From: Bryoerythrophyllum caledonicum
Taxonomy: Eukaryota; Streptophyta; Bryopsida; Pottiales; Pottiaceae
DNA: 64,000 bases
Assembly: GCA_963971425.1 (NCBI GenBank)
Contig: OZ020516.1
Location: forward strand, 17,286,593 to 17,350,592
Reading direction: 5' to 3'
Of this stretch, positions 1-64,000 are shown piece by piece (the stretch's first letter is position 1; every line of letters begins with the position of its first letter). Under the pieces are notes generated by a model. The model was not told where the DNA came from and searched no databases. It saw nothing but the letters and a program-made list of their open reading frames with translations. Made by a program: the position numbers and the translations under genes.

Positions 1-2619
1 GGACATCTCCTTGTTGGACAGCCTGCACGAGGAGTGGAGTTTCTTGCTGCCTCGACCCGGAATACACACACAGGCCTTCATAGTGTGTATTTCGTGGACG
101 GTCTTGTAATGCTCCTCTCATTTTATGGAAAAGCAGACAATCTCCGAGGGTCACAACGACATGTTGTTCCATTTCTTTGTAAAGATACGTCATTCTTACT
201 CATCAATTATCTCACATACGTTCGAGATATGGAAATTGTTGCTTCGAAGGCCTTGTATAGGGCGGACGAGACCGACCTATATAACCATGTAATACTTTTG
301 AAGGAAGGAAGTAAAATGACAAGTCGGGACCTATCAGAGGGTATTTCGGAGATCTTTCTCAAATACTTGACGGTCCCATTGACCCTCAATTCCTGGAGGC
401 ATATGGCCATTGCATGAATGGATAGATTTTTAAAGTGCACCAACATCTCACAGCTGGCATGCAATGGACCCTTGGATAGTCAGGCTGGCCACTCTCAACA
501 AGTTGCAAGTAAGATCTATGGTCGGTCTAATTTCGACCATTCAAGTATCAGACGTGACGAATTCCAATTGTATCGATTGGTATCTATTGAATGACATAGG
601 CTTTTGAGGCTCCGTACTGATGATCACGATGGGTCTGTGAATAATGACTTGGGGAGGAAGCAACTGCCTAGAGAACACAATCATATTGGCGGAGGTGCAA
701 GTCCACTTACATCCAATATCCACCACAACCACCACCATCATGAAATTAGGGTAGTTCATCGAACCGAAAATATTGATATAAAATTCCCATCCCTTGTTTG
801 TTATGAAGCCGTGATACATGGCCTCCTTGAATTGGGATACACAATGTTTAAGAGCTCATATCAAGCTAGTGCCGTGCACCAGATCCTGGACCGCCGAGGG
901 GTTGTACTAGCTATCCTACCTACTGGTGGAGGAAAGACACTTCTCTTTCTCCTACCTGCACTGGTTGAAAGGGGTCGTTTCACCACGGTTGTTATCTGCC
1001 CCTTTGTGGCTCTCAAGGAAGACATGCTACATTGCTTGGAGGCTACTAATCTAGCAGCTGAATTGTATTCCAACTCTTCTTCGCCCCTTGGAGTTGACAT
1101 TCTACTGGTCTCTATAGAGCATTGTTTATCCGGAGCTTTTCAAAGTCATCTGGGATATCTAAATGGACAAGGCCGCCTAGCAAGGATTGTAGTGGACGAA
1201 TGCCACGTGGGGATTACATCGAGCGCTTGGAGACCAGCCACCCGAGACTTGGAATATATTTGAAAAGTGCCTATTCCATTGCTCCTTTTGTCGGCTACGG
1301 TACCTCCAAGTATCGAAGGTCGCCTTACAAAATTCTTCAAGTCCCATCCATCCGTCATTCAAAGTCCAACAAATCGTTCAAACATCGCCTATGAAGTACT
1401 GAAGGTTGAAGGTTCTTTGAACGATGCCTTGTTGGCGATTCTACTAGCGGGGGAGAGCGTTCCAAAGTCCATCATCTTTCTTAGGGGGAGGGAGCAGACA
1501 CAAAACCTGGCGGCACTCCTTTGTTCTCGAGGGTTCACTGCTGTCTATTACAATGGGCATTTAGATGCAATGTCTAAAACTTCAGCCCAAAATTCATGGA
1601 TGAACGGCGTTGCAGATCTCACGGTGGCCACAGGGGCTTTTGGAACCAGAATTGATTTATGTGCAGTGCATCTTATTGTTCATGTGGATGAGCCATATTC
1701 AATGATTGACCTAGTACAAGAGAGTGGTCGGGGTGGCCGAGATGGGTTGCCCACCAGACATATCATCCTTTTACGAAGCACTTGGCAACCTCGGGAAGAG
1801 ACTTCCTCCGAGCTCAAGGAGTTCATATGTGGGTTGAGATGCAGGCGCTTGGTGCTTCAGGAATATGTCGATGGTTCGGGGCTGGATTGTTTTTCCTCCA
1901 CCTCGGCCCAATGTGATGTTTGTCAGTTGTTGGTGGGTCAAATTCAGTGCTTGACATCTCGAAGCACCGTCGTACCAGGATTGGATACTTCAAAGACTTG
2001 CATAGATCGGGAGGATATCGATGTATATGCCAACATGGATGGGGACACATCAGCTAAGCTTGATTATTCGCCATCAAAAAGAATATGCCTCGGAGGTGCA
2101 CTAGTATCCAAATCAACGGAAGAAGCACGAGAACATCACGCAAGTCAAAGGGTAGATGCATTGAGGTTCTATCAATATTTACAAAGAGCAAGAGACAAGT
2201 GCATCATTTGTACCATAAATCAACAACACCAGTGCGATCATCGTGTATCACAATGTCCATATGTTAGATACCTTTGTTTCAAGTGTTTGGCAAGTGGTCA
2301 TGGGTCCCCTACTTACAACAATCGATTGCAATGGAAGAACAACCAGTGCTTTGGTTGCGGATTGCCGAGTATACTTGGAGAACAAGTAATTCACCCTGAG
2401 AGGTTTGGACCGGGATGTAACTCCATGGGCCACGACAAGGTTGTACCAGCCTGCTGGTTTTTTTGGAGGAATTCACAATGGTTTAGAGTTGTGTTGGAGA
2501 GATGTGGATGCCTCCTCCACATCACTGATGACGAATTCGCCAAGTGGTTGACCACTCCAAATGCAAGTTACATGTCAAATGCCATTCACCTAGTCGTTTG
2601 CTATGTGAGCACCTTGTAA
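1..2619 (+). pseudogene. Recombinase-like plus RecQ helicase fusion, fungal telomere-linked type (5' end outside window)
   Basis: One reading frame runs from base 1 to 2619, broken only by TGA codons at 415-417, 592-594 and 1261-1263. The first ~200 codons resemble the recombinase-like region found before RecQ in fungal telomere-linked helicases: QPARGVEFL near the start, then VYFVDGLVMLL, SRDLSEGI and QAGHSQQVASKIYGR; the second TGA replaces the Trp of the usual WHRFL motif. A RecQ-type SF2 helicase follows: Walker A LPTGGGKT (~925-950), DECH box (~1195), LLLLSATVPPS (~1275), motif V ATGAFGTRID, motif VI QESGRGGRDG (~1712-1745). Cys pairs after this (CRR...CDVC, then CIIC, CFKC, CFGC) match the zinc-binding tail of the family. 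Such proteins presumably unwind DNA, and in fungi they lie near telomeres or in mobile elements. The frame is otherwise open, so decay is recent. Family call is firm; function is lost unless stops are suppressed. Confidence 0.85.
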
Positions 2620-2639
2620 TCACATTGTCAAGCGTACCG

Positions 2640-3485
2640 GGATAGAGCTAGACTTTGAAATTACAGAAACATCAATTTCTTGAGCTCTACACTCTTGATA
2701 GCATCTCGTTGCATGGGATATCTTGATCTTCTTATTGCAAAAGATAGTTGTATAAAAAGTCAGTAAGTTTGTAGGTTCTAGGGTAAGGCTCCCTGACAAG
2801 GCTTGGAATTTTTTGATGTCTTGGATTGCTTCTTGTCGTTGTGAGTTTCAATCCATCAATTTTCGATCTACAATTTGCAATACATATTTTCATTGTAGGG
2901 TTGTATGCAAGGATGGAAAGAAATATGTATATGGTCAAGTCTCAAAGCAAAAGCTTGAAATAAAAGCAAAAAAGCTTAAGCATGAAGATATTCCAAAAGT
3001 GTGTCAAAGCAAAAGCCTTGAATAACAGCATCAAAGTATAGGCAAGAATATCTTTCCAATTGCGCATAGAGCGCACGCACGCAGGCACAAACGGAGGGCC
3101 GGAAACCGATTCTATTGTATGTCTAGATAAAATATATACCGTGTATAAGATATAATATCTATATACAACACATGTGATATATACCAGATATGTAAATTTT
3201 GGTTTATGTACTTCATATAATATTTGTATTAATAGAAAAATTATACTATTTACAACCTATATGCTATTTATATCATATATAATGACTATACTATAGCATG
3301 TGTATTGAATATACTATAATTTATATCATACACACTGAATATACTATTAACAACACATGTGCCAAATAACTTATTTATAGCATATACACTAAATAAACTA
3401 TTTATATCATATGTACTAATTATAGTATTTATAGATTATATACTACGTACATTCAAATATATTAGGACATATACTATTTATAGTA
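2640..3485. other. AT-rich intergenic region
   Basis: No coding signal seen. From about 3120 to 3480 the sequence is a run of near-identical AT-rich phrases built on TATACTATTTATATCATAT, a degenerate short-period repeat. Confidence 0.6.
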
Positions 3486-3486
3486 A

Positions 3487-3953
3487 AGTAGTACATGGAC
3501 CCATTGTCTACAACGGATAATGTAAGTGTAGGTGAGTTAACTAAATATAATAAAAGTTAATGTCACATGTCGCCACCTCCTACTTCGTGATACCTAGGTG
3601 ATACCCGTAGGCCCTTCATTATACAGGAGGACTAGTATACCGACCCATTGTCCCCAACGGGTAGTGTAAGTTTAGAGTTGGGTAACTAAAATGTTAAAAG
3701 TAAAAGTAAAAGTAAAAGGAATAATAGGAAATGCCACATGTTGTCGCCTCCTACGATTGGTATCACCTAGGTATTACCCTCTCTTACCTTGCTCTTTTAT
3801 TGAATGTTGTAGCTTAATTATTAATAGTGTACATGCTATGAATAGAATATCGTATATAAATTATATTTGGTACACTAGTGTACCAACCCGTTGTCCTCAA
3901 TGGATAGTGTAAGTTTAGATATGATAACTATAAATAGTAAAAAATATAAGTAA
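3487..3953 (+). repeat. Direct-repeat family, copies A, B and left half of C
   Basis: Copies begin near 3487, 3631 and 3873 and share ACCCATTGTCCCCAACGG-like and TAGTGTAAGTTTAGA segments followed by ATGCCACATGTTGTCG and ACCTAGGT. Copy C stops at A3953 and resumes at T5443 after the Helitron cluster; its right half runs to about 5545. The split gives an empty-site comparison for the insertion. Confidence 0.7.
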
Positions 3954-4098
3954 TCTCTTATTATAAAAGAATTCAGGATGAACAATGCGTCGAATGGATG
4001 AACGATCCATTTGGATGAACGCACCAAATGGATGAAAAGTGATGCGTCACGATGAAAAAAGACTTGAGAGAAGTACCCGAGAAAGTAGCTTTTGGGAC

Positions 4099-4170
4099 GA
4101 CCATGCTGGGGTTCGAACCCACGATCTCACGCTCCGTAGGCAAGCGCCATACTCATCGGGCCACACGGTC
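4099..4170 (-). tRNA. tRNA-Arg(ACG)-like sequence, probably a pseudogene or tRNA-derived repeat
   Basis: The 72-nt reverse complement folds as a cloverleaf: acceptor GACCGTG/CATGGTC (7 bp with one G-T), D arm GCC...GGC, anticodon loop CTACGGA giving ACG, and T loop TTCGAAC. There is a T-T mismatch and a wobble in the anticodon stem and a G-G mismatch at the base of the T stem. With two mismatches and a position inside a Helitron block it is more likely a captured or decayed copy than a working gene. B-box and A-box like segments are still readable. Confidence 0.6.
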
Positions 4171-4564
4171 ACCCTCTCCGGCCCCTGACACAAGGCAGGC
4201 TAATGTTGTCTGTTCATGGGTACTCCACTGATTTGTCCTTCCAAGTATGTGATGATTTATTAGATCATGGTCGAACTCACAGCAATGATGGCAATATTGT
4301 CTCCCTAGGCCAGATTTTCAAAGCAAACCAGCACAGTGTAAAATCAACAACCAGGATAAAAACTTATGCTCAAGGGTATATATACCGCAGCACAAGGCAC
4401 ATAACACAAAGAGCACTTCGACATGTCACAACCCATTGAGCATCAAGAATCAATAGAAAGCTTCTTACGCAGCGGACTACTCCACCTAAAAAAGAAAAGG
4501 TTTGCACTGAAATGATACTCGCATCAAGGAATACAAGCTCAGGTTGTTCAGACGTATTCGAACA

Positions 4565-4641
4565 GAAGAAGAAGAACGCCCGTCCCCATAGGTGTCCGTT
4601 CATTCCACCACTAAGTTCATGCCCATCGGGCATGGGTCACA
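4565..4641 (-). mobile_element. LINE 3'-end micro-copy (77 bp) with 13-bp target-site duplication
   Basis: On the minus strand it reads from a CCCATGCCCGATGGGCATG hairpin through TTAGTGGTGGAATGAACGG to a (TTC)n tail. The perfect direct repeat ACGTATTCGAACA flanks it at 4552-4564 and 4642-4654. It matches the 3' terminus of the LINE at 34.7 kb, with part of the GC-rich hairpin deleted. Confidence 0.88.
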
Positions 4642-4760
4642 ACGTATTCGAACATAATGTACACCCAAGCATAAAAAAGAACGGGGATATCACACTTCGT
4701 TTTATTAAAAAATTGACCACCGTCAATAATCAAACAAAATCTTGCAACTAAGTTTTGACA

Positions 4761-5128
4761 TCCTATATGAAAAAAGAATTTAGGATGAACAATGCGTCAA
4801 ATGGATGAACGTGTCGATGGATGAACGATCCTTTTGGATGAAAATCAACTTTTGGATGAAAAGCTAAAAGTTAGGGTTTTGGATAAAATAAAAAGCTAAA
4901 AGTTAGGGTTTTGAATAAAACGACGGGACGGGGACGAGGACGGGGACGGGCATTGGGAAGGGGACGAGGACTGAGACGGAGACGGGCACTGGGACGGGGA
5001 CGAAGGACGGGGGACAAGGGGACAAGGACGGAGGGATGATGGATTGGAGGGAAAGGGCTAGGGGTCAGGGGAGGTGGAGACTCAACACAAAAAAATGTTG
5101 TGTCGAGAGGACACGGATAACTCTCTAG
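4761..5128 (+). mobile_element. Non-autonomous Helitron unit 1
   Basis: It starts TC after A4760 and ends CTAG (5125-5128) before T5129. A near-perfect hairpin GTGTCGAGAGGACAC lies about 14 bases before the end. The interior carries AAAGTTAGGGTTTTGGATAAAA twice and a purine-rich GGGGACG minisatellite (about 4921-5030). Unit 2 starts on the very next base. Confidence 0.8.
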
Positions 5129-5442
5129 TCCTATATAATAAAAGAATATATGATGAACAATGCATCAAATGGATGAACGATCCTTTTGAATGAACACAAC
5201 TTTTGGATTAAAAAACAACTTTTGGATGAAAAGCTAAAAGTTAGGGTTTTGGATAAAATGAAAAGCTAAAAGTTAGGGTTTAGTATAAAAGGACGGGGAC
5301 GGGGATGGGGACGGGGATGGGACGGGGGACAAGGGAACAAGGACGGGGGGACGATGGATTGGAGGGAAAGGGCTAGAGGACGGGGAGGTGGGGATTCAAC
5401 ACAAAAAAATGTTGTGTCCGGAGGACACGGGTAACACTCTAG
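5129..5442 (+). mobile_element. Non-autonomous Helitron unit 2
   Basis: Head-to-tail with unit 1. It starts TCCTATATAATAAAAG and ends CTAG (5439-5442) before T. The terminal hairpin GTGTCCGGAGGACAC has a perfect 6-bp stem 14 bases from the end. It shares the same interior phrases and GGGGACG minisatellite as unit 1. Confidence 0.82.
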
Positions 5443-5720
5443 TATTAACTATAATGAAAGTAAATGCCACATGTTGTCATGTCCTATGGTGTGATATCTA
5501 GGTGATATCCGTAGGCCTTTTATTATATTGAAAGATAAGGCATTCATTATATATAGCGCATGTACATAACTAGAATGCATACTATTCTAGTTATATGCAT
5601 ACTATTGTAGTATTCTTCTTATATGTAGCAAACAATATATGGTACATGCACCACATTTGCTATAAGTATCGTATTTATATATTTTATATATTTTATTTAT
5701 ATATTTTATTTATATATTTC
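5443..5720. other. Right half of repeat copy C, then AT-rich DNA
   Basis: 5443-5545 continues the direct-repeat family (ATGCCACATGTTGTCATG, ATATCTAGGTGATATCC). The rest is TATA-rich spacer without coding signal. Confidence 0.6.
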
Positions 5721-7163
5721 TTTGGTACCTTGCAAGAGTATGTGTGACAATGTGTAAAACATGTTTGACTTGGGTTTGAATGCTATTTTTCCACTGAGGA
5801 CAAAGAATGTTTTTTGACAGTATGAAAGGAAATACTGTTAGTTGCTAGTATTGAAAATTTCACATCTAATAGATCATCCTAGCAAAAGTTTTGGGAGTAG
5901 CTCAACATGCTTGCATTGGTGACCTTTTTTCCTAGAAGTCCAATGGGAACAAAAATCATATTCCCATCTATCTCTTACCTTCTTGCATCCTTGAACAATA
6001 TTTTGAGAAATGTAAATTAAATTGCAACTATCAGAACGTGCCCGACATTTGCAAAAGCCCACCTTGGGACTTTTTTCATTTAGGGGCTAAATGTGTCCAA
6101 GCGCTCAAGTTACTTTAGTGATTTATAGAAGGAGAAGAACTCCAGTTTGCAAAGAAGAGGGTTGTGAATAAAGCGTCTCTTTGTTCCACCACTAATCCTA
6201 CGGTAATTTATCATACCTACAGCTAGATCACTACATCGTTTCCTAAATATACTCTAGATAGACTATTTGAAATTTCCTATACTAATTGAAATTTTACATG
6301 CAATTGTTGACTGACACACACTTGCTTGAGAACAAATACCCAATCAGAACTTGGCATGCACGTGCTTTGATGGACATTAGTGTGGGTGATCCACATCAAC
6401 AATGAAACCACACTATATTCAGTGTTCAGTGTAGTAGAAACTTTTAAGATTGGGATGATTTGGACGTCATTAAAAAGCAGGAAATTTTTCCCCTGGTACG
6501 GACAACTTTGAATATGCAAAGAAAAATTCAATAATTCAATATTCATCTACAGAGGTTTTAAGTGCCAATTTTTTTTGCAGAATCAGTTTGAGGTTGATGT
6601 TATGAGATTCACAAGAAACAGGTCTTGACTCACGAAAGAGCCGTGTTCACATACGCCAGGTGCAACTCACTACAAGATACTAAGGTTATATTGGCCCCAT
6701 ATCCGTTTATACCCCTTTGATCCAAATTCCGTACATGATGAATACCATGGTAATACCTCGTCGCGCATATTGCTCTAACCTCTAAAGGCCCAAGAGTCCC
6801 CTCGAGTAACTTTGAAGATTTGGGCACGTTGCTTTGGTGTCAATTTATAACATTCCTTTTTGGAATTCAGATTGTGAATGGACATTGCTAAAAGCTTTGA
6901 GCGAGTACATTTTTTTCCTAAATCCAATGTTTAATGAAAGAGTTTAGGCTTTTTGAATTTCAAATGGAGACAGAGGGCACTTCGGGCAACTCCAAAAATT
7001 ATTGCTAGAAGACTCTATTAAATGTGAGATTTTCAATAGCAGCAAGTAATATTATTTCTTATCATATTGTTAAAAAAAATTCTTGTCTTTAGTGAAAAAT
7101 AGAACATCAATTGAAGACAAAGGTTTGCACACATTTGTCACACATTGTCGGGCAAGGTACCAA
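5721..7163. mobile_element. Element with ~190-bp terminal inverted repeats, MULE-like candidate
   Basis: The left arm (5721 to ~5912) begins TTTGGTACCTTGC and the right arm (~6978 to 7163) ends GCAAGGTACCAAA. Read on the minus strand the right arm follows the left one through GTGTGACAATGTGT..., CTATTTTTCACT...GACAA and ATTGAAAAT.TCACAT.TAATAGA. The ~1.06 kb interior has no convincing gene. A segment of the interior (about 5885-6100) recurs in degraded form at 10190-10414. Long inverted termini suggest a Mutator-like or foldback element. I could not define a 9-bp target duplication, so the class is open. Confidence 0.55.
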
Positions 7164-8435
7164 AAAACATCTTCTTTTTCTATGTAAAACTTAGAGATAT
7201 GAATATTTTGTAAATTTTATTTTTTCGACTACAAGATGTGGTGTAAACCTTCTTATTGACCGTTTGGATTATCATTCTAAAACATGTTTAGTTCACAAAA
7301 AAATAAAACGTGAATTTGCAATTTTCGAACCACCGCTCCTTGCACAATTGTTTGAATATGCTACACCCCTTTTCTACCTCTAAAATTTGTGCAAGGAAAC
7401 GACATCATGATTAACATGATGGAATTGGATTTAGACCTTGTGTAGTGCAAAAACTTGACACCAAGTGAAGTCAAAGTCTACTGATCCTCTCAAGGCCGGG
7501 ATGAAAATGAACGATTTTCTCTACTTCAAACACTATAATCTTTCCATCCGTGCGGTCAAAGTTTATGGAATTTCGTGAGGATGTTACTTAATGAGTCTTT
7601 ATTGAGATCCTACGGTTAGATGATAAAATAAAAGGGTTTTGTTTCCCTCCTTACTTATTGCACTAGAACAAGCAGTTTTGAAGTGTTTTCAGTGTGCAAA
7701 TGCCTTGGATCTTTAGGGGTTAACCCTTAAACATCAAGGCGACCAAAATCTGGTTGATGGAAGAATGTAAAATGCTCCCACGAGATGATAAGAGACCACT
7801 TTCATCCAAGTCTTTGTGAAGGTGTTGTCAATGAGTGCATGTACCACATGCACTATAGATACCCTTCATACAGTGTGTATACTTTTCTCTAAACAAGAAA
7901 ATGTTTGTGGCATGGAACTCAAAGTAGACCTGTATCTTAGAAACTTCTAGCTATAGCTCTAAATCTAGATTTGATTCATCAAAATGATATTTTTTGAAAT
8001 TGAGTCCAACTAATGAAATGAATTTTATCAAATCTAGTTTCTAATCCAATTTGAAAATTTGAAATATACTTAAAGTTGAGTAAGTTATTGCCCTAAACCA
8101 TGGATGACGAATTTTCTAATTTTAGATGAACATGGAAGTTTCCTCTACGCCACAAGTTTCAGCACAACAATGTACACCTTCAGTGTAATTATCATATTTT
8201 TAACGCAAAATTTGTATATGATATGAATATTTTCCAATTTTTCTTTAGAAAATCACAATAATTTGAAATTTCCCCAAAAAATTTGTGTTTTCTATGACAT
8301 GAACAAAACATGTGGTGTCCTCTCTGAAAAATGAATTATAATGATTTTCGCATATAATTGATGAAGAATTAGAGCACATATTAGAATGAAAATAAAGATT
8401 GATGCCACGGTCGTTAGTTGGATTAGAATGCAACT
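7164..8435. other. Intergenic, no gene seen
   Basis: AT-rich sequence without a sustained reading frame or recognisable repeat. Confidence 0.5.
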
Positions 8436-9290
8436 TTGCGTGCTTTTCGTGAAGCTTTATTTTATCACGTTCCAAGCACGTATGACATTCTTTACAAACA
8501 AAATCTTGATTTGAGTGGACATCAACGAACCCTTCCTCTTGGTTTTGAAAGAAGTGCGTCACTTATTGATGGTCCAACATTGCACTTGGCTCCACGGGCA
8601 GTGGCAATTGATAACGAGGAGTGCATTGATATCTACGATTTTAGTGCATGTGACATGGAGTTCATTGGAAAAGACAAGGCCAAGGTTGTTCATGCAATTC
8701 GTTTTGTGGACGACGCATTTGGTAAGTGTGCAGAACTATGGTGTACTGAAAGGATAAACACTAGGGGTTTGTTGCGTATCATTTCTGGTGTTACAAGGGG
8801 GCCTATCATTGGATCTTCTTTCGGGACGAGAACATCTATCTACGTAGAAGATGCCCTTCTGGGCACCTTTGATCTATTGGTGTTGGGTGCTCCAAAGATT
8901 TGGTATGTTGTACCAAAGCACAAGTGCGAACAGTTCACTTAGTTTTTGAAGAGAAAAAAATGGTTGAGACATATATATCGCAAACAATGTTTTATTGACT
9001 CTTTTGTGAACGGTGCTAAGGCTTTATTGTGTGAAGACATGGAGACGTATGAGGTCCATCAGATAGTTCAATATCCAGGGGTGACTGTGATGATGGTCCC
9101 AGTGATGATATATTATTGGACAATTTCAATCTAGCAGACACTATGAATTTTTATCTGAGATTTAAGGGAAGAGCTGACTTACATCAACTGAAGGAAATGT
9201 GGGAGATATATGCCGAAGATGGTGGATGCAATTTCAAGCCTCATGGATTGCCTACAACAACGAATCAATATTTTGAAGTTTGCTAGGATT
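8436..9290 (+). pseudogene. JmjC-domain (histone demethylase-like) relic
   Basis: The reading frame from 8436 continues past a TAG at 8940-8942 to 9134. The segment GVTRGPIIGSS, then VEDALLGTFDLLVLGAPKIW and YVVP, aligns with the JmjC core, where KDM4/JARID-type proteins have a WHVED...HFGAPKxWY pattern. The later stretch ending VVQYPG-like (HQIVQYPGVTVMMVP) matches the 'vvQ.pGe.vit.P' strand. The iron-binding His of H-x-E/D is Tyr here (IYVED), so the domain would be inactive even without the stop, which sits where Gln would fit (CAG to TAG). Downstream bases to ~9285 stay partly open in another frame. There is no start or flanking PHD/JmjN region, so it is a fragment. Confidence 0.65.
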
Positions 9291-11598
9291 TTGGAATCAT
9301 GTGAACCATATTTTTAGGTGTATTATTTTATTTAATTTTGATTTTATAATAAAAATTGTCAAAGGATCTCAAAGGTTTCAGGACAGTTATTCCATAGCCA
9401 ATTCTATAGTGCAAATGTATGTGTTATTAAAGTTACACATTATATATTCCATATGTTTGCAGTTTAGAACTATTTAATAAACCTAAGCTCCACAAGTGGA
9501 TAACTCAAGATTGGCAGATGTAACACCCTAAATCTCTAGTATAGCTTGAACAGCTCTAACTTCCCCAACAATTCCATCAATTTTTCAATTTCTCCAATTT
9601 CTCTAACTTCTATTACAATTCCGACAACCCCAAACAACTCTAGCTTGTCCCCTATTAAAAGTTGTGCTTCTAAGTACCCTAGACCCTTGAAGAATATTTT
9701 TTTTCCAACTCAGATTTGGGGTTTAGAGACCGCCATAATGGTCTTCAATACGAAGCTACGCGACGTGAATTGCATGGTAACAATGGATTGTAAAAGATGG
9801 CTTGTAAAACATATAACATATGGTAGATAGGCAATAGACAATAGTTAAAAATATATACAATTGAGAATAAAACCAAAATATCATCGATACTAGATATTGA
9901 GTAACTTAGATTTTAGGATACTAGAATCTGAAAGCAAAAGAAATCCTAAAATCCATTTAACCTCGTCCTCTTCTTTGTTTTTCTAATAAAATGTGGTAGA
10001 ATTATTTCAACATCGAAATGCTTTACAAAAGGGCGTGCAAAATGTGAACAATGTTTTTTCCCCAAACAAATTTTGAAGCTCTTTGGCATTGTTGTTTGTG
10101 GTTACCAGCATGGTTCATGGTCCACAACTTTGGATTGGTGGTATTAGAAGGTTTTCTGCAATCAAACAATCGAGGTCAAAGAAACAATCTTAAACAATGA
10201 CAATTTCATTCATATGTCTAATGTAGCCTATGGTCACCATCTCGTGGAATATGGCGCTCTCTAAGATATATTTCCACGTGCGTCTTGTCTTCTTGCATCT
10301 TTGCACAAAATTTCGTGAATTAGAAACATAAATTGCAACCATCATTGGAAATGTGCGCGACATTTGCAAAGGCCCACCTCTTGAATTTTTATATTCGGGG
10401 ATAAGGGGTATCAAATATTTGTCCTTGTTGATTTTGATACAACATAATTGAAATTTTTGTAATGTAGGTGTAGGATAAATATCTAAGTTCGAACAGTCAT
10501 TTGAACAGTATTAAGTGATTTAGGGTTCATGTTGTACCTTTGACAATTATTGTGTAAAGCAATAATTATGATTATTATCATGCTTCGACAATGATAAATA
10601 AAATAATTATATTAATTCTGATCTAGTGCTTAAACCGTTGGAATATGTTGTGTATTTTTCACAAGGCCACCTAAGATAGACAAGCCTTGTCATGCACATG
10701 GAGTAAAAATATTTGAATAGTTTATTAAAAAATTTATAAAAAGGATATAGGGTCCATGGTTCATTGAAAAAAATGATTTTCGGGGTGAATAGGTGTTGAC
10801 TTCACTAACCTTCTCGATTTACAACCTCCATTCATTGAACATTTCGAAGCTTTGTGCAACAAAATTCAAGGGTAGTAGGTTTAAGGATTTATGATGGTTT
10901 TGAAGAGACAGCCATTTTCTTCTTTCCATGAAATGAAAGTTGAATGATTTCATCAAAAATCGCATAAGAAGGGTTTAGGATTTTGGATCGCAGCACACAA
11001 CAACGTTTGGAGTTTAGAGTTAATCCCTATAGCTAGAGGATATGCGAATGCAGTATGTTTGCATGTGTATGTGTGTCAATTTCTTACAAAGGGTTGGCAA
11101 GGGATACTCGGTAGAGTGGACAATGCACGTTACGGTTGCGAAAGCTCGATTTTGTTTTTTCTCATCCTTTGGCTTGAAACTTCTAAACCTATGGTATTTA
11201 AAAAATGTTCATCCAACACTTCATTAATGACTTATGCAGCGATGACGTTCCAAATTTTAAAGTCATCTCCAAATATCTCGTTCAGTTTGTGGTCTCTGAC
11301 CAAGTATAATATTTTTTTTGGATAGCTCTTAGAACATCCCGAAGTGTGGCCCAAAACTTAGTTTGATAATAACTGTCCAAATTGCTTAGAACCCTAAACC
11401 CATGTTAATGAAAGGTTTAGGGTGGATTGTTAAGAATGCTAGGTACTAACAAGAAGCATTATCCCAAAATTCACTAAGTTTGCTAAAAAGGTTCAACTTA
11501 TCCTACTACCAAAAACACATGGTCTTTCTAGATTGAAAGAGAGGGTACCATTCTACAGTCAAAGATAATTTGTCTTGGTTGAAGTTCTCTTTGACTTA
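9291..11598. other. Intergenic, no gene; one degraded repeat copy
   Basis: 10190-10414 resembles the interior of the 5.7-7.2 kb element on the same strand (CTTCTTGCATC.TTG, CGACATTTGCAAA.GCCCACCT). A short motif at 11029-11055 recurs inverted at 29.0 kb. Nothing else recognisable. Confidence 0.55.
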
Positions 11599-11706
11599 GT
11601 TGTCCGGTGGGCATGGTCTTGGTAATGGAACGAACAGACACTTTATTCACGCCGGTCCCCTTCGGAAACCGGCGTTCTTTCTCTTCTCTTCTTTCTCTTC
11701 TCTTCT
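11599..11706 (+). mobile_element. LINE 3'-end micro-copy (108 bp) with 12-bp target-site duplication
   Basis: Plus-strand copy of the same 3' terminus: TCCGGTGGGCATGG, GTAATGGAACGAACAGACAC, the GC-rich hairpin GCCGGTCCCC..GGAAACCGGC, then a long degenerate TTC/CTTCT tail. The direct repeat CTCTTTGACTTA flanks it at 11587-11598 and 11707-11718. The most diverged of the four copies. Confidence 0.87.
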
Positions 11707-11718
11707 CTCTTTGACTTA

Positions 11719-14700
11719 ATTATAACGCCAAGTTTAAAGCTACTTTGATTACTTTTTCTTACAATACGATGGTGTGGCACAAGAATGTGTAACAACCAGT
11801 GATACTCCAAGCAATTCAACTCTAGAAGTTTTTGGACGAGAATGGGTCTTTTTTCTTGACCTTTTATAGGGAAGGCTCCGCACAGAGGCTTCATTTTCTT
11901 TACGATTTCATAGATTCGATACAACAACATCTACACATTTAAGAGTACATTTCACTAGTCATTATTTTCACATGAATCGTTTTAAATCATAATTGCCTAA
12001 ATCGATCGTAGATCCGGAAGATAGATTAGGTGGAGGAAAGAAAAACACACGACTGCTCCGACTAGTGCAAATGAGGCCAGAGGTACAATCAGTGGTGGCT
12101 CCTCCAAAATTGGTGTCATTGATCACATTTTGGTCCTTTCATTGTTAAAGGGTTAGTGTCATTGTAACTTCGGATAAATGTAAAGGAAGTAAATGTATTT
12201 ATTTTATAGGCTTAATCCTTACACGTCAGTTGGGTATTGTATATTGAGGAACATATTTTACTCTATGGAATACAAAAACTGTAACCCTAAGTTTTCGAAG
12301 AAGAAAAATGGTAATGAAAGGTAATACACTTCATACACAAAATGAATAAGACAATGGTAATAACTTGAGGTTCTTCAAATCTCCTTTAAAGTAATCACCT
12401 TTAAACCAAATTTCTAAATTTCAAATAGAAGCTATCTTATTTGTTTCCAAAAACAAACAAGAAGGCATCACATTACAAGCAGAAGCCCTCCAAACCGTGG
12501 TAAATGTGGTCGAGGATCGATCTTCATGTCCAATTTGAAATGAATATATCCTCAAAAACCTTCAATCAAATAAAAACATTCATGTTCCACATTTGTCGCA
12601 CCTAGTATTGCATTAATAAAGGGTGAGGCAAAACTGTCTTTTTTAGTTATACAACTAAGTCCTCTAAAACCCTAACAAATTCACAAATTGCCATCCTTTT
12701 AAGAAGGTGACACCCACTGACTATACAGAACATCATAGATAAATCCACATCCCAATAACTTATTTATTCACCCTATTAATCACCACAAGATATTATTTTA
12801 GATTCGCTCTAAAATAATCTTGGAATTGCAATCTCATAGGTTCTAAAGTAGTTGGTTTCAATATTATTCTACGTTGACACCCTGAACCTAGGTATCCCTT
12901 TTAAATTCTTACAGGGTCTAGGAAAGGCACTTTTGTGATCTAAGATAATTCACGTTGTTCTCTGAGATTCAAATTGGGTTCAATTCCAGATATGCTTCAA
13001 TAAAAGTCCTCTCCATAGAATGTCCTTGATTTGAAGTGGAAGATGGAAGTTACAGGGGCCATGGAGTGGGAAGCCAAGTATGTGACATATGGTCAATGAA
13101 AACCTTGGAATTGGTTAAATAACAAGCTTCTTGTTGCGATTCAATTCAGTGTTGATGTTTAGGACTGAAATACATTTCCAAGCAATAATAGCATCATCTG
13201 ATCATTCAACAAATGAACAGGTCGAAAATACTCATTAAGAGTGGTACTTTTGATAACATGCTATTCTTGACTGGTCTGGTCAAGTATCTCCACTCTCTGA
13301 TTCACTTGAATCATCTAAGGTAATATCACTTTCTTCTACTTCAGCTTCCCCTTTATAAGATAAGAAAGACATACAAAGAATCCAGATTTTGGAAAAACAT
13401 GCTCTAGGCACTCGAGGGTTAAGTAACATACTCCCAGACGTTCATAAACTTTTACAGCAAGGATTGAAAGATAAATGACCCTTTTGGGGAGGGAAAATGG
13501 CTCATCTTCTCCCAATGCGCTGAGTGGATAAGCAAACTACGACCTCTCTATGTGTCAAATTTCTAAATAACTAAATGTATGACCATTGTGTTAAGCGTGC
13601 TACAGTTGTTGGTTGCATTTACACAATTTTTTTCAAATGCGGTCACTAATAAAATTCATGCCTCATATTGTTTGGAGAAAGATAAATCCTCGACTCGAGG
13701 ACAATGGAACAGTTCATTTATGCTAACTAAAGTTATCCCCGAATCGAAGATAACATGACAAGTGATTCACACTACTAGACTTTGTTTCACTCCTGAATCT
13801 CCAAGGATTCTAACTGTTGTGATTGCTTGTATCTTTTGTATTAGATGGGCTCAAAACGTACAAAGTAAAGAACATCATTTGCTCTTTTTATTCAATACCC
13901 TTTCGACGCTAATAGCACTAAACGGATGGAAAAATAATCCCAGATGCTAGAGGACATTGTATATCGGAGTAAAATAATTGATGTTTTTTTTCCAATCGTT
14001 TGCATCTCGAATCCGTCGTGTGCTGTTTAGATTACAATATCCAAATGCACCAAGAGCTTCTGACTACTCTTAGTAAGGATAGTAGTACCACTGTAGGAAT
14101 AAAACCCCCCCACCTAGCATTATTGTAGTCATGTCAATTATATCGGTTCTAGTATTTAACCTGAGGAAACTTGCATAGACAATAGAGTAGATCCTGTCAA
14201 GCTTCTCGTCATGGACGTATCATGTATGCATCTATGATGTACAATGGACGTTCAAAAAGCACCACTCATTGCAATCTCCTCCTCAAAAAACATTGAAGCG
14301 TCTCGGAAATTCATGAGCAACCAGTTCTGGGTTGCAAAGGCCCAATTCAAACATAGCAACCCTGTGCATGGCAAGAAAACAAAACGGACCAACAAATTAT
14401 CACCCCAATCCTCAAAAGTTCTCATATTATAAATGACAAAACATTCAGAAAGAGACGCTTCGACATACAAGTAACTATCAAAGACCAATAAAACAAATGC
14501 CAGACTGTGCTAAAATCACAAAAAGTACTCATTGTTTCCCGCCGTGAAACCACCACTCTCCCCTTCCACCCAAAACACGCCTCCATGCTCCAAAGGCACC
14601 CTCCTCAATTACGCACCAATTTGTGCTCCAACCAAACAAAATAAAACCCTCCAAGTAACAATACATCAAAGACTACCAAGCCAGACGTCATATTTAGCAA

Positions 14701-17700
14701 CGAGGCACTCACGTTATACTGGTTTGAATATATATGCTATTGGGATCCATGACAGAAAGCATGTAGAGTGCCAACTATTGCCCAAATCAGTTTAGGACGC
14801 CGAGACATTGACAAGAAATATTGACAAAACTTGTTAATGGGCTGGAATTTGGTGTTTCACAATCGCGCGTCTCGCCAGCCCAGATGCACCGTCTCCGTAC
14901 AACACTTCAATCACTAGCGCGCCACTCACACACCTATATGAAGTTCTCTACTCCAAGTCTATGCATAGTCCCTTGGAAACCAAACTCCTTCAAACCAACG
15001 ATCATCACATTCAGACGACATTGAGTAACTCACCAAGCCTGCGGACGAGCTCAACTACCTATTCAAAGCTGATTCTTTAACTTGTCGATCTTACTAAATG
15101 GGAGGGGCATGAATATGGTGCAACTAAATTGGTTTCTAGCTAAGGCGATTTTGGATTCCAAAGGTGGATGCCTCTTTTTTTTGCATGCGCTTGGTTTCAC
15201 GCATACCTTATTGTTTTATTTCGTTCTAGTCTCTATTGAAGTGTGTCTGTTTATGAGCTTTACTCCTTGATTTATGCTCTTCTCTGCTTGTGCCATTTGA
15301 TTATACTTCGCAGATTTACAAATGTGAGGAGATCTTGTTTGCGATGAAGATCTTGTCCCGGAGATAAACTTTCCACCCTACGCGGAAGCTTGTAGATTGA
15401 CGTCGTCGTCTTGGTAAACTAGCAGAGGATGTAAGCAAAGGTGCAGGTGCGGCGCCCAGATGCGCATTCTTTGCTCAAATTGCAAAAAACAGGGTTCTCC
15501 TAGTCACCTTCCTATCGATTGTTGTTGTATTAATCGTCATCATCATCAGTGACGACAAAGACTTCCAAGGCTCGTCAATGAAAAAGCTTGCATTTCCACA
15601 ACTTGTTTTCGGCGTTGTAGCTCCATTGACTTCTTACATATTGTTGAGCACGTGACCAGGCAATCGTTAGGGCCAGTATAACTACGGCATCCGTTGGGAC
15701 ATGGAGATGTGGAGCCTGGCGAGTGTAGTGTAGTGTAGTGCAGTAGTTGGTGGTGCGCGGAGAGGAGGCCGGGAGAAGGAGGGCAGAGTTGGTGCGGCTG
15801 GCAAAGACAATTCAAGTGACCTTTCATGATATTTGATGTTTTGTGTTGAAGAAGAGATTGTAAGAGGGAGTGGGCTGAAGTTTTTCGAGCTTCCACCGGT
15901 TTGAAAAATGGGAGTGAGGTAATCGATGAGGGGAGTAGTTTACTGGCAATAATTTACGTTGGGATTTTCAACTGCATAGAAGGAACAATTGTTGACGTAC
16001 TTGTGAGGTGTCTTGATCCCTAAGTGGAGTCAAAGCGTCTTTTTGTGTGGAAGAGAGAGTAGAGTGGAAAGACTTGGAGTGGTGGGGAGCAATGATGAAG
16101 GATTGCTTCAGATCTTGTCTCTCTCTACATCCTGGTCGCGTCTCACGTGTTGTCGTTGACATGACAAAGTTGCCGCAAATGCTTACGTGTTACGGGCAAT
16201 CATGCCTCTATGCATGGATTACATTAATTGTCATAGCAGCACATTCATTGTATGTAATTCAGATTGCATTATTTTAGTTTTGGCTAGGCACTTTGGATTA
16301 ATGGAGGTGATAGCAATTGTGATGTTGAATCGTATAAGTGCATCGTGCTTAGAATGGATTGGGTCTGGGTTTGTTGGATACCACAATGTTCATTTGATTT
16401 CTATGTGCTTTGTTTAGGTTTCGGGAAGTTTATGAAATGCTACTACGTCATGCTTTAGGTAAGGAAGCTGCGGCAAGCGGGGACACTCCATGGACATGCC
16501 ATTTACACTATCGTCAAAAGTTGCCTGATCAGCCTCCTTCATCATGAAATATAGACAGATGTTGCAATTTCAAGAGTGTTCCTAAGGTTCACATCTTTCA
16601 TGTGCAACTTGTTTCTATCTAGCATGATACATATATATTTGGGTTCATGGAGAGAATATGATCGTGGCACCTTGTCGATGGATTGAACGCAAAGGCAAAT
16701 AGTGTTGTAGTATGAGTGAGCACAAAAATTACTCAAATGTAAAAAAAATTAAAAAATAGGTGAGGGCACAAACCTAATGACCTCCCCCTCTTCTTATACC
16801 TCGTCTACACTACCTTCCGGTGGAGTACCTCTCACCCTATTTTGTTTCTTAACTTCCGCATTGACCTCGGGAATTTGATGGCCCAAGAACTAAACATTAA
16901 GTTCTTGTTTTGACGATATATTTTTGAGCACTCTGTCACATGTGGTTAAAAGGTTCAATGAACTGAAATCAACACGTAAGAAAACCATGTAAAATATAGT
17001 GGAACTGTGTCTAAAAAACATTTTCAATCTACACACATTCTTGATGATACAAGTTGTTCATTTAAGTTATGAAATAATGATTCTACATACTACCTTAATA
17101 AAGAGTCCTATAATTTTCTATTGAGATCTTTTCAAAAACCCTGAATAAAATACAAACAATGATTAATCGTGCAATAGTAAACTAGAGAATCAATTAGAGA
17201 TGATGGTCCAAGTTATTTCTATGGTGTTGTAGAAGATATGAAGTATAGCGAATACACGTAGGTTCATAGTCTACTACATGTTGTTAAACACGGTGGCGTT
17301 TAGGATCATAATTATGGATAATGCAGAGCCTAGGTCAAAACATCAAATTCAACAAGCCTGGATACGTTTAATTGCATGATAAAATCTAATAATTTTTTAG
17401 AAGTAATCAAATTTCAAACCATCATGTGCATTTTCCTCTCTATTTGGCATATATATAAATAATATAGTAATATTCCACGTATAATAGGCAATGGTTTTAG
17501 CCACTGGACAAAAATCCTAAACTCCTCGTGAGTCGTCTATGGTGTTCGACATTAAATACCGAAATGGATCTTCTTTTTAGTTTCTCTTGCCGACCTCTGG
17601 AATGTAGAAATCACTCTCATATATCAATTAGGTCAAGACTCTTTTAAGAAATTGAGAGGACAGGTAGGTAGACTATATCCTATAATTATTGGTCGACAAG

Positions 17701-18235
17701 TAGTGATGATTGTTTGGAGAAATATATAGGATGACAGAAACCACTGACCATCTTGATTGGCAAATATTCCTTCTATTTGTGTGGTGTTTACATAAGGCGC
17801 ATGTATCTTAATCATGGCTGAATTCCAATACGAGTGAAAACATCATCCTAGATTCTATGGTCTTTGATATATAATAAATAACAATCAAATATAAAAGCAT
17901 GCTTTTAACATATATAGGTGGATTTAACATCTAATGAGAACTTTGTGGATCACATTTGATTCACAATGTGATGTCTATTTCAAAGTGTTCAAGTGCTTGA
18001 AGAAGAAAGTCTTCATATACTCTTGGAATTTCTTTTTTACTATTTCAACACACCTTCTACCTGTCTTGATATATCGTTGTATAACAAGTAATCCTTGATT
18101 AACCTAGATCTAGTAGTTGTAGTCAACCAATTAGAGAAATTATTTGTGTAAACACAAATTGTCAACTTATCAAGGGCTCTACATTTCAGAACCCAACACA
18201 ATTTCAATGTATGATAATTGAGAGTGCACCATTTA
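11719..18235. other. Intergenic desert
   Basis: All open frames are short (under 120 codons), lack recognisable motifs and lie on both strands. A GTAGT microsatellite stretch is visible near 15720-15750. I see no gene, RNA or clear transposon here. Confidence 0.5.
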
Positions 18236-18834
18236 GGGGCGGTTTACACTACGGACCAAGAACTCGTCCCATGACCCTCTTAAATCTGTGATTGGCTCCA
18301 TCAACTCGTCCCGGGATGACTTGGGTTTACACTAGGAGGAAAAAAGAAAAGTGACCAAAGGAGTTGAGGTCCTCAAAAGGCCTAGAAATAGGCCTAATGA
18401 ATAATGTTGGAGGGCCCCCCGGATTTTGCGGTGAGAGAGGCTAAATGGATTCTCTCGTTGCTGAAACAAGGGGACCATGGGCCTGAAATGCAGTTTTATT
18501 TTTTTTTAAGTTTGTTTTCTTGTTTTTTTTTGTTTGTTTTGTTTGGGAAGGGGGCCCAACGTTTATGGCAGCCACCCTTTTTGTCTTTTCGGCTTGTTTT
18601 ATTTTCTTTGTTATTTTAGGAAATATTGCCCTTTTTAGGCATTCATTAAAAAATTCGGCATGCCCACTTTTTAGTACATGGTCATTCCTCCCGGTCCAAG
18701 TTTGGTTTACACTTGGTGAGAGGCCCAAGGGCTTTAAAAATGACATTTTTATGAAGTGTGACCATGGAAGTGTGACCATGGAATTAATCCATTTTCCTTG
18801 GTCACGGCTCTTAGTCTATAGTATAAACCGCCCC
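18236..18834. mobile_element. Tourist/PIF-Harbinger-like MITE (599 bp)
   Basis: Terminal inverted repeats GGGGCGGTTTACACTA (left) and its complement at the right (TAGTATAAACCGCCCC) are bordered by the direct TTA trinucleotides at 18233-18235 and 18835-18837, the target duplication typical of PIF/Harbinger elements. Sub-terminal phrases GGTTTACACT recur inside (about 18324 and 18709). Open frames inside (for example 18520-18915) are low-complexity and run out of the element, so I do not call them genes. Confidence 0.8.
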
Positions 18835-18945
18835 TTAGTGATACGTTGGGATTACAAACGCCTCCCTCGATGCCACCCCAAATCCAAATACTACTCGAAT
18901 AATGTGCGGAACTAATGCTCTTTCAAGTTTCTGTTGCGGTGAACT

Positions 18946-19248
18946 TTGAATTTGAAACTACTTAATTTGGCATACGGAGCCCCCGGTTTGGAGTCTGACA
19001 ATTGTTTCGGGCAAGCAAGTTCCATGTTTGGAATAGGATTGAGGAAAAACAAAAACCTCGAACACTTGGAAGTTGATGGGATCCGTTTCAGCTTCTATAA
19101 GTCTACCACACTAGATTGTTGCACTGCATCGTCTGAAGAATTTAAGCACCTCATTGCATGCTATCATGGCATTGACACCTTTTCGGGATACAATATCTCA
19201 AACAACTCTAATGTTGCCTTCATAAGCAGATCATCCCATCACATATGA
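18946..19248 (+). CDS. Unrecognised short ORF, possible gene relic with a weak LRR-like phrase
   Basis: A 100-codon frame containing FGIGLRKNKNLEHLEVDGIR, which resembles one leucine-rich (RNI-type) repeat with an 'L.KN..LEHL.V' rhythm. There is no start context, no second clear repeat, and the following 600 bp is frameshifted open-ish DNA (for example a segment near 19320-19480). It could be the remains of a larger LRR gene or chance. Confidence 0.2.
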   Translation: MNLKLLNLAYGAPGLESDNCFGQASSMFGIGLRKNKNLEHLEVDGIRFSFYKSTTLDCCTASSEEFKHLIACYHGIDTFSGYNISNNSNVAFISRSSHHI

Positions 19249-22200
19249 GGGCAACTTACGTTCACGTATCCACCAGCACGATGTATGTATTGATTCAGGG
19301 CATCGGATCATGGTCTCTTCTAAGCGACGCTATCTAGATGGGATTTGGGAGAGCTCTGCTCACACGGAAGAGATGGCCATATGGGCTTGCAATGTTGATC
19401 AAGGGGAGTTGCTTCAAGGTTTAAGGGCTCATTGTGGTATCCTTATGTAGTGAACATCCATGTATCATACTTTACACTTGCAATTTGTGGTCATGGCAAC
19501 CATCTCTACACTGTGTGTGGGCTCTCTGTTGCCAAAGACATTGTTGGGACCATTGTTCGCAACAATCCTAAATGCCAAGGTATGTTGAATTTCCCAGAGC
19601 CCTAAACATTCTGCATGTTGGAATATACACCAATGTCAAGCGCTTAAAGCCTGACGTTATTGGTGGCAATGTCTTGAAGGCAATAATTGTTATCTTTGTT
19701 ATTAGGTGTGACGTAATGTTAGGTTTTCTACACGAGTAGAGGTGCAAGTACGCTAAAGAGATATGTAGCTCGATTTGCAACATGAATCCTCGCACTTAAG
19801 AAAGTTAGCTATATGGGTTTTACATGTTAATGAAGGGGAGTTGCTTCAAGGTGGGTTCAAGAAGTAAGTGGATTCTAGGTCAAATTCTAATCTTGAATGG
19901 TGAAGTGGGCCGATTTGGGAGACTCGGATGGTACCAAGTTGGAATGTATATGGCGTCAAGCAAATGCGGAGCCGTTATCACGTGCAGAAACAAAGGTATG
20001 TGTTTGGTCATGTGGTAGGAGTGATGTGAATCAACCTGAAATTTAGGTGTGATCGTGGATGTTCTATTCTAAATCACTACAAATACATCCACCTTCATGT
20101 TAGTATCCCTAGGCTTCACAGTAAGACTAGGTATGTCCGTAACAATTTGTGAGCTTCTTCCTACACATGATGCGAGAGTTCACACACATAAACCGTCACC
20201 GTAGTTTGGTGAATTTCAATTGTTATCTTGATGTGGGTGAGGGTTGGCTCAAGCCTACCATGCAAAACCGTGGAGAAAGGATAGCAGCAAGTTGTAGACA
20301 TCATCCGAGCATCTGGTAGCACCTCTGTGCGGTCCCAAATCTTTCTCACCTTTGTGTATAGTGTAACCAAAAAAATTCGTGTCTTTTTGAGATGTAGTAT
20401 GTAATTATGATATGTTGAACTTGAACTTGACACGATTATAGAGCTAGAACTCAGTTTATTAGCAATGGTTCGCTAGTTTGCAATAGAATATTTGGAACCT
20501 AGGCCTTCTCTTGAATTCAGTAATGAGTATACAATCTTATATCTTAATATCTTATTTATTGAGGCTACAAGTGAATATCTCTCATCTCTTGTTACAACCT
20601 TGGCAGGTGAATAATACATGGATGATGGCATGGTCGCCTAACTATGATGTGGTCGAGTTTGAGTATCAGCTTGAGGTTAGTGATCTCTTTCAGCTGATCA
20701 GCCTCAAATAGAAGAGTCATCATATCCTAGTCTCATCTTCTATTGCCAATGGAAAGATTTAACAAATTTGAATGTCCAATGGGACCTTGAATGTATGTAC
20801 ATGTGAATCATCTGGATTATTTCTTACTTACAACCTTGCTGCTTGAGAATCCTATATCTTGTGCCTTGCCGAAGCAAATCAATTTATATCTTGACAAGCA
20901 TAGGGGGGTGTTCTTCCGCTCCAATGCTTGGCACAGTATCAGCTGAAGAATCTTTTCACATTCTTGGATTATTCGTGGAGTTGCCCACAGTCTCAATAAG
21001 GTCTCTCTTCTTTGGTTTCTTACTATTTATTCTAAACCTCTTAATAGCTACTTTATAAGATTTATGGAAGAGCTTGGTGATTTCCAAGATAAAAGTAGAA
21101 AGATTCTTGAGAACATTGAACAAGAGGTCATGTTTTATCATGAATGAAATCCTAAGCTCTTTTATTCTCTCAGGAGATGTTAGAACTATTTACGGTTGCT
21201 TTCATTCTATTGCAAAATAGAAACAGACATTACTATCTCGTGGTATGTTTGCTTCACTTTATATGTTTGCTTCACTTTATAAGCAACTTCATTGTAAGTG
21301 CTTCTTTGAATAAAGAAGAAGTTGAATTTGTTGAGCGTGGTTTGCTTCACTAAACCCAAGTTATTTCATCGTGAGTGCTACTTTTTGATTGACGAGAAGT
21401 TGATTTTGCAGAGCATAGTCAAAAGTGGTGGTGTTGTGCTCCGCAGCTGAATGCATTGGGAATACTGACTTCGCACATCTCAAATACAATAAACCCGAGT
21501 AAGTCTTAGCCACCCAAGTCTCCGAAGTGTCCAATAAAAAAAACAAGAACCCTAAATCGTGAACCATACTTTACCTTTTGAGAACTAAAAAACTTTTTGT
21601 GTACATCCCACGTAGTTCAAGATTTCTTCTTTTCATTACCTGTCAATTAAACCCTGATATACAAAGAGTTTCCAGTGATTTGAAGAGCTATGATTACAAA
21701 CAATTTGTCTTCATGAGAACCATCCAGGGGCTAAATCCTTGAATGTGTTCGAGAATGTTATAATTTTATTCTTTGACCTTCAGAAAAAATAGATTCATAG
21801 CTTCGTCAATTTTGAATAATTCCTAAATCCAATGGACATCTTCAAACATGATACTTCTAAGAATCTCTAGAATCAAGTTATATGTTTTAGTCATTGGCAT
21901 GCAGAGCACAACAAATGGAGTACGCTTATGGACACCCTAAATTGGCAAACTACATGGTTTCGAGCAAATTTAGATTCTCCATCGCGGTAGTGTGACTTTT
22001 CGTAATGTGAAGCTGTATCTATGAACTGACGTTTGGAGTTGGGCTTGTCCATTGCAATACTCCCTGTACATTCCTTCCCAATCAACGAGGAATAATTTGT
22101 CTCTAGTCTATTTGCTCATGCCAGTAGTGACAAGAGCACTAATTTCAAAGGTATGTCTTTCTACTTCTTCGGAATCCCCCCCTCTCGATAGGTTAGGACC

Positions 22201-25200
22201 GTCGGAGAGTTGATTATTAACAAAGAGATTTGAGCTCCTAAATTGAGGCAGTCACCCTAAACCCCAAGGTTATTTGTCTCCCATTCTCATTATTCAAGAT
22301 CGATTGAGATGAGAGATGGGTGATTTTAAGGTTTGTGGCTATACTCGCAAAGACTCTTTCATTCATGGTTGATTCCATGAAAAGTCTTTCTTTCAACCTT
22401 GACTTGAGTTCAAAGAAAACCTAGGCTCTTTCATATTGGATTCTATTGGAATGAATACCAAGCTCAAGTGACTAGTCAGAGTGTAGAAAGGGTAACTCAA
22501 TAAGTGAACGAAAGGTGTGGTAGGTGCTGGGAGACCCCTAAACCAAGGTAGTTTCTAACTTTATTAATGGGGTGGGCATGGATGTTCTATAGACTCCTGA
22601 AAGAATGGGTATCAACAACAGTCTACGAAGCTCACGCTTGCAAAATGGAAGGCAATACATTCCCACGGGGCCTGGAATTTGTCAAGGAATTTGTTTCAAC
22701 TTATTGTGGTGGCCAACGTGGGATAGATGGTGTTGCTCGTTGTTGGTGGAAGATCTCGACTCCTAGGACCGGCGATCCTAAACATGTATGCATGACGAGA
22801 GACAAGATTGAACAAGGCATGTTTCTAATCCTTCGTCTTAGTGAATCTTCCTAGTTCAAGTTGGATATGCAATTTCACGTAGTTAATATGCTTATTAAAC
22901 CATTCTTTGATCATGTGTCTTTGTCATGACTTCTAAGTATTTCATGTTTTGATTACATTCTAGGCTCAAGGTCAAGGGTTGAAGATTGATTGTGCTGTAA
23001 TCTAGAGAGGATGCAAAGGAGAGCAACATTGATAGTGTGTTGAGAATGCTCAGTGAGGAGCTTCTTGTCTCTACCAAACATATACCTCCAAACTTCAAGG
23101 ACTTTTATGAGCTTTTCTGTGGAGAACCATGAGAGAGCATGTGACATTATACTTCTTTCTGAAGAGTACGATTTTTCATTTGAGCCATGGAAATGGAGAG
23201 TTGCTCGTGTAACCTGTCTGCGGGTTTTTTGAGATGTTGTATCGGTAGAGCAGATTTGGAGGTTCCATAGACGCCCCTCATGTATACCTTAAACCAATCG
23301 GTTGAGTTTCCAGGTGACCCTAACCCCGGGGAAGATGGATGCAAAGAGAGGGTTTGAATGCTGCCAAATGTTGGCTTTTTCTCGATGGCAAAGGAGGCAA
23401 AATTCTGATGTTCCATTCTTTTGTTTGCATGCAGTTTGGGGAACCCTAAACCAATTAACTCCTAAACCATGAGATTACAATCAAGATCCAAAGTGTGTAG
23501 CTCATTTGCGGCATGCCAACATGCTCGATCCCACCATGAAGACATTCTCAAAGAATTGCACGATGTGAGTCAAATCCACCTCATACAAACCCAATTTTAC
23601 AAAACTCGTGAATGTCTGACTCAAGAAGTAGGTAGGACAATGCATTAACAATCAATTGAGAGGGGTAGGGAGTGCGTATGAAATACTTTGTGCTTTTGTT
23701 TTATAATAGTGTCAGCATGACAACATCTTGATAATACAGGTAGATCATTGTCAAAGAGAGAGAAAGAACATCTTGGGAAGAGTACCTTGAGTATGTTTTT
23801 GGAGGTTCAATGACATTGTTCCAACGTTTTCAGCTATTCAATTGCCATTGATCAGTACCTCATTGCGGAGCTGTTTTCCTTTTGAACTTGGATGGTGCGT
23901 GGAGGTGGCAGAAGAGAGTGATTTGCCATCAATGTGGAAGGATTGAAAAGCAACCAAGCTAACCCATGTAGACCCTAAATCCTAAACCCTGAAGACTTGT
24001 GGATTGGTCTCGCTATGCAAGGTAAGTTTCAGTTTTGAAAGATGAGTTTTGATTTATTGAATTCTTGTTCAAAAACTTGTTCATCGTTTGGAAGATCTTA
24101 TTTCTTCATTTTTGTTGAGGTGCTTGCTCTAAGGTATGGACTAAGAAGTGTGATTGCGGAGAAGCACTGAGAAGAAAGATTCAGCTGATGTGGAAAAGGA
24201 ATTATCTCAAATCCCGATTCTGCCTGCTCACTTCAAGGGAAGTGGAGGCTATTGGTGGATTTGTCATCGGTGACCTAGATCCCTTCTTTGATGTAGTGGT
24301 ACGCAAATAGATTCTCTCTTCTCCACCGTGTTTTTTTTTCTCTTAGAGGACAAATGAATTAATTGCACCTAGTATTGAAAGTAGCATCTAGTACCTATGA
24401 ACTTCATTTACATTGGAACATGTAGATATAGGATTATTTACAATCAACATTAATCTTCTTGGTATTATATGTTTCAAAAAAGATGCGGATGTAAAGCAAG
24501 ACTGTAGTTATTAACACCTAAACATGAGTTGATTCCAAAACTTTGTAGAGTGCGTTGCTTGATGTTTGGAAACCTTAGGAAAATTGCTAAACTTCCCTTT
24601 GATTAATTTCCTTCTAGACTCTTGAGGAAAAATTTATTGTTGTTGTTGTAATTACTAAACCATCTCCTTCACATCCACGTAGGCATTATATAATGTTGAG
24701 TAGATGTTCTTTATTACTGCATTGGCCTTAGCCATCATGTTTGTCAACGAACTATGTCTTTTGTGGGGGATGTTGTCAGGATGCTACTTATTTGAGTCAA
24801 GGTAGTCATGATGGAACCAAGGAGCCGCTGATGTTTTGTTGTTATGAGGACAAGTTACCCTAAACCTTTGTAAAATATTTATAAGATCCTCAATTCTTGG
24901 AGAATGCCACGTTCCAACCCACGGAGATTATGGGTCATTCCGAACATAATATGAATGGAACCGTCATCCTTTTGGATTGTTTCTTCAACTCAGGCCGCTT
25001 GGTTGTAGAAGACCTTTCAAGATGACCAATCCAATGTTGTGGACAGTGAACCATGTTAGTAAGCACAAACAACAATGTGAAAGTAGAAAAACTTATATAT
25101 TGGGAGGAAGCATTGTTCTCATTGTTGTTTTCATTGTGTAAAGCATTTCCATGTTCAATTACAAATTTTATTGGAGGAATGAGGAAGTGGATGAGGTACG

Positions 25201-25547
25201 ACTGATTTTTTTATTCTTTTATTTTTAGACTCTAGTATCCCAAAACCTAGGATATTCAATATTTAGCATTGATGTTTTTTAATAATGATGATTGTCTATC
25301 TTCTTAGTTGTTATCCACTATCTGTCTTCTCAACAATTGTCTATTGTCTATCTACATTATATTATATGTCTTTGGGCAAACTTTTACAATCCATTGTTAC
25401 AGTGCAGATTTCTTTTTCTAGTTTGGTCTTGGAGCTTGGTGTTGGAGCTTGGTGTTGGCACTAGGTGTTGGAGTTTGAAAGACCCTGAGCTTGAGTTGCA
25501 GATAATATATTCTACATGGTATTGTAGTCGTAAGCACAACTTTGAAT
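19249..25547. other. Intergenic region with scattered CCCTAAAC motifs
   Basis: No gene recognised. The 22567-22854 frame (95 codons) has no family signature. CCCTAAA occurs on the plus strand near 19601, 21550, 21938, 22255, 22538, 23443, 23974 and 24860, well above chance. Confidence 0.5.
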
Positions 25548-26330
25548 GGAGGTGAAGTTGGAGTTTTCTTTAGTACCTTGGAGTTAGTTGAAGTTATACT
25601 GGTGAATTCAAGATAACATTTAACAATCTTAACATTTCATCCACTAGTCGAGGCTAAGTTCTTCAAGAACTTTGATAAGTTGTTATCGTACGGAGTGGAA
25701 AACCAATATCCTACAGTTATCTCCATCAATGTCTTGTTGGAATTATCCTTAATTAGAGGCTAATTATCCTAGAGCAAAGAGTAAATCTTGATGGGAAGAT
25801 AACTTCTCCAACTTAGAGTTATCCTCTAGCTGTAGGATGACACCCTAAACCCAAAGCTATTTGTGAGTTAACAATAATTTTAAATCTCAAAGTTATCGTC
25901 AAATGGACAAAATTTTTAAGTACATCAAGTTGATCTTGAATGGGAGAGAAGTTGGAGTTTTTCCCTAAACCTTGGAGTTGGTCGAAATAACCCTAGGACT
26001 CTAGAATAACATTTAACAATCTTAATATTATATCTTTGAGTCCAGATAAATGTCTTTAAGACATTTGGGGTTGTTAACATCTAGAGTATGAAATCAATAA
26101 CCAACAATCATCCCTTTAAAGGTGTCAATGACTTCCCGAACAAGGGTCTTCTTGAAGTTATCCTTGAATTGAAAGTCACTACCTAAAAATGAAGAGTCAT
26201 TTTTGATGGGAACCCTAAACCTTTTATTGAATGTGGTGTTATCATCGTGTCGAGGATAACATCATGTACCCAAAGTTAATCTTGCCTTAAGGATAATTTT
26301 AAATACTGGAGTTATTTTGTAGTCAATGAA
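25548..26330 (+). repeat. ~390-bp tandem duplication
   Basis: Copy 1 (from ~25548) and copy 2 (from ~25938) share GAAGTTGGAG, ACCTTGGAGTT, ATAACATTTAACAATCTTAA, TTGATGGGAA and GGATAACATC-type segments in the same order. In copy 2 some unmatched positions read CCCTAAACC where copy 1 has unrelated bases, and the reverse occurs near 25845. Confidence 0.65.
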
Positions 26331-27087
26331 ACGTTTAATAACTTGAAGTTGTTTCACAATGCATTGGGGGTTAACGTGGAGTCTTTTGGAATTGGTTGAA
26401 GGTATTGGTCGCTTGTAAATCATCTTTGACAACCCCTGAATTATCGAAGAACCGATCATTTCCAATATCTAGGGGCAATATGCAAGGTGGAAGTGTTCAA
26501 TTCTGAATGTGCAAATTTTATTCAAGTCTGTTACACATGTACATAAACATAGGTGTTCATGCTTGAACTCCCTAGAATCAATTACCTAGGATCCTAGGAT
26601 TCTCCATTGCTTTGTTGAGATGTTTTACAATGTTGCAAAGGCACATACTCACGTGGTCAAGGGGAGGCTGTGAAGAGGCTTTGGAGGAGGCTGAGCATTG
26701 CATTTTTATCACCAGGTTCGCATCTTATCAATGATTTCTGGGCTCTATCGAATTCTGCAGAAATGCACATTGTGTAGAGTATTGGAACGTTGACCATTTA
26801 TATGAATGATTCAAGTATCATTGTATTGACACTCATTGAGCAACCATGTCTCTTACAAGTTGGGTAACCTTTTTCTCTAAACCCATTAACAAGAAGGATG
26901 GCTTTTAATTTTGAGGAAGATTTGGAAGCCAAGGTACGAACCTTTTCTCCACCTTCGTGCTTTGGAGCAATTATCTAAGTATCACTGTCTGCTAGTCGTC
27001 TTTCAACTGGTTCACATGGAATATCCTCGCTTTTCAAAATTTGAAGGAAATGATTGATGGGATTTTCTAGACGTGAATAGTGAGTTG

Positions 27088-28200
27088 AGAAACTTGCCTA
27101 TTTGACTAGAGAAGCCATCTATCCTTCGGGTTGGATGTCTCTTTTGCATTTGGAAGGAAATAACTTTTCAAAGTTCATTTTCTCCAGATCAGAACGACAT
27201 CTCTCCACTTTAAACAAGAAAGGTCAGCTGGATTTGCCGACATAGAGAGGGTACTGTAAATAGGAGTCACGATTGACAGATATGTCATAGCTTTAAGTGT
27301 GATATTCATGCTTAGGTATTATTGGCCTACACCTGAAATCGATAATCACCCTTGAGTGTAGAAAAGTCCTAAATTCCTGAAGCATTATTGGAAGTTATAG
27401 AGTGGAGTTATTCTCGGGCCGAGGATAACCAGTGTTATAGAGTGAGCTATTCCCCAACCGAGGATAACCAATGTTATAGAATGGGATTATTCTCGGGCCG
27501 AGGATAACCAGTGTTATAGAGTGAAGTATTCCCATGCCGAGGATATCCAGTGTCATAGAGTGGAGTATTCCCCAGGTCCGGGATAAACAGTGTTATAGAG
27601 AGGAGTATCCCTAAAGCCCAGGATAACCAGTGTTATAGAGTAGAGTTATTCTTGGGCTGAGGATAACCAGTGTTATACAATGAAGTATTCCCAGGCCGAG
27701 GATAACCAGTGTTATAGAGTGGAGTTATATCCTGAACCAAAGATAACCAGTGTTATAGGATGGAGTATTTCTCAGGCCGAAGATAACCAGTGTCATAGAG
27801 TGGAGTTATCCTCGGGCCGAGAATAACTTTGATTTATGGAAAGTGCAGCTATCCCCGGGCCGAGGATAACATTAACTTCTTGAGGTGGAGTTTACAAACT
27901 TGCCTATTTGACAAGAGAAGCCATCTATCCTTGAGGTTGGATGTCTCTTTTGTATTTGGAAGAAGATAACTTTTCAAAGTTCATTTTCTCTAGATTAGAA
28001 CGACATCGCTCCGCTTTAGATAAGAAAGGTCAACTTGATTTGCTGATATAAAGAGGGTACTGTAAATAGAAGTCACAATTGACATATATGGCATAACTTT
28101 AAGTGTGATATTCATCCTTAGGTATTATTGGCCTATACCTAAAATCTATAATCACCCTTGAGTATAAAAAAGTCCATAATTCCTGAAGTATTGTTGAGGA
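27088..28200 (+). repeat. ~310-bp direct repeat bracketing a 40-bp minisatellite
   Basis: 27088-27395 and 27892-28200 align almost base for base from CTTGCCTATTTGAC to ATTCCTGAAG. By eye about 17 of the differences are C or G in copy 1 against T or A in copy 2, versus about 5 the other way. The minisatellite fills the space between them. Confidence 0.8.
27394..27872 (+). repeat. 40-bp minisatellite, about 11 units
   Basis: The unit begins GTTATAGAGTGGAGTTATTC and ends GGGCCGAGGATAACCAGT. Units differ by point changes and 1-3 bp indels; a diverged last unit lies at 27841-27872. No unique spacers separate the units. Confidence 0.9.
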
Positions 28201-30883
28201 ATCTAACAATGGTGAAACCAAAGCAACCAGACTTGACTAAAAACGATTCGGTCCTAGACCACTGATTAGTATTCTAAACCCTTAAATAGTGGAAACCCAC
28301 CTGAAAGGAACTGTTAGGCCGTAGTGGTGTATCTACAATTAAGAATAACTTCGAATGCGTACAATTTCTAAACATTGGAGTTATCCTCAAGTCAAGGATA
28401 ATTTGACAAATCCCTCAACCTCATAAGGAGAAAAGTACAAGACTATGAGCTGATCCTAGTCCATTTCTTCTGAATTCCAATAGAAATTACCTCTGAGCCG
28501 AAGAATTAGCTTCAAGTCCTAAACAATCCTAAACTGCTATGAATTATGCTAAAGCTAAGAATAAACCTCTCCCTAGGATAATTCTTCTTGTTAGTACCTG
28601 ACATCAATAAAAATCCACCCTAAACACTTACTGAACCAACGTTTAAATTCTAAAGAATTTTGACTATTAACTGAGATTTATTTTTTGAGACGATTTTTAT
28701 ACCACGCTCTAGATCGTTGAAAGAGCTTTCCAAAAATATATTACACTAGATCATCCAAAACGAATCCGAGGAGATATCTACGGATGAAGTTATAATCTTG
28801 AACTTCATCATTGGATAACTCATTGGTTTTGTATTGGATTAAAATTATAAAAATACCTTAGGACTCTGAATTTTAAGGTGAGGGACGAGGAAAAATAATA
28901 ACGTGCATTCGCCGATAAAACGTGCATTCGCTAACTACGCACGCATATACACTGGTGTAGCTCCTTTTGTTAAACCGTGTAGTTGTGTATACGCGAATGC
29001 AGTGCATTCGCGTATCCTCTAGCTGTAGGAAAAAATAACACCACCATTGGAATCGCAGACCCTGAAAATCGGGGGGATTGGGTCAAGTCAAAATCCCAAA
29101 ATAAAAACTCAACTTTCTCTAGGATGCCCATGTAACCCCAAACCCTAAAAGTATTTGTTAAGCTAGACTGATAATAGTATCCTATTAGATCATAATTGCA
29201 GACTTAGGTGAGATTGATTGGAACTAAATAAACTCATGTAATAGTTACACACTCATCACATCAAGCTTACAAGGACTTGATATGGATTGAACGCATGATG
29301 TGGAGATCAGTCTATCTACATGTCTCTTTTATTAGCTGCATACATGAGTGTACCACCACTTCGAATTCTAAACTTGTTGGACCACAATTTTGGTTGTATA
29401 TTGCAATAGAAAAGAAGAGTAAGATCATGCCTTGTATTGGGTTGTCCTATCCTCACCTATGTCCTCTAAACCCTAAATTCCAAATCCAAACCTAAACAAT
29501 CCTTATTTTCTTCAAAATTCAATTATAACCTATATTTTGACATAAATTTTTGATATAGTGTATTGTAACAAATTTGTAAACATACACTTTTTAATATAAT
29601 TATTTTTCTTGCGATTTTTCATACATAATTTATAGCATATATTGTTTAAAAATTTCGACAACAATACTTTTTGATGAGAACTACTTCCAATTCATCACTT
29701 ATAGAATATTAATATAGTGTTTTAGGGGATCCAAGGGATGAATTGAAAAGCTTAGAGCATAAGGGAAAAGTCAAAAAAATGGATAGTTGAAAAAGTTACT
29801 TTTGAAGGTGAAGGGATACTATGGAAGCAATGTTTGTTCATTGTCCAAAATATGGACATCGATGCACTTAAGGGTTAATTGGTTGATTATTTTTTGACAA
29901 AGATAAAACTCTACAAAGGATTTTGTAGTTGTTAATAAAAGTTCCATATTTTGTATCTTTGAAGATGTTTGGAATAAGTAATATGCTAACATTTGAGGTC
30001 AACTTCTTCTCTACTTCATTGTTAGAGTACTTTTTTTCTCAAATCATTACATACCCTCTTTACTCTGATAGACCTCTCTGCCGCTACTACTCAATCATTT
30101 ACTAATTGAAATTGAAAAGTCTAATTCCAACTACATCCACAGATTGAATTTCTTCATAAATCAACCTACAGTTTCTCAATGATGACCCAATTGAATTCAG
30201 AATCTCACACATGGCACAAAAACACTGACAGCATGTACACTTGGTCGTATCCTTTTCTAAACAGTGACCAACCGATCTTTTTGTGACTTCTGAGGTGAAG
30301 AAACATCAACGCGAGCAGAAATGAGCATATAGGAGTGCGCATCTTACGGTGCACTCGCATGGCTTTCCAGGAATCATGTAGAGACATCTCATATGTCCCA
30401 ATAGTAGCAAACATGCACACGGCTGTTGGGAATCAAAAGTGAACTCATACTCGGCTACTAGTAGCTTCCATAAACGCAAATTCTGCAGAAATTGAGCTCC
30501 CTCACAAAACAAACACTATCATCATCCATTTTTTCTTATTACTTGGCACACTACAATCCCAGGCGAAACAAAAGCCGCTTCAAATGGATAATGCAGAAAA
30601 TGAAACTCGCAAAGAAACATCATCCCGCACAATATCTCAACTTACATTACTTGGTGCTACTGATACGTAGCACAATCTGTGACGCAACCGAGACCACGTC
30701 TACCAAGAGGAAAGGAAAAAAGGGGGGGCGGTATGCCAGTCTAGAGTAACTAAAACTACATACACTGAAGTTCCAGCACACAAAAATCATTCATTCAGCT
30801 ATTGATGCAGGTATCAAAGTGTATTGCAGCTTTTGGGGGACTGGTTCTCCTGAAAAAGTAGAAGACAAATCTAGGTCATGGAG
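28201..30883. other. Intergenic; one strong palindrome near 28.99 kb
   Basis: About 28988-29012 reads ACGCGAATGCAGTGCATTCG continuing CGT, an 11-bp inverted repeat around one base. It is followed by ATCCTCTAGCTGTAGG, which recurs at ~25818 and inverted at ~11030. No gene seen to 30883. Confidence 0.5.
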
Positions 30884-31425
30884 TCATGAACTGGAGCTCT
30901 TCTCTGGAAACAATCCGTGAAACAGGAAGGAGCCACCTGATTTGAGAGCCCATTTTGTTTGAAGTCGTGAGAAATAGCTAAGTGGGCCTGCACTTCCGCA
31001 ACCTTCCGTCGTGCTATACCTCCAGGATTCCACAAGCTGAAATAGATCTGATATCATCTCCAGTTTATCTCCACCAGCACTGCGAACGACATCCACCTGC
31101 TCCAAGAATTCCTCATTTCCAAGTCCTTCAATTTTCAGTTTCTTCCGAACAGATCTCTTACTCACGCTAATATGCGGTCCCTCCCGAGTTCTCACTGGTT
31201 TCTCAGATTCCTTCAAGAATCCTTGTACAGCTTCATCCTTCAGCAATGCTGCAATCTCGTCCATAGCCTGCGCAAAATTCAACTCTGCCCAACACCGTGT
31301 CTCCCCGTCCTACAACTCCATAACAGCGTTTTCATCGTAGGAGGCGAGTAAAAAGATGCCTTTTGGGAAATCAAAGTAAGCATACACCAGCTTGGAAAGG
31401 GGATTACTGACAAGCTCCAGCTCTT
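30884..31425 (-). pseudogene. Unrecognised exon-like ORF with one in-frame TAG
   Basis: On the minus strand an open frame from ~31425 to 30884 is broken only by TAG at 31310-31312. It encodes phrases such as LVYAYFDFPKGIFLLASYDE before the stop and FAQAMDEIAALLKDE, SVSKRSVRKKLKIEG and LFQLVESWRY after it. A strong pyrimidine tract ending in CTTCTTCAAG precedes it, as expected of a 3' splice site. It lies ~130 bp downstream of the Crinkler-type gene on the same strand, so it may be a further exon or a separate decayed gene. I recognise no family. The TAG sits where Gln would fit. Confidence 0.4.
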
Positions 31426-31554
31426 GAAGAAGGAAAAAAAGAAGAAAAGACTCCTAGCACCATTGTGGGAAGATACCCTCCCAACATCAACAACAAGAAG
31501 AATACCCTCCCAAGAAGAAGAAGAATCCACACCTCCAAGCTTGTACTAGAAGGA

Positions 31555-33927
31555 CTACAAATAGCTGTAGCGCCTGAAGTCAACCATGACTACGTACTGA
31601 TCCATCTTTCCCTGCAGCTTCTCCTTGTATCCTCTACTTACCTGCTTGCCCTTTGCATCCAAGAAGTTCTGAAAACCAGTGGAGTCATAGGTATCCTCAG
31701 GGACACAGGAAAATAAGCGGTATCTTGGCTTTTTCAACACATCATCCAAATCCTGTAGGCCTTTAATTTTGTATCCATGATTTCCCTGGGTGTAATGAAA
31801 AAACTGGAGAAGAATGTCGGGGAGGATCACAGCATCGACACTCTGCAGATTTTTTTTCTTCGGTTGGCAATAATCCCCGACCTGGAATTTCCGTAAATCA
31901 CCTAGTTCCTCAAACACCTTCCTGTCCAACTTTTCCAGCTTAAGGTCATCAATCGCTTCTGGTTTCCCATCCTTACAAACTTTTTTCATCTTGAAGTTCC
32001 CACCCTGAGCCACCAAAGAGTGGGCCACAAGCTCGAACATACTCCCAAAAGCTGCGCCAGTAATAGGATAACGGAGTAATTTCTCCAAATACTCGACTGT
32101 ATCAAGCTTAGCCATTGACTGGAGCTGCTGCCAGATCTTTTCCAATACACGTTGGGAAGCAAAGTCGTACTGATGCTTGCTATATGTGTCGTCCAAACAC
32201 TTCATGTGCACAAGTTTGTCAGCGTCGTCATCTTCAAACAACCCAGCAAATAGCTTCACACACGAATCCGTATCCAACTTTTCGATGGCTGCCGTCATAC
32301 TCAGCTCCTCAGAATCACTCCTTGCACGATCAAACACACATCTAGGCACTCCTCCAAACAGCCGGAAATTTTTCATAACAGTCCCTTCGTCGGCCACAGA
32401 CATGTGCCCGTAGACACACCTATGAGGTTCGAAATCCACCAAAAATTCCTCCACCTCCTCCTCAGTCCAGACTGGGACATATCTGACTCTGGACTTGGGA
32501 TGCTTCGCAAATTCGTGATAGTTAGCCTTCTTATTCGAACAAGCCAGAAGCATGCGACATGGAAACCCCAAGGCTTTCCCCTGTCTACCATCCAAAATGA
32601 GCCAAGCAGTAGAATCATAAAGCACATCTTGCAGGTCAAGGTCGCCCACATGCTTAAAGGGACCGAAGGCCTTTGCTTCCGCTAGTGTGAAGTCCAGAAG
32701 ATAGAACGACTTCCAATTTGACTTAAAAACCACTTTCTTCCTCTGTGTTGCAAGGTAAGATATCCAAACCAACGTAAACAGAGACTTCCCAACACCAGCA
32801 GTACCTCGGAAAATGAATCTTTCACTCTCCTTGGCCCCAACCAAGATCCTCATCAAATCTTCATAACATTTGCGAATCCAGATCAAATATCCCGTTGCCG
32901 TTGGAAGATTTCCCAATAGATCCCCACAGACCGCCAGAAACTCGCTCTTCTCCTGGGAATCCCCAGAAACCGCCAGCAACTTCTTCTGCTCATACGCCAA
33001 GAAATTTCGTTCTGCCGAGCGGACAAATTGTTGAATAAACGGTGGAGCTTCTCGAATTGACTTTGGCTTTTTCAACGGTGGACCTTCTGCATACAAACCA
33101 CACTGTAAGAAGAAGAAGACATGGGGGATCTTTAACCTCATCTGAAGCACAAACACCAGACCCGGAATAAGACTATGTGAAAAATTAATGACACTTGCGC
33201 GAAGAGCATCGCAGCAGATCCGCAGTCTTGACAGTCGAATACAAGCTACAAACATATCAGGCAAGAAACACCACTATGCGGTATGGTTGCTTCAGATAGC
33301 AGGCCACAACACCATTATCTCGAAGATTCCTTGAAACCAGAAACCTTGAAAACAACAGACATCTATCACTCGTGGAAGGAGAAAAAGAAGACTCTCTTCT
33401 TAACTTTTTTGCATCCCCTCTCTTCTTAAATACTATCCGACACCCTGATGGGTGAACGCCGCGAAGAAACCTTTTAAAGACAACAAATCACACACCAACG
33501 TTGTGTAGTGTGCAACGAGCCCAGATGTAACAATGAAATTCAGCCGAAGAGGATCATACATCAAAGTCACAGGATTAAATGAAACAGCAAATAAAAGACG
33601 AGCATTTCTCAAAAACCTAAGTGCAACGATCCATTCTAACAATCAACCGCCCCCAAATACAGCCACGAACATCAGTGTCGACACAGCAAACTCTGGATAG
33701 GTAACCATACCAGCAGGTTGAACGAATGCCTTGACGAGTACGTGCACCACACCAGGTCGGGTAGGAAGAATTATGTCCAAGGAATCCTTACTGGCTGCTG
33801 CAAGTGCAGTTTCGGTATCATATCCCGCATCCACCAACTTCTTGATGTCACCATCTTTGAACTTCGCACCTGGACATCTCTGCTCCAAGACGTGGCGAAG
33901 GGCCATGCACTCGTCATCCTCGTCCAT
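31555..33927 (-). CDS. Crinkler/RHS-type protein: P-loop NTPase with C-terminal nuclease-like domain, two exons
   Basis: Exon 1 33927-33711 (ATG at 33927), intron 33710-33087 with donor CTG/GTATGG and acceptor TATGCAG/AAGG (both phase 1), exon 2 33086-31555 ending TAG. The spliced frame is 582 codons without a stop. Exon 1 encodes a small helical domain (DDECMALRHVLEQRCPGAKF), not the LxLFLAK leader of oomycete Crinklers, so host delivery is not implied. After the intron come EGPPLKKPKSI, then Walker A GTAGVGKS, Walker B AWLILDG and, near the C-terminus, SVDAVILPDILLQF..YTQGNHGYK, the D...Q-x-T-like pattern of the restriction-endonuclease fold in Crinkler-RHS proteins. Known members are effectors in oomycetes/chytrids and hot-spot proteins in trypanosomes; many free-living eukaryotes carry them. 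It is the best-preserved gene in the window. Role here is unknown; conflict or transposon defence is conjecture. Confidence 0.8.
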
Positions 33928-34215
33928 CAGGAAAAGCAAAGAAAAGGAGGTGCAAGAAAAACGACGAAATAGTCGAAAATGAAATCAAACCCTAGCGCGT
34001 GCACGCACTCCTGGGAGAGACAAAGTGCAATGCACCGCGATCAAATCAAAAATCTCTGAACCGCAGTAAACCAGGTGGAGAGAGCCGGAAGTGGAAATAG
34101 AGAGCAGGCAAGAGAGAACCGGAAGTGGAAATAAGGAAGAGAAAGGAGACCGAGAGAAAACAGAGAAAACGAGAGCGAGAGACTCAACCCTTGAGAGAAG
34201 AGGAGGTAGTAAATG
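33928..34215 (-). promoter_or_regulatory. Probable 5' leader/promoter of the Crinkler-type gene, CT-rich on the coding strand
   Basis: Directly upstream of the ATG at 33927 the coding strand is strongly pyrimidine-rich. CCGGAAGTGGAAATA (plus strand) occurs twice about 40 bp apart (~34086 and ~34125). Pyrimidine patches are common in plant core promoters; no clear TATA box seen. Confidence 0.35.
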
Positions 34216-34705
34216 AGCAAGAAAAGAAGGCTACTCGCGAAACCAAAAACCCAAACTGGCCATAAATTACGACCGTCCGATTGAAACCCAGGCCGGCCAT
34301 AAATTATTTTCATTCATCCAGATCGAACAGCTGGCACTGTTCATCGATATCCCATCCGGACTCATCCGTCCATTACACTTTTCGTTTGTTCCTACAAGCC
34401 GCTCACGTCCTGAAAGTGTAACTGCATATGGGGTTGTATATGGGGTAGCACTGGTGTAACCCCAGGCTCTCTTACCGTTTGAATGTAAGCACTGGTGTAA
34501 TCCTAGGCTCTCTTACCGTTTGAATATAAGCACTCATGTACAAATTTGTACGACTAAAAGTACAAAAAAATGATTCCATGGTACACTAAAGATGATATTT
34601 AGTGTTAACCACACTAATTTGTTTAAAAATGCTACAAGTTTTTACTTTTGATGAATATTTTTTACCAACTATGTTAACAATGATAACTCCCTTTAGATAG
34701 TATTA

Positions 34706-37268
34706 AAGAAGAAGAAGAAGAAGAACGCCGGTCCCCGTAGGGGGCCGGCGTGAGTGAAGTGCCCGTTCATTCCACCACTAAGTCCATGCCCACCGGGCAT
34801 GGGTTAGTAGTATGGAACTACTTCCCCCTTTCAAGGGTAAACACTATGTACCCAATAACAAGTAACCAGAATAAAAGGGCCCTAGGTCCCAAAAAGTCCT
34901 AAAAGAGGGAGGGCAAGTGCGGTGAAATGCAAATGCGGGCGTAGATCTATAAAGGGGGGTTTGAAGCGTCGGGTAGGGGCTGGTTGTTTTCAAGTTTATG
35001 TTTATGTAGGAGTATCGACATAGCATGTTGAATTGCAATAGTGTTAATACTTGAAAAGGTGGTTTTGATTGAAGTGATGGGGATTTTAAATGTTTCTTCA
35101 CGGGTTGTCATTGAGGCAATGAAGGTGGTGGCTCTAGCACCCCCGGTGATGACAATGAGGGGGTCTACTTTCCATCCTAGTGCTTGAATATCGTCAAGTA
35201 GTGGTTGGTATTTATTTGTTTTGTTTGCAATAGTGTCCGGAGAGAATCTATCATTGCAATATGTGAATTCAATAAATTGGATGGTGAGACTAGGGTCTAT
35301 GTGGTTTGGTGGGGGGTCTTTGTATGATAGTCCTCTAACACATAATAGGTCCGGTTTGAATCTTGCATTACAGTGGCATCTTTGAGTATGACATATGCAG
35401 GGTAATAGCCAAGGAGGGACCGTATTTTCTTGTGGTTTGTCATTAAAGGTTCCGGCATTCATGAGAATGAAACACCGGGATTTGGTTGATGATATAAGTA
35501 GTTTACGAATAGCCCATACGGCTTTGTTATGTCTTTTAACAATTAGTGAGTGTATATGGGGGTTTTGGCACTGGAGTAAGACATGTAGCCATGTGTCTAG
35601 GTCCGTGGTGTTGCAAATTGGACATGTAATTGTAGGGAATCTTTCTATTCCAAAGAAGAGTTGTTTACGGGCATTGCCCATGTATTGCCCGGTGCGGAAT
35701 TTGATTAGGCATGTGATTTGTGGATCCGTTGTAGTGGGGTTTTTCCAGAAATTATTGGATAGTACATTATGAATGTTTGGGTTGCCAGTCCATTTATCAA
35801 TATTGGGGAAGTTTTCTGTAAGTTTTTCTAGGTTATTTACAAGATCATGTTTTTTGAGGTATTTGTCCAAGAATCGTACGGGGCCTTTATCGGGAGTTTC
35901 ACCCATAGAGGGCCATTCATATCTATGAAAGTAATATGGGGTGGCATGGGCGTGTTCGTATGGGTGTTCGGCATTCTTGTGGGTTTTTTCTCTTCCTTCC
36001 TTTGCTAGTTTGTCGGCTTGTTCATTGCCGTCGATATTAGCATGAGCACGGACTTTATGGAGTGTAGTAATCTGTGTACGGTTTTGGAGCATTTCAACCA
36101 TAGATGTAACAATAGTTTTATCCGGGTGACTATTGTGTAAAGTAGGGTGTTTAATATGTATATTAAGGAGATATAATACATTTATGCAATCTGTAAAAAT
36201 GTGAGCCGGTTCGTTTGGGTATTGAGTGGTGATTATTTTAAGGGTTTTGTGTATAGCCATCATTTCGGCTCTTAGAATATTTTGGAGTCCATGTAGTCTT
36301 TTACCTAGTTTAATTTGTTTGGTAGAATTGTATATCCCATAACCGGCTTTCTCTCGGTGCCAATGTCCTGGGCTTACTTCGGTTGGTTCTTTGAAAGAGC
36401 CGTCAGTGTAGTAGCTAAAGTTGGGGTCAAATTTAAGGTCTATATTAATTTGGTAGTAAGAGCGGGGGAGGCTTAGTTCGGTAGTTGGTGATGTGGAGAT
36501 GTTTGTGTGGGGGGTTTTAGACCATTTTTTGTTGCGGTTTATACGGGTTGAGATGGGTGTGGGGAGGGCAATTGCAGTGTATACCTTGTTAATGTTTAGA
36601 TTTTTTGCTATCAAAGTGAGATGAGTGAGGTTTTCTAGATTACCTATTTCACGAGTTTGTTGGTGTATACATAGGATACGTAGGGTTGTTGGTTCAAGGC
36701 AAGGTGTTTGTATTTGCGGTGGAATAGTGGGTTCTTTGTAAGTCATGGAGTCGGCTTCAAATAGTACTATGATGTGGGAGACCGGGAATGGGCCTAAGTG
36801 TGGGTTAGGGTTGTGGTACCAATGAGTGTCGGGAGTGATAATAATGGTGATATTGTGGTTGGGGTCATTATTTGCCGCTAGGCATGCCCAATGTATTGCT
36901 TGTTGTGTTTCTTCTTCGTTGTGAGGGTGTACGAGGCCTATTCCACTCCACTTATAGTCAAAGGCTTTTCCAAGAGACCCAAAAATCTTATCGTATTCAA
37001 ATGGAGAGTAAAATTTTGAGATTTTTGTGGAGCATGTAACGAGGGATGAGAAGTATGAATGTGTGATATTCAGGGATTTTGTAATAAGGTAGTCTAAGAT
37101 AGGAGCGGGTAATGTGTAGTGTGCATTTTTGAGGGGGTCATTTTTGGATATTCGGTAGTTATATCTTTGGTATAGCCAAACAATTTCGGTTTCGAATGTT
37201 TGGGGTGTGACCTTAGACAAAATGCATATATTTTCCAAGAAATTCGGACACCGTCCATTTTGAATTAA
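34706..37268 (-). mobile_element. 5'-truncated LINE (non-LTR retrotransposon), Dualen/RandI-like
   Basis: The minus-strand unit has an open frame (37268-34947), a ~240-bp 3' UTR and a (TTC)n tail at 34724-34706. The last ~100 bp (34806-34706) carry two hairpins, CCATGCCC-GGT-GGGCATGG and GCCGGCCCCC..GGGGACCGGC, and recur alone at 4.6, 11.6 and 59.8 kb with target duplications, which fixes the 3' end of this LINE. No reverse transcriptase lies upstream, so the copy is 5'-truncated or internally deleted. Confidence 0.85.
34947..37268 (-). CDS. LINE ORF2 C-terminal part: PCIF1-like segment, RNase H, CCHC zinc finger, restriction-like endonuclease
   Basis: The frame is open for 773 codons after TAA 37271-37269 and has no early ATG, as expected of a truncated ORF2. 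In order: FGSLGKAFDYKWSG and VHPHNEEETQQAIHWA..IIITPDTHWY (roughly codons 85-165), resembling the PCIF1-like accessory region I associate with algal and protist LINEs (inference). Then RNase H with catalytic acids in YYTDGSF, RAEMMAI, FTDCINVLYLL and HANIDGNEQADKLAKEG. Then CPIC......WLHVLLQC, a CCHC finger, followed by KPDLLCV....IQFIEFTYCND, which fits the PD...E/D core of the restriction-like endonuclease. RNase H followed by CCHC and this nuclease is the order of Dualen/RandI elements first described in Chlamydomonas. The uninterrupted frame implies recent activity of the source element. Confidence 0.8.
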   Translation of the reverse strand, partial: LIQNGRCPNFLENICILSKVTPQTFETEIVWLYQRYNYRISKNDPLKNAHYTLPAPILDYLITKSLNITHSYFSSLVTCSTKISKFYSPFEYDKIFGSLGKAFDYKWSGIGLVHPHNEEETQQAIHWACLAANNDPNHNITIIITPDTHWYHNPNPHLGPFPVSHIIVLFEADSMTYKEPTIPPQIQTPCLEPTTLRILCIHQQTREIGNLENLTHLTLIAKNLNINKVYTAIALPTPISTRINRNKKWSKTPHTNISTSPTTELSLPRSYYQINIDLKFDPNFSYYTDGSFKEPTEVSPGHWHREKAGYGIYNSTKQIKLGKRLHGLQNILRAEMMAIHKTLKIITTQYPNEPAHIFTDCINVLYLLNIHIKHPTLHNSHPDKTIVTSMVEMLQNRTQITTLHKVRAHANIDGNEQADKLAKEGREKTHKNAEHPYEHAHATPYYFHRYEWPSMGETPDKGPVRFLDKYLKKHDLVNNLEKLTENFPNIDKWTGNPNIHNVLSNNFWKNPTTTDPQITCLIKFRTGQYMGNARKQLFFGIERFPTITCPICNTTDLDTWLHVLLQCQNPHIHSLIVKRHNKAVWAIRKLLISSTKSRCFILMNAGTFNDKPQENTVPPWLLPCICHTQRCHCNARFKPDLLCVRGLSYKDPPPNHIDPSLTIQFIEFTYCNDRFSPDTIANKTNKYQPLLDDIQALGWKVDPLIVITGGARATTFIASMTTREETFKIPITSIKTTFSSINTIAIQHAMSILLHKHKLENNQPLPDASNPPL

Positions 37269-38200
37269 TTATGTACAAAATAGACCTCCTCGTGGGGGAA
37301 TTTTCCCGAAAGTTAATTATTGAATTTTCCCAAAAATTTATTGAACTTCATGGTGAAATTGGATAGCCTCCAAAAAAAAGATGTATTCGATAGGACGTCT
37401 ATGTCTGAGGTCCTAGGTTTATTGACAAAGGCTCCCTATCGTTGGACCTTGCTGTCATGTTGTTTTTGTACATAGGTTTTTATTTTTTATTTTTTGTAAT
37501 CCAGTTTTTGTTTTTTAAACTCTAGCATCTAAAGCTTATTTGGAAGGTAAATCATCCTCGGAACGGACTACGTGTACTTGACAATGCCGTCCATTTTCTT
37601 ATATAAAAAAAGCGACGTATATAATAGTTGATACACTATTACATATCATCTCATATTTCCCCTCATGGCAATTGTATGTGATATTAATTGTGTGTAAGCT
37701 GTAAATTGTATATAAGATGCAATTGTACGTGTGTAAATTGTATGTAAGATGCTCTACACAATTAACGCCTCCGTCCTTATCATTTAACGTCCATGCCCTA
37801 ATCACTTAACGTCCCCATCCTAATCACTTAACATCCCCCCTGATCACTTAAACTCTCCGCTTTGCATCCTCTGTGGCGGCCAAGTGGCACCAACGTGGCA
37901 GGAAGGTGGCGCAAACGTGGTAGACGAGTATAAGTAGGATAAGCCACGTCGCTAGTTTTTTACCATTCAAAAGAGTTAACTACGTTTGACCCTATCAGGC
38001 GGGCGGGGACCTCTATTAGAAGAGGCAGGTGGACGAGCAAACCGGACGTCTGTCTGGCATGACAACCATGGATAGAAATGATTAACACGCATCTCCTCTT
38101 CTAGTACTACGACAACGCAACCTTGGCACATGCTTTTGCCGAGGTGGAAGCGCTTGCCAAGGCGATTGACATAAGTGAAGCCACAGATTTGGTCATGACT
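37269..38200. other. Intergenic, possibly 5' flank of the gypsy element
   Basis: AT-rich with short repeats (TGTATGTAAGATGC..., CACTTAACGTCC repeated near 37800). No LTR boundary or primer-binding site could be recognised. Confidence 0.4.
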
Positions 38201-38261
38201 ACGACAGACGCTTCCAAGCCCAATGTGTTGGCTATCGCATCCAAAAGCTTGGCGAAGGCAT

Positions 38262-39110
38262 AACCTAAAAAGCATTGTTGGACTTGTAGGGAAGCTGGTT
38301 ACACCAAAAGGACTTCAATTGCTTCATAAAGAAAAGGGGCAATACGGTGAAGGCTAAGTCTACAACCGAGACGGCCAAGCCTGGCAAAAAGACAGGGGGC
38401 AAGGGAAGAATCCTATGACATGTTTCCACTATGGCAAGTCTAGCCACAGTGACGAGAACTATTTTGTTCTTCATCTAGAGAAGAGCCCAAAGTCTTTAGC
38501 TGCTGGATCGGATTTGATGAAGACGCTTCAAGCCAAAATTGCGCAATTAAAGAAGCAGATGAGCACGATGGCCTCTTTCGAGCAATTGATAGACACATGG
38601 ACTACAATGAGGAGTCACGACTCATTTTCAGCCATGGATGCTTACTTGTATGGCGTTTTTGGGCAAATTTTGGCAGCGGTTTCCACTCATGCCCAAGTTA
38701 CCGCTCAAGCGGTGGTACCTTCTTCTACTTTGGCGGATAGTAGTGGTCCTCTGCACCACGCGAGTATACCGGATCACATTAGGTGGCCATGCAGGCCAAG
38801 TTGGCCGCGGAGGCTATTTCCGTATTTGAGGCCAACGCTACATCTACATCTACAAGCAACAATTTGGGCATCAGCCATAGATATCTGAAGTAGTTTACTG
38901 TCCAATGTTGCCGTACGATCGGCAGGGAGCAACGCAATTTGCGTCCATAGGTCAAATGGTTGCTGAATGATGATGGAGTGATCGTAGTTGGCCATACGGA
39001 CAACAACTCATCTTGAGCTACGTCCCTACGTGTTATATTGGACTCTGAAGCTCAGCCTGTAACGATTGGCAAGCAACTGGCTTAAAATTTCAATTTAGGT
39101 GCTTTTAATC
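38262..39110 (+). pseudogene. gypsy gag zinc knuckles and aspartic protease, decayed
   Basis: KHCWTCREAGYTKR at ~38270 and CFHYGKSSHSDENYF at ~38420 are two degenerate CCHC knuckles (Cys to Tyr in the second). Near 39026, VILDSEAQPVTIGKQLA corresponds to the retroviral-type protease core, with the D-S/T-G triad changed to DSE. Stops and frameshifts intervene, so neither product can be made. These domains would have packaged element RNA and processed the polyprotein. Confidence 0.7.
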
Positions 39111-39707
39111 TCAAGCCTTGCCCTAGACACGGAGAAGATCATGGGTTACACCCAACATCTATTGCAATTAATGTTCGGCATGGGATCTTGTCCATTGTTT
39201 CCCCACATATATCTTTAGTGCACAGTGAGTGGTGCCACCAACTATGACATTCTAGTAGGTCAGCAGACACGTTATCTACTTCGTTTCAAGGTAGATAACT
39301 GGAAGGAAGAAGCATGGATTAGGCCTGGATAGTCTACCGATTATGGCATAAAGGAGCTCATTCTCGTTGTCTTTTTAGCTAGCACGGTGACTTCAACAGC
39401 AGAGGCTATGTTTAGGTGCAGTGCTATGGCATCAGATTTGCCATGTGGTTTGACGCTTCACGAGGAGACATGTGCATTTTTGACCGGGGTAGCAAAATCA
39501 CATGAGCACGTACAACCAAAGATTCTGGCACGTCTTTGCAAAGATACGCTTCCGCCATGGAAGACTCAACTGGAGATCACTTGGTCAAGAGATTGTGGAC
39601 ACTCTTGCGGTCAAGAGATTGTAAACACTCTTGATGCTCCCCAATTCTCTGTGGATTTTTCCACTTCGTTGTTGGCTTGCACTATTTGGTGGTGACTACT
39701 AGATGAG

Positions 39708-40690
39708 GCTATTACCCTCGTGGAGTTTTTTGCTGGTATTAATATGGAGATTGCGGCTATCTTTGAGGCTGGATTGAGGTATGGCAGTACATCCACGTAG
39801 ATAGTAGCTTTGCAGCCAACCGTGCCAACCACCATAACATGCAGACTTGCAACGTCTATTCGGGTTGTATCTAAAGTATCTACCACATTTTCTAATCCGC
39901 CATTGTTTTGGCAAGTTGCTACGTAATGTGACGTTGATTAGGGAGGATGACCTCCAACGTTTGGGTCACATGGATTTGGTAATTGTCCAATGGCCTTGCC
40001 AAGGCCATTTACAAGCGGGTCGTGGACGAGGATTGAATGACCCTCGGTCATATCTCTTTGAGGATTTGCTTAGGCTCATCCAATGATGAATTATCTACTT
40101 GTCGACATCGTAACGGTACATTTTTTAGAATGTATCGCCCATAGGGGACACATGGACAAAGGTGCGTAAAGATGGTACATACATCCATCACCTTCTTAGT
40201 CCTCCTATTTTTGTGAAAATTGTCGCGTTGGGCTCATACGCCCATCGGCTACGTTGAATATGGACCAACCTGACTTCTTTGGAAATACTCACCTCAGCAT
40301 TGGCTTAAAGTGCACTGACCTACTCGTTGTGAGGTCAATGATATCTCGGATGATGACCGTGTTTCTACAGAGGTCACCAACGATGACAAGCCACCTTTGG
40401 TAGTAGTAAACCGCGTGGGCTTTTCTTGGGGGCTATTTCCTACATTTATCTGTTTTTCGGGGTTGTTTGCTTTTCGGACCGGTAGTCCAAATATGGTTTG
40501 GGATTCTACTTTTCAAACTTGCAAGGAGCCTTCTGGCGATGAGGGTAAGGGAACAATGGGCTTTTTGACAGGCACCACCGCCGCACTGGATCTATTTGAA
40601 GATCAACGCTGTTACTTGTTGGATCCAACCATTGATCTCAACAACCGATTTAGGTTTGTGGCCTATGTTTCACCATCAAGCATTGTCCGC
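39708..40690 (+). pseudogene. Captured cytosine-5 DNA methyltransferase domain (DNMT) in the gypsy element
   Basis: Several C5-MTase motifs can be read in order. Motif I: TLVEFFAGINMEIAAIFEAG (39711 on), usually F-x-G-x-G. Motif II region: YIHVDS (~39788). Motif IV with catalytic Cys: LVIVQWPCQGH, Cys codon 39997-39999 intact, then GRGLNDPRSYLF. Motif VI: YIF*NVSP (~40117), where the ENV Glu codon is TAG. Motif VIII: GSYAHRLR*IWTNLTSL (~40231), with TGA where Trp is expected. Target-recognition/motif IX-like: KPPLVVVNRVG (~40390). Motif X region: TMGFLTGTTA...LLDPTIDLN (to ~40645), with GNA lost. It would methylate cytosine in DNA. It lies between protease and RT in the same orientation. De-novo-type enzymes captured by retrotransposons have been reported, to my knowledge, in dinoflagellates and charophyte algae. 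Confidence 0.85.
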
Positions 40691-41313
40691 ATAATCATCC
40701 ATGCATGTTGGGGGCAAATTTTGATGGACAAGGGGCAGCGATGCCACATCTCATAGAGGTTAAGAAGCAAAGCTATTTTTATATTTGAAAAGGCACGCCA
40801 AAGGAGCATCAAGGTCATCGTATCTTTGCCGCTTTGGCCAAGGACTTTGGTTGAGAGGATGCCCCGAATATCTTTTTCCAATTTTATCATCACAATATGG
40901 GATTTTTTGTAGATCCCATTAGCAAGGAGTCTGGGGGTATAAATGCCCTCTCTGCTAATAAGTAACAATCACCGGCCGTGCCATTACGCTATGAGTCTCC
41001 ATTGGTGGAGAAGGAAACCACGGAATTTGATTACTAGCCTTTGGATTTGGAGCTACATCTTATTGGTGCGAAGGCAGAAAGGGTACGAGGTTCATACGTG
41101 CATATTGTAATTGTTTTGTTTTTAGCCTCCACGATTTAGCAAGCTACAAAGGCCAATTGATTCATATCTAATTAGAAGACGACCACCAGATCTTCCGACA
41201 ACCGCATAAGTTGAGTCGCTCAAAGAAAATTGGCGTTCAAAAATTGTTGTTAGGTATTGGTGGCCGCCAGCATGATTGAGCTCTCCAACAATAAGTACGC
41301 TTGAGCTAAAATT

Positions 41314-41885
41314 ATGCCATCTAAGAAAGACATCTTTGGCAATTGGACAGAGAAGCAGATGTTTGGAAATTGTAGGCTAGTCAATCGCAAGACCAAGTTA
41401 GATTGGTATCCAATGCCCAAGCCAGAGGAGTTGTTTGATGCGGTGGGCCATGCTAGAGTGTCCAATACTCTAGATTTGCGGTCCGGTTATCACTTGTTAC
41501 CATTGATGGTGGATAATTGGGTGAAGACTATATTCTAAAGAGTTGATCAAAATGGGAGATATCAACTTTACCATTGAAAGTTTCTCCTATTTGCCTTCAA
41601 GAACCCACCAGCTAAGTTTTATCCTATGAAGGAGAGGCTTTTGGCTGCGATTTGGGTCATAGCTCATCTTAGGCCATATTTGTCATCCCGGGCCTAGGCA
41701 AAAATTTATATAGTTGACCAACCATCAACCTTTGAAGTGGCTCATGGAGTCTGATAAGCTTAGGCTTTGTTGCTTCAAGAGTATGACTTTGAGGTTGTAC
41801 ATCAAGTTGGCATCATGAACTTCGATGCAAATGGCCTTTCTTGCAATCCAAGTCCATTGGAAGAGGGTTTAACTAGTGGCATAGG
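41314..41885 (+). pseudogene. gypsy reverse transcriptase (N-terminal part) and RNase H, decayed
   Basis: CRLVNRKTKLDWYPMPKPEE then NTLDLRSGYHLLPL (motif A Asp kept) is Ty3-type RT. The frame stops at 41536-41538 and the palm with the YxDD box is missing: the sequence jumps to KERLLAAIWVIAHLRPYL, the RNase H/connection region, and LLQEYDFEVVHQVGIMNFDA in a third frame (~41771), where Ty3 elements have the last RNase H segment. So an internal deletion of several hundred bases removed the active site. Confidence 0.8.
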
Positions 41886-42228
41886 GACTATGACAGAGAG
41901 CTAGTCCTGGGATGGCATGTAGCAACCTACCTCTCTTTGATGTCTCGATCACCATCCACGTTGCCAAATCAAGCGACCAATGAGGAATTGGAGAAGGCCT
42001 AGGTTGTTACCTATGTGTAACAAGACGTTTCAATCTTATACAAGCTACAACATGGGACATTTCCTCCACCTCTTTTTGCTATGGAGCGTGATTAAGTTGG
42101 ACACGGAATAACAACGTTTTGTTGAGAAAACAACCTTTTATTTTGAGTATAGCCGGATGGAACTAGGCGCATAGTTCCCAAGCCAAATCAAAGGGCTTCG
42201 TTGATATGATAAGCACACGAAGACCTAG

Positions 42229-42990
42229 GACATTTTGGGGTACGACAGACTCATTTGATGTTGCGCACCCAATACTGCAGGACCGACATGTATCAAGAGG
42301 TCGCCATGTATGTTTCTTGGTGTGAAGTGTGTCATCGAGTCTGATCTAGCTTCAACACTTTGTCACCGAAATTGCAATCTTTGCCCATTTTCGGGCTAGG
42401 TTATCAATGGTCTTTTGACTTTGCTAGTCTTTTTGTTGTCGTTCCATGTAGAGCTATATACGTATTGGTGATGGTAGAGCATTTCAGCAAGTAGATCAAG
42501 CTCGTGCCCCTATCATAGAACTCTTTGGAGTTGGTGGCCATGGCATTCCTAGATCGGATGTTGGCTCGATTTGGAGCTCCAGCTAAGGGATTGACTGACT
42601 AGAGGTGTGAGTTCGTTGCTGCTTTCAGAGTTTTGTGTACCAAAACATTAATTGACCATCGTACCACTTCTTGAAATCATCTAGAAGCAGACGGTTTGAC
42701 GGAGCGTGTGGTTCACACCGTCAAGCGTGGCCTACGGAAGTATAGATTACAGAAGTACTAGTTGTTGTATAGGCAAGAGCCAATTTTATCAAGTTCCGTA
42801 TGGGAAAAATTGGCTTCGGTTGTAGATTTGGACGATCCACGGGTATTAATCCAATGTCTACGTGATCAAGCCGAGTTCTCCAAGCGGGCCATGTCGATGG
42901 CTATAGAGAACATATCCATTGCTTAGCATCGTGACACATTATGATACGCTTGTACTCGTAGGAGTGCCTACCGACCTTAGTTGGGGCGTT
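42229..42990 (+). pseudogene. gypsy integrase, decayed
   Basis: HFGVRQTH..CEVC is the HHCC zinc-binding region (~42235-42335). FDFASLFVV (first catalytic Asp, ~42417), LTD*RCEF (second Asp, ~42590) and EADGLTERVVHTVKRGLRKY (Glu, ~42688) give a D,D-35-E core broken by TAG codons. VDLDDP and HRDTL..A further on match the C-terminal part. It would insert the element cDNA. Confidence 0.8.
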
Positions 42991-43209
42991 TCTCCACAGA
43001 AGACTATGTTTATCTTTAACGTGAGGCGCCCACAAGGCTGGACATCAAGGCATGGCACACTATTCTTCATGTGAAGGATGTGTTGTCTAATGGTTTCTTG
43101 TTGCAGGAAGGCAAAGATGGTTGGGAGTGTCACGAGCACACTAAGAATTGTGCTCCCTATCATTTATTTATTAATGGTTGCGTTGATCCCAACTTGGCCG
43201 TTGTGCCAT

Positions 43210-43335
43210 AGCGGCCTTCTGTGTTTTTACGTAGTAAGTAGAAGAAAGCGGCTACTATGATCCTATGTGACCATTGCTAGAGTAAACGGCATATGGCTTG
43301 TTTGACGCCGCCTCTTTTTTCAACCGTTTGGAGAT
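43210..43335 (+). pseudogene. PHD-finger relic at the gypsy C-terminus
   Basis: KKAATMILCDHC*SKRHMACLTPPL reads as the middle of a PHD zinc finger (C-D-x-C....HM.CL.PPL); the first Cys pair is degraded and a Trp-Cys-Pro end is lost. It follows the integrase tail with no other gene between. PHD fingers bind histone H3 tails and might target integration; that role here is inference. Confidence 0.6.
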
Positions 43336-43340
43336 TGGAC

Positions 43341-44150
43341 TTGCCCTAGTTGTAGGTCTTCAAGCCACGTTTGACTCGATCAGATGACTTGAATTTCTTG
43401 TTGATATGTCACTGGTATGGTGCTCAGCCATCCAGTTAGAGGTTCCAACTTTATTTTAAAGATAGGCAACGTTGTCCTAATGGAAATTCTTCCATCATGT
43501 AGATATTAATACCAGTGTGGATATGTTTTGATTACAGCTAGCGGTTAGATGAGGTAAAAAAGTTTGGTCATGGTGAGAATCACGATTTGAGGATTTGGGC
43601 AAGTGTTAGCATGTAGGTGCTACACCGCTCTTGTCACTGCTCAAAAGGATAGGTAGCGGGTTGATTGGTATTTTTCCTGCGTCGCTAGCGAGCCAAGCCG
43701 TGGGCCGCCCAACCACTCGACGGGCTCGATCGGGTTCGAACCCGGACCAGCGGCGGCCACTGACTACGACATTTCCAGCCAACCAAGTCCACGACTTGGC
43801 AACCAGGTTGTACGAATCAACACCTTTATACGTCCGTACCATCAGCTATCTTACGATAATTTTTTTTTTATTTAGTTATTTTTTTTATTTTACTAATCTT
43901 ATTGGTTGGAAGGTCTAAGTTTTTAGTCTTCCAATAAATAAAAGACTAGAGGATTTTATGTGGTTGAAAGTGGAAAGGATAAGAAAGTAATGAAGTACCT
44001 TGTGGGATACTTTGGATAGGATGACATGGGCAGGAGTGCCCACGTCCACTTGAGGTGGAAAAGATTAGGGGGAAGATTCCTTAGTGAGTGTATATGTGTG
44101 CGGGTGAGAGAGCAAGGGTTTGGAGCAGACCTTTGACTGTGTGTAACTCG
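43341..44150. other. Intergenic; tRNA T-loop-like motif near 43.73 kb
   Basis: CGGGTTCGAACCCGG (43731-43745) is a self-complementary B-box-like sequence, but no cloverleaf could be drawn around it. The rest is unassigned and may include the 3' end of the gypsy element. Confidence 0.4.
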
Positions 44151-44790
44151 TTGAGCTTGAATGGTATGGAATTGAAAATTTGAGATCTTGTTTCTTGTTT
44201 CAAGAGCTTTCCATACTCGTTTCAATTTTTGAATTCGGAGTTGTAAAGAAAAAGTTATTGAGGTTTTAATTCTGTGAAAATCCGAGGCCATCCATTGAGG
44301 GGCAGAGGTTTCGAGGAGCCACAACTTTTTCTGTAGTTCTCAATTTGATTTGAGATTTTGAGGGACTGTGCATCTCTATCTTAGCTTTCTAGAAAGATAT
44401 TACAATTGAGATTTGGAGTTGTGAGCAAGAAGTTATAGAGATCTGAATGAATAGGGGTAGGCAAAACTTTGATTGTCCATAACTTTTGGACAGTAGTTTA
44501 GAATTGTTTGAAAATTGGAAGGTACGTGAACCATGGTCATAGCTCTTCAAAAAGTTATTACAATTGAGATTTGGAGTTTTGAAGAAGAAGTTATGAGCAA
44601 TTGAATATCTGGAGGGGCAGAACTTTGAACTCGTATAACTTTCGGGTAGTAGTTTAGATTAACTTGAAATTTGAAAAAGTGTTAGTTGTCTGAATTAACT
44701 TTCCAGAGAACTATTACACTTAGTATTTGAAGTTTTGAGTCATCTGTGTCACTTGATTGAAGGTTACAGCCTTGGTGAAACTTTTCCATT
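44150..44790 (+). repeat. Degenerate tandem repeat, period ~150-170 bp
   Basis: The phrases ATTACAATTGAGATTTGGAG, GAAGAAGTTAT.GAG, GGGGCAGAACTTTGA and TAACTTT.GG.AGTAGTTTAGA recur three to four times in order. Such text is common next to plant LTR retrotransposons; its class is not determined. Confidence 0.6.
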
Positions 44791-45604
44791 GTGTTTTTGA
44801 ACACTTCTTTTGAGTTTCTTAGTGTTTTTGAACACTTGAAGACTTTGGAGTTGAAGGATGGAAGAATTGAAGACTTGAGGCTTGAAGAGAAGAGAAGATG
44901 GAGACAAGTGTGTTGTGGCTTGTGGTCCGATTTCTTTTTTTGTGATTTCAAGCCAGCTTTGGAGGCTAGTTGTATTTCAATTCTGTTCTTATAAACTCTG
45001 TTGCGGCGAAGTGGGGTTAATTGCCCACACGGTCGTGTTTATGTCGTTCCCACCGGTGAGGCACGTTTGCTGGTCACCGTGGATTTGAATTTTAGGAGCC
45101 AATCTTTCGGACGGTTTCAGCTTGTGGTCTGGCCGTCCCGTTCTACCCGTCCGAGGCCGTGGTTTCTTATCACCCACCTTTACCCTTAACCCTTTAGAGC
45201 CACCACAGGATAGGCCAACGGGGAGGAGTTTGAAGACTGAAGACTGAAGACTGAAGACTGGAGGCTGAAAACCGAAGATTACAAGATTTGACAGAACTCC
45301 GTAGCAGACTATAAGAAGTCGCAGCCAGATTCCTCGCATATTCTCAAAGCGCGCTCCTCTCTACTCGACAACGTGGAGATTGACCAAGGGATTGGCGACA
45401 AAGTTGCCTAAGGCGTATAAAAATGGAGCTCACATTACACTTTGCCTATCCACTCTTAGTTATCTCTCTGTCCGCTTATTGATCTGGCAACGAACAACAT
45501 CTTCAACTAGATGCATACAATTATTGCTGCAACATCACCGTGGCAATAGTCTTTTTAATGTTGTTTGGTCCTAGCTCTTTAGATGGGTTTTTAATCCGCT
45601 AAAG

Positions 45605-46190
45605 GGGGAATTTGAGGGTATGCTGGACATAGTTGTATTCGTCTACGTTTTTTGCTTATATTTGATATTGATTGTGGCTCTTCGTTTGTTGTGTTTAGCA
45701 ATCTTTGTTTATACAACAACTGCCAAGGGATGTGGCGTGAAGGATTGTACCACATTACATAGTCATAGCGTGGATTAGTTAGTTCTATTCTACAGACGTT
45801 AGGGACATACATCCGCCACACCACATCCATCCAATGGATGTATTTCATCTATTAGAGTTTTGCTAGTGTGCATTTAGTGGCGTGTACGTCTTTGACTTGA
45901 CGTCTCTGTCAAGTCAAGCTTTGTGAGTAAGTTTAGAGAGTGATAGTGATTGTTTTTACTTGTAAGTGATGTTATTTCATTGATGAAGACATTGTACCTC
46001 CTATTCTATATTTGCACTTGTTGATTCTCTTCTTATATTGTGCGAGATGCTTGACTTGATAAGTGATTTGCTACATTCTCCTTAAGGGTGTGCTGAACAT
46101 AGTTGTGTTTGTCTATGTTTTTCGTTTATTTGATGTTGGTTGTGACTCACAAATTGTTGTGTTTAGCAATCTTCCTTTACGCAACATACA
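45605..46190 (+). repeat. ~110-bp direct repeat
   Basis: 45605-45720 and 46083-46190 share GCTG.ACATAGTTGT.TT, GTCTA.GTTTTT and TTGTTGTGTTTAGCAATCTT in the same order, 370 bp apart. No TG...CA borders found, so I do not call LTRs. Confidence 0.6.
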
Positions 46191-46667
46191 ACCGAAATCA
46201 AATCTTTGAATCATTTGACTCCCACGTGAAATGTACCACCAACATAATGGTGTAGGTTTATCGAACTCTGTTATCTATTACCACCTCATGGCTCATAAGT
46301 ATGATTTTCGACTTATGTTCTAAGAGTGGCAATAGTATGACTCAAAACCACCATAATTATATATTCATTAGAATACCACTAACTAGTGGCATGCTAGACA
46401 TTCCAAACAATTCAAAGAAAGTAGTCAATGATTTCCCATTTATTCTAAGTTCTATAGAAGTATTTCATTTCAAAAATTGTCCCAATTTGTCAATCACAAA
46501 AGCATCACCATTCTTGTTATCAAAGATGACACCAACAATGAAAATGGATGTAAAGGATGTTGGTCATTCTAGGTACTCACCATTGACATAACCAAGCCCA
46601 TTCCATTGCCATAGACATGAGAATATTCTTAAATAAACATTTTTTTGAAATATTGCAATCATAGGAT

Positions 46668-47470
46668 TGTTGGGAGTTTGTGAGTGGTTCACAAACAATG
46701 AATCAAATTAGTGAGTAAATATTTGTTGTAAACGGATGGAAGAGTACATATCTTATAATGTCTTTGTGATAATAAACATGCCTAAGGGATAGGGGATGCT
46801 CTACATTGTATTTAATACTTTGCATATACTTGTATTAAAGGGAGATTGACTCACAAACTCTCTTCTACATAAACCCTAGAAACCCTAAAGAAACCCTGAT
46901 TTGCTCAAAAACACCATATACAACCTCAAATCACGTCGGATTTTATTGGCTAGCTTATAGTTTTTACATTATAGAGTCTCCCCACCTCAATGTAGCCTTC
47001 TAACACTCTAACCACTCTTCAAAAACTAGTGTCTATGCTCTAACTCCAAGTTGCAAGAGAGATAGAGAGCTCTTCAAACTCCCTCACACATGTGCACCAA
47101 ACCCTAAGTGACTTCATCAGGGAAATGAACACTGGACTGGATGAAAGTCATCCGGATGTCTAGGTTCATCCCACTGGCGAATGAACACTCGTCAGGACGG
47201 AAATCATCCACCTGTCCAGGGTTCATCCGGACATTCCAGTGGATGAAACATTGTTCATGAAGGAAATCATCCACATGTCTAGGTTCATCCAGTGGAGAGC
47301 TAAAGACTCATCCGATGATCAAAAAGAAAATTACTACCCGGGTCCTCTAATCCAGGTTCTCCACTTAACAACTTGTAAAATCCAACCTCCAAATTAAAAG
47401 ACTATTGTTCTTCCTATAATAAGGCCAAATCCTTATGTTGATGTTTTAACAACAACAAACCAAAGCAATG
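46668..47470 (+). repeat. LTR-like block with internal ~80-bp repeats
   Basis: It begins TGTTGGGAGTTTGTGAG, the kind of start seen in Ty1/copia LTRs, and runs through a short-exon-like region with AAACCCTAGAAACCCTAAAG. Around 47120-47310 three units contain GGATGAA..CATCC..ATGTCTAGGTTCATCC. The 3' border is unclear and no partner copy is in the window; possibly a solo LTR. Confidence 0.3.
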
Positions 47471-48101
47471 TTGGATCTTTACACTTATTGGTAAAATCAA
47501 ACTTATAAACTTTATCCTTCAGAGGTGATAATAGAGATAATTATAAAGAGAGGGGCTGAAAAACTTGTATTTTCATACCATTGAAATCCTAGAATTTGAC
47601 ATGTAACACATGATGGGGTGTTATAAGCCCTTGGCATTTATGAAAGAATATGGGGGAATACAGAGGATGTGGAAATGGGAGAATATGGCTATAATTAGGT
47701 TTGAGGGAGTTCCTTTGAGACAAAAAAGTGGTTTTGAGTTCCATATTGATGGGTGCATGCTCTATTTCTATTGGTATAAAATTTGGTATATAAATACATG
47801 ATTTCTTACAAGGTGGGGGAATGTGTGTCAAGTTTCCTCTTCAACCCATACTTTACAATTCTTTATAGTATTGCTAACCTTAGATGCAATATTTAAGTAA
47901 ATGTGGACTTTAAGATGAATTCTGGACTTAGGATCAATTCTTGATATAGGAAGCAAGATCATGAGATCATATGGTCTTACCATTGGCATCAAGAATATTT
48001 CAATAAATATAGGATTGAGCCTACAGATTAGGAGTAACTGCAACATTCACTTCGGGATGAAGTATAAAAGGCATCAAACAATGTAGTGGGATGTGGTGAT
48101 C
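47471..48101. other. Intergenic, no gene seen
   Basis: Only short frames without motifs. Confidence 0.45.
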
Positions 48102-48530
48102 GAAGATACATACCTTACATAGTGGGATCCTACAATCTAACAACACATGTAGGGCAATCAATGTAGTACATGTCAAACAAAGAAGCATTCAATTAGGCAT
48201 GGAGAATGGGGGTAAGAACCACTGACAACTTTACTCATAGAATATATTGAACAAAAATAAGCCGCTGAAGAACTAAATGTAGGGAAGTAGCTACATACTT
48301 TGTAATACTCGCTCAAGATACATAGCATACATAGTAAGGTCCTACGGTCTAACAATACATGTAGGGCAATCAATGTAGTACACATCAAAAAAATAAGCAA
48401 CCAAATAGGCGTGGGGAATGGGGGTAATGACCATCAAAAAAATATATTCATAGAATAAATTGGATGAAAACCAACGCCAACAGAATTCAATGTAGGGAAC
48501 CGACTACGTACTTCGTAACACTCGCTCAAA
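48102..48530 (-). repeat. ~210-bp tandem duplication covering the end of the second FCP1-like ORF
   Basis: 48102-48312 and 48313-48530 share ATACATGTAGGGCAATCAA, TAGGCRTGGRGAATGGGGGT and AATGTAGGGAA..ACTAC and end in ACTCGCTC. The second unit contains the last codons of the upstream minus-strand ORF; the first holds a diverged copy of them. Confidence 0.75.
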
Positions 48531-49128
48531 GTGCCATGGTTCAAGCAGTCTACGATTAAACTTTACATCCATCGGGTGCCCCCGCAGATACTCCTTCACC
48601 AAGGCGTAAGATCGCAGCGGAAGGATGAACGGAAGCAACGCTGTGCCAATATTAGGTATAACATTGGATGTGTTGGGTAAGGTCATTTCACCATGCCATG
48701 ACTTCGGAAAGTAGCAAGCAAGGTCTCCGTTGAAGACATGACGCATTGGCTGGTCATCAACCATCAATATTTTGTCAGGAAGACAAAACTGCTTTGTCTT
48801 CCGGTCCGTTGAGAGTCTATGAAGAACCTTGTCACAAAAAGGATACAATTGTAGCCTTGAACACTTGTTTCGTCCATAACAAAAAAGAAGTCTTGACCTT
48901 ATGCCTTCGGGGAGGAGGGCTTCAAGGACCTTCTTCACGCGCGCTGGGACCATGGACGACCATATATCAACTTGGAAGGACCTCAGAATTATACTGAAGA
49001 ACTTTAGGAGACCAGGCCGAACAATGATGTTGTTCCGATTGAAGCGTCGCGGGGAGTAGTTATCGTATTGCTCGAAACAAAGCAATCCGTTGACAGACAA
49101 CACGATAACTTTTGTCGAGTCGTCGCGT
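48504..49128 (-). pseudogene. FCP1-like HAD phosphatase domain, catalytic Asp lost (last exon)
   Basis: The frame opens after a TTGTCGAGTCGTCG-side acceptor (minus-strand GATCACAG/CGACG near 49128) and encodes RRDDSTKVIVLSVNGLLCF, RPGLLKFFSIILRSFQVDIW, KILMVDDQPMRHVFN and PRSYALVKEYLRGH-like C-terminal text. FCP1/TIM50-type HAD enzymes start with hhhDxDGTL/DLNG; here the nucleophile position reads SVNG, so phosphatase activity is unlikely, while the late DD pair is kept. Upstream exons could not be found in the 380 bp before the next gene. Same strand and 380 bp downstream of the related gene at 49504-50348, so probably an old tandem copy. A pseudoenzyme scaffold is possible. Confidence 0.6.
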
Positions 49129-49169
49129 CGCTGTGATCATAGAGAAAGATAGAAGTTATAAACAACATC

Positions 49170-49343
49170 ATGGATCGTAGGATCCCACCACACTGCCATC
49201 CATACTACAAACAAATCATCCATACAAGATCCTTAACTACTCCATCCATGAGGGTCATAGGATCCTACCACACTGCTATCCACATCACAAAAATCATACA
49301 GTATCCTTAACTACTACATTCCTCACGGTCGTAGGATCCTACC
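49170..49343. repeat. GATC-palindrome cluster (3 copies)
   Basis: TCGTAGGATCCTACCA-type motifs near 49173, 49255 and 49325 lie between the two FCP1-like genes. Each centres on GGATCC. Confidence 0.8.
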
Positions 49344-49503
49344 ACCCTAAGGATAATTCATGGGAGATATTGCGATTAATAATATTCAAAATAAGATGAT
49401 GGCCTCAATACTGAAGAGTGTCTGATAAAGTAGAGGTACATCCTACAAGTTTATATTGAAACAAAATATACAAAATATACACATCACCAATACGAGTGAG
49501 TAG

Positions 49504-50348
49504 TCATTGAAATGCCCCAACTTTGGAATTCCATTTTTGAGAACACCCAATTACAATGTTCTCAGCCAACGCAGTGGACCTAAATTCTCTAGGAACCGGA
49601 CATACGGGAAGGGGATGGTTACGGACATATTCGGCCATAGAGAGATTTGAGGAAAACATATTCTCGAGCCATGGAAGCATAGTGTTCATGAGAAACTTGT
49701 CCTTCAGGTCACCTGTCTACGTTTGAGGATGAATCACTCTGAACTCATCGTTGAGGAGGTTCTTCTCCGGGCTGTCGTCAATGAGCAATGTCAGACTGAG
49801 GTCTGCGTGGTCAACATATTTCTTGACGTTTTTAAGGTCTTTGAGCATGTACTTCTTCTCAACGTTGTTCCCCGCTCTCGGAAAGCTCGACTCCGTAATA
49901 TCAGATTGTGACATAACTGTTAGGTCATCTAGCTTTACAGTAGAACTACCCAAACCCACTTGTAACATGCTATCAACATTTTTCCTCATGGCGCAACTCC
50001 ATACCACGACAGTAGCCTTATTTGTCAGCACCTTCAGAAAATTTGCACACTCAGGTCTAGCGACAGTTTTACGCCCCTTATTGTACGATCTGTGAATCAT
50101 AAATCCATTCAAGTCCAGCACAACAGTGTACCGAGGTTGCCTTATCTTTGCTGATTTAGGGGCTGATTTAATGGTGGGTGCACTGAGTTTTCCTGCAGAA
50201 AACAAACGTTGCAAGAATGAGTCTCCAATACAGAAAACTAATAATAAGCAGTAGAATTGTCTAGAATCATACCTTCTCTAGAGGAACCAAAGCCCTTATG
50301 TACCACCGATAATGGAACCTTTTCACGACGTTGAACAGTCCCCGACAT
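49504..50348 (-). pseudogene. FCP1-like HAD phosphatase gene, two exons, one in-frame TAG
   Basis: Exon 1 50348-50273 (ATG at 50346-50348) ends AGAGAAG/GTATGA; intron 50272-50193 (80 bp); exon 2 starts CTGCAG/GAAAAC at 50192. Phases match (1/1) and the total is 255 codons ending TGA at 49504. The product has a short basic leader, then VVLDLNGFMIHRS (nucleophile Asp kept, second Asp replaced by Asn), RPECANFLKVL, TVVVWSCAMRKNVD, and LLIDDSPEKNLLN, the classical HAD motifs of the FCP1/SCP family that removes phosphate from protein Ser/Thr, such as the RNA polymerase II CTD. A TAG at 49717-49719 follows FRVIHPQT; the frame continues TGDLKDKFLMNTMLPWLE, typical of the family C-terminus. With a single lesion it could be a recent pseudogene, a readthrough case or a sequencing error. 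Confidence 0.75.
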
Positions 50349-50450
50349 CTCAACTACCCAACAAAAGGAGGTCAGTAGTGAAGAATGCACGATCGAAAAG
50401 CCATTCAGAATGCTTATACATTGCCAGCATTCGAGACAACAGTGCTCAAG

Positions 50451-50576
50451 GATAGTAGGATCCTACCATCCCATTGGAATCGTAGGATCCTACCATCCCA
50501 ATAGGAACGAAAAATACTACACTCCTCAAAGGAATCGTAAGATCCTACCATGGCCGTAAGGATCGCCGATCCTGAT
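50451..50576. repeat. GATC-palindrome cluster (4 copies)
   Basis: ATAGTAGGATCCTACCATCC, ATCGTAGGATCCTACCATCC, ATCGTAAGATCCTACCATGG and a diverged copy around GATCGCCGATC lie just upstream of the FCP1-like gene start. Confidence 0.8.
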
Positions 50577-50761
50577 ATCCCCTGAGGATAATAGTGTAAA
50601 CATAGAACATAAAAGATACACAAAAAACAACAAGATGGTAGAATTTAATAGCTCATACCTCCTGCAAAGGGTCTTGCATCGGTATGTTGTGCGGATGGAG
50701 GACCCTTTTCAGCAGCATCAGCCTCAACATCAGGTCTTGGGACGATCCTAAAGGTTGTTGG

Positions 50762-51427
50762 CTAAATTTCTTGACTGAAATTCAAAGGGTCATCCAAGTA
50801 GTCCTCAACAATAGGTGTATTCGAAACATTCCTAGGAGGGCTGAAGGCCTGTAGTGACTGACTAGCCTCCTCAAATATGCCTATGATAAGCTTCCTATCG
50901 AACGGCGCTTTACTTACTGGGGGTGAAACAGTCGGATCAATGTCCTGTAACGTAGCAAGTGTATTCGCGGCAGAGTGTTGCTCAAAATCCGTCGTAGTCT
51001 CCATGTCATGGCTGAAAGAAGGATGAGATGATGGTTCTAACTCCATCGGTGTAGGTCCGGACGACGGAGGATGAAGCACATCCGATCTTCTCGGCTTTAA
51101 AGGTGGTACATTCGTGACGGTCATCCTGGTTAGAGGAGCAAGTAACTCTTCCTCCACGAGCAACGACGCCTCCTCTTCTCTTCTTGTCCTTTCCTGATCT
51201 GGAACATAACTCACCTCCAGAAGTTCACCTCCTCGACAACTCAGGTCCTCATGGCACTCATCGGGCAATTCGTTAACTAGAGCCTGAAGGCTGCTATCTT
51301 CCTCTTCAAAAATTGTGTTGGCATTGACATGGTCGATATCATGCATAGGTGAATCGCCATGGCCATAGACATGCTCTGCCGCTGCTGAAGTAGATGACAC
51401 ATGATCGTCATGAGAAATTTGGAAAAG
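50762..51427 (-). CDS. Acidic, low-complexity last exon of the ParB/methylase-like gene (or separate gene)
   Basis: A 222-codon frame after a plausible CCGTAG acceptor near 51428. It is rich in Asp/Glu, Ser and Pro (IFEEEDSSLQALVNELPDE, RREEEASLLVEEELLAPL), with no catalytic motif, and ends FSQEI-stop 414 bp before the ATG of the FCP1-like gene. It looks like a disordered tail. Linkage to the upstream exons across ~620 bp is not proven. Confidence 0.4.
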   Translation of the reverse strand, partial: LFQISHDDHVSSTSAAAEHVYGHGDSPMHDIDHVNANTIFEEEDSSLQALVNELPDECHEDLSCRGGELLEVSYVPDQERTRREEEASLLVEEELLAPLTRMTVTNVPPLKPRRSDVLHPPSSGPTPMELEPSSHPSFSHDMETTTDFEQHSAANTLATLQDIDPTVSPPVSKAPFDRKLIIGIFEEASQSLQAFSPPRNVSNTPIVEDYLDDPLNFSQEI

Positions 51428-52457
51428 CTACGGCCATGAAATAAGGTCAGTCAAGTTCTTGTCCTAGTCGGGAACTACTAATGAAAAACTGAATATCAAG
51501 ATGGCTGAAAGGGGGTGTAGGACAAAGTGCTTTGTGCACCGAAGCATCTATGCATAACTACAACGATCAGAACCAGCTAAGAATAAGTCTCTACAACGAA
51601 AGACGAGCAGGGATAGGAGGATCTTACGATCCTAAAGCACTCTTCGAGTAGTAACTGATGACTATATCGCGTAAAATGGATCCATCAATACATATATTCC
51701 AAGTTCTATAAACTAGAGGCGGAGCAATGTTATTCATACCGGCGGCTCCGAAGATGAAGTACGCAGATGCTGATCATGAACTTCCTCAGTTCCCAACATG
51801 GAGTTGGGATATGATGATGAATACAACAAATATGAAAATAGAAAATTAACCACAGTACATTCACCTTGATCAGTTCATATGGTTATTGTTATATACAATT
51901 GTCCTAGAAACAGTTTGTCCGTTGACAGAGATAAAAATAAGCGTGTGTATCATATAATGGTCGCCTCATGGGCACCGGTTTGTGTAGAAGAGGGAGGAGT
52001 CAAGTTGATCTGCTCCTGGTTTTGCAACTACAATCTTCGATGAGTCTTGGACCTGCCCAAACGCCTATCGTCCCAAGGCGGATCCTCCTCTTCGATGTCC
52101 TCTGCCTCCACATCAGTGGCCTTCTCGGAGGGTGCCTTGTCCGAGTCACTCTCGGAGTTGGATACGGGTATGACCTTCTTCTTGCCTCTTGCGATCTTCT
52201 TTTTCTTCCTCTCGCTCACAATCAAGGCTGCCATGGCAGGTACGGCTATTGCCAGCGTTTGAGCACTTTCCCAGATATCGTTCGCTGTCTCATTGGCTCT
52301 CGTCACTTCATCCCTGGAGAAGACGACTTCGATGACTTGTGCTCCTTTAGTCTGCAACAGAGAGTAGTAGGCTGTATTAGATGACAGAAAACAGATTCAT
52401 ACGATGTAAAGATATCGTGGAAAGAGAACTTGAACGAACTGAGGGATGAGGTAAAGA

Positions 52458-52482
52458 GATTGTAGGATCCTACGGTCATCTT
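52458..52482. repeat. GATC palindrome inside an intron
   Basis: ATTGTAGGATCCTACGGTCA lies within intron 52352-52484 of the ParB/methylase-like gene. A single further copy (ATAGGAGGATCTTACGATCC) is at 51612-51632. Confidence 0.8.
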
Positions 52483-53977
52483 ACCAGGCCAATCCAGGTA
52501 ATCGAAGGACCCCCCCCGATGTTGACAATAAGATTGTTTGGAGCCCCCAATGTGCCCAGCAACTTGCTAACCGCGTCGATATTGAAATTGGCATAAGAAT
52601 ATTGGGCCCATTGTTTGGGAGCATCCTCGAAATCTACTGCGGATATCACTGTTTCGAACGGCATCTCATTCCCAGAAGTTGATCGGAAGCACAGTGCTTC
52701 AACCGAACTGAAGTCGTTCCCGTATACAAAGTTAAAATACAAGGGCAACATTGGTTCAGGAGATGAAGGACTCACAAAGCCATCCGTCCTGTGGGATATA
52801 TAGTAAGTGGGGGTGTAAAACCAGGGTAGCGTTTGTGTAGCGACCGCGCCCCTCTTAGCTACACCGTTGGCAACATCCACCATTCCAACCCGATCTGTGA
52901 TAAACACACATGGATAACGGACCCTCTTGAACTGGTTATCATCCTTATGCTCCATGGCCTGTAGAGTACGCAAAACCTGTTCCATGATTGAAGAATCAAG
53001 TTTTCTTTTCTCTTTGCGATTGACAAAGTAGTACACCATAACCACTGTCGCGTCTTTCTTTGTCCATTGCAGCATCTGGTCACTGCCCAATAGTAGAATC
53101 TTTGCCACGTCTCCAGATTTCCTGTTCATCCAGGCAGATTTATATTTCGCACAAAGCGACGATCCGGATGAGGTTGGAGCACTCTCAGCTCGATTCTCCT
53201 TGATGGCCTTCTGATGATCAAAGAGCATCTTTAGAATAGTTGGATAGTCATCCTCCTTGTTTGAGGGGGCTAAGGCGGATCCTCGCTTCAAGAAGAAGCG
53301 CTCTCCAGCAGAGTCCTTAATAACCTTCTCAAACCACGTTTCGATGGTGGCTTCAGTGACCTTGTACTCCGATGTAGCCTTAACATAATCATCCTCAGAA
53401 TACGAGGCTTCCTTCAATGTCTTACACCTCAGGGGCTTCTTACAGAAGTAGTGCATGAACTCATTCTTAATGAGTCTATGATTCTTCTCAGTCTGACATG
53501 CCTTCTCAAGGCCTTGAAGGACGGGTACCTTCTTCGCCGACTTCGTCGACTTCACCGAGACTTTCTTCGCCATCACCAACTTGGCCATCTTCTCGATGTC
53601 ACTATCCCACATGAAATAAGGTGGCATCAAGTCGTTCTGCTTTAGAGCCCTCGCTTGGTATCGCTTCTGCTTCAAACGCTCCTTCCTCGACCTATCCTCG
53701 TTGTCCTCGACGTCATCTGCAGAGTCCTCATCAACACCTGAGACAAAGCTTGAAGTTACCCCGAATGTGTCGGGAAGAAATCCAAGTACCCACCTCTCCT
53801 GGATCTGTAACCAAATCTGGAAAATAGGCTTCGAAACAAATAGAAGAGGATATTCTGGGATTCCTGTGTTGTTGTCTTCAACGATCTTTGAATCCGAGTT
53901 GGAAAACAGTGTCGGAAGTTTATCAGACCAGGCCTGCAAGGATATGGGGAGTGAGAAGTTAAACACAGAAATTTGGA

Positions 53978-54046
53978 GATAGTAGGATCCTATGATCCTG
54001 ACGACCATGTCGTTATTTGAGTTGGAATCGTAAGATCCTACGATCA
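53978..54046. repeat. Two GATC palindromes inside an intron
   Basis: ATAGTAGGATCCTATGATCC and ATCGTAAGATCCTACGATCA sit in the 180-bp intron 53934-54113. Confidence 0.85.
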
Positions 54047-55557
54047 GTCTATACCTTGTATATGAATCGGTAAGTTAAACATTAACGTGATGGATAATGT
54101 TTCAATGACTCACCTTGAACTCATTGGAGTGTGCCAATCCATTCTTGGATGGAGCTGGACTACCGGCTGAAACCCATCTCTTACGCACAAGACCCAGCAG
54201 GGTTAGATAGTTGCCCTCTGATCTAACGCCAGCAAGATCTTGGTTGAGGACCCTCGAGTAGTATAGCATCAAGTTCCAGTCCTTGGGATCCTGCCAGACG
54301 ATTGTTATGATGAACCTCTTGGCATCTCTCTCATCTTCTTCCGAAAGACTATCCTCTTCAATGAGGACTCTGTACACAGCCACACAATGTTGCCCACCTA
54401 TAACCACATAGTGTGTGTTTGGGCCGATGTCCTTCAGTGTTGGTTGCTCCTTGAAAAACTCGTATGCATTGTATGCCACGTCCTTGAAATCTTCTTTCCA
54501 GACTGGATAATGTCCCTTCATTGGCATCACGTACAGATGTTGCAGTGATACCTGAAATGTCATCGTGCGCTTCTGGTCAATGAGCTGTAATACTTGCTTC
54601 TTATGCAGTGGTCAATAAACGACAGTACCGGCAGGAGCTCGGTGAAGGCGGTCAATGTCCACTACCAGATCAGCGGGGTTCTCCGGGGACACCTTCATTG
54701 GCTTCTTACCAAAAATATGGAGTTTCGAGAACTCTCTTTCATATAGAGTCATCACAAGCTGCAGCTCTTTTGCGGTTTTCCCTGCGACGGTCTTGCTCGT
54801 CATCCCCACAGTACATTGCCTTGGCTAGTGTCAGTTCGTCCACCTTGGGGTCCGACTTCTTCCCCTGTGACTTCTTCTTTGGCGGCCCCTCCACCGCAAG
54901 AAGTGAAGACAACCGCTTCTTCTTAGGAGGTGTAGGCGGAGCTGATTTCTGTCGGTCTCTATTGTACAAATCTCGATTCGCCTATAACTCCTTCCAGCCT
55001 TAGACAATCCTTCGAACGTCGGGATAAAAATTCGATATAGCGAATCCCCAGTCCTTGACCGATACGTTTAGTGCAAGAACCAAATCTACTTTGTCAATGA
55101 CTAAGCCATACACCCTGGAACAGCCCGAACTCGCCACAAACTCGAAGATGACAATTACAAAAATGGTGGCGGTGAGGTGCACTAACTCTAGTACTTCCAT
55201 GTTCATCGTTGATAATTTGTATGAAGGACCTCCAGAAGTTGCGGCATTTGTAATAGCCAACACTGGCGCAATCAGAATGTTCTTTTGCTTCCAATCAAGT
55301 GTCCAATGAAGACCCCATTCCACAACCTTGTCAGCCATAAAGAAAGCGGTGGGCTCAGGATCACTAACTAGATTACATTCTACGCTCCTCAGCCCACACG
55401 AAACAGCATCATAGAGGTTCACAGGACACCAGTCGAGGTTCACGTCTTTGACTTCGATGATGTTTTCCCTAACCATACCAATGCATAATTTTAGTAGTCA
55501 TAAAAGGAACTCAGGTGTCAACGGTTTCCTTTCAAATCACGGGCAACCATCTAACTC

Positions 55558-55953
55558 AGGATCGTAAGATCCTACCATCCTAAAAAGTATGGTTAGTTCA
55601 TACAGACCTTAGGGGGATCGTAAGATCTTACGATCCTATTCTACAATGGATACAGAAGAAGTTGTGATAACTAGAGTACACTGTGAAATGGATCGTAGGA
55701 TCTTACTATCTTCGAGGGGACCTTTAGTTCAAGCAGACCTGAGGGATTGCGAAAGATCATATGATCCTTCAAGGGGACAGTAAGATCTTACGATCCTGGA
55801 CGGGATAGTAAGATCTAACGATTCTGATTGGGATCGTAAGATCTTACGACCCTGAAAGGGATCGTATGATCTTACGATCCTCATGGGGATCGTAAGATCC
55901 TACCATCCTCATGACGATGGTAGGATCTTACAATCCCCTTGAGGATCGTATGA
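55558..55953. repeat. Dense GATC-palindrome array (about 10 copies)
   Basis: GGGATCGTAAGATCTTACGATCC-type motifs recur roughly every 25-60 bp, with centres AGATCT, GGATCT or AGATCC and arms ATCGTA/TACGAT. It lies in the large first intron of the ParB/methylase-like gene. Confidence 0.9.
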
Positions 55954-56129
55954 ACTTCAGGTGCACTTCAGCACCAATGTACAACTTATGATAACTTTAT
56001 GTGAAAACAATGTACAATAGATCTAAATTCTATCGATCGTGAAAAGTTTGCATACCATACACAATAACCCTAAATTGCACATAAGACTACAAGGGATTAA
56101 CATACGATTCAGTAAAATTCGAGGAGTGT

Positions 56130-56620
56130 TATGACATTCATGACATACTACAAAGCTTGTAAACGTGAGTATGAGTACCAAAGCTAGAATACCATTCACA
56201 TCATTCAACAGAGCTTGTAAACGAGAACATGGAAAGCCTTAGTAGAAAAAAATTCAAAAGATTGTACAGATCTAGCAAACTTTACCTGAATCCTAAAGCT
56301 GAAAACATTCAGCACATACTATGCACCTTGTAAACCTAACATGAAAACCTCAATCTGACAATCATTCATAACATAATATGCACCTTGTAAACCTAACATG
56401 AACACCTGAATCTAATAATCATTCATAACATACTACGCACCTTAAAAACTGAACATGAAAACCAAAATCTGACAATCATTCATAACATACCACGCACCTT
56501 GTAAACCTAATACGAACACCTGAATCTGACAATCATTCATCACATACTACGCAGCTTGTAAACCTAACATGAAAACTAGAATTTGACAATCATTCATATC
56601 ATACTACAAATCATCTAAAC
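56130..56620. repeat. 57-bp minisatellite in intron 1
   Basis: The unit TTGTAAACCTAACATGAAAA...ATCTGACAATCATTCATAAC...ACTACGCACC is seen five times between 56329 and 56620, with diverged units back to ~56130. Confidence 0.85.
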
Positions 56621-56711
56621 CAGAACGCGAAAAAGAAAAATTTAGCATCATTGAAAGGATAGAAACTTACGGGTCACTCCAGTCGCTTGCATTGCCGGAT
56701 GGGCCTGTCAT

Positions 56712-57440
56712 CCTCGTGAATTGGTTGCCCTACACGCTAGATGAGACGTCGTGTTAGAAGCTCATAAGTCACAGCAACAACACCTATTCAATGTCAAAAA
56801 AAATCGATAGTTGAAGAACTCCGAACACTTTCATTCTCCTTACAAACATCCTCAGCTGCACAAAGACCTAAAAACACCGAATTTCTAATACATATCAACT
56901 GACCACAGTTTCTAAGAAGAAAATTCTTACCTCGAAGTATTGTTTCTTTCAAGGCGCCGCACTCTTTCGTAACGTCGCGTCCGCCAATCGCACCGATTTG
57001 AAGTTGAAACGCACTCACACGCACACTACTTTCACACCGCTCACAGCGCTCACAGACGCGCATACAGTCACGGTAATCACAACAAATCACAACAAATCAC
57101 AAGACACAAAACAAGAAAACTGAGACGAAAACAAGAACCTGAAGGAAGAGGGGAGGAGGGAGGGGGAGAGACAACGAAAAGTGTCATTGATGGTCGGACA
57201 ACTCCTCCACGACGGCTGAGTGGCCGTCTACATCAAGCTGTAATGATGCTTGAGTCATCATTACTATACGGTGAAGACTAATACGTCTAATCAAGAATTC
57301 AATTTTAATTCAGAGTTTGGAGCTAAAAATTAAATTAAATAACAAGTTCTTTAGACTTCACTTCGTATGATATTCTTGCACTACACAAGCTCTAAATCTC
57401 TTAACATTGTCTTAAGCATGAGGTTAGTTCCCTACACACC
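56712..57440. other. Upstream region of the ParB/methylase-like gene
   Basis: No further coding exon recognised. A purine-rich run (GAGGGGAGGAGGGAGGGGGAG) lies near 57150, pyrimidine-rich on the gene's strand. The 98-codon minus frame 57090-56794 has no family signature. Confidence 0.35.
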
Positions 57441-57447
57441 AATTTTT

Positions 57448-58525
57448 TTGATTCCACTTCGTTCTATTCAATCTTTCATTAGAATTATTCTTTCTATTTT
57501 TTGATTCCACTTATTTCTATTCAATCTTTCATTAGACTTATTCTTTATGCCATTTTTTTATTCCACTTATTTCTATTCAATCTTTCATTCTATTTCTTTA
57601 TTCTGTTTTTTTATTCCACTTCTTTCTATTCAATCTTTCATTCTATTTTTTTATTCTATTTTTTTATTCCAATTCTTTCTATTCAATCTTTCATTAGACT
57701 TATTCTTTATTCTATTTTTTTATTCCACTTATTTCTATTCAATCTTACATTCTATTTCTTTATTCTATTTTTTAATTCCACTTCTTTCTATTCAATCTTT
57801 CATTCTATTTCTTTCTTTTTCTTTTTCATTCTAGATATTTCTATTCAATCTTTCATTAGACTTATTCTTTCTATTTTTTGATTCCACTTATTTCTATTCA
57901 GTCTTTCATGAGAATTAATCTTTACGCTATTTTTTGATTCCTCTTATTTCTATTCAATCTTTCATTCTATTTCTTTATTCTATTTTTTTATTCCACTTAT
58001 TTCTATTCAATCCTTCATTCTATTTTGTTATTTTTCTTTTTCATTCTAGATATTTCTATTCAATCTTTCATTAGACTTATTCTTTCTATTTTTTTATTCC
58101 ACTTATTTCTATTCAATCTTTCATTAGACTTATTCTTTATGCTATTTTTTGATTCCTCTTATTTCTATTCAATCTTTCATTCTATTTCTTTATTCTATTT
58201 TTTGATTCCACTTCTTTCTATTCAATCTTTCATTCTATTTCTTTCTTTTTCTTTTTCATTCTAGATATTTCTATTCAATCTTTCATTAGAATTATTCTTT
58301 CTATTTTTTGATTCCACTTATTTCTATGTAATCTTTCATGTGACTTAATCTTTATTCTATTTTTTTATTCCACTTCTTTCAACTCAATCTTTCATGAGAC
58401 TTAATCTTTATTCTATTTTTTGATTCCACTTCTTTCTATTCAATCTTTCATTCTATTTCTTTATTCTATTTTTTGATTCCACTTCTTTCTACTCAATCTT
58501 TCATTAGACTTATTCTTTATTCTAT
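57448..58525. repeat. T-rich satellite, ~54-bp period, about 20 units
   Basis: The units contain TTTTTTGATTCCACTTATTT, CTATTCAATCTTTCATTAGA and CTTATTCTTTAT. Higher-order variation is visible, with some units short and some carrying CTTTTTCATTCTAGATATTT. Phe/Ser-rich open frames across it are artefacts of the repeat. Confidence 0.92.
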
Positions 58526-59758
58526 GGTCGGACAAAATTATTTGATGAAACAATACATGGCACTCAAGGAATTGGCAATACATACATTTACTATGTGTTG
58601 AAATTCATTGTTATTGAAGGATAAATACAACTTGATCATTGTTAATTCAAATTTCACATACAAGGTCTAGGAATTGATGTGTAGTCTACAATAGTTATAA
58701 TTCCCTATAATTGTGTTGAGCTTGGTCCACAAACACATGACAATTTTATTTTAGATCATTAGTGCACCTAGGTTTAGGGTTGAGAAGTTGCAAAATGGTC
58801 ATGTTATTTACATGTATGGTGTCATATTTAAGCATGATAAGCTTTAGATATTGAAATGACCCCCAAATGAAAGATTTTAGTTGAATCTCCAATCCAAAGG
58901 TGCATGTCTTGCTATAGTCTAATAGGTTAATGATTGTAACCATGACGAATTGTCGTATGTTCATGATTACTACTGAAACACATGTGTTCTTCATGATCAT
59001 TGGACGTTCCCACAATTCAAGAACAATTTCACTAATATATTTTATCTTGTCTCCGTTGTTGTCATTTTCCGTCTTGAATAATTACATTCAAAGTGGCACT
59101 CATATAGCTCTCCACGTCCTTGAAAATGATTGTGATTCTAACCCCGCCAAGGATTCAACCTGTTCTTGATGTACTTCCCGCTTTCTTTAGATCAAGAAGA
59201 GGTTGCTCTGCTTTTAGTGTTCAAGCATTACAAGTTCATGTCCAACAGAGTTAGAATCTGAGAGAGTTGTATTTGCCCAAGAATTGAGAGCATTGTGTTT
59301 GTTTTGAAGACACTTGGAGTATGAGAGCATCAGTAATGCGGTATCGTCTTTGTGTTTAGTCGAGCTTGGGCTTCACCTACTTCGACACCTCTTCGTCATG
59401 TTCTGTCAAGCTTAGGTAGCGAGCTTTAAGCTGTAAGCTCATCTTAACCTTCAGGTCAATGTGAGCGTCACAATCATGTCGATCTGAGCTTCTCAAGTTG
59501 ATCGAGCGCTTCATTGCTGCCCCGCTGCCAGTATTGATCCATCTCTCTCCGGTTCCATCACAATCTACGATACTGTCTCCTTCCTCCACTTTGTACGCAT
59601 TAGGGTTTTCAAATATTTTGGAAATGCAAGTGCCGCGGTGGTTTTCAAAGTTGATGCTGTTGTAAGTGAGTCAGAATCATAGATTCTAAACTAATTTTAA
59701 TTGTGAAAGTGCCGCGGTGGTTTGTAAAGTATTTGTTGTTTTAAATTAGTCAATATCA
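58526..59758. other. Intergenic; small direct repeat at its end
   Basis: GTGCCGCGGTGGTTT occurs at ~59630 and ~59709, each followed by related text; the second copy is interrupted by the LINE micro-copy. No gene recognised. Confidence 0.5.
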
Positions 59759-59858
59759 GAAGAAGAAGAAGAAGAAGAAGAACGCCGGTCCCCGTAAAAG
59801 GGGGCCGGCGTGAGTAAAGTGTCCGTTCATTCCACCACTAAGTCCATGCCCACCGGGC
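59759..59858 (-). mobile_element. LINE 3'-end micro-copy (100 bp) with 12-bp target-site duplication
   Basis: On the minus strand it starts GCCCGGTGGGCATGGACTTA, exactly in the 5' hairpin, and ends in (TTC)8. TAGTCAATATCA flanks it at 59747-59758 and 59859-59870. Nearly identical to the LINE terminus at 34.7 kb, so a young insertion. Confidence 0.93.
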
Positions 59859-59982
59859 TAGTCAATATCATATTCTATAAACTACTCATACTTGTGGTGG
59901 AAACAACTGTTGCCATTGCTTAAATGAACTGGTTCAGTAGCTATTACTGTGTCCCTAAACGTACTTTCCATACAGTCATGAT

Positions 59983-60423
59983 GATCGTACGATTTTGGGT
60001 GGTCCTATGATAATATGATATATCGGATGATCGTAGGATAGTATTATCCTTGAGGATCAGTCAGGGGTCATGTTAAGATCGTATGATCCTATGATCTATT
60101 TCGTGGTGGATGAAAACGGGCTTTGAGGGCAGCCGAGTATTCTGGAAGATCGTAGGATCTTACTATCACCGAGGATCGAACTCGGGTTCTGGAATGATCG
60201 TAGGATCTTACGATCTCTTTGGTTCGGTATCAAACGAGGACTGTGGATGTTGCAGATAATCTTGGATGATCGTAGGATCTTATTGTCGCGTAGGATTGTT
60301 TAGGAGTTACCGAACAATCATAGGATCTTACGATCGCTTTGGTGATACTCTGGGGTGATCGCAGAACTTGGAAATTAGGGGTGAGCATGAAATCATGGTT
60401 CATCATAGGATCTTACGATCTAG
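59983..60423. repeat. GATC-palindrome cluster (about 9 copies)
   Basis: ATGATCGTAGGATCTTACGATC-type motifs recur about every 40-70 bp upstream of the DUF7869-type gene. Two more lie in its intron at 61931-61980. Confidence 0.88.
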
Positions 60424-60536
60424 TGTCATCACGCTTGATCTGTAGATTTGTCTCTTACGATTTTTTATTCATCAGGAGAACGAAGACCAGGGTTGATCGA
60501 AGGTTTACTGGATCCTTTTCTCTTCGGTTGCCTTTG

Positions 60537-63500
60537 ATGTCTTCAAGTTGCGGACCGGACGATGAGTTTACTGATTCTGCGAGCGTTAACCTTGATGTTG
60601 AAGCCAATGACGAGCGTAACCGATATGAACCGAGCATGAGTGCTTTACTTTGCTACCCTGGACATGGCGTTGTTGGACATGCCATTGTCATTGAAGCCGT
60701 TCCTACTAGGTGTTGGCTTGGCGTCGACATTGATCTCGCATTCGCGGAATTGACTCTTCTTCGACCTGTTAAGATACATGCACGGGCGCGAAGTCTACTC
60801 ATTCATCCAATGTAGGAGGGCATCTCTGTCTTGGCTGAATTGATTGGTAGAACAATTCTCTGGGAGACAGCAAGCCTTGTCCTGACTTCAGACTCAGGCG
60901 AAACTTCTGGGTCGACAAACACCCCTCCTTTTGTACCTCAGGTAGAGTGGGTGGGGAGGTTGTGAAGCGCTTTAACGGTGATGGGGATCTTATGGCCTCT
61001 GGTCGCATTAATTGTGTCTATCCGATTGAGCCGTTTGAAAATAGTACTTTGGGGGAGGGGAACATTGGCACCACAGTATTTGACGTTTTCATCGGAGATC
61101 CTAGTGACATTATGTGTCATCAAAGGTGGCCCATTTCCGACTGCGCATTCGAAGGAGGACATAGTCTTAGCGATACGCTTGACCATTTCAATCGTCTTCC
61201 TGACGCACCGGACGCGAATGCGCACCTTGATGGCCACCCAAAAGCACCATACCGGTTTGTTCGTTGCAAAAAACAGACTGATGAGAAGATCAACGCGTTC
61301 GCTAAGAAGACTATGCCGGAAGAGATTCAAGCAGTGAATTCGCAATCATGTTGTTCTGACGAATGCGTGCGCTTAATCAGGCCCAGGATACTCTTTTCAT
61401 TCGCCAGAAGTTTTGGTTGAAAGACTTGACGAACGCCGGGATTATGCAAGGTCTGTGGGTGGACAATTACGCTATATGGGCAACAATCGGAAACGAAAGT
61501 ATGTCACTTGACTAGGTCAAGATATCTGTGCAACAGCGTGGTACAAAATCCATGGCATACCGAAATCAACATTTCACAAATACATGGACCAGTACAAGAA
61601 GGGCATCGTTTCCTCTACGCACAGGAACAAAGACGTCAAACAACCCTGCCTTGGAACCGTGCAAGCACTTGGTACGATTACGGTTATCATCAATGAGAGT
61701 GTTGATCACATGTCCAATCAGATGAGGTTGACAGTACCAGGGCGGATGGACACTCTAAAATTTTTGCCCTCTGGACATAGTTGGAAGAAGATCTAGGCTG
61801 ACGCCACAGAGGTATTACTCTACATAATACACCACATGAACCACTTATCCGCATTCACGTGTACTTTAAGCACTTCATGGTTATGATAATGTCCTAAAGG
61901 CCCTCTATCTTTGCTCTGTACATCTAGTTCATGGTAGGATCCTACGATCGCCAAGGGTATGCTACAATCTTACAGTCCTCCCATTCTGTGGTTATCCTCA
62001 ATCTGATTTAAGTTCAATTCTCACTGGGCACTCACCTGACGCACTTAATGTTTTGACTCTTTTGCAGTCAAATCTACAATGCGGGTTGCCCGCGGTTTCG
62101 CAATCCGCTGTGAGTAGAATCAGGAGGGAGCACTTCAACAATGTTGCGGTTAAACTCGTTGGGAGCTCATTTGCAAAGTGCACCCTCTATGACACTCTAT
62201 TGAAGTACATCAACAGATCAGTTAAGGGTTCCGCCGAATATAATTCGTTCGTGAAGCACAAACAAACCCACTGCAACCTCCAAGCTTTGTACAGGCGTGT
62301 GTACCATATCTGGAGAGAGGAGTCGAAGCGGCAAAAGGGCGATATTCTTTGTATTATCTACGATAATATGGATACAGCCAAGATAACTATTCCTCGTATG
62401 CGAGTTTCTACCAAACTCACATCACCCTTGGGCCAGTTCCCAATGAACGTCACCGGTATCGTCACGCACGGTCATGGAGATGGTGCCTATGCTCACTACT
62501 CCACTGACTTGTGGCCAAGAGACTCTAATTACACTATCTCCTCCCTTGCGAGATTGCTTTGGCGTCTCGAGGAACCACCCATTCGTGAATCAGTTAGAAT
62601 TTTTTCCCATGAGCCGGCCAATTCTTTCTTTGAAGCTATGCTCAGAGGGAAGTCCAGATGTATTCAGCTCTTACCTCCGGTAACGAATAACTCAACTGTA
62701 CCCGTCCCCCTTCCAAAAAAGTTATATCTGCAGCTTGACAACTCTGCAAAGGACAATAAGAACCAGTTTCTCATGGTGTTCTTATCGATGTTGACTTGTC
62801 GAAGGGTGTTCAAAGAAATCCAAGTTGGTTTCTTATTAGTCGGGCACACGCATGAGGATATTGATGCTTACTTAGCCACTTATCCAAGACCTTGAAGAGC
62901 CAGAATATTTATATTGTCGCGGAATTTGATGATGTCCTTCATGCAGTCGTAGGACTTGGGTTTTATGCTCGAGTGTGTTCAAGAGGTTGCTGATTTCAAA
63001 TCTTTCGTCCATGGTTATATTCGTGATGGTGCTGACAGACTTGTTGGCTTAGGAGAAATGCACTTCTTTAAATTCTACGTAGATAAAGAAGGGTGGCCCG
63101 TCATGCGATTTAAGGAACTTGCAGTTCATGCGCACTAGCTACCCAGAGACAAGCCTGCTATCCGTCTTTGGAAGGAGGATGCTGACGGAAAACCGATGCT
63201 ACCTTTCGGGCTCCCAAATCCTATACCTTTCAGGCGGTTGTGGGGCGATGAAGTTCCTTCTTCCACAGGCAATCCAGAGAAGGCAAGAGAGAAGGTTTCC
63301 AAAGCCCTTGATAAGAGGTTGTTCATCAAGTGTGGAATTCGAGGTTATATAGAATTTTGAGAACGCGGGATGCTTGAAAGTATGGGCTTTCATAAGGATT
63401 TTCCACCTTATATCGAATACTCGAATGGAATACTTGTAGAACTAGAGAAACCTCTTCCTCCCACTCCTACGGCCTTGGTAGAAGGCTTTTGGCCAATTCA

Positions 63501-63989
63501 TGATTGGAGAGCCATAGATCCAGCTCCATTGTGCCTCATTACTAGTGGAGATGTCACACCGAAGATGACGAACCTGAACTTCATTGTGGCCCAAGGAAAG
63601 AGAGACCAAAGGACGCCTTGAATCCATGGCGAGATGTCGAAGCGGGATCATGGATCCTACTCCGTCCTTCTCACCCCGAAATATATCCGGTCTGGTTAGG
63701 GAGAGCATGTTCAGTAGTCAATTGTGAAAGAAGGCATGCGGAATATGGGAAGTTCATTATCCAATTTTGGGAGCCAAGAAATCAATTCAAAAACCACAAG
63801 AAGAAGTATGAGGATTGTTGGGCAACAACGTGGGTTCCAGAAAAACGACGTCCACTTCAAGTTCATGTTAATGCCATCATATTTGCCTCCGCGTCAGGTA
63901 GGACGAACCCTAAGACTCGGACGATTCCAAAGAGGGACCGAATTGCAGCATTGGCTAACCTTGAAGCTGCAAACGTGGCGGACCCTTGA
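60537..63989 (+). pseudogene. DUF7869-type (GHTHED) transposase-like gene, multi-exon, frameshifted
   Basis: The gene appears to start at ATG 60537 (MSSSCGPDDEF). Family text follows: CCSDECVR (~61350), RQKFWLKDL, YMGNNRKRKYVT, DICATAWYKIHGIPKSTFHK and LKFLPSGHSWKK (to 61796). Intron 61812-62067 has donor GAG/GTATTA and acceptor TTTTGCAG/TCA, phase 0 on both sides. Exon 2 carries CIIYDNMDTAK, VTGIVTHGHGDGAYAHY, LQLDNSAKDNKNQF and LLVGHTHEDIDAYLA, the acidic signature of the family known from mosses, liverworts and algae as DUF7869, then YEDCWATTWVP near the end. Conserved Asp/Glu suggest an RNase H-fold nuclease/transposase (inference). Frameshifts near 61375, 61463, 62880, 62957 and 63615 and stops at 60813, 61509, 61794, 63136 and 63358 make it a pseudogene. 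The end is ~63989. Confidence 0.75.
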
Positions 63990-64000
63990 TGGTATTAGGG

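Follow-up and report, generated by a model that had tools for sequence, protein, structure and literature searches.

Retrotransposons that have captured DNA methyltransferases have been described in dinoflagellates and in a single charophyte alga (PMC5890265). A Gypsy-Dnmt3 element with DIRS-like repeats has already been published from Klebsormidium nitens; its enzyme produced no detectable methylation in yeast, a result that its authors call inconclusive (PMC5890265). SymbioDIRS-Dnmt3 of Symbiodinium also houses a Dnmt3 inside a retrotransposon with split repeats; it is a tyrosine recombinase element, and its enzyme was shown in yeast to perform de novo CG methylation (PMC5890265).

A 64,000-nucleotide stretch of the Bryoerythrophyllum caledonicum genome (the window) contains a decayed member of a comparable element group. 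Compared by description, the element resembles KnitGypsy-Dnmt3 in its Gypsy domains, its Dnmt3-class methyltransferase (MTase), its DIRS-like repeats, and the purifying selection on its MTase (PMC5890265). It differs in having a land-plant host with more than 200 junction sites, an MTase located upstream of a UAG codon and inside the gag-protease (PR) frame, ends and target duplications that have been demonstrated, and an integrase (IN) that carries a PHD finger; the main text of PMC5890265 does not use the word PHD, and the figures there may show one. SymbioDIRS-Dnmt3 is set apart by its recombinase, the present element having a DDE-type integrase and target duplications. As far as our searches show, the land-plant host with its more than 200 junctions, the PHD-tailed integrase, the putative readthrough layout, the integrase-type ends, and the liverwort and chlorophyte relatives are new.

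Structure of the Window Copy

The copy occupies positions 38072-46186 of the window, on the forward strand, and has approximately 75% identity to copies of greater size elsewhere in the 437-Mb genome. The gene content of this genome, with 58 LHC and 31 NAC matches, is that of a land plant. A sequence-only reading had placed a Ty3/gypsy element at 38200-43340; the element is there, with recognizable sequence from 38072, and runs past 43340 to 46186. A tblastn comparison using the ORF products of L017, a sister copy, identifies gag, protease, MTase, reverse transcriptase (RT), RNase H, integrase, and PHD finger in collinear order over 38072-43371, with 44-76% identity per piece. The gag relic (38072-38780; L017 ORF1 residues 291-382 and 398-529) comprises the second half of the protein with the CCHC region, at 55-57% identity, in pieces that lie in different frames with three stops; a search of the window copy found neither the 5′ repeat nor the beginning of gag. 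A linker and aspartic protease relic follows (38783-39335; ORF1 residues 627-741 and from 751), the protease label being taken from sub-cut-off Pfam matches in sister copies.

The relic of the Dnmt3-like C5 methyltransferase (39696-40645) has 45-66% identity to L017, and a piece of the frame at 39.8-40.1 kb matches PF00145 (DNA_methylase) at 3.3e-5 and 23.9 bits (curated cut-off, 22 bits), bearing out the homology proposed from the letters alone. The catalytic motifs had been read there in order: the PCQ with its intact catalytic Cys codon stands (39994-40002), and motif VI needs qualification, since it reads F*NV and its Glu is now a stop. The ORF1/ORF2 junction (40963-40971) reads TAA CAA TCA, where the sister copies L016 and L017 have TAG CAA TCA. 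The RT relic (40966-41652; L017 ORF2 residues 1-229) is deleted after about 41620; relative to L016 and L017 approximately 600 bp are missing at 41619/41622 (blastn gap, L016 6194-6803). It is followed by relics of RNase H (41602-41877; ORF2 residues 415-509), integrase (H2C2, rve, and C-terminal module; 41877-43208; from residue 512), and, at the integrase C-terminus where it had first been read, the PHD finger (about 43209-43371; up to residue 1041). There are 21 stops in 41877-43316 (tblastn against L017 ORF2). With stops in its frames and the RT deletion, the copy is dead, as previously recognized.

A later insertion of 1.9 kb (43473-45368; no strand assigned) divides the element's 3′ part and interrupts blastn collinearity with L016, which resumes at 45369. 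The 3′ untranslated part (45369-45615; 77% identity to L016 8757-8996) has a purine-rich run directly before repeat B1 (45616-45718; 79.6% identity to B2). Repeat A2 (45721-46085; blastn, 74% identity to A2 of L016) starts with TG after a 2-bp spacer, and repeat B2 (46086-46186) terminates in CA and closes the element at its 3′ side.

Full-Size Copies and the ORF1/ORF2 Junction

Fifteen copies were fetched for long frames, and both frames are fully open in seven of them; in open copies ORF1 encodes gag-protease-MTase and ORF2 encodes RT-RNase H-integrase-PHD. Pfam models RVT_1, RT_RNaseH, Integrase_H2C2, and rve score above cut-off in L009, L017, and L015, and zf-CCHC does so in L009, L013, and L015 and falls below it in L017; protease and Retrotrans_gag matches in sister copies are sub-cut-off. 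The PR-RT-RNase H-IN order and the CCHC gag are those of Ty3/gypsy elements (Metaviridae), and the central proposal of the sequence-only reading, a Ty3/gypsy element with a cytosine-5 methyltransferase and a PHD finger, is confirmed by profile, tblastn, and full-size copies. The window alone, with its broken and differing frames, would allow the MTase and RT to come from different elements or a host gene and to lie together by chance. Full-size copies, in which MTase, RT, integrase, and PHD share one element between terminal repeats, rule this out; the seven copies with both frames open, the terminal repeats and target duplications of tested copies, and a fused polyprotein found elsewhere, P0018, leave chance joining a negligible probability.

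ORF1 and ORF2 are separated by a single in-frame UAG in the context UAG-CAR-YYA, which we take to be the readthrough signal of the TMV type. The signal is alike in the two systems; in the element it parts gag-PR-MTase from RT-IN-PHD, and readthrough is predicted. The host genome has 205 junction sites of a subfamily other than that of the window copy, and TAG is present at 196 of the 205; in the window's own subfamily, TAG CAA TCA was found in both copies inspected (L016 and L017). TAG CAA CCA and TAG CAA TCA both fit the context. RNA folding downstream of the junction is only mildly better than that of shuffled sequence (z of -0.8, -1.8, and -2.1). The MTase does lie between protease and RT, as first read, with a conserved stop codon parting it from RT.

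Class, Selection, and Origin of the Methyltransferase

Profile, tree, and predicted fold class the element's enzyme as Dnmt3-like. Its catalytic-domain sequence and predicted fold are nearest to DNMT3, which ranks first in both fold and sequence searches; no PDB chain named as DNMT1 or CMT is among the 57 matches listed at E 0.1. Motif IV is PCQ (ECQ in many relatives) and not PCN as in DNMT3A, hence the label Dnmt3-like. Pfam scans of the element frames detected neither a PWWP nor an ADD domain, as found in animal DNMT3; as described in PMC12344493, DNMT3 of land plants is accompanied by a different domain, and that of protists and algae by none. A genome search with DNMT3A pieces matched 528 places, the best 150 of which were scored; element copies are recognizable among these, and a host DNMT3 gene could not be separated from them in the best 150 of 528.

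A phage or bacterial source for the domain, in place of a eukaryotic Dnmt3, would accord with the PCQ of motif IV, as in bacterial enzymes and unlike the PCN of DNMT3A, and with 415 phage records that match at 1e-5 or better. However, DNMT3 pieces score 74-79 bits against the element profile and the best viral-contig frame 60.4 (29 frames scored, preselected by the same motif), and one split of the tree (99/97) puts DNMT3 and element rows together, at a point where long branches meet; together with the first rank of DNMT3 in the searches, these comparisons disfavour such an origin, which we regard as improbable. The first MTase tree contained 15 viral rows; seven of 29 viral rows were dropped, and rows below 150 residues, including B_L001, were left out. 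The NCBIfam dcm match to the element MTase is below cut-off, and the PHROG 116 match (1.9e-28) is a profile score, not comparable with single-sequence scores.

The dN/dS of the MTase (0.05-0.17) indicates purifying selection, and C100, Q101, E143-N144-V145, R183, and R185 are invariant in 10 aligned domains, including that of the host. The motif IV Cys is kept in 35 of 40 aligned relatives; the other five, including those of Volvox and Tetrabaena, show none in the alignment (two as gaps), and the domain is still recognizable, so a noncatalytic role may exist. The MTase might be retained chiefly for binding DNA or RNA or for a structural place in a Gag-PR-MTase precursor, its catalytic function having become secondary or disappeared: it precedes the stop, together with Gag, and is therefore probably made in structural amounts, the domain persists in two volvocine algae and three other rows where the Cys is not visible, and the K. 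nitens domain was without activity in yeast (PMC5890265). The invariant catalytic positions, the Cys in the great majority of rows, and the low dN/dS argue against a mainly structural role and make it unlikely.

The PHD Finger

PF00628 matches the PHD finger at 37.5 bits in L009 and 40.9 bits in L017 (cut-off, 24). The finger stands at the integrase C-terminus in both of the layouts that contain an MTase, which makes it a stable part of the integrase and not a passenger of the MTase; the two domains do share one element, as had been claimed, the PHD belonging with the integrase. In P0021 the MTase is present and a PHD is absent by profile. The idea that the PHD predates the MTase or is more widespread was dropped because the query that returned a PHD in 120 of 120 cases itself contained one. 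Chromoviruses are Ty3/gypsy elements with an integrase chromodomain; the present element likewise has a histone-reading module at the integrase C-terminus, but with a PHD for the chromodomain and an MTase added. From its sequence, we infer that the PHD would bind histone H3 tails.

Terminal Repeats and Insertion Ends

DIRS-like repeats (A-internal-B-A-B or longer) were found in 13 of 16 copies examined, and the other three stop at the first B. The ends are TG...CA, and 14 of 15 testable copies have an identical 4 bp on both flanks; the flanks of the fifteenth share 6 bp (TAGTGT), and the sixteenth copy is outside this count, its fetched piece lacking the 5′ end. Such duplications and ends are as left by a DDE integrase. 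Pfam scans of the element frames found no tyrosine recombinase; where DIRS elements have that recombinase and no target duplication, this element has an rve integrase and 4-bp duplications. No tRNA primer site is recognizable by eye after A1. The A repeats are 98.6-100% identical within six copies, showing recent insertions.

In a circle model, reverse transcription would give repeats B+A, and the PHD-bearing integrase would cut the internal B|A palindrome (GACA-GC-TGTC) to yield A-internal-(BA)n-B, with n of 0, 1, or 3. Arrays with n of 0 and 3 are not decisive proof of circle integration, because B1/B2 recombination or unequal crossing-over after insertion yields the same arrays with the duplications kept.

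Relatives and History

Relatives of the element occur in liverworts and chlorophytes, where the second layout, with the MTase before the integrase, is found. In the MTase tree the domains located before the integrase form a clade (99/99), and one move of the MTase inside pol is accordingly the favoured reading of these sequences; one long-branch row, P0225, strays, and hence the group is whole in no bootstrap tree. The integrase tree needs five changes of the label, two of them forced by starred branches. A quick, midpoint-rooted integrase tree places the RT-IN-PHD protein of K. nitens (P0252) on the host's side.

A broader history can be sketched, tentatively and with more doubt than confidence: a Viridiplantae-wide Ty3/gypsy clade predating the chlorophyte/streptophyte split would have taken in one Dnmt3, the UAG switch would give Gag-level enzyme, the MTase would have moved to a second pol site on the chlorophyte branch, and integration would proceed from circles, with pre-methylated copies entering H3K4-unmodified chromatin.

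Proposed Role in Chromatin

For the green algal and plant Ty3/gypsy lineage of which the window holds a dead copy, we propose a model of Gag-dose MTase, self-methylation, and PHD-guided insertion, to which we give about an even chance. The UAG would stop most ribosomes, so that the MTase is made at Gag levels and packaged with the RNA, and readthrough would supply RT-IN-PHD. The MTase would methylate the element's own cDNA, presumably at CG, either inside the particle or on integration, and the integrase PHD would bind unmodified H3 tails and guide the element into silent chromatin. In this way a fresh insertion would carry the marks of ordinary heterochromatin from the outset, which would spare both the host and the element. 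That the element may control its own chromatin state, as originally suggested, is likewise something we infer.

The MTase could instead act on the host, changing its methylation or competing with its machinery and so weakening silencing of the element; the 205 junctions and the recent insertions in six copies indicate that silencing was escaped at times. The old window copy, however, bears signs of having been heavily methylated in plant contexts, and we consider a host-directed enzyme quite unlikely. C-to-T decay of this dead copy is strongest in CG and CHG and is the footprint of plant methylation, all of which the host's own methylation alone can account for.

Under the self-methylation model, the layout, with the MTase ahead of the stop and the PHD on the integrase, leads to specific predictions on dose, particle content, and target choice. 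The mixture of DIRS-like repeats with DDE-type ends bears on the replication of split-repeat elements. With relatives in green algae and liverworts, what had been a rarity of one alga looks like an old, widespread element group; the land-plant host with more than 200 junctions, some of the copies having open frames and identical repeats, and the liverwort and chlorophyte relatives suggest an old and successful strategy and not a curiosity.

The copy in the window

The sequence-only reading had placed a cytosine-5 methyltransferase (MTase) between the protease (PR) and reverse transcriptase (RT) of a Ty3/gypsy element, with a PHD finger after the integrase (IN), and both claims hold. A Pfam scan of nine frame pieces from the window (C3:17286593-17350592; host genome 437 Mb, 894 contigs) gave a PF00145 match above cut-off (23.9 bits) in the piece at 39838-40083; the sole above-cut-off score among the remaining eight belonged to an unrelated minus-strand ORF. 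Searching the window with sister-copy proteins placed gag, PR, MTase, RT, RNase H (RH), IN, and PHD collinearly at 38072-43371. This agrees with the extent first proposed (38200..43340) for the domain order but not for the 3′ part, which resumes past a 1.9-kb insertion and runs to 46186; neither a 5′ repeat nor the start of gag turned up for this copy.

DNA identity to the copies L016 and L017 is approximately 72-77%. The window copy is old, its terminal repeats B1 and B2 being 79.6% identical. C-to-T change from L016 to the window copy is 0.297 at CG, 0.308 at CHG, and 0.187 at CHH (T-to-C, 0.076), a decay pattern typical of plant repeats silenced by methylation, which does not indicate the author of the methylation.

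Full-size copies and constraint

Full-size copies establish the anatomy of the element, the constraint on it, and its ends. PF00145 gives 123 scored places among 1055 candidates in the host genome, and many of these places lie in frames 1350-1371 codons long. Seven of 15 copies chosen from these places for long frames (L009, L010, L012, L013, L017, L019, and L022) have two full open frames, ORF1 (gag-protease-MTase; 1353-1371 aa) and ORF2 (RT-RNase H-integrase-PHD; 1041-1047 aa), separated by a single stop codon, so full-length copies with MTase and RT in one element do exist, as the earlier reading required; in each of the remaining eight, at least one of the two frames is cut or fused. In Pfam scans of both frames of L009 and L017, ORF1 of L013, and L015, the MTase scores 46-53 bits, and RT, RNase H, H2C2, and rve are all above cut-off; CCHC is above cut-off in three of the four copies and the protease below it. 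The PHD scores 37.5 bits in L009 and 40.9 bits in L017 and is unmatched in the L015 frame, which stops inside it. There are two subfamilies, A (L009 type and L013 type) and B (L016, L017, and the window copy).

Between L009 and L013 (dS 0.5-1.6), dN/dS (Nei-Gojobori) is 0.05 for MTase, 0.03 for RT, 0.01 for RH, 0.03 for IN, 0.11 for PHD, 0.10 for PR, and 0.09 for gag, with five inter-domain stretches at 0.07, 0.14, 0.23, 0.24, and 0.38. Three closer pairs give 0.08, 0.14, and 0.17 for MTase; some inter-domain stretches reach 0.8-2.6 in close pairs, on few changes only. The comparison of subfamilies A and B is saturated for most segments.

Terminal repeats

The repeats, also labeled A and B (independently of the subfamilies), follow the DIRS-like order A-internal-B-A-B, with TG opening A and CA closing B. 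Both ends are present in 15 of 16 copies examined; in 14 of these, the 4 bp on either side are identical, and the remaining one has 6 bp common to both flanks (TAGTGT), offset by two. These integrase-type ends speak against tyrosine recombination. The second A-B is absent in three, single in ten, and threefold in one of 14 subfamily A copies, and single in both subfamily B copies. The subfamily A B|A junction occurs 67 times in the host genome, including a triplet on contig C9 and a pair on C12. A purine-rich run lies directly before B1, not before A2; reverse transcription should therefore give B+A repeats, and the B|A point would serve for insertion. The repeat plan of KnitGypsy-Dnmt3, the published Klebsormidium nitens element, agrees as described in the Fig. 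4 legend (PMC5890265). Six copies are recent insertions, with A1 and A2 98.6-100% identical.

The stop codon between ORF1 and ORF2

The junction reads TAG CAA CCA in subfamily A, TAG CAA TCA in subfamily B, and TAA CAA TCA in the window; the first two match UAG-CAR-YYA, the TMV-type readthrough context. A host-genome pattern leaving the stop codon position free found TAG at 196 of 205 subfamily A junctions (reversed-pattern control, 0 matches); non-TAG codons among 100 listed are TAA (1), TAC (1), TCG (2), and CAG (2). Because the copies are young, the retention of the UAG motif between subfamilies despite differing neighboring residues is a stronger argument than the TAG count. The sequence downstream folds just slightly better than shuffled controls. 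Some relatives (database proteins P0018 and P0021) are one long frame without a stop at the junction. Two host copies have CAG as the junction codon, one at C4:20018369 and the other L014 (C3:4094151), whose frame continues into RT (1710 aa).

Relatives and origin of the MTase

Three protein searches returned 22, 289 (120 listed), and 247 (120 listed) proteins. The third used the integrase C-terminus including PHD as query, so the presence of PHD in all 120 proteins listed of 247 is no measure of frequency. Among these 120, the MTase lies before the integrase in 38 and before RT in two; none was seen in 80, many of them partial or starting near RT, and five of the 80 lack an MTase although more than 700 residues precede their integrase. 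PHD position is the same in both MTase layouts. Calypogeia fissa (P0042) has an MTase, and a K. nitens protein (P0252) runs from RT to PHD without one. Marchantia polymorpha P0147 (Mp_7g09570), a 612-aa gene model joining element-family pieces (protease, MTase, integrase, and PHD), may be a copy in decay or else a gene domesticated by its host. The MTase is degenerate in Volvox reticuliferus (P0172) and Tetrabaena (P0175), the domain recognizable and no motif IV cysteine seen, perhaps a dead methyltransferase retained in a mobile element; no MTase was seen in the listed proteins of Volvox africanus, Haematococcus, or Chromochloris (the last named by gene label).

In the MTase tree, the 45 element sequences stand together against DNMT3A/B (100/100); within them, the MTases of the before-integrase layout form a clade (99/99), except for one stray long branch. 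In a quick, midpoint-rooted integrase tree, the host shares its side with Marchantia and K. nitens, opposite most chlorophyte-type rows (support 88-94); two rows of the before-integrase layout also fall on that side with the host. Distances between MTases correlate with those between integrases (r 0.61, 40 rows), also within one layout (r 0.51, 34 rows), each with 0 of 2000 permutations. The correlation, together with the trees and distribution, favors one old capture, after which the MTase was probably passed on with the element and shifted its place in pol; several captures from a single unsampled source are a less favored possibility.

Other features

A 773-aa minus-strand frame at 34950-37268 of the window matches RNase H (49.9 bits) and PCIF1_WW (31.5; cut-off 31.1) in Pfam, and is perhaps a retrotransposon with a captured piece of a cap-methyltransferase gene. 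The window also holds two neighboring plus-strand frame pieces that match DEAD and Helicase_C (595-2616), two minus-strand NIF-type phosphatase pieces (48507-50277), and a plus-strand DUF7869 frame (61870-62892). Elsewhere, a 22-Mb contig contains an entire frame for a C5 methyltransferase of bacterial type (L001, C14:16016358-16017317; 218 bits), whose neighboring frame is transposase-like by eye; it represents contamination, assembly error, or transfer.

Proposed role of the MTase and PHD

MTase activity is shown in PMC5890265 for SymbioDIRS, the tyrosine recombinase element of Symbiodinium, only, and the discussion there proposes cDNA methylation for such elements; PMC12344493 mentions in passing, citing the 2018 paper, some DNMT3 in LTR and DIRS retrotransposons of streptophytes and dinoflagellates. 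The literature covered, which was mostly open-access and took in PMC5890265 by its text rather than its figures and supplements, contains no report of a retrotransposon that combines a DNMT with a PHD finger, and none of Gypsy-Dnmt3 in a land-plant or chlorophyte host. In the moss element, the Dnmt3-like MTase would be made in Gag amounts and may methylate the element's cDNA, and the PHD finger, judged by its sequence class, may guide integration to chromatin with unmodified H3K4.
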